The notes below the pieces were generated by a model. The model was given only the letters and a program-made list of their open reading frames with translations. It ran no database searches and was not told the origin of the DNA. The position numbers were made by a program, and so were the translations under genes. A stretch of 64,000 bases of DNA, taken from assembly GCA_018389105.1 (NCBI GenBank), contig JACATO010002730.1, positions 1,160,501 through 1,224,500 of the forward strand, given 5' to 3'. Origin of the DNA: Nautilus pompilius. Taxonomy: Eukaryota; Mollusca; Cephalopoda; Nautilida; Nautilidae. Position 1 is the first letter of the stretch. Every line of letters starts with the position of its first letter. Positions 1 to 64,000 of this stretch are shown piece by piece.

Positions 1-3000
1 TCGTGCCCAAAAACATTTAAAGGAAGAAATTTAATTTTACGCCTATTCCATTGCTAGGATTTTGTTTATTTAGAATAAATCACAAACCTGTAGCATTTAT
101 ACAACAGGAATTTTCGAAATACGTAAAATGGAAGAACTATGAAGAAGCGGCTTCAGTCTGCTAATATAATTAGAATAAAACTCATCGGTGTTCATACGCA
201 AGTTTATCGAAATTATGGAATATTTTTAATAGTTAAATTTTGGTTTTCTGACTCAAAATGATAGATAAATTTATAAGCACTGTAATGAGTTATAAGTGTA
301 AACTATTGTTCATCACAAATAGAAAAATGCATAGTTATCTTTAAACAAGAAGAGATCTACTGGCATGCGAATATTCATTAAGTGATATTTTTTGTTATTT
401 TATCAAACATTAAAGTCACACTTAAAAAATGTTAAAATGAAGTCATCAAAAACAATAAATGTATACATACAATAGGGAAAGCAGTAGAAATGGTATTATT
501 AAACTCTCGCATCATGAATAAATATTGATCGAACAATTCGTCTTAATAAAGCCTCGGATATGGATTGCTTCGCTGGATGACATTTCTCCCTTTTTTCGCT
601 GAAATAAGCTTTTCGTGTAATTGAAGAAAGGTCTTGGAAATATTATAATCAGTTTGGGACAATTTATTTGGAATGAATAGAATACTGCATGCTGATTAGG
701 CGTATGTGAAAGAAAATGCACATTTTAGCAGAGCTAAATGAATTACTTCAAGGTTTCGCACGTCGCATCTGAGCTAGAACTACAAACAAATGCTATATTT
801 TAAAATAGCTAATGCATTGCATAACTTTTGCGAGTTCAGTTAAGAGTTTCATTTGTCTCAGACTTAAATTACGGTGGTAGTAGTATTGTTAGGTTTATTA
901 GACTCAGAATAAATTGCTTTCTCCAAAGTGTAGTTCTTGACTTAGTGGTCCTTTTCATCAAATTTTCTAAACTAGTGAAGTTTTCTGATATGATTATGTA
1001 GTAATGTAAAAACTCTACTGGTTTTAAGCCATAGTAAGTAATACACTAAATATAAACCATTAATTTAGTCATATTTGTTTTCCAAAATGTTTCCTTCGTA
1101 AAGTCTAATCTACCTTTAATAACCATGCTATATGAAAACACACAAACCACTATGCACGTGTGTTAAATTATTTAATTTCAGTGAACCTATATATATATAT
1201 ATATATATATAAACTAAATATGAAACGCAAACACAATGTAAGTATAATGTTTTTTTTATATCAGTCATCAAAGAAGAATTGATAATGCATTTTCTTCCGG
1301 AGTTCAAAAAAGTTAGGCTTCAACCCCTTAAAATACCTTCACGGCTTATAGCAAGTCATTTTAGACAGTCTTAGATTCAGGAGATTAAAATTCTGCTAAC
1401 ACTATAAAAGTTAAACCAACTTGAGAAAAAAATAAACTCATTGCAAACAGTTATGCACTTCCGGAAGCGATTTTTTTATTTCTTAACATATTCGTGTTTT
1501 CCATCAGTAAAACTGATGAACACAAGAAAAATTTTTTTCATATACTTAATCGGAAAAATACGTAAAAAAAACATCTGTTTTTCATCTTTGATGCGAAAAA
1601 TATTGAGTCATTGCTAGTTTACAGTTTCATTTATTAGACAGACAAAAATTTATTAAAAAGACAATATTCTCAATTTAGTTTTCTATGTCAGGATGACAAG
1701 CACTACGAAACATACAAGAAAATTAATAAATGGCATCAAAGCATGAAATTACAGCATACACTAATACTAAACTAATTTTAGTCGGAGACGTTGCCAAGAA
1801 TACGCCAAGTTTTAACAAGTACTTCACGAGAAAGTCTTTAGAGATTAGACAAACATGTACTCAGGATAATATATCCGCCGCACAAATTACATAAACTCTG
1901 CAAAAGCGTTTTCCCCTTTTATTTTACAAAATCCTGATAAGATGCAGTTCTCTAATACTGCGAAAAGTTTCGTTTAAGACTGCATAAAAAATTTCGTGTA
2001 TGTTAACAAAATATAGAGCGCATGCGGTTTTATTTAATCCTAAATAAAATTAGTAGTTGAATAGTTTCTCGTATGACCTAGAAATATTGTGCTTTCCGAA
2101 AGCATGTTATGTATTTTGCAAAAATATTAAATCATTTAATTAAATAAGGAACACAAAAACAAACATTGCAAACGCGTGCACGTGAATATAAAAATAAATG
2201 AATAATAATTATTACTTTATATATTTTAATGTTTTAAAATAAAATCATAGCTATATGTTAAGTTCCTTTTTGGTGTAACACTACGTTATGTCGCACTCGG
2301 ACCATTTACAGTTATATGTGAATTCTTATTATATGCACGAATCAGTCACCTCTCAGCTATTCAATGACTTTTTATTAAAAATCAATGTAACTGCACAATC
2401 ACAGTACTGTAAATCTAAACATTATTAGTTTCACATTTGCCAGTACGTTTTACAGTAAATATATTTTTACGACAATCAGCGATATCATTTGTAACGTATT
2501 TATGTTAAAGATTTGCTAAACGATCTAATAACAAAACAATAAGTAGACAACTACATTTTATAGTAAATTATAATATCTAATTCAGATCACTTTTATTCAT
2601 GTCATTCGTTATATGTAGCTCTTGCTTAAGTATAAACACAGTCTCTGTTTTAAATTCCTTACGTTATTCTCACTAAACGGTAAACAAGATGATAAATAAT
2701 ACCGTTTTGATTATTTTAGTATAATAAAGAATAAGATATACTTTTTTTTTGTAAAAATATAAAGATAGAATAAACAAACACTGATAATCCTTTTCTTCTA
2801 ACTCTTTGGCTCATTTTAGGCAGAGAACTAAATGTTAAAGCACTTCTGAAATTATTTAAGGCCAGCGCTATTTTTTTAAAATATTAATAAACTTTTATTC
2901 AGTGTAAATAAAAACGAATTCTATTATTTAGACGATTGATGGAGAAGCTGACAAACAATACCGAGCGGATCCATGTGTAACAATCTATATTTATACATTT

Positions 3001-4280
3001 ACACACAGATTTTAACAATTTATAATGACCCAGAGTGTCAATTTTTAAATAAATGATGGGAATTAACTGTATTACAATTTTGTATTCTTATACATTTTAT
3101 GCTTTGTTTTTCTCACTATAGTGAAACCAAAATAGCGATGAGCGTGTTTAACGTCATCTTGTGGCTTGCTTAAATGTAATAGGTTGCTGTAATAAAATAT
3201 AAGCTTAGATAATATTAGCACAAGAATCCAACCTCCAACGCTGGATAAATAACGTTTAAAAAAAAACAGGTTACGGAAATAATAAGAAAGGCTGTAATAG
3301 ACCAGACACCAGTCAGGTGAAAATTTGAACTGTCAAAGAATCATTTTCAAGAAGCACTGGGTTTTTTTTTTTTTACTGTCTTACATGATTAACATGCATA
3401 TACTATCCTCGTTCAATATTTGGAAAATATTCTGCTAGGTTAATTTATGTCAGTAATTCACATAAAAAACAAAGAACGTCTGCACTTTTAATTTAACATT
3501 TTACAAATAAAATGACTTTTCATCTATGCGGCAATATTAAGGTTCACAACAGTATTTAGAGCCCATAATGTTCCCATGACACTTTTGGACGTGGTGTCTT
3601 ACTAAAAGTAAAATTGTATTGCTATGTCTCAGGAAAAACACGTGTACAGCCATTTATTTTTTGATACAACGGCAGAACAAAATAAATATTATCTTTCAGT
3701 GTTTTAATAATATTTCTTTCCAAACTCAATGCTGAAAATTTTCCAAATAAAGCAATTTTTCTGTAAGATGAAGATATATTTCCTCCTTATAGTATATGTA
3801 ATATATACCAGAATATTTTACAGAAATTAAATCATGCCAATTAAATGTTAATTGATTAAATACAATTTCAAATACAAACTATTGTCATACGATTTAAAAT
3901 GTTTTAGTTTTAAAAGCATTTTTGAAATTATTAATACTACTTATAGACGACAGACTTCTGCTTGCATTAATATTAAAACACAAAGATGAAATAATTTGAT
4001 TTCTTTCAGAAATAACGACAAGGGATATTTAAATAAGATAAAGATGGAAAAGACTGTAAATAACAAACCTCGATAACTTGTATTAAATGTGTTATATTAA
4101 TATGAAACATGTTAAAATATAGGTACACGAAAAAGCAAACGATTCTGCTAATGAATTACTTTTAGAATTCTCTTTTACTTAGTATTTCTTGTTAGTTAAA
4201 CGCAGATTTAGCTTTTAATGTTCTACATTTACGTCACTGATTTTCTTTTCTGACAATATTGTTAATGATAACGGTTAATA
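1..4280. other. AT-rich non-coding stretch
   Basis: No open frame with coding character and no transposon similarity was found. The stretch is made of A/T-rich sequence with homopolymer runs and one (TA)n run, which is listed separately. A 69-codon minus-strand frame at 512-721 has neither a splice context nor biased composition and looks accidental. The stretch is probably intron or intergenic DNA. Confidence 0.7.
1188..1211. repeat. (TA)n microsatellite
   Basis: An uninterrupted alternating TA run of about 12 units, directly visible in the sequence. Confidence 0.95.
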
Positions 4281-7200
4281 CACTGGCTGACGGATACAGC
4301 ATGAACGGTGGGATGGAGGCAGACAGACCGAAGTTAATTTTAACGCAACTGCCAGAGATTTAATTTGTAGTGTCCGATTGGCAAGTGGCCCATAATGCAA
4401 TCCCTCTCTCACCTCTACAAATGGCTCTCTGGTGTGGTTTCCTATTTACTTCTTTCTTTCTTGTAGCTCCAAAGAAATTTTTGTAGCAGGTCTTTTCATT
4501 AAGTTTGTCATTGCTTTTGCGCGAGATAATTAACCGGAAATGCATTGGACCATCGTCTTACTGCCTATCACTAATGCGACGCCTGTATATAAGAGCTCTT
4601 GGTTTCAACACCATGAAAGACCATAATGAAAATAACTTGACTTTCCTGTTTCATTAATTATTATATTTATTTTAGTTATTTTTTCTTACAACTGAAGTTT
4701 ATAAAATGCTGATAAGTACACGATGTGTCAGCCAGTCTAGACTGCAGACAAATATTACCTATACCGGTTCCAAACAAAAGGCTAACTTTACATTATGTTT
4801 ACGTGGTATTTATTATCTTTCCCAATACTAAAGTTAATACCTTGTCGATATGATCTTTTGCATCTCTACTGCAGTCAGTAATACATATTTAAGGAGCTGT
4901 CACCATTGTACATTTGTTATAATTAATATAAATTCAATGCATTTTTAATCCCTCTGAAAATCATTTGAAAGGTATCTTATCGCTGCAAAATATCAGACAT
5001 ATTTCGCGTTTAACGATTCAGTGAGAAAACGTCGAATATTTTTCCTGTTATTTACTAACAAATTAAGGATGTCATTCCTTCAGTGTATGTTTTAATAATA
5101 ACTTTACCCACTCATCTTATTTTTTTCCATCGACAGCTGTTAATAATACTACAAACTATTATTATTAAGTAATTTTCAACCATTTCATTTAAAGCTGCTT
5201 TACAGCAAAATGTGTGAAAATATTAGTGGGGAAAGGAATAAAGGGAAAGAAAACGAAAATAAACTTCTATAATTCTCTGCTTAATCCGTTATTCAATGTG
5301 TAACAGACTGGACTAAAACCAAAAACACCTACCATCGATAATTATTAATTAAAACCCCAAGGAATTATTTCTGCCGGAACAAGCAATTTGCTTTTGATGA
5401 ACACGCGCGCCGACTGGAGCCGCCGCTAAGTGTGTGCGTTTAAATATCAAAATAGCTTTTTATAATGTGAGAATTAGGGGACAAACTAAAACCCATTGAT
5501 CGAAACATTTTTAAAATTACTTTTATAGCAAATAAAGTTGTTGTATTCTGTCAGTTTCATTTATGAGTCCAAATAAATTGCAGTAACCATAACTTTATTA
5601 ATTTATGTAATTAGGAAGAAACTACAAAATAAATAGCTAAAATTTCTCAAAAAATAAATTATGCTGATATTTCATGGTTTAATGTTATATTATTTACATA
5701 AATAATTAATTCTTTATATTCATGTGAAAACGCACAAATTAGCATCTTTTTACATTCAGAAAGCGAAAATGTTTAACAAATAATTTGTAGCAAGACTTAA
5801 TAAAGCACTTTGAGATGGAATTTTCTTGTTCACTGCATAATAAGCCAAAATATTATTTTACATTATTTTTATATATTCACTGTCATTTAATAACTAGTAA
5901 AAATATTTCATGGAAAGATTTAAAATATAATAAACGACAATTAACGCTAGTCTCTTGTTGAATTGCGTGTAAATATCATACAGATCGGATTTACTAAATC
6001 TTCTCTGCTAAATACGGTACGAAATTTAGTTTTATTTCAAAGTATTTATTAACCTTATTTGTGATGCTACTTCGATAAAAGTTTGGTCTCTAAATATTTT
6101 ATTGACATTTTGGCGATAATTTCCTGCGGCATAATTATGAGAAGAGATTAACGACGAGAAATAGAATGCTTATAATTAGGAATATCTTGAATATGACGAC
6201 AAGAAAAGAAAAGCCTTTTCTAAAAGGATAATAAAATACCGTTTTCGGATTGTGATAAGGTCTCTAAAAATTACTCCTAAATCATATCTATCATTTCCTT
6301 TTGCAATAGTTAAGGCTAAATCATCTGCTTTTCTCTGTAACATGAAAATAGTCATTATAAGAATATAGTTAGTTAAATACAGACAGTTATAAACACCTAA
6401 TCGCCGTCAAGTTTCACAACTTTATTTAGTTTACATCATATTGCAATCATCTCAACGCTATTCATAAATGCACATAACACGCAAAAAAAACTCTATTACA
6501 AATTCGATATATAAATAAATAAAGTAAAATATCTTTGGTGAGCATTTAGGTCTTTTCTTTTAATGAAATTTTGCAGTTGTAAAACGAATTTTGCTGTTTT
6601 AATCTCTTCTACGGAAACTGAGACTCGCAAGACATTGGCATGTTCGAAAGGTAGGCTTTAACCGTCTTCAGTGACGAGGCTAGCATAGTTAGAATAGTGA
6701 ATACAAAAATTTTAAACCCTTCTTTTATTATCCCTATTTGAAACATCATGATAAATGGAAATTTATTAAGCCTAATGCATCCCTTTTAAAATTATTTGAA
6801 TTTCTCAATTAAACCTTGCAGCATATCAAAACCATCTTCTACAGGAAATCTTAATTTTATATCGGTGATTTTCATTCCTGAAGGTTCAGAAAATAGTTTA
6901 ATATGTTTAAACCAAAAGTATGTACATCAAATAAAAGAATCTGTTTTTTTTTTTTATTCAGCGAGATTTGCCTATAATCCTTCTCAAGCTATTTTCTTAT
7001 TTTGCCACTAATAAACGATGATATATTTTTTACTTGTCGATTCCAATTATCTACTAACAAAGCACTTTCATGTGATATAATAATCCTGTGTGACCTTTGT
7101 GCCAAAAATACAAAATGTGTTTTCTAAGGAATAATATTCTTTGTAAAGCTAAGTCTCTAAAGAGCAGAATTAGTCGACCGACCGTTCTAAAATTTTACGG

Positions 7201-8670
7201 CGGAAAGGCTATAACTCGCCAGTCACTGCATCCTGATCTTTACTATAATTCAATACACCTAATATTTTGTCTTAAATTGAATCTTTATTCGCGGTAGCCT
7301 CAATTTTCTTAGCTGTAACCAAAACTCCATCAACAAGGTAGAAATGAGGCATATGCGAGTTCCCATCATTCATTAATAAATATTGTAGAAACCCGCATAG
7401 TCATATTTTGCTAATTTTTGCTATTAAAAATTATACTAATAAGAATCAAAGATCAGAACCCGACAAGATCATTATATTTTTATGCGTAATCAAACTTAAT
7501 TTACGGAAAGCAGGTATTTGGGAAACCATTTAGAAACGAAAAAATAAAGACCGCTTCGTTTTTCAAATGAAAATAGTTATGTTTACTAAAGGACAAGGTG
7601 CATGAAGTGAATGCAAAGGGTTTCTCTTCTTCCGTAGTGAAATGAGAACATACCACTCCATTCCAAAAGGGAAGAATAACGTGGCAGTTTGGTAGGAGTT
7701 AACATTATATTAGATAGTTCAAAAACGTTAAAGTATTGAACCACTTTCTGACAGGCTTGTAACTACTTCCAAATATCGCTTTTTAAACATTTTTATAGCG
7801 CATGTAAAAGACTAAACAAGGTTGGGAAAGTCTTGACCAAGAAATAATCCGATAAACAAGGTGTCTGGATCTTTTAAAACAGCTTTCCAAATTTCAGCAG
7901 AGATGACAATATAAATAATATTTGCTTTTGTATTTAAAATACTTCCTAACACGGAGCAATCCATACATTTGCTGCAGTTAGTGGAACACTCTTTTATTGT
8001 TAAAAACGATGATTTTCGGTACTGAAAAGAATCAAATGATCGTTTATATAACATTCATATCAGTTATTTTTCCAGAGCCTTATCCATCCAGCACTGAAAT
8101 ATTGCTGCTGTGGGCGATTCCAAAGCGTAAACTGTACGCTGGAAAACTCAACAAACAGTATTTATAATTAGATATTTTTAAAATGCCTAATTAGTTCTCA
8201 TCTACTGATAAATCTAACAGAAATTAATATTCAGCAGCTAAAATCGAAAAGTCCTCTGGCGAAGAAGAAAAAAATTTGTTCACTTTCCAACACAAATTTT
8301 TGGTCATTATATAAGCTCTCTGTGTAACTGTATACGTTCATATACATTGAGAACCAACAGCAACAAGACCAGCTCATTTAATGGAATTAACAGGCCAAGA
8401 ATACAAGCATAAAACAATGTTTTATTCTTAGATATTTATAACAGATATAAATGTATATATCACTAGTGTAAGCGTGCGTAAATACAGTGACTTGTTTGCT
8501 CAAAGAAAAATGAACCTTTAAGTTATCTGTAGTTCCCATAATTCTTGAATGAAAGACAATCAAATAATTGTTTGGTGAATTTTTTTTTAAATTAATGATA
8601 CCCAGAAATTTTTATTCGAATCAACTTGCATTTTAGAGAGCAGACCATGATCTAAAACACTGGATTATTA
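4281..8670. other. AT-rich non-coding stretch
   Basis: Mostly featureless AT-rich DNA. A slightly GC-richer patch at about 4300-4600 holds a 61-codon minus-strand frame without recognisable similarity. A TATATAAG string lies at 4586-4593, but only a 14-codon frame follows it. A short CpG-rich spot occurs near 5400-5435. None of these can be called a gene. Confidence 0.6.
8668..8670. repeat. Target-site duplication (left), TTA
   Basis: TTA immediately precedes the left CACTGG terminus and is repeated directly after the right terminus. A 3-bp match has an appreciable chance probability, but it sits exactly at the boundary of a perfect 13-bp inverted repeat. Confidence 0.65.
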
Positions 8671-8683
8671 CACTGGTCAACAA
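8671..8683 (+). repeat. Left terminal inverted repeat
   Basis: CACTGGTCAACAA is identical to the reverse complement of 10539-10551. Similarity fades into AT-rich sequence after the 13th base. Confidence 0.8.
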
Positions 8684-8911
8684 GTATTTATCATCAAGCA
8701 TATGTCAAGGTGTACTTAGTGTAGTTTTTAATTCTGATTTCAAATATACAATTAGTTTTTGACATCACGTGCAGTTTTAAAGATGAGAAAGATTTTTGGT
8801 TTTAGCTCATGCATTATATAGAAATTCCAATTAATGACGTGTATGCATGTATTTCTTTTACATCATGGAAACATACCTTAAAATAAACTACATTATTCAT
8901 TGCTGCATAGT

Positions 8912-9034
8912 TCAGATGCAATATTTCATCATCTTAAATTAACCAATCAAGTTTTGTCTGATGAAATAGGTATTTCAACATCTCAAATTGTCCAGTCATA
9001 ATTGTTCTGATGAAATATTTCATCATCTCAAATT
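8912..9034 (+). repeat. Three imperfect tandem copies in the transposon leader
   Basis: A block of the form TCTGATGAAATATTTCATCA followed by TCTCAAATT occurs three times, starting near 8912, 8956 and 9005 at 44-49 bp spacing. The core is itself partly palindromic (GATGAAATATTTCATC). It lies between the left terminal repeat and the first ATG of the broken transposase gene. Confidence 0.7.
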
Positions 9035-9089
9035 CAATATAAGTATAACCGTTTGTATCTATTTCCTTACTTGTTTTACAGTGTTAACA

Positions 9090-10250
9090 ATGTCAAGACA
9101 GTGTAGAAATCCTCCTGATGTGTTTTGTTATGTCTGTGGACAATTTATTGTGAAAGCTAAAAAAACGTAAATAACATCAGAGATCAAGAAGATTTATAAG
9201 CTATACTTTGACTGTCCTTTTGTAGATCAGGACAAGTTATGGGCACCATATTTTATCTGCTCAGCTTGCTCAAATGGCTTACGTGACTGGTTCAATAAGA
9301 GGAAGAAGTACATGCCTTTTGCCATTAACCCTAACTCTACAGAGTTGCGTTTGTTTATTGACTCTTCAAAACGAAGTTTGAAAGCTGTACTTCTCCATAA
9401 TGGTAATTTGAAGCCCTCCATTCCTATTGCACACTCCGTTCATCTTCATGAAACATATGAGAATATGGAACTTTTATTCCATGCCATTGCCTATGAAAGA
9501 TACTCATGGAAAATAAGTGGAGATTTAAAAGTTATTGGAATGTTAATGGGAATACAGTCAGGTTTCACAAAATTCTGTTGTTTCTTGTGTCTATGGGATA
9601 GTCGGGCAACTGACAGACATTATTCGGAATCAAACTGGCAGACAAGAACATCATACCAGTCAGGACTGTCTAGCGTCAAGAATACACCTCTTGTAGATCC
9701 ATGTCATTTCCTATTGCCTCCTTTGCACATAAAGCTTGGACTGAAGAAACAGTTTTTAAAGACACTAGGGAAGAGAAATGCCAGAGGGTTTGAGTGTATT
9801 GTAGAAAAGTTTCCCAAAATCACACAGGCGAAGTTGAAAGAAGGTATCTTTGTCGGACCCCAAATTAGAGAAGTACTCAAAGATGTCAACTTCAAGGCAA
9901 TACTGGATGAACTGGAACCGCCTGCCTGGAATGCCTTCATTTAGATCTGTGAGAAATTCTTGGGCAACAAGAAGGCAATGGACTACAAGGATGGCATCAA
10001 GAATCTTCTGAATGTTACTCAGCAATGGGTTGTCGCATGTCACTGTAAGTTCACTTCTTGGACTCCCATCTGGATTTCTTCGCAGATAACCTTGGAGCAG
10101 TGTCTGATGAACATGGTGAAAGATTTCACCAGGACATTAGTGCTATGGAGAAACGGTACCAAGGCTTCTGGCTGACTACTGCTGGACACTCTACCGTGAT
10201 CAACCAGATCAGGAACACCGCAGGAAATCCAAATCACAATGTTTTTAACT
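9090..10250 (+). pseudogene. Broken transposase-like gene (orphan zinc-finger/DDE family)
   Basis: The likely start at 9090 opens MSRQCRNPPDVFCYVCGQF, a Cys-rich N-terminus. TAA at 9168-9170 interrupts the frame, which continues in register through a second CxxC (FICSAC) into the main block at 9312-9944. Numbered from codon 9312, that block has LRLFIDSSKR (Asp17), SGDLKV (Asp71), CFLC (Cys90/Cys93) and PPLHIKLG (His129). TAG at 9942-9944 is followed by the same frame to about 10030, then a frameshift and a TAA at 10046-10048. The new frame carries VSDEHGERFHQD, with Glu at 10118-10120. Asp-Asp-Glu plus CxxC and a His fits an RNase H-fold transposase. From memory, homologues are multicopy in aphids, Hydra and molluscs and have a longer segment between the Cys-rich part and FIDSSKR, so an internal deletion near 9320 is likely. 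The function assignment is inference; the gene is clearly non-functional. Confidence 0.75.
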
Positions 10251-10334
10251 CTGTTGTTCTAACTTTTTCTGTTTTGTCTGACCCATTTTTTGTGTATTCA
10301 CTCTTTGTAGAATGATAGTGATGATTTTTAACTC

Positions 10335-10340
10335 AATAAA
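10335..10340 (+). promoter_or_regulatory. AATAAA polyadenylation signal
   Basis: A consensus hexamer about 85 bp downstream of the last recognisable transposase codons and inside the element. It plausibly served the transposase transcript. Confidence 0.4.
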
Positions 10341-10538
10341 CTCTTTTACTTTCTAAAAATAATATGTCCTTATTTATTACGTTAATGATTTCATATATAC
10401 AAATATGTAAATATTTGCATGTATCTACTGAAAAACTGATACGTGCTGCATACAAATGGAGTGAAATTTTGAAATCAGCACGAAAAATTAGTCTAAAAAA
10501 GTTGGTTTGCATTCACAATGAGTATAATACATTTAATT

Positions 10539-10551
10539 TTGTTGACCAGTG
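10539..10551 (-). repeat. Right terminal inverted repeat
   Basis: TTGTTGACCAGTG is the exact reverse complement of 8671-8683 and is followed directly by TTA. Confidence 0.8.
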
Positions 10552-10950
10552 TTATTTATCTATGTAAAGACTATTAATAAATGGATAACTTTTGTCATTT
10601 CATGATATCTGCAATGTTAGCTTCAGTTAAACTGAACTGTTCCCTTGTATAGGTTCAAGATTGTTTGAATAAGCGCTCAGTTTATCCAAAGTCCACAGCA
10701 AAAGTTTTTGCTGCCTGCTAAAGACGTGATGAAGAAAGTTACTCTGTTTCCCCTAATAAAAATTGTTGGGTTACCTTTGTGAAAACAATCAGATTTCATC
10801 TGTATTTCTTCAATATCGAAAGCTGAGGAATCCATACTTATGTCTAATTTCCAAGCTCAGAAAAGGGGGAAAAAATTCAGCTACTTTTGAGTGAAATTAT
10901 TGGCAAGATTATGAAAAAAGCAAGGCCGAATAGGCTGGACCATAGAGGAG

Positions 10951-11246
10951 TCAGAGGGCGCGTGCAGCGAACCAGCGTAAGTTCGCAGCAAAGGATGATC
11001 CATCTAGTCGAACAGCGAGGTAAAAGCCGCGATCCTTGGCGATAACCAAAGGCCGTGGAGTAAAGCGTTCAGAAGGAACAGCAACCGGTATAGAAAACTG
11101 ATGGATGCCCAACACCGCGAGATAAACGATGTTACACGCAAGGCTATAGCCAACCATGACGAAACCCATTCTTCCGTAGGAATTTCGTGCGCTGCGCTTC
11201 ATATCTTGAAATAGATGAAAAGTCGTCCTCACTCTGTCTTGAATGA
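10951..11246 (-). CDS. Candidate 3'-terminal coding exon, unknown product
   Basis: The minus strand has a good 3' splice site: a T-rich tract ending ...TTTATTACAG, with the AG at 11247-11248. It is followed by an open frame of about 97 codons ending in TGA at 10951-10953. The first two exon bases complete a split codon, so entry is in phase 1. The block is much richer in G+C and CpG than its surroundings, which fits coding sequence. The peptide has a basic start (VRTTFHLFQDMKRSARN), a hydrophobic stretch (MVGYSLACNIVYLAVLGI) that could be one membrane segment, and a mixed tail ending RWFAARAL. I do not recognise the family. No AATAAA follows closely downstream. It could instead be a GC-rich repeat with a chance open frame. 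Confidence 0.42.
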
Positions 11247-11279
11247 CTGTAATAAACACAAAAATACAAATTATTTATA

Positions 11280-14200
11280 ATATATCCCGGAAAGAAATCC
11301 TTAATATTTCAAAGTAAAAACTATAATTTTAAATATTTTGGAGAGAAGATTTTTCTTTCGTCTTAAGTTAGTCTTTCCTTTATAGCATGCAGACCATTAT
11401 TATTGTTACAATATTATTTTTACTTTATAATATACACCATTTTAAAATATAAAATCAAATAAACTTAACATTATGTAAATTCGTACTGCTTTGAATTTTG
11501 TCTACTATTTCAGAACTGTTAAAGTATGAGTAATATTACGCGCGTAAAATAACTCATTTTATTCCTCGGACGCACTTTGTCATGACATTTCTAGAAATTC
11601 GAGATTTTTTTATTAATAAAAGATTCTATACGTTGCTTAAAAACTAATATTTAAAAAAAAGCTTAAACTTTAAAAGCGAGGACTGCTCTTACGTTCTCAT
11701 ATTTTCTTGTAAACGATGTCATTTCCTATTCGAGAGAAACTTCATTATGCACGAGGTTACATTGTTATGACGCAGAAATTAATTGTTTAGTTCCAAAAGA
11801 ACAAAAAAAAAGGGTTCTTGCGGTCAGATGTCACAATGCAGTCTTAGAATATCAATAGATTGGTTTTGGAATAAAATCCAGTCAATACAGGTTATGTTTT
11901 AAAGCAATTATTTGCTGCAAATGAATGATATCGCATCAACGTGAGTTTTATAATGTATTTGAGAAAACTTATCGTTGAGTTATTTAGCAGGTGAAACTTA
12001 TTTGTGTCCTTTCGACTGAGGCAGATGTTTAAAAATTCTAAATGATGCTGTTCATTAACTGACTGCTATCACTAAGGGTTTTTCGGCAGTTAGTATTTCA
12101 TATCATTAACTCTAATGATGAAAATATTAAAAGGCAAGGCGTTAGCATGGACAGACATCATTCGTCAATACGCGTAAAGATTTTTGACATTTACGACTGT
12201 GTAATATGTGCTCATTTAAGAAACAAAAATATGATGGTGCCGGTGAAGCTGCGACCACTCCTACAACAAGGTTTATACACACTGAATTGGTTGGCTATTA
12301 GGAGGGCTTTAGCACTGCCTGCACAAATACCTATTTATCCATGAATATTTCCTACGTATCATGAGCTATGATATAAGCTCCTTTCTATCGTGATCAACCA
12401 GAAGGTCAATTTGAAGTGTTTGCTGGAATTTCATGAGTTAGGAATCGACTACTTGAAGAAGATTTGAGTCCGACAAATCCTGTTTCAATTCAATTACCAA
12501 GACTACACAACGCCTTTCGAGACAGGAGGGGATCCTATAAATACCTGTGTAAGTCCTAGTTTCTTACCCGTATGAGGCTGTGTTGTATGTTAACAACGCC
12601 ATTTTCTGTCGGGCAGCATTTTTGCAGGATATGAGTTAGAAAGAAGTTTCAGTTAAAACAGTACTCTAGCAAAAATGTAACTTTATACAGTATCCGTTTT
12701 ATTTTGGTCGAGTCTTTACTTTAGACTGTTTTTCGTTTTTGTTTTTTGCATGTGTGCGCGCGCGCGTTTCGAAGATGTCGTTTAAATTTGTATTTAAACG
12801 TATTTTACACGCATCCAGAATTCAGTAAACAAAATACTTTATTTTAATAAAGCACTGCATGCAATTTAAAATTAATTATTTTATATTAATTGTGCAATGC
12901 CTTTGAAATAAGGTCAAAAAGGTTAAATGTAAATGCTTACTAGAAAATCATTTGAAGTAAAACTAAATAATATGCGTTAACAAATTACAGAAAGTCTGCA
13001 ATTTATTTACTTATTTTAAATGACTATAATATAAATAAAAAGTACATTATCTTGAATTAAATACCGCAATAATTTCTGTAACTCTAACCAGCCATATAAC
13101 TGTGTTAGAATAAATGATATTTAAATAAATTTCCAATGCATTCATTAAAATATTAGGAAATGAAATAGTTTAAATGTAAGCATTGCACTTTGTCGCTAAA
13201 ATCAAATTTCTTTGTGGTGATGACTAGTTATGAATGAATTTAAGTTTTAATTAGAGCTAAAATTTTCTTTTCTGTTGCTTAGACAATTTAAAAAATTTCT
13301 TTCAACATTAGAAAGATTTAAATATTTGAAATATTAACATGAAGTAAATAAGTTAAAAGTTAAAATATATGAAGCGGGATGGTCCACACTAAATTCAGCT
13401 TAAGAACGGAAATATAAAGTGTAGATATGGTTTTGATAGCAGGAAAGGTATCAGATTAAAGCGATCTAGAATTTACAAACCATGCAATGGGAAAAAATTT
13501 ACATTCATTAAACAATAAAACATACAAATCACAATTAATTATCTTTTGCATGTTCTAACTTGAAAACACATTTAGAAAGCATTTACTAGACGTGTAGTAA
13601 ATAATGTATAAAGATGTTTTTTTCAGTTATTTATAATGAAAACAGATAAAAGCGGCATTTTATTTTGCGGTATAAAAATGAAAATTTGAATAAGCTTCCT
13701 TTCTTTGAGTGGAAAAAGCTACAACATAAAACCCTTTTATTGGGAAATCTAAGTTTAACATCCAAGAATCAAGCATTTATTCTTAAGAAAAGTGTTTGCG
13801 CTCTTGAAATTACCAGAGAACTGTAGTTTCCACACTAGAAATACATCTGCATGGTTGATGACCTGAGTAACAGGACAGATACCTCTTTAATGAGGACCAA
13901 ATCCGACTGTCGACCTTATCGCATTTTTTTCCTAACTCCTCAGTAGGAATCCGTCAGCGTGACATTCCTTCTAAAATTCTGATTTTCTTCCACAGCCGAA
14001 TAGAAGAGTTCTAATAGGTACACTAGTGTTTGTTACTAAAGAAGAAAGTAGCATAGGTCCTTTAAAATAATATCACCAGGGTTTACTTTCAAAGCTTTCC
14101 ACTGAGTATACCGGTGGTAAACAGTCATCCAGCAGACCTGACAGTTTCCTAAACATATCTGACCAAACGGCACACTGAGTACGGTTCTTTTCAGAGTGGA

Positions 14201-15748
14201 AAGCAGCTATGCTCCTAAATGTCATCCAAGGGTTACCGAAAAAGAAAAATATATATATCTCTTATTACGGCAACCACACTGATCGTACTCAAACAAATGT
14301 CAAATCCTGATTGAAGAAAAGGGAGTGTCATTTCTGGTAAGTCCCTATAAGTAACTCCCATTGTTAAGCATAGTAGAAAATCCACAATGCCGACAGAGGA
14401 ACAAAACCGCGAGAAGAAAGCATGCTAGAGAAGTAAGTTCAACTGGGGTGTTTCTGATGTGGATTCTTTTTCGGACCTCAGCTTTTGAAATATACTAGTT
14501 CAATCACCAACTCGCCGCCAAAAATTACATTGCATATACTATAAACTATAAATGTAAACTCAACAAAGAGGTAATTAATCAAGCATAAACAAAAATATTT
14601 TAAAGAATAATATTTTGTTGTACATTAAAAAAATAAGCTGTATACATACATGTATGGATTTTCTAAAAGTGATATGTTTATACCGTATATTTAGATATGT
14701 CAACTAGAAGCACTAACAAATTGCATATATACGGTAAATAGAAATTTCGTTATGAAGTCCACAATTATGACCGCTTGAATAATAATGCATAAAAATAAAA
14801 CTAAAATCTTGTGGCTGATAATAAGAATAAATAGTTATATTTAATTGTCTCCATTTATCTCTTTTGTCTGTACTGCCATTATAAAATGTTTTAATGATAG
14901 AACGTTTAGGTTCTTTTTATTCTTTATTATAGCTTAATGACTGACAGATGCATTGTCTTTTTTCCCATTTTTACATAAACTATGTGCATTCTCTTCGATT
15001 GCTAATTACTGAAAATAGATTTCAAGCAGAGAAAAAAATAGAAAAACAACGATAAAGCTGTCCCTTTGTGGCTGAGAGTTTTCTTCAAACGTCTTTAACC
15101 AAAATCGACCAAAACAGCGATTATTCAGCAAGTGCAAAATTAGTTATTTTATTTGCAAGGATAGTGCATGATCCACACTTAAAAATTCATTAACAATATT
15201 CATTTTTCAATTTTTAAAGTATTTACATGTACCTACTGTTATCAATTAATAAAAGAGGAGAAAGCGAAAATAGCAACTGCCCAGAGTTGGAACACATATA
15301 TGTCAACACGAATAAACATTGTCGAAATCATAAATATTTGCATTTAAATTCATTTGGCACCTTAGAAGTTGTTTGTTAATATATCCAGAATTTATTGCCG
15401 ACATATATTTTTATTCCTTCTTTTCACTCAAAATTCGGCGAATTCACCAGATAATTCATTAAATCGAAAATATTTGATATGTCGCTGATTTTAGAATTTG
15501 TTATCGAGATAAGCTAAATATGAAGATGTTGACACTATTCTCCCATCGCATAAGTTATTCATGGTCGTGTTCGATTATGTTCTGTATATCTTTAGTTTTA
15601 AGGCAGAATTACAAGATGTAAGCACAACAATGCCTGCGTGGCGTGGTGTCGGAAGGCCTCTTCTCGTAAATTATTTAATCCTTTGGGTGGCACAGATTCA
15701 GGCCTTAGAGAATTGGGATTGCAATAATACTCCACATAACGTCTTTAC
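11280..15748. other. Gene-poor AT-rich stretch
   Basis: No supported gene. A 65-codon plus-strand frame at 12147-12344 and the moderately complex sequence at 13800-14450 show no recognisable protein. Around 14385-14430 the string CGAGAAGAAAGCATGCTAG weakly resembles the dispersed repeat described at 18924 and 34694. An alternating purine-pyrimidine run is listed separately. Confidence 0.6.
12751..12766. repeat. (TG)(CG)n alternating purine-pyrimidine run
   Basis: TGTGTGCGCGCGCGCG is perfectly alternating and CpG-rich within AT-rich flanks. Such runs can adopt Z-DNA. Confidence 0.85.
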
Positions 15749-15750
15749 TA

Positions 15751-15783
15751 TTAGGGTGCTACAAACGTTTTGTCGTTTTTCAA
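15751..15783 (+). repeat. Left mariner terminal inverted repeat
   Basis: It starts TTAGGGTGCTACAAACG and pairs imperfectly with the right end. It is preceded by TA. Confidence 0.8.
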
Positions 15784-15829
15784 CCGCAACAATGTGAGTT
15801 CAAATTTTTTCTGAACATGAAGTTTATCA

Positions 15830-16825
15830 ATTAAAGTAAGTTCCATTACAGTCAATACACTTATGCCAACGATTTACAAGCGCATTGATACCATTTTGAA
15901 AAATATCTGGATTTCTGGAGTCGATAAAATGTTGGAAGGCAGTTTCCATTCCTGCTTGGATGGAGAGGTGTTTGAAAAGGTGGTAGTCTGTGGGAGAAGG
16001 GTCTGGTTAATACGCTGGTTGATGGAGAACTTCGTACGTCAAAGTGTTCAGTTTCTAAAGAGTCAGCTTTGCGACATGAGAACAAGCATTGTCGTGGAGC
16101 AGGATTGAGCCTCTTAGATTCACCGATTCCGGATGTCGTTGGGAGAGTTTCTGATGAACAACGTTTAATTCACAACAGTAACTTTTAACTGTGATGGTTT
16201 CGCCAGGTTTCAAGAATTTTAGAGTGGATGGCACCAGTTGCAGTCCACCAGAAAGTGATCATGAACATCTTTGGTGAAGGCCGGTTTTTGGAATATGGTT
16301 AGCAGACTTGTCTCTGTCGAGCCCCTTTGCTGATCATTTTCTGTTGTCCTTAAAGATCAATTTTCCATCACAGGTAATGATTTTGATCAATAAAATGGTC
16401 GTTTCTGTTTCTTATGACAAGCGGAGAGCAGATATTGAATCGTCGATTTTGGTTTTTTATTCATCTGGTGAAGCACCTACTTTTCAAGCATTTTCACCTT
16501 GCCGATTGCGTGAAGATGCGGGGAAACAGTTGCTGTGCTAACGTCAAGCTCTCCAGGAATTTCTCGCACTGTTTTTATTGGATCAGTTTCAACTCAGGCT
16601 TCAGACGGTCGTCATCACAGAAGGACATTCGTTACACTACTAATCTTCTAGACTCACATCTCCAGATCGAAACTTTGGAAACCATCGTTTAACTGTTCGC
16701 TCATTTGCTGTGTTCGCGCCCCATGCTTGCTGAATGTTACGAGTTTCCCCGATCGCTTTTTGGCCTTGATTGAACTCGTGAAGCAAATTGGCAAAAAAAA
16801 TTTTTTTTCTATCCATACTTCACTC
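15830..16825 (-). pseudogene. Mariner transposase relic (DD34D type)
   Basis: Minus-strand translation in shifting frames matches mariner transposase from end to end. In order it shows NERTVKRWFPKFRSGDVSLED, the second helix-turn-helix (VREIPGELDVSTATV...HAIGKVKML), WTATGAIHSKILE, the second catalytic Asp in SILLHDNACSH (near 16086-16108), PDPSPTDYHLFKHL for the third Asp region, and a C-terminus NRWHKCIDCNGTYF. Several in-frame stops are present, for example after SLED, after VAKLTL and before PDPSPTD, along with multiple frameshifts. The gene cannot make a protein. The degree of decay suggests an old insertion. Confidence 0.85.
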
Positions 16826-16974
16826 AGAACACTGAAAAATATCAATTTTAAGGCTTTTAAAAGGTAGGTTTTGCATAATGTCTGCCAAAGGAGACGCTGC
16901 TGCTAAACGATATATAACTTATCTACATACACCTTCACAAGCATGCTAAAAATGAACAAAAATGTATCATAATA

Positions 16975-17007
16975 TTGAAAGCGAAAAAATCCTTTATAAC
17001 GACCTAA
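16975..17007 (-). repeat. Right mariner terminal inverted repeat
   Basis: The reverse complement starts TTAGGTCGTTATAAAGG and matches the left end. It is followed by TA on the plus strand. Confidence 0.8.
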
Positions 17008-17009
17008 TA

Positions 17010-18920
17010 GTATCGAAGAATTTTATGTCTTTAACTTGAAACGCGTTATCTGCGTCCAAGCTGATGGGCAAAGATTAACTTTTATTTAGTTACTTTAGCT
17101 TATACCGATGTCGCTATTATCATTTATTTATTTTGATGATATTTAATGCTGAATAAAATATGTTTTATCTGCACAATTTGATGTCTTTCTCATTTTTCTC
17201 GTTACATTTTGTTTGCAACAACAAATCGGATTGAATATCGTATATATTAAATCTTCGTTTTTTTAAAAAAAATCATTTTAACAGTCATTGGCTAAGGAAA
17301 GGTTAGCGCATTTATCCAACCACTGTTTGTTATTTATTTCTTTTTTCCACGGAAAGTTGAATATTTAATTAATTATGCAAGTTAAAAAGGAGTAAAAATT
17401 ATCTCTACCTGTTTTGGTAGTTTTTCTTTTCAGATAATTCTGTCAATTATCGTGATTACAGCGATCGGTTTATCAACACTCCAAAAAATCCGCAGATAAT
17501 TAATTTACTTCTCTATTTTTCATCCTGTAACTTTCAAAATATGGATCTAGAATTGCGCATGACTGAAGCCAAGTGATATGCTGTGAGTTTATTTTTATGC
17601 CTACAAACGTTAAGCTTTTATGTAACCCTATCTGGAGTATTCTTTATTTAATTTCCTATTGGAAATCTTTATTATCTTTCGAATGGATTTTAGGTCTGTT
17701 TCTACAGATTTAAGGTTTCAGGTAAATAGGTTAATTTGAGGTTGCCTAAACTCTATCATGGACACTAGGACTTGCTGATTTCGAATCTTCTTGCAAAGAA
17801 ATCAATCTCATCTTTATTAAACAGTGTTTTTGGAGCATGTGCACTAAACTTAATGTAATCAAACTGAGCACTTAACGAACGACCCAAAAACTTAATATAA
17901 CTTCTACGTAGTATTTACTAGACTTTAGATATGAATAATGGTAGATATATGGCTTCCATGCAATGCTATATTTTTGTCAATAATGAATGAAGAAGTAAAA
18001 ATGCATTTTCGTCCCCATTTTAAGCATTGTATGATGTGTAATTCGTTAATGTAAGACATGACTTCTTGTGATTCCTTTATTAACTCGTTTTACTTTACCT
18101 TAGTGCGGTTTTTAACTAACAGATGTCCCAATGTAGTTTCTTATGCACTACTTTCTTTCCTCAGGATTTGGCTCGAGCAACATTGCTTAGATTCATGTCA
18201 AGAATCCATGTTTTATAATGTTATTTTGTACTTAATATATCTAATTACTTTATCCTCTAATCATGTTTATGCTTCTATTTTTATATTACTGCCTTCTAAA
18301 TATTTGCCAATGTTGCCCACCTGCGAGAAAGTCAAGTTTTTCAAAAGTGCAAAATTAATTTCGGGTGGTTTAAGAACTTAACAAACGAACTATATCCAGT
18401 AATGAGGTAAGATATATCTGGGTACTGTCGTTAGCTGATGGGAAGTTTTAAGTATCCTGAACAGGGTAGTGGGCTACAGATTTTGTCAAATCAGTTCTTG
18501 GTTGTTTTTGACAAGATAATTATAATACCAAGTGGTGAACACTGTGTCAGAAATTTTATCTAACTTTATAAATTTGAAAGTTAATCATTAATATCTTTCT
18601 TTCATAGATTTAAAAATGCACATAAAATTGTCAGATAGCACATTCCAGTTATCAGGACACTAATCTAATTATATTATTATAGTAGCCTCATTTTTATCAC
18701 GTTATATTCAAGAATTTATCTTGTTCTCTATTTTTCTGAACAACAATGCATACTGGGAGCCAACCATGATGAGGGAAAAGTAGAGCCACAGTTATCCGCT
18801 AGAGAGAGTATCCTTCACAACGAGGGCTACCGCTGTTTTGACTTTAAACAGAAAAAACTCTACTGTAAATTTTTATATTCTGATGTGGAAGAAAGCCGAG
18901 AATGTTCCGAGGACAACACG
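17010..18920. other. AT-rich non-coding stretch
   Basis: No supported gene. A 107-codon plus-strand frame at 18058-18381 is hydrophobic and AT-driven, with no recognisable motif, and is most likely accidental. Confidence 0.6.
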
Positions 18921-18923
18921 ACC

Positions 18924-19030
18924 GACTGGTAAAGAAAACCGAGAACAAACCATGCCAGAGATGTATGCCAAACAACCGACCTGGACAGAAAATCGAACTT
19001 GGGCTTTTAATCTTGGCAATCCAGCAGGCT
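18924..19030 (+). repeat. Dispersed repeat, copy 1
   Basis: The segment around GAGAACAAACCATGCCAGAG, then GATGTATGCCAAAC, aligns over roughly 100 bp with 34694-34792. Short indels and substitutions separate the two. The family is unknown; shared moderate G+C suggests an old interspersed element. A 64-codon frame across it is probably incidental. Confidence 0.65.
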
Positions 19031-19889
19031 AACTAGTGGATCTCCGATGTTTGTTCTTTTTAACTTAATTTCACTGTAATGTATGACAATTTTACAGGAA
19101 ACGAATGCAAGATGATTCTAAAATTCAAGTACACCTCTGAAAAGAGCGAATTATTTGAAATTTATGTTTATTTATTTATTAATTTGCTTATTAATGCACA
19201 ACATCCGATAAATGCTGCAGAATTCGAAAGTTGATTTACAGTTGTGTATATAGTCTAATGTAGCTGAGTCACAGTTCGAACCAACAAAGTCGTTTTCTCG
19301 ATATCTTAAATTATTCCCTTTATTATTTGTTTGCACCAGGCAATATAAATGTCTGCAACCATTCGGCAGATTACAGCAGACTTGACATTTTCAATTAGCT
19401 ACAGATGATTCATGTTTCTCTCGCAGAAATGAATCAGATTTTCAAATATCATTTCTGCTCAGTTTCTCCAAGAATTTCCGATACACGAATTATGATTAAG
19501 GAGATAGGCAAACACATGTGAACAGGTCTATCTGACAGTATTGACTGAACTCTGTCAGCTACGTTACCAGAAAGTGCAGGAATTCTTATACTAAACAATT
19601 AGTTAAATAAGATAGCACTTATTATTTTGTTATGTTTGTGTACACAGAAAATAGCAAAATCTGTCGCCGCTTATTTGCACATCTGGCCTGTTGCAGATGG
19701 TGGTAAATAAAAGAAAAAAACGAAACAAAATGATTTTTGAAAATAATATGCTTTAAATACTGCATTTTTACAAAAAATATACTACGTTTTAAACACCGGC
19801 GTAGTGGTGTATATTGAAAACATTTAATTGTATGCTCCCAAAAAGTCATAGCATCTGCTGCTCAAGATACGAGTCACATAAGATTTGGT
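19031..19889. other. Non-coding stretch upstream of the tandem array
   Basis: AT-rich sequence without a supported gene. A 75-codon minus-strand frame at 19622-19849 shows no family features. Confidence 0.6.
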
Positions 19890-21645
19890 TAAAATAGACT
19901 AGAAACAGTTAAAATTTAGTAAGCCGAGACGAAATTTGTAGACATGTATCACTTTAAGATGAAAATGCAGTATATTATGTTAAAAAAGGATTTATGTTTC
20001 GGCTGATATGTAGAAGTTTGCCTCTGATAGATGGCAATGCTGTATACTATATAATCAAAACATTTAGGCTTCTGCTTTGGACAAATGTGGCCTTTTAGAT
20101 AAAAATTCAGTAAATTATGTCACGAAGAGATTTATGATTAGACTGGTCTGGAAAATGTCCCTGTTAGGTAAAATGTATTGCATTGTGTAGTTAAAAGACT
20201 TAGTTCTTGATTATTTTTTAGAAATGTTTCAATGATAAATAAAAGTGCAGTATACTGTCAAGAAGAGGTTTTATCCTAGAAGAATCAGATAAAGGTTGTC
20301 TGTTTTAAATGGCAATGCCGAACATTGTGGCATAAATATATTTAAGAGTAAACTGTTTTGCATAAATATCTCCATTTTAAATAAAATTTCCGAAAATTCT
20401 GTCATGAAACGATTTAAACTTTGACTAGTCTGTGGAAAATATCCTTCATATAAGAAATGTACTATATTGTATCAAAATAGATTTAAACACAGACTGGTTT
20501 GTAAAAATATATGCTTGTTAGTTGATAATACAGTACATTATGTCACGAAGGCATTTAAAATGGTTATTCTGTAAAAATATCTCTGTTAGCAATGCTGTAT
20601 AATGTGGCATAAAGAAATCTAATCCTAAACTGTTCCGTGGAATTGTGAACCTTTAGATTAATATGTAGTATATTGTGCCATAAAGGAATTTTAAAGCATT
20701 TTCAGGTTTGTAAAATATATTTCTGTTAGATTTCTATGCACTATTTTGTCTTATGGAGACATTTAAATCCTGGTTGTTTTGCAGAAATGTGTCCCTCAGC
20801 AAATAATACAGTATATTGTGCCATGAAGAGAATTAGACTGAGACTGCTTTTCAGAAATGTCTTTGTTAGATAATATTATCTTATATTATGTAAAAATTAA
20901 TTATTAGAGTGAGGTGCAGAAATGTGTGCCTGTTACATGTGTGCCTTTACTGCATAATTGTGAAGAGATTTAAGACTTGACTGTTCTGCAGAAATTTGTC
21001 AATGTTAGATAATAATGCACTATATAGTGTTATAAAACACTTATGCCTAGAATAGTCTGCATAAATGTTGCTTATAGATGATAGTGTAGTATATTGCATC
21101 ATGAAAGAATTTCATGCTAGACTGCTGAGCTGAATTGTATCCCTGTCAGATGACTATAGAGTATATTGTGACATGAAGTGAGTAAAGCCTAGACTGGTCT
21201 GCCAAAATGTCACTATTTTATGACAGTGGATTATATTGTATCAAGCAGATATTAAAGCGTAGACTGTTATGTGGAAATTTTCTCTGAGAATAATAATCGG
21301 TACGTGTCATTAAATAATTTAAATTTAGACTGCTCTGCAGAAATATGTCGAAGATAAATTAAAACGCAATATATTGCTGTAATGAGATTCAAGTTTTTGT
21401 AGCTATGTAGAAATGTCTGTTAGAGGAAAATGCAGAATACTGTGTCATAAAGTGCTTTAAGTATGGATTTGTCTGCAGAAATGAGTCCCTGATATATAAA
21501 AATGCAGTATTCTGTGTTTTAAATAAATTTATGCATTAGACTGATCTGCATAAATGTGTTAAAGTTTGATGGAATTGCTGTATGTTAATTCATGAAGAAT
21601 GCTATGTTTTGATTGGTCTGCAGAAGTGTGTCTCTGTTTTCATCA
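19890..21645 (+). repeat. Diverged tandem array, about 24 units of about 71 bp
   Basis: A degenerate unit recurs at 68-80 bp spacing. Its parts, in order, are GTATATTGTGTCATGAAG, then ATTTAAGCC, then TAGACTGGTCTGCAGAAATG, then TGTCCCTGTTAGATAAT. Unit starts lie near 19967, 20038, 20108, 20168, 20247, 20319, 20387, 20459, 20531, 20595, 20665, 20737, 20808, 20876, 20948, 21018, 21086, 21158, 21228, 21297, 21366, 21432, 21504 and 21575. A partial unit precedes the first. Individual units differ by perhaps a quarter to a third from the apparent consensus, yet the period is well kept. The unit length is not a multiple of three and no frame runs through it, so it is not a protein repeat. It is an old minisatellite-like array of unknown origin. 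Confidence 0.88.
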
Positions 21646-23373
21646 TAAAAATTCCCTGATTTAAATAGTTTAAAAAAAGAATATTATTATTATTATTTCA
21701 TAGTTGCATTGATATATTGCCCGTTTGTTTACAGGTTTTTTCCTAAAATAAAGGTAGAAAAAGACTTTTAAAATATACGCTTATTGTAGCACAATGATAC
21801 TGGCAATTTTAGTAATTCATGTCTATAATCAGTGATTTAAGTATCTGATCCGGTTCATGTATGAAATTTTAATTTAATATGGGTTATATTTTGAGATCTA
21901 AAACAATAACAAATGCAACGCATGTAACACTTTTTAAATCAGATTTTGGCTGTGTTGTACGGACATCAATTCAATGTTAACATTGTAAATGAAAAATAAA
22001 CTTAAGGCTAGTAAGTTCAAGCTTTATAGTCCCCCTTTATTTAGCATCCCTGGTCACAAATGGTAGATGAATTTTCAGATGTTATTATAAACAGCAAAAT
22101 AAAAAGTTAAAACAGTGTGAAGATTTATACGAATAAGCCAGTATATAAGATATATTAGATAAAGCCATAACTCCAGTACGACAAATATTTAAATTTTATT
22201 ATACAAAAATGTTACTAATAATAATTAGAAGCAATTTGTGGTTGCATTTTAGGCATGGAATCCTCTTTATCAACAGCATACTGCTTGTCTGGTAAAGATT
22301 TAAAGATTTACTAGAATAATTAGAGCAAAGAGAAATTACAACTATAAAATCTATAAAGAGTAAACTGTGCCTAAAGTTCATGTAATTTTCTTTTAGATTT
22401 TTCCGTACCATAGTACTTCAATAACTATACATTATATTAGATACATATATATTTTTTTATTCCACATGTTTGATGATATTATTACTAATACTTTATTAAA
22501 GTTACTCATTTTATTTTAAACATCTTGGAAAGTTTTAATTCTTATGCGTATAAAAATCGCCAAACATTTGAAATTAATTAGAACTATTTCAATAAAACAG
22601 ATTAATATCATTTTGAAGACAAATAGTATCGCATCTGATTCAACATTTATACATCATATTGTCAAAAAATTGTATCTTTACTCATAGATTTTGATTTCAT
22701 ACATTTTGGGTTTACGTATGTATTCATATTTCTAAACGTTACAAATAATTATAATTTTCGCTAACATTCATTAATAGTTTAAAAATTATTTGGTAACTTT
22801 AATATTCTGAGCTATTTAACAAAACAAATCAGTTTCAATTAAAATAAGAATAAGAGATTAAGAGGGAGAGCGTCAAAAATAAGGTTAACATGGTCAGATA
22901 TTGAAGAAATTGGAACCAGCAATGTTACAGATTTAATAAAGTCAGTTTACTACCTGTTACCAATTTCAAGTAACTTAAATGTTTCATTTTGGAGTGGTTT
23001 GTAAGAAAAGACCATAGTTCATTATCAAGATGTAAGGTAGCAGGAGCTCGAAATTAAGGTATCTTGTTCTTGGGTCAAATACCATTTAATTGTTGTCAAC
23101 CTTGTCCACATTATCAGTCTACTATCCAGGTCCGTTTTGATTCAGATAGTTTTTAATTTTTAAGCTCAACGCACTAACTCAAATCTTGTTTATTAACAAT
23201 ATTTATAATTGATAAAAACTTACTTATCTGGCTATTCGAGAATCATTTCCAAACATAGTGTGTCTACATGCACTTTTTTACTTGAAGATGTTTTGTTTTT
23301 ATATAAAATATGATATTTTCTCTATCTTTTGGACTTGCCACAGGACTTTCTATACTTTCGATTGTATACTCAC

Positions 23374-23451
23374 TGAGTAAATTTGAGAGAAAATCTTTAG
23401 CTGCTAGCCGAAAAAATAACGCTTGTATGTAACAAAGTATTTCCAAGACAT
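23374..23451 (-). CDS. Weak candidate internal exon (78 nt)
   Basis: On the minus strand an acceptor (...ATTTTATCTAG, AG at 23452-23453) and a donor GTGAGT (GT at 23372-23373) bound 78 nt. Their middle frame is open: VLEILCYIQALFFRLAAKDF and a few more residues. Entry and exit are both in phase 1. That matches the exit phase of the candidate exon at 50710-51001 and the entry phase of the candidate terminal exon at 10951-11246. The peptide is not recognised and composition is only slightly richer than the flanks, so it could be a chance combination. Confidence 0.22.
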
Positions 23452-24745
23452 CTAGATAAAATGTCGACTAAAAGACTAAAAAAGTACAATAACTTGTTGG
23501 CTTCTTAAAACCGTGTTTATACACATAACTAAAAACACCGGACAGTGTTCTGAATATGCTAATGAAACAGACGACGAGATACATAATTTATAGCTTAACG
23601 GAATTCATTCAGCTCAGTTGTTTCAAGTAAATTATAATCTTATTATCCAATATGTTTTAAGTTCATTAATCGGAAAGCACAAATTTATTGATTACCGCTG
23701 ATATGCATTTATGATATATATATATATTGTTGTCTAGAATTGATTCTCATTTGGTTAGATAATTTAATGGGTCATTCTTAAATTATTTCACATTCGACGT
23801 TTTAACAAGACACCATAAATATACTGTGCCTATTGCAAAATTATCTTCACTGGGGTCCTTCAGGTCAGCAGAAATTATTTTCCAAGAGGTCTCAGTCAGT
23901 ATGGCTAATGTAAAACAGGTTTAATTTTGTGCATTGCTTAAAAGTGTACTTTTGCTTAATAATTACATATTTCCATATTTTCCTTTCTGTTTTTGAAAAT
24001 GTGTTTATTTTGAACGCTAAGTAAATATTTCATCAGAATTAATAAATAGCTTTTAGAATTATTAAATTTTTCCCATTTTCACTTTAACCTTAACTGACAT
24101 GCAATCAAATTTAATTTATATTTTATTGTATGATTCACCTTTATAGAAGCCATTCGCAATTTCATTTTCGTTGTAGAATGATATACGAAAGCATAATTAT
24201 TTTCTGTTATTAAATTCAGATATTTTGTTTTTATTTTCAAATAAAAAAAATTCAAGTTCAGCCATTAATTTGTTGTTTATACTTGACAATTCTAATCGAT
24301 AAATTTTAAATTTTCATGCATATGAAAGTGTAAGGGTTTTCAAGAAAGAAACACGTGATGAAATCAAGTTTGAAAATAAAAGAAGGAACGTAATCAGTGC
24401 AAAGAAAAGCTTGAAATGATAGTCGCATCTATCATTTGGATGACTAATTGTAATTAAGAGGAAATGGACTTCCAACTTATCCTTTTGCAGTCCTATCCAC
24501 GCACTTTCGATACTATTCTCATTGTTTAACAAGCGGAAAAGATTGCGTGAGTGAAGCGCACTACGCAGTAAGAGCTCTGGATAATCGCTGTAATGCCATT
24601 CTCTACATCTGACCGTATCTTTTGTACTAAGTTTAATTTCCTCAAAATCAGTACAAGGGGAAGAGGAAATAATCTGCTTTCTTGCTAGTTGTGATGGTGT
24701 TCCATGAACCTCTGCAGTTCTTTCTACTAAATATAAACTAATTCA

Positions 24746-24774
24746 GTAAACGACGATCGCGGAGGATCGTTTTA
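24746..24774. repeat. Short inverted repeat
   Basis: ACGATC and GATCGT are separated by GCGGAG, with further partial pairing (GTAAA ... TTTAC) outside. This is a small potential hairpin with no assigned role. Confidence 0.5.
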
Positions 24775-25236
24775 CAAAACAATTATGCGCAGGAAGGATA
24801 TGAAATGACATTTTTGGCAGCACTTAGAACTTAGCGAATGCGGTTTAAAGCTTCAAAGTAAATAAATAAAAAGGTGTATAGGAGAAAATTTCAGTCTGTA
24901 GGTATTAGCGTTTGTATTTACAAATGCTCATAAGTAGTTGACATTTGCTATACTCCTAAATATATTTGCACCAACAGTATTTCAAAACTTCAGTCACTTT
25001 TAATAAGTGCTGTGGTTTAAACATTTAATTAATTTGGGCCACTAAATAGATAAATGCAACTGAATATAGGCAGTCTGTGTATCTTGTATGGTAATTGATC
25101 AAACACTGTTTCATTAATTAAATTAATGACGAATATGCTATATGAAAATTTTAATTATGTAGATAGACACGGTGTAATTATCTGGGACTTTTGCATAAAA
25201 CAGTTGTTAGCTTAAAACGAAATATTATTTTATGAT

Positions 25237-25745
25237 CTAATAATTGTTATTTTTAGCTAAGAACCAAGCAACCGACTTGGTCACTCGGATTCGGCTCTGA
25301 AGGGCGGGGGACGAGTACTCTGTTCGGCCTCGCAGACGGAAAGTCCCCTGTTCGAAAATAATGGGGGCGAGGGATGCTTTTTTCCATCGGCCTGCTTCTC
25401 TGGCTAGAAAGGTTAGGCACGTAGGGACCAATTTTCGGACCTGACGCGCCGAGGCCTTTTTTCCTGAGAGGTTTTTGGCTGGAGAATCGATCCATCTCCA
25501 TGAACTCGCTCCAACTGAAGCTTTTGCTTCTAACATGGGAGGCGTCGGTATCCCTAACTCTGGTCGTTTTTCGGCCAGCAACACGAGGTGCTTCGGCGCC
25601 TCCACCAGGCCATCTTTGCCTTCACCAGGAGCTTGCTCCACTAGAGGTTTCGACCTCTCCCCACCATTTTCTTCGGAGATACACACATACACGAACTTTG
25701 CACTTGCACATACACGCATTACAACACAAAAAGAATCATGCAACG
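25237..25745 (-). mobile_element. GC-rich repeat-like block with a 168-codon frame
   Basis: This block is sharply richer in G+C and CpG than everything around it and has abrupt edges. The minus strand holds an open frame from an ATG at 25741-25743 to TAG at 25237-25239. It ends ...SRIRVTKSVAWFLAKNNNY, the last codons passing into AT-rich TAACAATTATTAG. A second minus-strand frame (25253-25501) and two plus-strand frames overlap it, which points to compositional openness more than selection. The composition, sharp borders and an AT-rich tail on the minus-strand 3' side fit an insertion of a non-autonomous retroelement. No reverse transcriptase motif or secure tRNA-like head is visible. A CpG island of a host promoter is the main alternative. 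Confidence 0.4.
25263..25281. repeat. Short hairpin at one end of the GC-rich block
   Basis: ACCAAG and CTTGGT flank a 7-base loop, close to the low-coordinate border of the GC-rich block. Confidence 0.5.
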
Positions 25746-25799
25746 TTTAATTTCACTTTGCCTCTGTGTACTAAAGCAGCTGTTTGGAGTACGATTTGA

Positions 25800-28700
25800 T
25801 ATGTCGGCATTATTGTGGTTTTAATGGCCCTTTCAGAGGCTTTAATACACTCCTACACAAAAATGTTCATCTCACAAGAGGTGAAATTCGCAGGAAAATG
25901 TTAAATTATAATTTTACGATGATAATATAATCAACCTATCTTCGCATAATTAAAAAAATAAAAATAAAAATCTATGAATAATAGGAAACTTTAGGTATGG
26001 AAAATTTAAGTACAGTTTAAATGTTATCTGAAAGTTATTCTCTCTTTTATTTATTATATTGCATCAGCTATTCTGCCCTTCTAAAATTGCGTCCCTAATA
26101 CTAATAAATGCCATTCTCCAGACGTTTGACTTCCATTTAGATTAAGGCTGATATAAATAAACTGAGGATCAATTATGATGTCGTTTGTAGGTATTTCTGA
26201 TAAAAAAAGATTTTTTGGTGATATTTCGCATTTTATTCAGATAACCTTGCAGTAAGATCGTCGAAAGAAGTTGGTTAGACAATATTTATTTTCAAGAATT
26301 TCTTCAAACTATGAAAATAACTATATAGTTTTCTGACTGTAATAATAAAAAATGATATGTTTCCAAGATATTTAGCAGGCGTTATTTTTATTCTGTTTAT
26401 AAAAATCAACATTCCATTCTATTTCGAAAAATAGAACTTTAATTACATTATCAAGATAAAAAGGGTTAGAAATAAGAAGAGAAATACGCGCGTTTAGAAA
26501 TTTATTTGTCAGACTGTTCTGTTAAGGAAAGTAAATGATGTGGGTTTGCAAACGTACTAACATTAGATTTATATTTGCTCAGAGCTGATGAGAGCAAGGA
26601 GTCATATTCCTGCAACCACCAGTTGTACGATGTGGTCAATATACAAGACTGTAAAGACTAGGAACTCGTCTAATCGATTTCCTAAAAGTTACAGTCACTG
26701 ATCCTGTCCAAAACTACAGAATGCGATATCCTGGAAAATCGATTGTAATCACTGACCGCTGAGTAACAGAGGTTGACAGCGTTTCAAAAGCAAGTGTAAT
26801 TGCCTGGGAATGCAATCCAGCCAACCAGCGAGCAGCTATCGTTGTTTGTTCTTGACAAACGCGAACTGCTGGAATTATAAACTCATTCGAGTTGTTATTC
26901 GATTTGGTAGCTAGCTCCATTCTGGGCTAAGCGGCTGCGTGGTAGTCACACATTTCTCAAAATTATACCATAATAATCAGGTCAACAATTTATTTACAAC
27001 AAAGGAGCCTCCTTTCTTCTTGATGGCTATGTTTAATATAGAAACTTGGTCAACTTCAGTGAGAGCATACAGCAAGCCAGGCAAGAACGCAGAAGGATAA
27101 AGAATCGAGGATGGTCAGATTGTCTACATCATCGACAAAATTTATGATTTGACTTATAGCAGGTGACATGAAATGGATGTTGGAAATTTCTAAAATTTCT
27201 AACAATAGTTATTAAATTATGTATTTTGAACTTTTAACACAATTCTAGTAAATATACACAAAAACAGTTCGAGAAATTGAATATATAAAAAAAAATCTAC
27301 CGATTAAATGGAACTTAATATTCATCTTTTTGTTTTTACAGGAATAATGAGATTCAACTAACAGTATTTTGTAATTTTTTTACTAAACAGATAAATATCG
27401 CAGGTAATTGATGTCTTAATTATAAATCATGTATATTTCTTGAAATAAATGCTATAACATTATTTATGCATTAGTCAGTTCATAGTCCTAAAAAGTGATC
27501 TTACCTATTCTGATTTCGAAAGTAATCTCCACCACATATAATTTATTATCCAATGGTTTTCAATCACAAAACGTGTAACTAAGATGTTTTAAATGTTTCA
27601 ATTGCATTGTATACGAAGCAATTATTATGATAAAATATAGCATGTATTTTCTGAAACAATAAATTTCCAGTCCACTTTAAGACTTTTTTTTTAATTTTTC
27701 GTTAAAGATGATGCACGATCTTTTAGGTTGCATCCAAATACAAAACAATGCTTTTCATTTTTTTGTATAGGCATATTAAAATACTAAAATAAATGCAACA
27801 GCCCTTTCAACGAAATATAGGAGGTAAAATTACGGTCGTCAAATGATATATCTTCTTTAACACATTTTAGCAGAATTTGAAACAATCTAGCTTACATATG
27901 TTGATGGAAAACTGTGGTTGACAACCTGTGATGACAGAGTTTGCGCACTAATAATGCTAAATGGAGGGTTTTCTTTAAGTTGGATCGCAGTCAGGCGGAT
28001 GTGAAAGAGTTTACAGTAACTCTTTTTTATCCGGTTATAACAGTAAAAACATTACATAAACGTCATCTTCGAAATCTTGATTTAAAAATATTCGAAATGC
28101 ATGGGTACTAAGTGCATAAGCACGTGTGCCACTGCATCTTTTCCTATTTTATCAAAAGGCATGTACGAAACGACCTTCCTAACTATCGCCATTATTACGC
28201 ACGAAAGCAATTCGCAGAGGTGCGTGCTGCCTGTTAGAGGCGTTTTCTTACTAATGTTCTTTTTTCTTATGAGAGACGATGCAATGCTTTATTTGCTGAA
28301 TGATGGCAGCATGCGCGCAATCCACACGAAAGGTTTCTATACTGCTGCATAAGAAAGCGGGCAGCAGGAGTTTCATAGTAAAAGCAACCGTGAACGCTAA
28401 CTTTATCAGTTAGGTGTAGGTTTTGAATCAGAGGCCAGCTCTATGTAGAAAGTATTTTCACATAGATCTTTTTCTTATACAGCAACTTGCGCGAGGATTT
28501 CTGGCATTAAAATGCCCACCTTTCACAGCAAAACTTACCCACACTTTCCTATTGCAAAAGAAACACCAGTATGCATCTAAAATTTTGGATCTCAACTCTG
28601 TTGACCATAATTGGAATATGGAATAGAGTTTCATCGGGCAGGCCCAATGTCGTACTACAAACAAATGAACAAAAATTGGAGTAAACCAGCCTCTCTTTCG

Positions 28701-30261
28701 CGAAAAAATACAAGTATAGGCTAGGACTTAAACTGTAGACTTTCATCATACGTAATGGCAAACAAACGACTTGTGTTTGAGAATCATTTGTTCTAATTTG
28801 AACATCTTAGTTTAAACAAATAAGTTAACTACAACTGGAATTTTTGAAGTTCAAAAGTTAGATAAATTTATATACAGCAGATGTTAACGCGTAGAATTAT
28901 GCAAAAAGATAAATACAAAAGCACAGATATTTTAATGTAGTATTGGATGTCATTCTACACGTTTACACACTGATTTATTCATTTAGTATTCTTACATTCC
29001 TGAATTTATCTTGATTAAAGAAGTTAAAATTCTCATCTCATTGTTGGGGTCATTCATTATTAATAAATCATATTTAAATCGTAGGATATTGCATTTTCCA
29101 TTTTTTTCCATAATTCATACGATCTGTTCTTGATTTTTCTCCGAGTATTTCCGAAGCTGGTGACGTCATCATTACTTTTGTAACTAATTGCTTTTTGCCA
29201 CTGATTACGAGCAAGTAATCAGTAAAAGACCACGCGTCTACCGTTCGAATTCGGTGAGAGTCATGAAGATATTTTGCCTAATTACGTCAACATTAAAAAA
29301 CAACTTTTTTCTCCATCTTGCCTCCTGTTATCATAATTAGCTTCGCATGCCACCACATTTTGCAGAGTTATAATGGCTGATGCATTACTGCAGTGCCCGC
29401 TGACTGGAGAGGTTATACTTAGGTCAATATCTGAAACGATGTGGTGCGTGGACAAGCCCTTCCGGAACACTTGCATGCAAGCGCTGGGTAGCTTCGAAAT
29501 CAAGAGAATATTAGAACATTTCTGATATGATACGGGAGAAATTTTACGCTGAAGGTAACTGTAAACAAGAATGATGAAAAATATGTGACTAGATGGACAG
29601 TTAATCCAGTTCTAAGTCAGTTATCGGTAGCTAATGCCACCTTGTTGGGGGTACAGGCTAGCTCAACACTGTGTTAATCTACACTTTCAAGATGGAGAGA
29701 CTTTTCTTCTAAGATATCATATCATTACCCAAAAAAATAATATTAACAAGAAACTATATACGTAAAAATAATTATTAAACATACTTACTCTATAAAAGAA
29801 CCTGCACAGACTTATTTATATAACGATATATCGACTTTTAAATTGTTATTCAGTAATTTAACAGTAGTAGCATTCAGTTTTCCTGACATTTTCGCATCAA
29901 TCCTAGGATTTTAAATTGTATGTATAATAATGCATCCTGCATTTTTTTAGTTCTACACAGTGATATTTGGAAAGTATAAAAATGTAAACAATGGCATGGC
30001 ACCGACTATCAATATATATTTAAAAATATAAGAGATGTTTTTTTTTAATGTTGATGTAATATTTGTCACAGCATCAATCATAAAAAATAACAATATTTTC
30101 ATGCTTTAAATGTTTTAGGAATAAAATGTAACACGAAACTCCCTATGGTTTATGTAAAATTAATGTTTTTGAATATTAAGAGAATATCAATAGTAGCTAG
30201 GGGATCCAGATAAACATGCTTCGAACACTTCATAGTGGAAACCATGTTTTCTACAATGCAA
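25800..30261. other. Gene-poor stretch
   Basis: No secure gene. Patches of moderate complexity occur at 26590-26950, 28100-28630 and 29150-29510. They hold frames of 66-83 codons on either strand, but none shows a recognisable motif or a clear acceptor-donor pair. Confidence 0.55.
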
Positions 30262-30266
30262 ATATA

Positions 30267-30309
<43 letters not shown>

Positions 30310-30318
30310 TATAATAAC

Positions 30319-30374
<56 letters not shown>

Positions 30375-30375
30375 T
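30262..30375. repeat. (TAA)n microsatellite
   Basis: An almost uninterrupted TAA/ATA run with one small irregularity near 30307-30317. Confidence 0.97.
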
Positions 30376-31118
30376 ACCGTTTCATTTAAAGTTTAAGATA
30401 CGAGCTTGAAACGTTGATAAGAATATGGTTAATCGGTCTTTTGCATACTGACTTGGCACTAAAATAAAAAAAGAAAAGACAACATTAATAAAGTTCAAAA
30501 GCAACTTTAAGTGACATTTACATGACATCACTACCATTTATATTTAATGCCATATAAATTCTGCAAAAAATATCGCCGTTTTATCTTTATGGCAGACATT
30601 AAATTAAATTATAAATTATTCTTTAGTCTTGGTTCTCATTTTTCGCAAGACATTTAAAATCTAATTTAATATTAGTAAGCTATACGAGAGCATATTGAAA
30701 TTAAATTTTACATTTTAAACTACTTATACCTGGTACTAAATTTTAAATTAAGATGGCTTGCTGATATCTTTAGATGTCTGGAAACCATATCATGTATACG
30801 ATAAAACCAAAGATATTCCATTTTAAAAGAAATTACGTATTCTTGGTGCAGATGACCTAATTGGTATTGTGTCCGGTGTAATGAGTGATTACATGATAAC
30901 CATTATTTTTATACAGAAGCCAGTGCGCTGTTTGTCCACAACACAGCACAGAAATTCGATTGCATCTGTCCTTTAGTGAATACAGATTAGAAATTTTTAA
31001 AAAAAATCTTCTTTTCCAGTAACCTATATAATTGCATTTATATCAATACATTTTGTACATCCCAATGATAGCAGCATAAAAAATTTCACTTTGTTACTGA
31101 TTCTTATTAACAATTAAG

Positions 31119-31160
31119 ACGATAAAAATGAGTGTCCATGACCTTGACAGTCAAAATGAG
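31119..31160 (+). CDS. Very weak candidate small exon
   Basis: A T-rich tract ending in AAG (AG at 31117-31118) precedes 42 nt with the open frame TIKMSVHDLDSQNE. A GTGAGA donor follows at 31161. The ATG at 31128 could be a start. The piece is short, the acceptor is not strong and the product is unknown. Chance is a real possibility. Confidence 0.18.
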
Positions 31161-32720
31161 GTGAGAAAATTACGCCTTTCAGATGAAAGACAAATTTGTT
31201 TGTTTATTAATTTCTTTATTTTCAATTTAATTACCTTTCTTCTTTTTAATTGCCTCAAAGCTGTAACATTCTTGCTTTTAAATACATTTTGTAATTTCCC
31301 GAATCACTGTATAAATGAATTCCTTAAAATGCAGTTGACTCAATTTGGATTGCATCGTTCAGAAAAGAGAAAAATAAAGTTTGAAAATCAATTACTGTAA
31401 TGTGTACACGAATCAGAACACATCGAAAAAATAACAAACGCTAGATGTTTCAAAAATCCATCTTAAATTAATAATACACAAATTAAAAACAGGTTGCTTT
31501 TTTACAAATAAGTTTCCATGAAACAAACATAAAAGTCATTTTTTCTTATTGCATGCTAAATATTGAAGGAATTGTCACGCACCATTCTACGATAATAATT
31601 ATACGATGAGAATGTACTTGCCATTAATAACAATAGGAAGAAAATTCGTTATGAAGCGTGGCATAAAAATATATAAATTCATCCTTAAATTATAGTGCAT
31701 TATAATATCTCCTGAAAGGTTTAATGTCTTTTATACAGTGTGTACCATGATGGACAAAAGCCTTATTTTGTTTCAGTAAAGATTGGGTAAGAGTATTTAT
31801 TTGATCTTTTCTGTGTCTATTTAATAAGAATTTATCCGTTTATCAAGAAATGTACATATTCATGTATATATTACTTTCAAGAGAAATTTTATTACCACAC
31901 AAATGTTTCAAAATAAATAAATAAATGCCTTAATTTTTTATTCATTGAGATATTAATAAGGGCATCTTCTATTTCCTTTAGTTGCAATGCGTTATAAATT
32001 TGACATTTCAAAAAGAAAAACATTATGAAAATGCAATCTGTACTTGCAATAATTTATGATACTTTAACTCTTCGTAGAATACGACACTTAGAATTTTAGT
32101 GACGGAAAGGCCGTCTTCACCTTTAATGGCTGAGCATTTTTTTAATGATAGACCCTAATAAATTCTGTATATATACATTCACTATTGTTCATATTGAATG
32201 CCATAAATATCATTTACATCTTTGTTCGTGGGCCTTTGTTTCATTCATCATAGACGGAGTAAAGATGTATTTGTCCATTGGTAATTAGCGAGCAGACATT
32301 GACATTTCATCATTATCTGACTACTTGTTCAAACGTCCGAATGGCATTGTTATTTAATAAGCGTATTGATTTATTTTACCAATTGTTTGATCAGATGTTT
32401 ATATAATTTTTTAAGGCACCAGAGCATGTACCAGTAACATCTGCCGTTGGAGCTACATCAATCAGCAATATCTGCCAGATAATATTAACTTATTTGTTAG
32501 GGTGGACGGTAAAAAATGTTCTGTTGATCCCGATTTTCTTGTTGAGGGTATCAAAATGCAAACTTACTTTCTCTTTTCTGTGAACCCCCTCATGCTTTCA
32601 AAATGTGCTGCTGTTAAGGTTTTGATTTGGATACGGCCAATCACTTCCAGAAACATGCCGACAGTCCGCTTATGAAGAATTACGTAATCTTACTATAATG
32701 CATTGCTGCAAATAACTGAA

Positions 32721-32758
32721 GTGTGTGTGGGGGTGCGAGCGTGCGCGCGCGCGCGCGT
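32721..32758. repeat. (GT)n / (GC)n alternating run
   Basis: GTGTGTGTGGGGGTGCGAGC is followed by a GCGCGC run. It is alternating purine-pyrimidine over most of its length and CpG-rich in AT-rich flanks. Confidence 0.85.
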
Positions 32759-34338
32759 GAGCAAGCCTTTTGCTTTTACAATATATTAGCTGAAAAGTTG
32801 GCGTAGCCTTTCCGTTGATATTAGATTATACTCTTTCAAGAAAAAGAAAAATTAATCATTTTTCAATTAATCTGAATTATCAAGCATGTGACGAAATAAT
32901 AAATCAAATGGTGAAGTAAATGAATAAACAAACAAGGATAGCATCTTCAAATTCACACACACAAAAAAGAGAATATTTGTTTTAATTTAAATGTATTAAT
33001 TGTCCATCGATATTACATTATTTTTGGAGAAAATGTCAGTCACAGATTATTCCTTAGTATCCATTTTGTTGTTTATAATCTAAAGCTCATTAATTTCTAT
33101 CCGTTTTCACGCCAGCTGTTCATATTGTGACTTGCTTAATCTGGAAGAGACTTTAAGCAAATTGATTGCTGCAGCTTGACAAACCGTTTTCTATCTTCTA
33201 CTGAATATGAAAAATAATGCATGAAAAAGTGAAATTGTATAGCAAAGTGTAAAAGAAAAGCAATATCAATTTCAGGTTCAGATAAAAAAGAAATTATAAT
33301 TTTTTCTCCTTTACTAAATGTTGTCTAATTATTTTTAATTGTTTGCACAAACGTTCAATATTTTTATGCATACATTTTATATAAGGTAGTTTATTTTTGT
33401 ATAATGCGCAGATTACTGAAACTTTTTCATTACCTTTCTAACAAATAAGGATAATAATAATATACTTTAAAAGAAGTAGAACAGCAGCACTTTTAATGTT
33501 AAATCTAATTTTAAATAATTTCGGCCAACCGTTGTATTTTACAATTAAACCCCATTCTTAGCTACACCTACATCGGTCACAGTTGTACATGCCATTACTA
33601 AAAAATAATGGTACTTTCTTGCAAAATTTCTCAGTTTTTAAGTAATACTCATGATGCAAATTATAAAAGATATCGCGGTTGGCTCGTAATTGATTGATTA
33701 GCCGCATTTCCTGCCATCCAATGGCAAACCGCGGATGGTATATGAAACCTAAATGAAAAAAAGAATCAAGAAAGTGCAAGCATAAAAAACATGTTCAGAG
33801 GTCACTGCCAACCTGACAATCAACCAGATCTGGCAGTGAAAACCATTTTAACAAATAGAGACAAATTTAGATAAACTACATGAGACTTGATTGATTGGTT
33901 CCTTAATATAACTTCGACAGTACGTAGTTGTGTATCTATATTATGCCAGATATCCCATTAGACTGACAAAAACCGCTTATTCAACGCTTCTATCTGACTC
34001 CATTGGCTTGTATAAGGAAACATTTTGTCCCTGATCTCTAAGCAAACTTGGCTCCAGTGATGTCATCGTCTTTGGGTTTAGCTTCATATATGATGGATGA
34101 CAGTATGCACAGGTTCGACAATCATTAGAAAGATTACCGCTGTAAAAGACCCAATTTAGAATAAGTTGTCATGGCTTGTCCGCTCTCAAATGAATCAAAA
34201 TAGTATTACTACAATTATTATATCATCCTCTTCAAACAGATCAGTTATGGAAAATTATAAGAAGAAAACGTTTGTTAAAATGCTGCCTAAGCGTTTTGAA
34301 ATTTAGGGCATCAGTCTTCTTGATAACATGGTCATTTC

Positions 34339-34350
34339 GTTCACGTGAAC
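34339..34350. repeat. 12-bp perfect palindrome containing an E-box
   Basis: GTTCACGTGAAC is a perfect palindrome with a central CACGTG. No promoter context supports a regulatory role. Confidence 0.5.
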
Positions 34351-34693
34351 GGAACTCAGGTGGGCATATTTTGAATGATTTTCATCACCGTGAACGCTTT
34401 CGGCATGCAGAATCTTCACTCACATCGGAAACTTCTTTAAAGTTTTCACAATAATGTCTCACAAAACGTTTTATAATGATTACTAATGCCTACAACTGAT
34501 AGACTGCAATCTACTGTTGTGGTATATAAAAGTTTTATCAGCAATCTTTCCAAAGGCAGGTCCGTCGCTTAGATCCATACCAGAAAATGAATAGTTGAGG
34601 TGGTGTCTCGTTGGCTTTCTCGATTAATGCAGACGTTTGATGGAATTCATTGCAAAAATTCTTCATTTTCAGATCTAGAAGAAAATCCAGCAG

Positions 34694-34792
34694 CCTGCTG
34701 GTGAAGAGCGAGAAGAAACCATGCCAGAAAGATGTACGCCAAACTGAGTCTGTTCCACCCGGAAACCGTACGTCTTTAATCTAGCAGTCCAG
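34694..34792 (+). repeat. Dispersed repeat, copy 2
   Basis: It contains GAGAAGAAACCATGCCAGAA and GATGTACGCCAAAC, which align with the copy at 18924-19030 in the same orientation. Confidence 0.65.
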
Positions 34793-34977
34793 AATTTTAT
34801 CAATGAACTAATGCAGACTCTATCAACACTTTAAACGTTGGATTTTTATTGCTTCGCCATTATAAATGTAATTGCAGTCTTTTGCGACTATCGATTCACG
34901 CTTGATACTGCAAGATATATGCAAATGTATAGAGTAAGTGTCATTTAAATTGTGATGGTTATCATTGGTGATGCATT

Positions 34978-35000
34978 ATTAATAATAATAATAATAATAA
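34978..35000. repeat. Short (TAA)n run
   Basis: About seven TAA units are directly visible. Confidence 0.9.
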
Positions 35001-38000
35001 GAAGAATAAGTTAGCCATTTTAGAAAGTTTATTTTGAGAAAATAAATCATTTTGTAGCATTTTTAAAATTTGGTTTTTACTGCTGGAAAATACTTCCTAA
35101 ATAGTGAGAATAAGGAGCAAACAGAAGTTGAGTTTTTACTCGTAAACAGTATAGATTTTATCCTTACTGGATTGAATTATTTATTGGGCTGATTTTCTTC
35201 AGATATAAACAGTTGTAGTAATTTAAGAAAATATATCTACTAGTAGCGGATACATTTTATTGAATAAAAAGAATGCTAAAATTTAATTTTCAAGTGTCAA
35301 ATCAGTTTCAAGTATCCCAACATAAAACATCTAATAATCTACTATCTAAATGTAATGAAAATATATTCTACGTAAAAATGGTACATTTGGTTATATATAG
35401 ACAGACTAGGGACGTACAAATAGAATAAAACTCGGCGGCTTATCATTACTGCAATTTTATAGCATTTCTAACAGTTCTGAAATAAATATATAATATATGA
35501 AAACTGATCCTTTGAATTTATCATCTTGATCTATCACAGAGGATCAGTTAATATCTAATGTATTACTTATTTAATTTTAAAGATTGAGTTTCCATTTCTG
35601 ATAGACTCAAACAAATTGAAATTTTTATCTGTTAAGCTACACCTTTAGGAAAATGATTCGTCGCAAGATACGGAAGAAAATCAGATTTCAATTGAGGAAT
35701 CCTAAATGTAATTTAAAGTAACATTAATATGTTGGCAGTGTTTCATCGTATTTCAAAATACTACTAATAAAGCAGTTAGTTTCTAAACACTTTTATTTGA
35801 ACTTAATGCTTATGTTATTTAGAGATGAAGTTACGGGATATGTTCTTGTTTTTATGGTGATTTATATTTCGTTTCTTGTACAGAAATTATTTTAACTGTT
35901 TAAATGAAATGCATAAAATTCAACCCTAAACAATAGGGTATCAACTATTACAATGCATTAAAGACATGGTGAAGTATTCCAATTCTGATTTATAAATGTA
36001 TAAAATTAAAATTTGTTCACCGGTATGATTAAATGTTCTTCTGATTTGTGGAGTGGACGTTAAAAAAGTCCAGAATACACAGACTGGTAAACAGGGTGCC
36101 TAAAGAAAGTTTGGACGTACTTAAAGATTAACTAATATTCAATCCACTCTGAGTTTATTGTTCGATACCTTGTTTATTGTTTATTGCTGTTAAATAAAAT
36201 TTCATGGGCACTTTTTCACTCTGGAAAAATGGTCATAAAGGCTAACAGATATATATTTCTTTTTAGAAAATCATTGATCTGTGCAGATCAAATTACCTGG
36301 AGTTAGGTATTCGGCAGCTCAGCTGTTCTTTGGCAGATCCACTACGACCATCCGTGTTGTACATCTTCGCCTTGTGGGACCTGTAAACATCAATTCCAAA
36401 TTAATCAGAAAGACACGGAATGTACCTAAGTTTGCTATTACCCTCTGGACAATTCTCAAAAACAGTGAACAGTTTTTCAATGCCAAATTGTATATATTCG
36501 CATGTACGGGAATCTAAAATAATAATCTTATTTATCTTTAGAAGACTTTACAATTTTTCTGTATAGGAAAACCTATTACTTATTTCATTTTAGTATAAAA
36601 ACACTAAAGTATTTATGTATAGTACGAATAAACATCCTCAGAGAAAAGGGTGTGCATTAATCTGATTTTTCACGTGATAAAAACTCATTCTGTTTTATTA
36701 CACTCACGAAAAAGCGAAAACATTTTTTATGAAAAAAAAAATTATTTATTTATATTGTATTCATAAATATGCTTTATTACATTTCATTATCGATTTAAAA
36801 TAGCCTTTATTTAGTTTTATAAAGCAAAAGAATTTAAAGAACCAATAAATAAATAACGAATAGTTGTGGCATCCATACTTTAATAAATTTATACATAGTC
36901 TTTATGAAGGTCAGAGGATCTTTAATTGAAAGTTTGGAAAATTAATGTTGTTTTGTTGAATTATGCAAACAAATAAATTTAGCCTGAAAATTATATCAAT
37001 GAAAAGCGAGAGCTTAATATTCTTGTGTATATTTACCTGAAAGCACGTGCAATATGTTGATGACCGACTAAACTTTGCAAGAATTCAAAATGTAAATACT
37101 ATAAATTCTATTTTTAGCCAAACTATTGTAGATTCATTGAATGGACGCGCATGAGAACTATAATATGTAATCTTAAAATTGTGTTGAATATATCTATGTT
37201 GTAAATACGTAAACCGAAATGACACTACTAAATGTTGCACACTTTCTATTCCTATAACGTAAATTGTAATTTTGAAAATTATATGCCCAGATTAGCATTT
37301 CAAGAAGGCAAAATTTAGAGAAATGCCTGCCATAATAATTAAAAATAGTTTATCTTCTTTCTAATAAAATGAGTTAATAATTTGCGTGAAATCGTTTATC
37401 GTCCAAATATCGGAACATCAATGCTGTTATCAATCGCCATTTTCAGAAATCTGTGATTCGATGTTTTGCTACCATAATTTTCCCCGGATACACTAGTGAA
37501 ACAGTATCAGGGTAAACATATTTTCTGCTAAATGTCTATAGGTACTTAGTGTCTATCAAACTCTAAAATGTCTGAATAAACGAAGGCCAAAACATCAGAA
37601 TCTCCATTAAGATAATGAAATATACAAGAAGAAAACTGAAGTCAAACAAGAATCCAAAATCAGAAAAGTGGTTTCCTGATACATTGAATTAATAGTCTGG
37701 TAAGGATTTGTAGAAGACAGCCAAAGAACTCACTGCCTTCTTTCGCATCTATTTAAATTAGGATGAGATATGATCTCACTGCAGCTTAGAGTATGGTTTC
37801 AATGATATTGGTTTAGAAGAAATGATAAAATGATGCTTCTCTGTGAGGTTTGATATTATGATATATGAAAACTAATTCTGCTTATCATGCTTTGAACTTT
37901 AAGATGAGAGATAATTGAGGCTGTTAATGTTTTTTTTTTAATGTCTAGTATTTGATAAATCTTTGCAATGCCCATATTCATTTCACATTTGTCAAAAATA

Positions 38001-40828
38001 CAGCTTAAAGCATTACGTAATTCAGTAAAAGCAACTTTCTGGACTATTTTACGAGCGTTGGCATAGCTACAGTAACGTGGCCCCAATCCGAAGTCGAGGG
38101 TCATTCCAATGATCGCTTTTCCAGCTGGTAGATCTGTAATACAAGGCCCCCAAACAGTCCGACCCGCTGGCAATGTCGATCAAGCTAAGTTCTAACCATA
38201 GAGTCAAGACAGCAAACCTGGTCAGTGATGTCAAAATACTATCTAGTTTTAGCCAAAAGCAAGCCACTTCTTTGAATGACAAATTTAGTTTATATCGAAA
38301 GCATATATTCATTTGGTATCGTTTTCTAACAATTAATTTAGAAAATTGTTAGATATTTCTATCCTTTTATATAAATATTAATGAGCCTCGTTACTGAGCG
38401 CTGATATTTCTTTGTTTTACAAATGAAAATGAAACATAAATAATAAAATTTATAAAAAAAACAATGCTATTAATTATTCTTCCTCCTAACTCTTGTATGT
38501 CCGAACGAAAATAGTAAATTAAGTTGAAGTTTCGCAGTGGTATGCGAAATACCATTTATGGAATCAAGTAAAACAACTCAGCCATGAGTTTGAAGGGTAA
38601 AAAATGATAAAGCACAGAATAAAAAGAGAAATTGATATTTAAAAGGCATACAGTAAATCCTTTTTTTGACAGAAAGAAAAGTAACTAATAAACATAATTC
38701 CCTTTCATTATCAGCATTTCAAACCTTAGCACCTGAAAATAATTTTAAATGTTGAATTGGTTGTTCATGTATTGGCTGGAACCGTTCAATAATACGTAAT
38801 ATTTAAAATTAACGACTTCGCTGGCCTGAAGGGCATTAGAAATACGTAGTTAAATGAGATCAGGCTTAAAATATTTAGTTTCATTATTTTAGATAACAAA
38901 AACTAGAGAAAAGAATGAGAGAGCTGAATTTTCCATACATTTAGACATCCCGGTGGACGTGTGAATGTATCGAATTATTTTACTATCATTTTTTTTGGCT
39001 ACTTCCATGTATTTCATTTCTATCAGGTCAACGTTTATAGCTGTTTGTCTTATACTGCAACAAGGAAATGAAAAAAGTACGCTGTAAACCCTAATGCTTA
39101 ATACCCTGCAGGAAAATAATCGGAAGGACTTTTTAAAACCATAGTTTGTCCACTCAATCTATAGATTTCTCTTAACTTATTTTGCGTAAGATGAACTGCA
39201 TCAAAAAATTAATGAAAATGGTAAACCTTTGTCAATCGTCTATGAAACTGTTTGATGGATTTGCTTATGAGACAATATTTTGGACGGTTACTGAAGTGGA
39301 AACATGAAAATATTTTCAGTAATTATTTTCCACAATGTTGGCTTTTTAATGAAAAATTCTTGGGGAAAACAACGTCAAACTCAACAGTTTATATCATTTT
39401 ATGCACGGTTTATCTGACTTTTTAAAATATTTGCTTTTGGAATAAAGAAACTTTATTAATAAATAAGTTATAATTCAAATATTTTTTATATGGTATGCTC
39501 AGAAATATTATCTAAATTCACTTTTTTATATATTTATTAATGACGTTTTGTTGAATCTTAAATGATGCAATAGAAATGTTACTTTTTGGTGTTTATCTTA
39601 AAATTTGACAAGAAGTATGACCATCGAGATACTGTATTTTTCACTGATCTGCACAATTACCAATGCTCATGAAAGTAGATTTAACATGTTTTGTACCAAC
39701 AAAGGTGCAGTGTTTCACGTTTTTCTTGTATAATTTACTAGAGGTAGGATAATCAAATAAAATTCACAAATAATACCTATTAACATAAACATTTCATTTT
39801 CTTTACGTTTTTTTTAAACAGCTATATTAAAAAGCTATATTAAGATTTGCATAAAGTTAAACAGTATCAATAAATTGTTTTTATTTTAATTTCTACGTAT
39901 TTGACTGACATTTAATGTAATATGCATTTCATATGTTTTGATCAAAATCTTAAGTCGATAGATCTTTTTGAAAGAATCTTGAAATGTCTGCACACTCCGT
40001 TTTATGAATTACTAGCTAAGTATAAAGAGATACTAGACTGAGAAAATTGACGGCATATTTATTCAAGTATTATATTTACAACCTAAATTGTAATTAACCC
40101 TTTGATGAATATTACAGTTAATATAATATCTGCAAATTATTTTCATGACTCGTTAATTAACTTATATATTACTAATAATGTTATTGTATTCACAAAGAAA
40201 TATAAAAGTAAAAGAAAGAACAAAAATTATATCGACAATGCATCATTAATCACAGCAGAATGTGCTCTGTGATTTGTACTGGATCACACTTGCCAATTCT
40301 CTTGTGGATGCTAACAACTTGTCTGGTATTTCTCATGCAATGGATTAATGTGGCAGAAAGATATCAATGAATGAAATCCTACACTCTGTATAATGCAAAT
40401 TTTATTTTTTAGCACGTTTCTATTATCTTTGAAAATGTATCCCTTAAAACTGTCTATCGTCAATGTAAGAATGACATCATTTTTGTTTTATCAACATTTC
40501 TTAATACACAAGAAAAGGCCTACACATTTTGCAGCATGATGAGTTACAACTAAAGTCAAATGATTCGTTTCAACTTCCTGACGGTGATCACAAAAGAGGT
40601 GTGGCATGCAGCGTCATTCTTCTGGAGAATATGGGCAGCGAATATCAGCATTCTCTGTTGCTACAATGGTAGCAAATCATAACACAGCAGCTTAAACGGC
40701 AGAATTTAGATCATTTTAGACAAATGCCACTTCTTTATTATCGCTTTTCCAAATTTCAGCTCGTAAATTGAGAAATACTACCTTCATACTTGACCGTGCG
40801 TTTAAAAAATTTGGAATTTAAGTTTTTG
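35001..40828. other. AT-rich gene-poor stretch
   Basis: No supported gene. At 36090-36120 a string (CAGGGTGCCTAAAG...TTTGGACGTAC) resembles transposon terminal motifs, but no inverted partner was found nearby. A GC-richer patch at 38055-38220 carries two overlapping minus-strand frames of 81 and 105 codons without recognisable motifs. A local duplication of AGCTATATTAA lies at 39821-39845. Confidence 0.5.
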
Positions 40829-41341
40829 TTAATTCTTTTGAAAAGCAGGTAAAACATTCTTGATATGATTTTCTGAAACCTTAACATATCGAAGAAGAAA
40901 TCCTCCACCAATACTTGACCATCTTGTAAGGACATATACTTTAATCCTATCTTCTTTAAGCGTTTTATTTCTATTTGACAGAAGAAATTTTAAAGCGCTA
41001 TAATCTTCTATGGTCAAGTCGCTGGGGAAAATAACGTGTCGTAATTTTCTGCTGCGTAAACCCTGTCAATAAGAAACTCTTGACATTATGTGCGGAAGAG
41101 TTGAAAATTGACAGGATATTCTGGTAGTGTCTGTTTAAAGCCTTATAAATCTCTTTCCTGTAGCAGTGGCATTTTCGTTGGCGAATTCAAGTTAATATTG
41201 GTCACAGATCCACTTGAAATATCAAGATCTTTGGCTATCTGTCGCTTACTTTGCTCACACAATGAACGGCCAAATGTAAATATCGTTGAATCTGCCTGTT
41301 TTAGCCAAGGTGTTAGTAGACCCTGGTTATCTGCCTACCTC
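40829..41341 (-). other. Coding-like block on the minus strand, possibly a transposon relic
   Basis: Two moderately complex pieces read on the minus strand. The upper piece (41100-41340) gives CEQSKRQIAKDLDISSGSVT in a broken frame, which looks like the helix-turn-helix of a Tc1/mariner-type transposase. The lower piece is open from an AG at about 41064-41065 to TAA at 40829-40831, roughly 77 codons. It includes DLTIEDYSALKFLLSNRN and YVLTRWSSIGGGFLLRY, which I do not recognise. The lower piece could be a terminal exon or a decayed transposon. The plus-strand frame at 41108-41350 is its shadow. Confidence 0.3.
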
Positions 41342-41359
41342 GACGAATAGTATTTATAC

Positions 41360-43732
41360 ATATATAATTGAAAAAAAAATTATTAAATTTCTATCAGATG
41401 CATTCATGTATGAAAGTGTGCTTATTAATATAAAATAATTCTTTATTTCTATAGTTTAGTTGTATTCAAGACACAAAATTTTACTTTAATTTAAAAATAG
41501 TTTCAAAGCTTAATTTTTTTCAAATATACTTTTAAATTTTATTTTCAACTACAGTACAAATTCATTCAAAAAATTGTCAAATGGCTTTGTCTGTGAATAT
41601 GTTCGTTTTCATAAAACAGAAGAAAACTGTACAGCAGTTTCGCAAATATCTTTATTTCGTATGTTTTTATCACATTTAACATAAATTTTTATTTGCTTAT
41701 TTGCTGCAGTATTATTCATTAGAAATATAAAATATAAATTAATCACAAACATTTAAACATGATAATAAAAATTTTAAATTATCACCAGCGAGTAATACTT
41801 AAAATTATGAGAAAATACTGACGAGCAGCTCAGTAGAGTATGACTTTATATGGCAGAACTGAAAATTCCCTTGGTTAAAATTTTTCTACTATTAATACAA
41901 TTAAACATTCATTTCTTTGTAATCACATACCACGCACGCACAATGTTTTCTCTTGCAAGCTTTATTAAAGGAAAATATTGAAACTATGATCCTAAAAAAA
42001 TGTTTATATTTAGATATTTATTATTTTGTTTGATATTTTTCAAGTTTGATTCTACAGTGATTGAAATCTATACATTACTCGAAAAAATTTGATTTCTGTT
42101 ATTGCACGTAACATAGCTGATAAATCATAAAGTGAAATATCCAAACAAGAGAAAGATTTTCAGTCTGTGAAGAGCAAGACGATTGTTTGTAAAGAAAGCA
42201 AAGGTATATTCCATAACAGTAAAAGCGTGTGAAAGATTTCCTTTGCCACGTCAAGGTTTACTACTTTTCGCATGAACGTCGTTTATTATATCGTTCTCCA
42301 ACGAGCAAGGCATTTTCTGTCAGCTTATGGCTTTGTGCAAGCATGAACCTATCCAGTGCCGTGTGGTCAGCATTCTGCGCCAAGTTTTTTATCTTCTTTG
42401 ACATAGATTGCAATCTAAGTTGCAGCAGTACAACAGCAGTCCTAACAAGACGACGCCTCCAAAGTTTTCTTAAGGCAAAATGTTAAATAATATTGACTGG
42501 CCGACATCCATATTTCATTACCCTTACTCTGCAGACCAGACCCTATTTATAATAACTTATAGGGATTAAAGCAAATAGTTTCCTTAGCAGGACAGAATCA
42601 TTATTTAACTGCAATTCTACTGCACATTAAATATTTTTCACACAACCATTAAAAGGAATTTCTTATACAGAGAAATGAAAAGTTGATTAAATGGAAAGCA
42701 ATTTGCACAACTGAAAAAAGATAAGGGGATTGAGGTCATTAAATACAGATTAATTTGAAAACTATGTTCTACTACATCGGGAAAGAATCTGGAGAAAATT
42801 TCAGAAGCGTGTCATATCTTTTTTGAACATTAAAACAAAAACTTTGAAAATATGAGGTTGCATTCTTAACTCTCATATTGGAAACATATTCAAATTAATG
42901 AAATTCGTACAAAAACATTACCATGGAATTTTACAGCACGATCCTACATTTCTGGAGAATCGATTGTTTTGACCTGGATTTCTGCAAAATGTCAGTCGAG
43001 CCAAAATACTGCAAAATTCAGTAAATAAAAATGATCATTAAAAACAAATCAAATCGAAAAAATTCTGAAATTACGATTACTTCTACCTGCTCAAGATTAG
43101 AGAATTTATTAATTCAGGTTCCAAAATTAGTAAAATGTGATCAAACTAATTTGTTTTTTTTTAATTGACGACAGACGCCTTAAATAAACAAATATAGTAA
43201 AAAATTAACTCTTTTTAACAATTAGGATGTATTTGCTTTCTAAATGCCATAGGTTAATAAACTTTTAGTTACATGCAGTAATAAATACATTTATTTACAT
43301 GCTGCATCATCTTTTATTTGAGTTTACTTGATGGATACCAGAATGTGTGTGTGTGTCCCCGCGCGTGTGTTGCCAGAAAACAAATTTACTGGCTTACCGG
43401 AAGAAAACGTACAGGCAAGAAAATTTAAATACATCATGATTAACAAGCACATATAATAGTAGATTCATTTATTTCAATAGCACAAGCGTATCATAATGGT
43501 TCTCATGCATTTCCTTATGAAGCATTGAAGACAGTGACAAAATTAAAAGGGGCTCCTGTTACAGTGTGCCGTAGTTACCAACTTATCAAATTTAGTCTGC
43601 ATGTATCACATCCAAATAATTTTCGTTCACCGTTACTGTTAATGAATTGATGAACAAAAGGAAAATAATTCTGTTGAAGGTTAAAAAAATATTAAACATA
43701 AATAAAATGCATAGCTTCTTACAACAATAATG
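41360..43732. other. AT-rich gene-poor stretch
   Basis: No secure gene. The block at 42229-42486 is open on both strands (85 plus-strand codons, and a basic minus-strand frame). It has one acceptor-like site on the minus strand at its upper edge but no donor, so it is not called. A (GT)n-like run lies at 43345-43370. Confidence 0.5.
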
Positions 43733-43734
43733 TC

Positions 43735-43783
<49 letters not shown>

Positions 43784-43799
43784 ACTACTAATAATAATA

Positions 43800-43843
<44 letters not shown>

Positions 43844-43867
43844 TAATAATAATAATAATAATAATAA

Positions 43868-43907
<40 letters not shown>

Positions 43908-43960
43908 TAATAATAATAATAATTTAATAATAAATAATAATAATAATAATAATAATAGTA
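43733..43960. repeat. Compound (ACC)(ACT)n-(TAA)n microsatellite
   Basis: A short ACC run passes into ACT units and then a long TAA array with a few phase slips. Translation of the minus strand gives only poly-Tyr/Ile/Leu, which is not a gene. Confidence 0.97.
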
Positions 43961-46900
43961 TAGAACATACAGGTACAAAGATGTCAAGATGAATAGACTA
44001 GAAATCTTATGTGAAAATTGAGAAACTGAAAGCATGCTTGCTAACAAATAGATAATGCCATCAAATAAAAATATATTCATTAACAAAACGGAAATCTGTC
44101 AAAATATATGAATCTACAGAAAGAAATTATCCAGTTGATGAAAAAATAAATCAACAGTTCAAATTTTCATGGAATCTCGTTGACTATTTAACAAAAGAGA
44201 TGACAAAGGAGCAACTGTAAATTCTCTGAAAAAATCCGCATTGCAGAGCTCTACAAAATGTGCTGTTTGAAACATGACATACAGTCTATGGGAGACGCTT
44301 TCCACCATGGAATGGACTAATTAGGGCAGGAAAATAAATGCATATAATAATAACAGTATATTGAATTAAGCTACTGGTTAAAGAAATATTAATAAACCAG
44401 TACCAATTTATTAACTTCAGACTTCTTTTCATATGGTTAGTATCGCTATAATGTTGCATCATGCAATTAGCATTGACTCCACTGGAGATATATCTTCGTC
44501 TATAGAACCTATAAAACTTCGAAGGATCAACTACGCTTTTCTGCGCAATGTTAAAAAATATAGAAATTTTGGACAAAAAAAAGAAGATACAGCCAGTTAC
44601 TTCAATTTAATGCTCTTCGAGAGCAAATGACTCTTAGTTGTTTAGCCGGCGATCATTAATTCTGCTGGAATGCCTTTTAAAACTCAATGTTCTTGATTTT
44701 TTCTTTGCGGATTGTCTTTAAAATTTATTCTGTAAAATTAATGTCATCATAAATAAGGTGTCTTCAAGTTAGTGTTGATGTACTACTGTTTTATTTATGA
44801 CAAAGTTTAAGGGAGAAACTATTTGTAAACTGGGGAATTTGGCTGCAGGTTATTTCACAAAATGCATATACTCCAGAGTGTGATCCAGGAGAAATGCCAC
44901 TCTTATCAAAGTATGTCAACAAACATCTTTAGTTTAAGTTTTTAGCTTCAAAATACATGCATTATCTAATCTTTTCTTTATTTGTCTAGGTTTTTAGGAT
45001 TAGTGCTTTTATTAATAGTAAAACTTGAACATACTCATAATAAAGAGTGGTGCTAAAATCTAACAGCTCTGCAACTGCTTGATCTTTTATCGCAAAGTTA
45101 ACCTATCCTTGTTTCCATGTAGGTGCATTAATTACAGCTGTACCTTACATAAAGAAAGGTGTCGATTGCAGACTTATTGTAAAGCAACTTTTAAAAGTCG
45201 TGGATGTTGCACAAGTTCCCCTTAAATGTATAAGAAAACTTCCTTTTGAGCTGCATTTCCATCACAATTACGTGATACTTTAAAGGTAGCTATATTGTCT
45301 GTCAACGAAGATCGACTAGTTTCCATTAACGTGCCTAGTTTCGTGATGTACTTCTCGCTGTTTGCAAAAACTGATGCGGAAATAAACAAAAATTATACGA
45401 CCAGTAACCTAAAAACACTGTTTCCAACACTGCTAAACGCATTTGTTAACAGTCTTTTTATTGTTTATCTGTTTATTAGATATCTATGAGAAATTGGTGG
45501 TGAAAGTGAAACAGAAGATGCTGTAATTAGGCTTCTTTTGTTGGTGGTGAAATGATTTTGTGCAAAAAATTAGCAGCAAAATACGTTCATTACAAAGCTT
45601 TATGCATGCTATATCAATGTCAACAATTTATTAGTTACAAGAATGATTACAAATTATGTTTTCTGCTCTGAATAGAGGATCCGTCGTTTGCATTTCCCAA
45701 CTATTATAACTTACATTTAAAACACTTATTTGAAGATAACGAAACTTTATAAAATCTTTGTCTACTTATTTTTTTAAAAAAATACTTTTCCAATAAAAGT
45801 CCATCTTTTTGATTAACACTTTCTTCCTTAAAACCACAAAGGCCTTTGGTTTAATTACTAGAAATTATTTACTTTATGTCACAAATAATTCAATGCCTAT
45901 ACGTGATCTCTATGTGCGCAACTGCGTACACGCTAGATTTCGAATAAAAAACAGGTAAATAAACACAAAATGCAGATATTTACAGAAAGAAAGCATTTAT
46001 TGATTATTTTCCTTTGCTTAACTTCTGCAAATACATGAAAGAAAGTTGTAGTTTTCGTAGCTTAAGTTAATGATTATTTTAAAGATGGAAAGTTGTGAAA
46101 ATCTTGAAGCTGAAAATTAACTTCATGAACATTGTGTAGCCCGTCAGTCTTGCGATACGGGGAATATGAAACCAAAAGCACAAAAATGGCTGTTGAATGG
46201 TTCTCTCAAATAATATTATAAATATGTTACTCGTGCATTTGGATTAAACAGACTAAACATCTGAAATTTGAAGAAATGTTTTTCGACAAAAATAAAAATA
46301 CAAAAGATAAACAGTCTTATATTAGCTTAGCAGATTTAAAAGTACAACACGTGCAATACCATTTAAATGTTCCCATAAAATAAGTTAAACACAACAACGA
46401 AGCTATGGAGCTTGTCTCTGAGAGATATGTGCATGGATTAAGATATCTAATCATTAGGGTTGTTGCTTGTCCTGCATCAGACCACAATAAAGTAGGCTTC
46501 TGAGAGACCTTGCATTATGCATTCGCCTATTGCGATCATCAATGACATAGGCATAATCAATCTTGTAACTATAGCTGCATAATACATATGGAGTACAAAT
46601 TACTATGGTTGTCACTGAAACTACCTCCGTTACCAAAAAATACTGACTGGTACTTTATATTAAACTGATACTAGAAAGACGCTAATTGTGACAAAGCGAG
46701 AAGGACAATCTATCAAGACACCATTAAATGCTATTAGGACTCCATTGAGAATATTTATCTAATTAGGAAGCTCATTTTTCACACACAATACATTTGTTGG
46801 GTTTTGCCTCTGAGCTTTCAGTTATTATTTACATTTTCACTGTTAAATTTTGACATTTGGAAAAAGCATAATTTCTAGGTGCGGTTGAAAACTACCCTGA

Positions 46901-48065
46901 ATGTATTCAAACAGCAAGAAAAAAACAGGACGGTAAAAGGTATGTCAATCATTCTTTTATTCTCTGAAATTAAATAAAATAAATAACGTAAAGCAACTTG
47001 TGAGCTTCTAAAATATCATAAAACGGTCGTGTAGTGGATGAATTTAATTAACCAGATGAAAATAAGAAAAATAAAACTTGTTTAGATGTTATATGCAGTG
47101 ATGGATGTTTAAAACCATGTAAAGATGGTGGCACTCAATTAAAGCAAGTAAAGATAACATTTCTTCAATGCTTCATACATAACGGTTGCTTTTAACATTG
47201 GAAAACCATGTATACTCTGTGATAATTCGGGTCTTTATTTCTTTTTCAGAATAAATAAAAGACATTTTGATAATGTTCAAAACAAATATACGTATTAGGA
47301 ATTAACGATGTTTGAATTTTACAAAAAATCCATTATTATTGTGCAGTCTACGAACGCATTGTCGACCAGTAAGAAATAAGAAGTAGATATGGTCAGTCTG
47401 ATGCTTTTGTGCTACAGATATAATGTGAGTCTCCTTCGTTCTCTTCTCTAGAAACAGTGTCATTGGTTTCAAAAATAAATAGCATAGTTAAAAAGTGCAT
47501 TATATAAAATATATCACTTTACTTAGTAATCATAATGGCAAAGTCAAACCTTTTCATAACCTGAATTCGAACATGTTATTTTGTTATAACCTTCTTATAT
47601 CTTTTATTCAGCCGATAAAAAACAAAGCAACCATTGATCAAGATCAAAATTTCATTCGCTGATTAGCTACATAAAACCAGATGGGAACAAACTCTTGGAT
47701 GACGTCAGTCGATCACATATGACAAACTTTTTCATCGTCATATCTTCTTTGTTTCAAAAAGGTGATTCCTTTCAGGTTGAATCAAATAAATGTCATATGA
47801 CTATATAATAATTAAAGTATAAAAATAGAATATCTGGCAATATTAATTTGGTTAATTCTCTAAATGACTGGAATTTACGTAGTTCAATGTCATTAGTAAT
47901 ATATTGGAATTTTTCCAGATAAGCAGATATCCGGTATGCACTAGATCCACGACGAAAACAAGCGAATTATGCGATATTTATGTTTAATAGGGTTCATGAT
48001 ATAACCTGTTCATTGTCTGGTCATAGAGAGTGACAGATATTCGGACAGTTTTGTGCCCAAAAGAA
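43961..48065. other. AT-rich gene-poor stretch
   Basis: No supported gene. Short frames at 44286-44630, 45295-45489 and 46454-46636 have no recognisable motif. The last has an acceptor-like TATTATGCAG on the minus strand but no further support. Confidence 0.55.
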
Positions 48066-48560
48066 AGGTAATTTCAGAGGACATGTTGAGCAAGACTGTA
48101 GAGGACTGGCGGCGTGTACTCTTCTCCGATAAATCTCTTTTCAGCAGTTACGTTTGGAAATTGCAACTAATTTTGTAGAAGTCGTAAAGAAAACATTCGA
48201 TCCCAGTGTTTCAGTTCACGTTCAGGTATGCAAGCGGTAGAGTCATAGTATGACTGGAATATGGTATGGTGGAAATATAGAAATAGTTTCTGATGACAAA
48301 GTTTAAATAATTCTAGGTGGATTGACAATTTAACGTTCTGCCAATGTACCAAAAATGCATACTGAGATTTGATGCCTATATTTTTAAGATGACACTGCAT
48401 TTCACGCCTTTCGTAGATTATGGCGTAGATGAATAATTGAAGAGTTCAACTTCTTTATGTGTTCTTCAGCTATGAATCCGATCGAACACCTATGGTAATA
48501 TATTAATTATAAAATACAACAGTTTACATCAAACGAAAACCTGAAATAAAATATGCTGCA
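48066..48560 (+). pseudogene. Tc1-like transposase relic (DD34E type)
   Basis: Plus-strand translation across shifting frames shows Tc1 landmarks. DWRRVLFSDKSLFS (48104-48145) holds the first catalytic Asp. A weak YASGRVIV region follows near 48228. DDTAFHAFRRLWRR corresponds to the usual DNARPHTAR block of the second Asp. SSAMNPIEHLW, ending near 48495, is the classic NPIEHLW signature. The third catalytic acidic residue region and most of the middle are decayed, with stops throughout. No terminal repeats were located. The assignment to the Tc1 branch rests on the order and spacing of these motifs. Confidence 0.7.
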
Positions 48561-49142
48561 AGAGGTAGCTTGACCAAGTACTAACGCATAACATTAATGT
48601 TCATTACATTTAAAATTCTTTTTTCTACAAAAAATAACACATTGTAATAAGAACAGTTTGCTTTATTATTATGGCTGGGAGATATAGTAAAAAAATAAAT
48701 ATTAATACTTATTTTATATCCCTTATCAATTTTTTTTGGTTTTGCACTGAAACGTTTGCAAAATTATCCGGAAAATGTCGTTCAGATGAATAACTTTAAT
48801 ATCCATACAAAAAGTGAGACGCAAGGACACAGACACTCACACACTTACTCAGTCTCTCTTTCTCTTTCGAAAAAAAAATAACACAGAACAAGCGAAAATT
48901 ATGTAAGTAAACATAATGAATAAAATTTAGTTACATCATCAATAAAATTATTTTATCAAATGCATAGATTTTAGGCCACTTATTTTAAAAAAGTGGAATT
49001 TGACTTTAGATTCATTTTGCTATACAAATTTTCTTCAACGTTGCGAAAGACAGGGAAATTAAAATATATATATATATATTGATGTTTATTCTGCGAAAAC
49101 TACACTTGTTCATTTTGTTCGATTGTATTATTTCTATCTCTA
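48561..49142. other. AT-rich spacer
   Basis: No gene. It includes a TCTCTCTTTCTCTTTC tract and a short (TA)n run near 49065-49080. Confidence 0.7.
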
Positions 49143-50709
<1,567 letters not shown>

Positions 50710-51001
50710 CTGGCGTACTGAGTGGCTCACTTTTGTCTGTTTTCTCTGGAATGTACGGTGTTATCCTTCCATTGCTACAGGAGAATGGACTGAACAGTGT
50801 TAAGGGAAGTGTTTCCCACATTACATCATCAACGTCGAATTTTTCCGTTTTTGGACAATTCATTTCACGAGATTTTCCTCTGATGGTACCACCATTGATG
50901 TCACAATTCCCAGACAACAATACATCAGTTGTTGTAGCTGGGCGAAAGTGACCCCGCAATAGTGACTCCTTATGTTGAGATTTTGTGGAAGGAGGGTAAC
51001 T
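50710..51001 (-). CDS. Candidate internal exon (292 nt), unknown product
   Basis: On the minus strand a 3' splice site (...GATTAATTCAG, AG at 51002-51003) and a strong donor CCAG|GTGAGA (GT at 50708-50709) enclose 292 nt. One frame is open throughout, entering in phase 0 and leaving in phase 1. The roughly 97-residue peptide is polar and rich in Ser, Thr and Pro. It includes HFRPATTTDVLLSGNCDING and ITPYIPEKTDKSEPLSTP, and has no membrane segment or catalytic motif that I recognise. G+C is higher than in the flanks. The overlapping 72-codon plus-strand frame lacks splice support. The exon could be part of a minus-strand gene continuing toward 23.4 and 11 kb. Confidence 0.45.
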
Positions 51002-51009
51002 CTGAATTA

Positions 51010-54000
51010 ATCTCAATATATTTGTGATATCATAGGTTATTGTCTTCTTTGTAAAATAAAGATAGCCTCCCGTTTAAAAATGAAGTGACGGGAAACTGCT
51101 GATATCGATGTGTCTACCACAGAGCGTCGTAGACTGTTTTTGCTGCGGTTTTATCAGTGTATGTTTGAAAAAATCAGTATTTTTCTATTTTTAAAACCCG
51201 CCCAGTCTATAAGTAATATACGGACATGATCACCTGATCACAGACATTCAATTTGCAACACAGTGGACTATCACCTTTTAATGTAAGCCTATGACCTTGA
51301 TGTGTAAATTACAATTATGCGCCATTATGTTCACATAAACATAGGTTAGTAATAATAAGATTAGCCTCATATGATTTCAAATAGTTTAATGTTGAAAATA
51401 CAGCTTTTCATTTGTGTGCATTTTCTAGATTTTTTCTGGAAAGTATGAAAGAAAAACTGTCTTCGAATGCTCGATACACGCTGAGAATGCACAACAGCCG
51501 TTATTTTTCATCTGTTGAATGGAACTTCCCTACAGGATTACTGACTGCAAGTGACATCATCACTTAATGGATTGCTATTTTTTATATTAAAATGTATTAT
51601 TTGCAATCTTTGGAAGACATTCACGAGAACAGATTGTAGTCACCTTTACGATTAATTAATTTTAATAAAATACGTAATAATATCAGGGTCGTATTCATTT
51701 TATATCAGAAGAAAAATGACCGAGAAATTGAATTCTACAATACATATTTTAAAAGCTTTGCAATTTTTTTTTGTGAAGTACTCTCCACTACCTGTGAGCG
51801 TTTTACAAAACGTTCAGAATCACGCACGTATAACCTTTAATAAAGTTAAGGGAGATTAGAAGTAATTACATTACGTGCATAATCATCCATACCGTTATCA
51901 AAAGACGCGGAAAAAGAATTTGCTAAAAGGTGACATAGTAAATAATAAATTGAAATACAATAAACATTATATAACTATATAGTTGTTATAAATAACTAAT
52001 TTCAAAAGGCGATTTTGAAAAATTAGTTTCTAATCGATTTTTTTTTTGTTTTTGCGAATTCAGCTTATATTTATGAGGTTTCAGCCTAGAACCTTAACAT
52101 CCGGATACATTAATGCATAAAGTCAATTATCTTTTTATTTTTTTTAAAAAAAAGCTTTTCTGAAAACTAGCAATTTGTCCATAGGAAAATTCCATGACAG
52201 TTGCAATTTTTTTTTCTAGTTTAGAAAGGTTCTTTTAAATCTGCTAACTAATGTTGTTTTTTTTTCTTTCAGATGGTATTCCTTATTATTAGTATAATCT
52301 TCTTCTTTACAAATGAATACAAATTTAATTACGTGAGTTTTAAATGCGAAAAAATTCGAAAAATATACTATCGAACCGTTTCATCGGTTTTCTATTTTAT
52401 ACTTTTGGTAGTTTTGTTTTTCTGTTCAAAATAGAAAAAGTACACCCGAAAAATTCAGCTGTTTTCTGTTGTTGTTTTTTTCACTTCTTCCTTTGTTTTA
52501 TTAATTTTTTTCTTCTTGATTTTGATGTGAAATTAATGATATATTTCTCAGTGAAGCGGACATAACATCCGCATACTTTTATGACGCACGATCAGTCTCG
52601 TTAAGTATCTCCTTTGTTTATCTTTTCTTGAGTTGGATCGACGATACATATATATTTCCTTTTGTTTTCTGAAATCAAGTATTTTCCAAATAGATAAACT
52701 GTTTGATTTTTAGATTTTCAAACATATTTAAATTTAAGTGCACAATTTTTGGTATACCTGTTTTGAAATAATGCTATTATCCAATCTACAATGTTGGATT
52801 TGCTAAAGGTTAGTCATAATTGATGACGCATTTGCTTTTTTAAATGCACATTATCAAACATTACAGATCTTTATTATTGCATCACTTTGTATTCACTGTA
52901 AATCTTAGTAATTTTAACTGTGACACATTACAAATTTAAAGTGATAATGTCTAACAGAAGGAAATTAATAGGTTTTATTATGAAAATAGAAAAAAAAACA
53001 AACGTTAATTTTATATATGGGAAAGGGATTAAATTTTATTTGATAGATATGATAAACTAAAAGTTTTAAATGGAATGAACAGATGGGAAACAAAATGTTC
53101 AATCCTGACTGTATGAATTTCTTTAAAAAGAAAATTGTTTCTTAATTACATAATAAACGCAAAAAAAATGTTTTTGTTGTTTTGTATTTTTGTTGAATGT
53201 GTTACAAATTATTACAGAAGAATGTTTTAAATTATTTCTGCTAAAAGTGATCTTTTACAAATGCATATGTTTAGGCTATATAACAACACAAAAATTGCAC
53301 TAAAATAACACAGGGGTACTTCTTACTGGACAGATGCTAATATAAACGGATAAAGAATAGCCTTACGAAACAGATGGTCAGTTATCTAAATCTAAGCACA
53401 TGGTAGCTAGATGGACTGCCTTTTGCGGACAAACCGTCAGTTTACCATGCATGATGACGCGACAAACTTCCATATATTCGTCTCCCTTAAAAAAGCATTT
53501 AGGAAATACTTCATTATCCTTGGCGCTGATAGTTGTTTTAATCTGGATTTACTTAACGGAAAATTACATGTATTACAGAAAATGATCTCTTGATTGGTCA
53601 GAGGTATCTGAATGAGATTACTAGAGCGAAAGTTCCAGAGATTTTACTGTATTTCTTAAGGTTCAACAGGATGACTACAATAGACTGGCTAATCATGTCC
53701 TCAGATTTTTACCTATGGGTCTAATGCTCAGGAAATAAATCGCTCTCCAAAGAGTCAACACAATCTAGGCGTGACGCCTTGTTAGAAATAGCAAACACCA
53801 CCAGATAAAGAAATCAGCTGTTCCATTTAGAGCACCTGTAAATGTGCTAGTTCCGTATAGTTCCCTTGTGGCTCAACCGAAAATGAAAATGCCAATATTC
53901 ATGTGATCTTTCATTCCGCAAGATAAAGTTTAAAATTGTGACGGCATTTATGCATTAACATGTAATGAATCCTTGGTATAAGTTAGCAGAGTATTACTAA

Positions 54001-54404
54001 CTAGCTAACTCCGTTCTACCATACCTTCTGATCGCTCTGTTTGCTTCTTCAGAAGTAGAATTAAATATATGATGGCTAAATCTTATAACTTTCTATTTTT
54101 GTAGCAAATTAAAGCTGATTAAACTTCCAATAATGAAAACATTTTCGATATTTAAAACGAAGAAAATGTTTAAAGAAAGTCAAAACATGGACAGAAATAT
54201 CTTGCCAAGATATAAAATCAAAACGCTATATAACTTTGCCAAAAAAGATGCCTATGAAGGGAGGGAGACGGATAAATTAATAAACTTTCTTATTTGTTTG
54301 CATTTTTTCAGCACATTTTATATTTGCATTCAGCACTTATTAGGGCAATGATGTGCACGCGCACGCTCGTTTACATTCATTTGTAACTGTGTTACGTTGT
54401 AGGA
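51010..54404. other. AT-rich gene-poor stretch
   Basis: No secure gene. Around 53640-53850 a plus-strand reading (TIDWLIMSSDF, then PMGLMLRK) faintly recalls the C-terminal part of Tc1 transposases, but it is too weak to call. Other short frames are AT-driven. Confidence 0.5.
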
Positions 54405-55345
54405 AAAAAATTACAATTTTCTTATTTTGATCGTAATTGCTTTCAATTCCCGTGTCACATTTTGGATGATGGTTGGCACATCCTGAAATATCTTTCTCCT
54501 TAAGGTGCGCTTCAGTCTGGGGACTAAAAAAGGTCGTTTGGTGCTAAATCTGGTGAATACAGTGGGTGAGTAGCCAGTGGAATGTTGAGAGTGATTAGAA
54601 ATTCTGCTGTGGAGAGTGCTGAATGTGAGGTGCATTTTCTTGATGGAACATCCATGCACCTGACTGCCTTTATCCAGGACGTTTCCGTCGAACTACATCT
54701 CTTAACCGTTTCTGGACAGCGAAATAAAACCACTGATTCACTGTATGACCATTTGGAACAAACGCATTGTGCACAACACCCTTAATTTAAAAAAATGTAA
54801 TTATTAGCTTCTTCACGAATCTGTCTTGCTTTCTTTGGTCATGGAGACAACGCGGTCCTCCATTGAGAAGACTGACGCTTAGACTCGGGGTCATAGCGAT
54901 AAACCAAAATCTAGTCATCTATAATGATCCAGCGTTATTTTTTTTTTGATTGCTGGCTACACGATCAGTAAGTTCTTGATATATTGTGAGGCGATGTTCC
55001 TTCTGTACTGGAGTGGGAACTCGCCGGATGAACTTGGCCGAGAATCCTCTCATTCTCAAAACTTGAGTCAAAATCGTTTGGCAATCGCCGGAGATGCAAA
55101 CTTCTACAGCCAGTTCACCAATTGTGTCACGAACACGTGTGATTTATTTCTCAGTATGCGCGGTTGATGGACGGGAGGAGCGCGGGTAATCATTGACAGA
55201 ATTTCGGCCATCTTTAAACCGAGAAAACTGCTCATATTTTTTTCGAATGGATGTGCTTCATCCCAAAATTCTGTTCTTATCATTATATAGGTTTCCGTGT
55301 TTGTTTTCCCAAGTTTTACAGAAAATCTGTTGCACACACGATGCT
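54405..55345 (-). pseudogene. Mariner transposase relic
   Basis: Minus-strand translation follows a mariner transposase from its N-terminus to near its C-terminus. In order it shows EHRVCNRFSVKLGKTNTETY (near 55340), the MIRTEFWDEA and DDPRSGRPS-like region, VVHNAFVPNGHTVNQWFYF, KRLRDVVRRKRPG, WMFHQENAP (second catalytic position), STAEFLITLNIPLATHPL and YSPDLAPNDLF, then a final RELKAIT. Frameshifts and stops occur throughout. The usual second Asp reads Glu (HQEN) here, at about 54630-54650. About 30 C-terminal residues seem missing, and I could not find terminal repeats, so the low-coordinate end may be truncated. Confidence 0.82.
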
Positions 55346-55789
55346 CCTTCAAATAAGGTACTTTACAATGGGAGATAAAATAAATCTTTACAGAATTTCG
55401 CGACGCGCGTGAGAGAAACAAGATGCCTTCTTCCTGTCAGACAAGTGATTTCAGCAAGTGTTGCCAACTACACCCTCTTATTAATACCTCTATTGTGTAC
55501 TTCGTTTTTGTAAAACAAATTTAGCAGATCCGATATGTTTTATTTCTCTTCAAAACTGTTTCGTAGTTGATTAATATTCGTGGCCTCTTCGTTCTACTTC
55601 ATATTCCACATGTTCATTGCTGCTTAATGTATAAAACGCGTGGCGTTGACCGCGATTTTAGAATGTTTCTCCGACGTTTTCAACGTAGTTATTGTTTTGT
55701 TAACGCTGCAATGGTTCGAATTATTATTTTTTTTGCACTATAAACTGATCGCCTATCAAACGAAGGTTGAATAGGATTGAAAGCTGTTG

Positions 55790-56210
55790 CAGAATAATGA
55801 ATTATCTGTCTTTTATGAGAATCTCATCATTTTCGCTACAAACAACCAAATAATCGGCAGAACAATTGCATGCTTTTGCATTTCATCACACATAAATGTG
55901 TGAAAAAATCGATTTTTATACATTTTCCGACTCTTCTTCTAATATGCTCTGATCCAAAAAAATCATACATTTCCAATGTGATTATATCCGACTACAGAAC
56001 AGTTTTCCATTGCTCCAAAGTGTGGTTCTAGTGATGCTTTAGCCTCGCGAAGTCGCCTTTTCTTGTTAACACCTCTCTTAATATGGACTTTATAGCTGAT
56101 ACTTGGCGAATCAATCCTTCTATTAATATTTTGTTGGTAGAGGTTAATGTGATGACTGCTTCAAAGGAATTGTGGTCAGTGGTTAATTGGCTACCTGTCA
56201 AGAAAGGTTT
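55790..56210 (-). pseudogene. Tc1-like transposase relic
   Basis: The minus strand reads TLTSTNKILIEGLIRQVSAI and VLTRKGDFARLKHH. After a stop it gives NHTLEQWKTVLWSDI and FFGSEHIRRRVGK in shifted frames. This is the order of the Tc1 N-terminal DNA-binding region leading into the WSDE block with the first catalytic Asp. Beyond that the similarity fades into AT-rich DNA, so the catalytic C-terminal half is missing or unrecognisable. Stops and frameshifts make it non-functional. It lies in the same orientation as the neighbouring mariner relic at 54.4-55.3 kb, about 450 bp away. Confidence 0.62.
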
Positions 56211-56336
56211 TGTTACAGACTTTTGAAACAGCAACGAATCTTCTCAGTTTGTGGAGCAATTTTTATGTTATATTTCTTCCTTGGACCTTTATGTCCATGG
56301 TGGAGCCTGTTGACAGAATTCTATAAGGGGTTTGTT

Positions 56337-56338
56337 CA

Positions 56339-56369
<31 letters not shown>

Positions 56370-56372
56370 CAC
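56337..56372. repeat. (CA)n microsatellite
   Basis: An ACAC run of roughly 17 dinucleotide units with one CC interruption. Confidence 0.95.
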
Positions 56373-57339
56373 CTCTCTATAACTCAATCCATAATTTTTG
56401 TTGTCTATAACCAGATTTATAAATGGTATTAATTGATTGTTGTTGTTTATTGGTGCTATTTTCATACGTTAAACAAATTAGTGGCAATTATCAATAACGA
56501 GGATCGTTAGCATTTATGGAAAAGCATAGTAATATCTAAGATTTATTTAAAATATCAATAAGACGCGATATCCGAGGAACACATATCTTTCGGTATTAGC
56601 TAAATTTAAAATTAATAGAAATAATTTGCTGGGTTTATTATCACTCAAAAAGGTCTGTGATAACAAAGTCATGGAGAAAATTTTAAAGGTTGTGATAGAT
56701 GGATTAACAGTTTCGTGATAATATTTGTTTTGTCCTGAGTTGCATTTTATTAACTTTAAGGAGTTTAAATACCAGATCGTGGTATTTTGGAGTTGTTAGC
56801 AGTTAATTTTTAACGCAGCAATTACATACGGATTTTACATTTATGGATTAATATTCTTTCAAGAAAATAATAGAATTTATAAAATTCTATACTTTTCTGA
56901 AAATTTAGTTTTTATTATGGATTTGAAAAAAGTTGTAGATCATAATTTTCAAAATTGTTAGTGAATAATTTGAAAAAAAAAAATAGTTCAGGTGATCAAA
57001 ATGATTTTTTTCCTACGCAAATCATATTCTATCATAAAAATTCCATTTAATAACATTAACAAAGAAAATAAAAACAAATACCGAATGGCTCTCAAAATTA
57101 ATTTAGTCGAATATATTAGTCATGTCTTGTGAGAATGCATTTATTCTTCAGTACTGAAATGGAAGATGATAGATTCCTACTTCAAGAAATTTTACCAGTG
57201 ATTTTTAGATGCAATTGGAACATAATATTGCTAGATAAATACTACAAAAAATTGTGGAGAATAACAAATAAAAGACTTTCCTCTAGGGTGGGAGCATTAG
57301 TAAAAAACAGTTTACTTTATCACATAGATAAAACCTTTG
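56373..57339. other. AT-rich spacer
   Basis: No supported gene. A 71-codon plus-strand frame at 57129-57344 has no motif and runs into the microsatellite. Confidence 0.6.
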
Positions 57340-58448
<1,109 letters not shown>

Positions 58449-58514
58449 CTTTGAAGCAGAACGAAGCTGCTAGGCTACGTGATAGACTAAATGACAAAGA
58501 CTACTCAGAAGGAC
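58449..58514 (+). CDS. Internal coding exon (66 nt), unknown gene
   Basis: A textbook acceptor (TTTTCTATTTCAG, AG at 58447-58448) and a consensus donor (GTGAGT at 58515-58520) bound 66 nt. Only one frame is open, giving LKQNEAARLRDRLNDKDYSE followed by G. The other two contain stops. Entry and exit are both in phase 1, so the exon could be skipped without changing the frame. The peptide is charged, with helix-forming residues, like part of a coiled coil or linker. I do not recognise the gene. No partner exon was found with confidence within this window, so introns on both sides would be long. Confidence 0.62.
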
Positions 58515-58520
58515 GTGAGT

Positions 58521-60119
58521 TATAACCTTGTGTTCTTTACATAAACTGCTGATCATTTTTTAAAAATAAAATGCATTGTTTACCAATATCGAAAAGTTTA
58601 AATTTAAAACCTTGATATTTATGTTTTCACATCCTCCTTACTATTTGTTTCTAGCATGCGTGTATTATTAGGTTTTACATTTGCTTACTGAGTTAGTAAA
58701 TACCCTGTATATTGAATTCATATAATGTTCAGCGCCCCAATCAAACTGTGCTTGACATTTGAACCATGTATAATACTAAACCAACATATTTTCATTTTGA
58801 CCATAGTGAAACCAGGTATATGACTTTCTTTAGTTTTGTCATCAAAACTAAATGAACAAAGCTTTATTTACTTGTTCTTACTCACTATAATATACAAGCA
58901 GTTTTAAATGTTTCGAATTTGAAATCAAATGTTATATGGCATTTTATCTGACATGAATAAAATCTAAAATTACTGTGTCCAGTGTGTTTTAGATGGCCAC
59001 TTTGTTTTCTATTGCTGGACATAAAATCAGCTCATTGCCTTTCATTGAGAGTGATTACACACATACACACATACACATATAATCATACAGAATTTTTTAT
59101 TTTACTTTATTTTATGTTAAACTTTGTTGTATAATGATATGTGCAACCACGACTACATGTTTAGCTTTACTCTAGAATGGTCTAATTTTACTTGTTAAAT
59201 GTCTAAAACCACTAAATTTTCATGATAACGTTATGCTAATGTATTGAAATAAGTACCGCTTTGTGGTTTTCTACATAAATGAAAAATGTGAAAATTTAAA
59301 ATCTACCATGTGAATACATGATTTCCAAAATGATCTTGGAAATCATGACGTGTAACTCGATTTGAAATTGTCATGCGTACAGTGTCGAGCTATAATCATG
59401 ATATAAAGACAGATTTGTTTTTCTCATTTGCATATTGTTTTCAATTTATTTGATAAATCCAGTTTCATTAAAACCAATTAACAGAATATCACTAAAAATT
59501 GGGTGTAACCAGTGATAAATGTCTCAGATACGGCAGCCACTTTAATACATTTCTTCTGTATAAATAAACTAATGAATTCTAGTTTCAATTTAAGGAGAAA
59601 AATATATGTCGAAATGATTTATCAAAATACATGAATATAATTTACAAGATAATCGAAACTGGTTGGCTCATTCATTAAAACCTAATTAATCTTTCACACT
59701 TGAGCCTGACCTAAGCTTTAGATGAAAATTAAGTTGACCACTTAATGTGACCAATTATTCCTACAGCAATATATATGATGTAGATATGCACATTTTCAGG
59801 CAATCTAACAAATATTGTGAGAGACAACGACATTACAGCTTTCTCAAAAGGGCACGGTAGTGTGTTTATCTATAGCAAGTTTCAAAGTGGTCAAGGCATT
59901 TTCTTTGGTAGGCTGCTCCAGTACCCTGGTCATTCGACTTAATCAGTAATGGAAAACGGTTAAGAAAATATCTACTGCGAGAGAGATGTGACTGCAAATA
60001 CATAGTTACAGAAACAGAAGGGGGATTAAATAGGAAAATAAGTTCAAAGGTTATCAAATATTGCTTCAAATGATAAAGATATTTAAATCATAGAAATCCA
60101 CACCAATCTTCATTCATAC
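58521..60119. other. AT-rich stretch, probable intron
   Basis: No gene. It contains a (CA/TA)-rich run at 59056-59080 and a perfect 12-bp hairpin at 59317-59347. A 67-codon minus-strand frame at 59866-60069 lies just upstream of a Tc1 relic and shows no motif. Confidence 0.55.
59317..59347. repeat. Perfect 12-bp inverted repeat with 7-nt loop
   Basis: CATGATTTCCAA and TTGGAAATCATG are separated by AATGATC. It would form a hairpin in RNA or single-stranded DNA. Confidence 0.8.
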
Positions 60120-60715
60120 CTTGCGAGGAACATTTCAACGAATAGAATATGGCAGTAAAAATCATTGTGTAAAATACCGATCAAGAATTACAAAATGAAA
60201 AGACGCTTCTTGTGGTGTAAGAGACGCAGGAATTAGACAAAGAATGAAAGACAAAAGGTTATGTGGTCTGATGAGTTACATTTTACCAATATTGCAATGA
60301 TGGGAAAAGACAGATATGGAGAAAGCGACACGAATCTTTCCTCCTTTCTTGTATAATACAAACGGTTCATTTCTCAGGTCGTGGAATCATGGTTTAGGAA
60401 TTTTTTTTTGGCAAAAATTGGTCACTTGGTCCGTTTAAAGGGCAGAATAAATACCAAAGCTTACATCAGCATGTTTTTTATTAACTGCATCTTTCGTGTA
60501 CAACCTGTTGGGGACGGTTTTTTTCCCCAAAACTATTATGCTCCAAAACACCTTGACAACATTTTGTGTTCGAGATTTCAAGACTATTATACAGATTTAA
60601 AACATTTCATATGGGCAGCAGTAAATTCTAAATCAAAATCTAAATTGAGCATCTTTGAAATTAAAGACATACTCTACCACGAACTTCAGTCTACATCTCT
60701 CTATACACTGTAAAC
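60120..60715 (+). pseudogene. Tc1-like transposase relic
   Basis: The plus strand gives RGTFQRIEYGSKNHC, KMKRRFLWCKRRRN, VMWSDELHFTNI (first catalytic Asp, 60270-60272), then a 110-codon open frame from 60381. That frame includes IGHLVRLKGRINTKAYISMF, QPVGDGFFPQNYYAPKH and FEIKDILYHELQ. The order matches Tc1 transposases (WSDE, GPLVRIKG, DNAPCH, NPIENLWD). The second catalytic Asp position now reads Tyr (QNYYAPKH), and the third catalytic block (FIWAAVNSKSKSK) has lost its acidic residue. Frameshifts separate the upstream part. The protein cannot be an active transposase. The long C-terminal frame is probably a leftover, not a new gene. Confidence 0.72.
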
Positions 60716-61575
60716 ACTATAGATGAATGAATGGAGGCATATCCCTGATAATTACTTTTATCTCTTTATGGATTCTATGTTACGTCGTGTCATAACTTTT
60801 ATTTGGACAAAAATGGTTTAACCCATTATTAAATATAGGTCTTAATAAAGTGGCAAGTTGTACAAGAATATATGATTTACTTATTTCATGTGCATTTTCT
60901 TCTATTATTAAGATACGAAAATGAATAATGATAGCAAAATAAGTTTTTATTAAACCTATGAGTAACCAAGTAACAGTTTTGTGGTTTCCTTAACTTAGAT
61001 CAGTTATTCGATACTAGATTAGCATTTTGATAATTTTCTAGCAACGTACTTGTGCCGAAAGTGCTTATCATTGGGAGGTCGGGTCCCTGACAACTTCCCT
61101 TGCAAGCAAAGTTTACCCTGGGAATCAGTTTTATCTTTCAACGGCTAAATCCAGATGCCAAACTCAACCATTATTTAAAAAAAGAAAAACAATATACTGA
61201 AAATTCACACATTTTAAAAAAATCAATAAATTAAAATATAGGAACCCAACAGTCCGCATAATATTTATATGTGAGCTTTCGTAGCTGATTTATTTTCAGT
61301 AATGCGTGTATTTTAAATACGTATTATTGTTTTATGTATTGTATATATTCTTCTATGTAAAACAACTTTTGTATATAAAATACAATGGCACACTACCAAC
61401 CTAAATATAAATAAAATTTGTACTGAAAGTAATGATCTATAACTAATTACAGGAAAACAGCTGTCTGGACAAACCCGTGATTATATTCACACAAACTAAT
61501 CTTACCTTTATTTGTTGACATCGATAATTTTACTATTTCTTCAGAGTTAGCAGCACAGTATGCATTACCATAGCC
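60716..61575. other. AT-rich spacer
   Basis: No supported gene or repeat. Confidence 0.6.
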
Positions 61576-61579
61576 AGTT

Positions 61580-61725
61580 TGTTGAAACAAAGAGCTCTAA
61601 TAGAATTCCTCACGGAAGAGATCTTATTCCCTAAAGGTATTGATGTGCGATTGAAGATTGTTGCTGGTGAGTTCAGCATCAGTTAGGCTGCAGTGAGTAG
61701 GGCCAAATGTGTGGTAAACATTTTC
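61580..61725 (+). pseudogene. Short mariner N-terminus-like fragment
   Basis: The plus-strand reading LLKQRALIEFLTEEILFPKG, then IDVRLKIVAGEFSIS, a stop and AAVSRAKCVVN, resembles the first helix-turn-helix of mariner transposases (QRAVIKFL...KG...AVYG...S..AVSRW). Only about 45 codons are recognisable and no catalytic block follows, so this is a truncated relic at best. Confidence 0.35.
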
Positions 61726-64000
61726 TTGGTGTGTTTCTAACAATTCACCAGAAATACTGATAGGGATGGTATTTCGTCGGAAATGGTAATTATGTAAAAA
61801 AAAATTAACAATATTTAGTTTCGGATTTTTTTTTTGTATTTCTACAACGGGTTATATTTTAAGTAGCTTTGTCCAAATACTGTTTTTTTCCAATAATTAA
61901 TTCGATCTTTTTAATATTATTGCGATCATATACACTATTATTTAATTAACCTTCAGTAGTTGTTGCTTTTCTGAATTTATTTACATTACGTAAGTAAATA
62001 TGATATACAAATATTATCAAATTAATAAATATGATACTGTTTTCATATGGGAGCGTGTATATTTATTTATTTTATGTACTTTATAGACCTAATTACTTAA
62101 AATTTTTCGAAAGACCTTATTCAAATGAGGTATTAATTTTACTATGCTAAACTTCTAGTAAATTATAGAAAATCCACCTGATTACAAACGTTTTGCGTAA
62201 GAATATCAATTTCTATGTGTTGTATTTACTCATTTTTCAACATTAATTTAACTGTTACAAGGAGATTAAAGGCCGTCATTACTTATGCAAGCCAATTTGC
62301 AATTAAGATTTTTAAATCTACTAAATGGAGATTGCTCCAAAGTATTTACCTTCAGTGTTCTGAAAATCTGTGATTATTTTGAAAATCATTAACTGCTTTT
62401 GTTTTAGAAATGTAAAGTCTAAATTTGATAACTAAAATTTTTGGTCGTTTAGCATTTCAAGTATCCGGGATTGTTGACAACAAAATTAAATATCTTTACT
62501 TTTATGTTTGATATTTTGATTGCTTAATTCTGGCATTATAATATCGTTGTTAAAGGCTGAAATGTAATGTTTTTTACACTTATAACTTTGATAAAGGTGC
62601 AAAATCCATTTTCTGCAACTACATTTTTCGACATAACTTTTCGAATAATGACGATTATAATTTCCTTATTTCTGGATTAAATGGATAGATCTTTGCTGTA
62701 GCACACCACTAGGTCCTGAGTGGTAAGGCGATGATAATTGGTTTAAAATATGCGTCCTTTGTTATATTATATGAACTGCTTCATCTATAACAAGCGTGTG
62801 AATGCTACTTTAATCAAAGGGATATAGCTAGAGTTTTTAATAATATTCTCTCTTCTCAAGATTTGTTCTTGTTGGGACAAATTTTACACCAACTGTAATT
62901 TCTCTCTAGCTTACTCAAAAACAATGCTTTTCAAAGAGCGTCTCCGCTTCAAATTTCCAGAACTGACTACTGCTCATCGTTGCACACATTCCGCTGATAA
63001 AAGTGTGCTTAAAATAAAATTACAGACCATGTTTCCAATTGATTTTTATTCTTTGGATCATTTACAGTAAATGTTCTTGAAGAATCAACTCCGGCGTTCA
63101 ATTTATGATGAATAAAAGAATGTTAAGAGACCTCTGTCGTGAACTTGCTGAACACAGAGATTCAAAGATAGCTGTCCCCCGGTCATACTTTGAAGCATTG
63201 CTGTTGTCTGAGAAAGTGACTTTGGTCAATTTGAAAGCACTTAATCAAAGAACAATCGTTTATTATCTGTCTGCACATCAGCTGTTCTCTCAGTAATGTC
63301 TGTACCGATGATTACTGTATGCATGAAATGGCTTCCAAAAATAATTGCATGGCAACTAATGCATTGTAAAAAAATGCTCTTTTTCTCTTTTTGATATTTT
63401 ATTGTTTCCATAACTTAATAATAAAATCTGGATAACTATGTTCACTTATTTCCAGCATAGAATACAGACATCAATAAATTTCTTCTAGTAAGATTTTAGG
63501 TTGTTTAAGCAGTAAACAATCGAAGTACAATGGGTTTTTTATTGTGTACACTTAATTCTGTTTTTTTTAAATTTTAGTTACACAGTTAAATTTTAAAGCA
63601 CGTTTTATTTCTTAAAATGTGCTTTAAAATACGGCTCATAGGAATCATTTTGAATGAAAAAAATTCTTCAAGCGGGTCTTGGATAAGTACCTTATCTAAC
63701 TAATAAGATGTAGGCTGTCAGCTGAAACCATTTTGCAATAAATTAATAAAACTAATTAACCATTGAAATTATTATTATTTTAAAATAGTTATAAGAAAAT
63801 TATTATTCACAAATGTAGACATTTAAGTGAAAAGTTTTAATTTTCAAAAATAAAATAAAAATATTTTGGTTTATATACATTTTAGCACTGACTTTTATAA
63901 AAAAAATGGTTATTGCCATTTTGTAAGAAACTAAAATAAAATTGTTCACTTAACAAACACTAAAAGAAAAAAGAAAATAATTACACGTTTTCTAATTTGT
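61726..64000. other. AT-rich stretch to window end
   Basis: No secure gene. A 63-codon plus-strand frame at 63105-63296 (MMNKRMLRDLCRELAEHRDS...) has a good acceptor (CATTTACAG) about 40 bp upstream, but all frames between are closed by stops. It is therefore not called as an exon. It may be a relic. A strong hairpin lies at 63590-63630. Confidence 0.5.
63590..63630 (+). repeat. 18-bp hairpin with 5-nt loop
   Basis: ATTTTAAAGCACGTTTTA and TAAAATGTGCTTTAAAAT pair along their full length around TTTCT. The only imperfection is one G-T position, which would be a wobble pair in plus-strand RNA. Confidence 0.8.

Follow-up and report, generated by a model that had tools for sequence, protein, structure and literature searches.

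A probable Chapaev3 DNA transposon in Nautilus pompilius, present as a dead copy with an internal deletion

A broken gene between short inverted repeats

We analyzed a 64,000-nucleotide stretch of DNA from Nautilus pompilius (the window; G+C content, 31%). Near its left end, a single gene lies between two arms of a perfect 13-bp inverted repeat (8671-8683 and 10539-10551), and TTA adjoins each arm on its outer side, exactly as stated in the original prediction, which was made from the letters of this DNA. The features of the locus are as follows.

8668..8670, no strand: TTA target site duplication, left copy, with A just before it; the A-TWA pattern is also found in other copies
8671..8683, plus: left terminal inverted repeat, CACTGGTCAACAA; 13-mer exact in 34 of 38 copies
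8716..8744, plus: subterminal inverted repeat, left arm, 29 nt, 79% complementary to 10468-10496
8910..9034, no strand: tandem repeat, 49-bp unit, 2.7 copies, in the element's 5′ leader
9090..9944, plus: putative transposase gene, first part, ATG 9090 frame, aligned with an open 554-aa copy
9168..9170 (TAA) and 9942..9944 (TAG), plus: in-frame stops of the ATG 9090 frame
9327..9338, no strand: internal-deletion junction with filler AACCCTAACTCT; about 498 bp missing relative to the long copy L067; in all 21 short copies compared, the junction falls within about 11 bp of one position
9360..9362, plus: proposed catalytic Asp 1 (FIDSSKR), corresponding to D254 of the L067 protein
9522..9524, plus: proposed catalytic Asp 2 (GDLKV), corresponding to D308 of the L067 protein
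9579..9590, plus: C(2)C motif CFLC, from the alignment with L067 and relatives
9717..9728, plus: LH motif, PPLH
10049..10315, plus: putative transposase gene, C-terminal part, in a shifted frame; diverges from the L067 protein after YQGFW
10052..10069, plus: H(4)H motif HFLDSH
10118..10120, plus: proposed catalytic Glu (GERFHQD), corresponding to E507 of the L067 protein
10468..10496, minus: subterminal inverted repeat, right arm, pairing with 8716-8744
10539..10551, minus: right terminal inverted repeat; 13-mer exact in 29 of 38 copies
10552..10554, no strand: TTA target site duplication, right copy, with T just after it

The gene had been described as single and broken, and it is interrupted by stops at 9168 and 9942, followed by a change of frame. 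All of the motifs singled out beforehand (both Asp residues, CxxC, PPLH, and Glu) are present. This copy is dead.

Taken alone, the inverted repeat in the window is within chance expectation. When up to two mismatches were allowed, the terminal 13-mer had three matches in the window, a number also reached in 17 of 100 shuffles, and 27 perfect inverted 13-mer pairs occur there at spacings of 0.5 to 4 kb (overlapping pairs counted apart). Matching 3-bp flanks were detected for two of these 27 pairs, the 8671/10551 pair and one at 15097/16454; the latter, a second perfect 13-bp inverted pair at 15097-16454 (AACCAAAATCGAC), may be another element or chance. The window also contains long trinucleotide arrays, mostly TAA/AAT, at 30264-30374, 43744-43957, 49145-49340, and 57340-57540. 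The inverted repeat at 8671/10551 is raised above chance by the genome-wide counts of its end pattern and by other copies that stop at the same ends.

Copies and related families across the genome

We searched the host assembly (727,640,739 bases, about 728 Mb) with both the element and its protein. The DNA search returned at least 59 matching pieces (best 40 of 1,148 candidates scored), with nonself pieces 89 to 98% identical, and the protein search at least 180 matches (best 148 of 6,164 candidates scored). The gene is thus highly multicopy, as had been claimed, and not single-copy, which had been named as contrary to the claim. From the DNA search, 39 places outside the window were taken with their flanks, and ends were sought with the terminal 25 bp of the window element at up to seven mismatches, so that copies with other ends would escape. 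Both ends were located in 37 of the 39 (L021 and L038 failed), giving 38 copies once the window was added. The 13-mer of the window is exact at both ends in 26 of the 38. Identical 3-bp flanks occur in 24 of 38 copies (14 TTA, 9 TAA, and 1 TAG), whereas the chance for any one copy is about 2.3%; 22 of these 24 have the arrangement A-TWA-element-TWA-T. Flank agreement extended over 4 bp in none of the 38 copies and over 5 bp in 3, which are among the 14 copies without identical 3-bp flanks. The expectation that copies would end at CACTG with a 3-bp duplication therefore holds for most of the sample. Copies L011 and L013 lie about 18 kb apart on one contig and have identical 10-nt flanks on both sides; the segment carrying the transposon was probably duplicated to give both. 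Counted as one duplicated locus, they leave independent counts of 23 of 37 for 3-bp flanks and 21 of 37 for the A-TWA-element-TWA-T arrangement.

The end pattern ATWACACTGGTCAACAA occurs exactly 867 + 855 times in the genome, and the pattern read backwards 0 + 0 times. Among the places listed, a hand count gave 20 facing pairs of ATWACACTGGTCAACAA ends about 1.3 to 2.4 kb apart, 16 of which agree on TTA or TAA, where chance would give 10 of 20 because ATWA is fixed by the pattern. Half of these pairs (10 of 20) are 1.3 to 1.4 kb apart (e.g., C26:696614-697980 and C59:171639-172986) and look like a further, shorter nonautonomous size class. When the 5′ end pattern was lengthened to 24 bases, exact matches fell to two, one in the window and one elsewhere in the genome. 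Searched against the genome, the 400 bp on either side of the window copy matched nothing except themselves, so the repeated part begins and ends at the terminal repeats.

An uninterrupted 554-aa frame is found in the longer copy L067, an element of 2,294 bp whose own flanks form no duplication. Its protein carries D254, D308, C327-C330, H376 of PPLH, HFLDSH from residue 485, and E507. All 21 short copies compared, including the window copy, are missing roughly nucleotides 564 to 1063 of L067, and in the window copy this in-frame deletion removes about 166 codons relative to longer copies. The common breakpoints of the 21 copies point to one deletion that was copied many times; different deletions are found in other copies (L040 to L047). 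The majority frame measures 391 aa in the short copies versus 554 aa in ten longer copies, and copies diverge from their own majority by 0.6 to 2.8%. Private changes in the 21 short copies number 203 nonsynonymous, 72 synonymous, and 12 stop (random expectation, 198, 72, and 17), and those in the 10 longer copies 157, 55, and 8 (random expectation, 152, 56, and 12). No selection on the shortened frame was found in these changes, and their match to the random expectation in both classes shows that the copies have drifted neutrally.

Related elements were placed in families, to which the letters B to F were assigned in this analysis. The proteins of L080 to L090 are 46 to 51% identical to the L067 protein; a protein of this kind is thus encoded by families that share about 50% identity. 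The two Asp residues, the C(2)C, LH, and H(4)H motifs, and the Glu are kept in aligned relatives wherever their frames extend, except that Asn replaces the first His of H(4)H in L087. Clear ends, CACWGG..AACAA after ATWA, were found in families B and C. Family B ends in CACTGGTCAACAAATTT, with flanks ATTA/TTAT in L089 and L090, and family C in CACAGGGTAACAA or CACTGGGTAACAA, preceded by ATAA or ATTA. Within the stretch examined, L083, L086, and L088 had no end and L087 only a two-mismatch candidate. The gene of family D (L086 on the minus strand; L088) is interrupted by a candidate 94-bp GT..AG intron at about residues 67-68 of L067; other joins fit its borders too.

Family B looks very recently mobile, judging from its sequences. 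By hand count, 96 of the 150 matches listed have one common score, and the 594-bp segments of all eight members compared are identical (L080, L084, L089, L090, and L091 to L094), which together suggest a very recent burst. An internal deletion of about 760 bp relative to L080 is common to L084, L089, and L090, three of four family B copies taken with flanks, and a 572-aa frame is present in 2 of the 96 listed matches (C131 and C643). No clean empty site was obtained from L089 or L090: the left flank of L090 matches only itself, and L089 lies in a CTA/TTA trinucleotide array, where a 3-bp duplication is indistinguishable from the array period and comparison of the joined flanks is uninformative because that period is 3 bp.

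Predicted fold and relation to known transposons

A structure prediction had been proposed as a check on the gene. The catalytic domain, as predicted, lies closest to the fold of Transib and RAG1: its best structural matches are Transib (HzTransib, 6pqx) and RAG1, over about 306 to 321 residues at 10 to 14% identity (VIA-align 2). This top rank came only after VIA-align 2 realignment of Foldseek matches. Foldseek itself returned RAG1 weakly with the first model (E = 0.0075), and RAG1 and Transib were absent among the 50 matches listed for the second model, which covered the catalytic domain alone. Some RAG1 and HzTransib conformers score only 11.1 to 11.7, on a par with the P element. Mean pLDDT was 58 and 71 for the two models, about 50 to 64 near E507 and below 50 near C(2)C. 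On these models, the catalytic core resembles an RNase H-like fold related to that of Transib and RAG1. A family profile run against PDB sequences found neither RAG1 nor Transib, and no family scored above cut-off in sequence searches of Pfam, NCBIfam, and the PDB. The N-terminal region of L067 contains CYVC, CSAC, CYFC, and PVPH, with only weak, sub-cut-off zf-AD matches and low model confidence. Scans of viral_contigs and genome_contigs detected no relative, L078 and L079 being only weakly similar (best E = 0.014 and 0.008), and tblastn against phages and plasmids at E up to 1 detected none. A literature text search gave no match for six short protein motif strings and nothing on a Chapaev transposase as an uncharacterized mollusc protein.

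Published Chapaev3 elements have CAC..GTG ends, a TWA duplication lying between A and T in all elements examined there, a DDE transposase that carries the C(2)C, LH, and H(4)H motifs, and internally deleted derivatives (PMC4079192). The sizes in Table 1 of that report are 2,451 bp and 562 aa for Merrow_PM, 2,289 bp and 556 aa for Garfield_BM, and 1,865 bp and 461 aa for Conan_ET. The element described here shares each of these traits with Merrow, Garfield, and Conan as reported, that is, the ends, the TWA target between A and T, the DDE triad with the three motifs, and the deleted derivatives; with 2,294 bp and 554 aa, L067 is close in size to Garfield_BM. L067 is a single exon, unlike Merrow and Garfield, which are described as having two (exon 1 of 75 to 78 aa), most other Chapaev3 elements having one (PMC4079192); the candidate intron of family D lies near the end of their exon 1. 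Chapaev3 has been treated as a sublineage of Chapaev (PMC12730594), has been grouped with Chapaev, Transib, and RAG1 and given a Chapa zinc finger (PMC4411706, which cites a 2008 Repbase report on Chapaev3), and has fragments listed in a fly (PMC3630058).

We conclude, with a probability of about 93%, that a Chapaev3 DNA transposon of the CMC group accounts for the window feature, here as a dead copy with an internal deletion. The assignment comes from comparison of ends, target, motifs, and sizes with published descriptions. The gene is most likely the transposase of the element, an activity that we infer. Its identification as the transposase of a CMC-type element, made in the original prediction, is supported by the ends, the duplications, and the predicted fold. 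The further suggestion of a poorly described CMC branch stands as to CMC but not as to "poorly described," given the fit to Chapaev3 as published (PMC4079192). The element belongs to a branch already known and is not a new kind of system.

Transib and RAG produce 5-bp target duplications, and the element differs from Transib in this respect, with 3 bp in 24 of 38 copies and 5 bp in 3 of 38. Its catalytic domain, as predicted, matches Transib and RAG1 best in structure, and Chapaev3 has been grouped with both (PMC4411706). EnSpm/CACTA elements are also similar, having CAC..GTG ends, 3-bp duplications, and a DDE transposase that has C(2)C and H(3-4)H (PMC12730594), and the absence of a Pfam match above cut-off is compatible with EnSpm; TWA between A and T, however, is the pattern published for Chapaev3. 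Membership in another CMC/Transib branch of DDE transposons (animal EnSpm/CACTA, Mirage, classical Chapaev, or Transib) would account for C(2)C, H(3-4)H, mostly 5′-CA..TG-3′ ends, and 2- to 5-bp duplications, all reported as common across the CMCT clade (PMC12730594), and the nearest solved folds are those of Transib and RAG1. We consider such a branch very unlikely, because the A-TWA/TWA-T target found here, in combination with C(2)C/LH/H(4)H and an element and protein near 2.3 kb and 556 aa, is that described for Chapaev3 (PMC4079192).

The broken state of the window copy and the lack of a Pfam or NCBIfam family above cut-off for its protein might instead suggest a host gene or gene family carried inside an unrelated repeat, with a protein that is not a transposase. 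Against this, the same kind of protein is encoded by families about 50% identical to each other, of which B and C have CACWGG..AACAA ends after ATWA; structure prediction gives the fold of a DDE transposase; and private changes are neutral. The probability left to a host gene is close to negligible.

The Chapaev3 reading gives an identity to a protein that had no Pfam or NCBIfam name in our searches. According to the original prediction, proteins of this kind are usually called uncharacterized; with this one identified, similar proteins could be labeled likely Chapaev3 transposases. The structural comparison adds a modest, independent argument for placing Chapaev3 with Transib and RAG1, as published.

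Proposed route of transposition and decay

Under the Chapaev3 assignment, a protein of the L067 type would act as the transposase, its N-terminal Cys/His-rich region binding the terminal and subterminal repeats and its D254/D308/E507 triad cutting both element ends. The ends would then be joined to a TWA site with a stagger of 3 bp, which repair would convert into the duplication. The lineage of the window copy lost about 166 codons in frame and would then have spread, most simply by means of transposase supplied in trans by longer copies, and the window copy itself probably moved in trans. Since then, each short copy has drifted without selection.

A bolder version would have Chapaev3 still jumping in this host, as family B, with spreading lineages that keep the catalytic-core frame while shedding a large part of the N-terminal region, or the whole of it, and with shortened proteins that regulate or repress the longer enzyme in trans. 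We regard this version as unlikely. Given the lack of detectable selection on the shortened frame, the in-frame deletion is the one observation from which repression could be argued. With its open frames and very recent burst, the genome would offer good material for work on a RAG recombinase relative.

The deletion junction of the window copy and of other short copies (e.g., L009, L011, L018, L022, and L024) contains telomere-like AACCCT units, about one to four and varying in number. AACCCTAACCCT is present in 16 of the 21 short copies.
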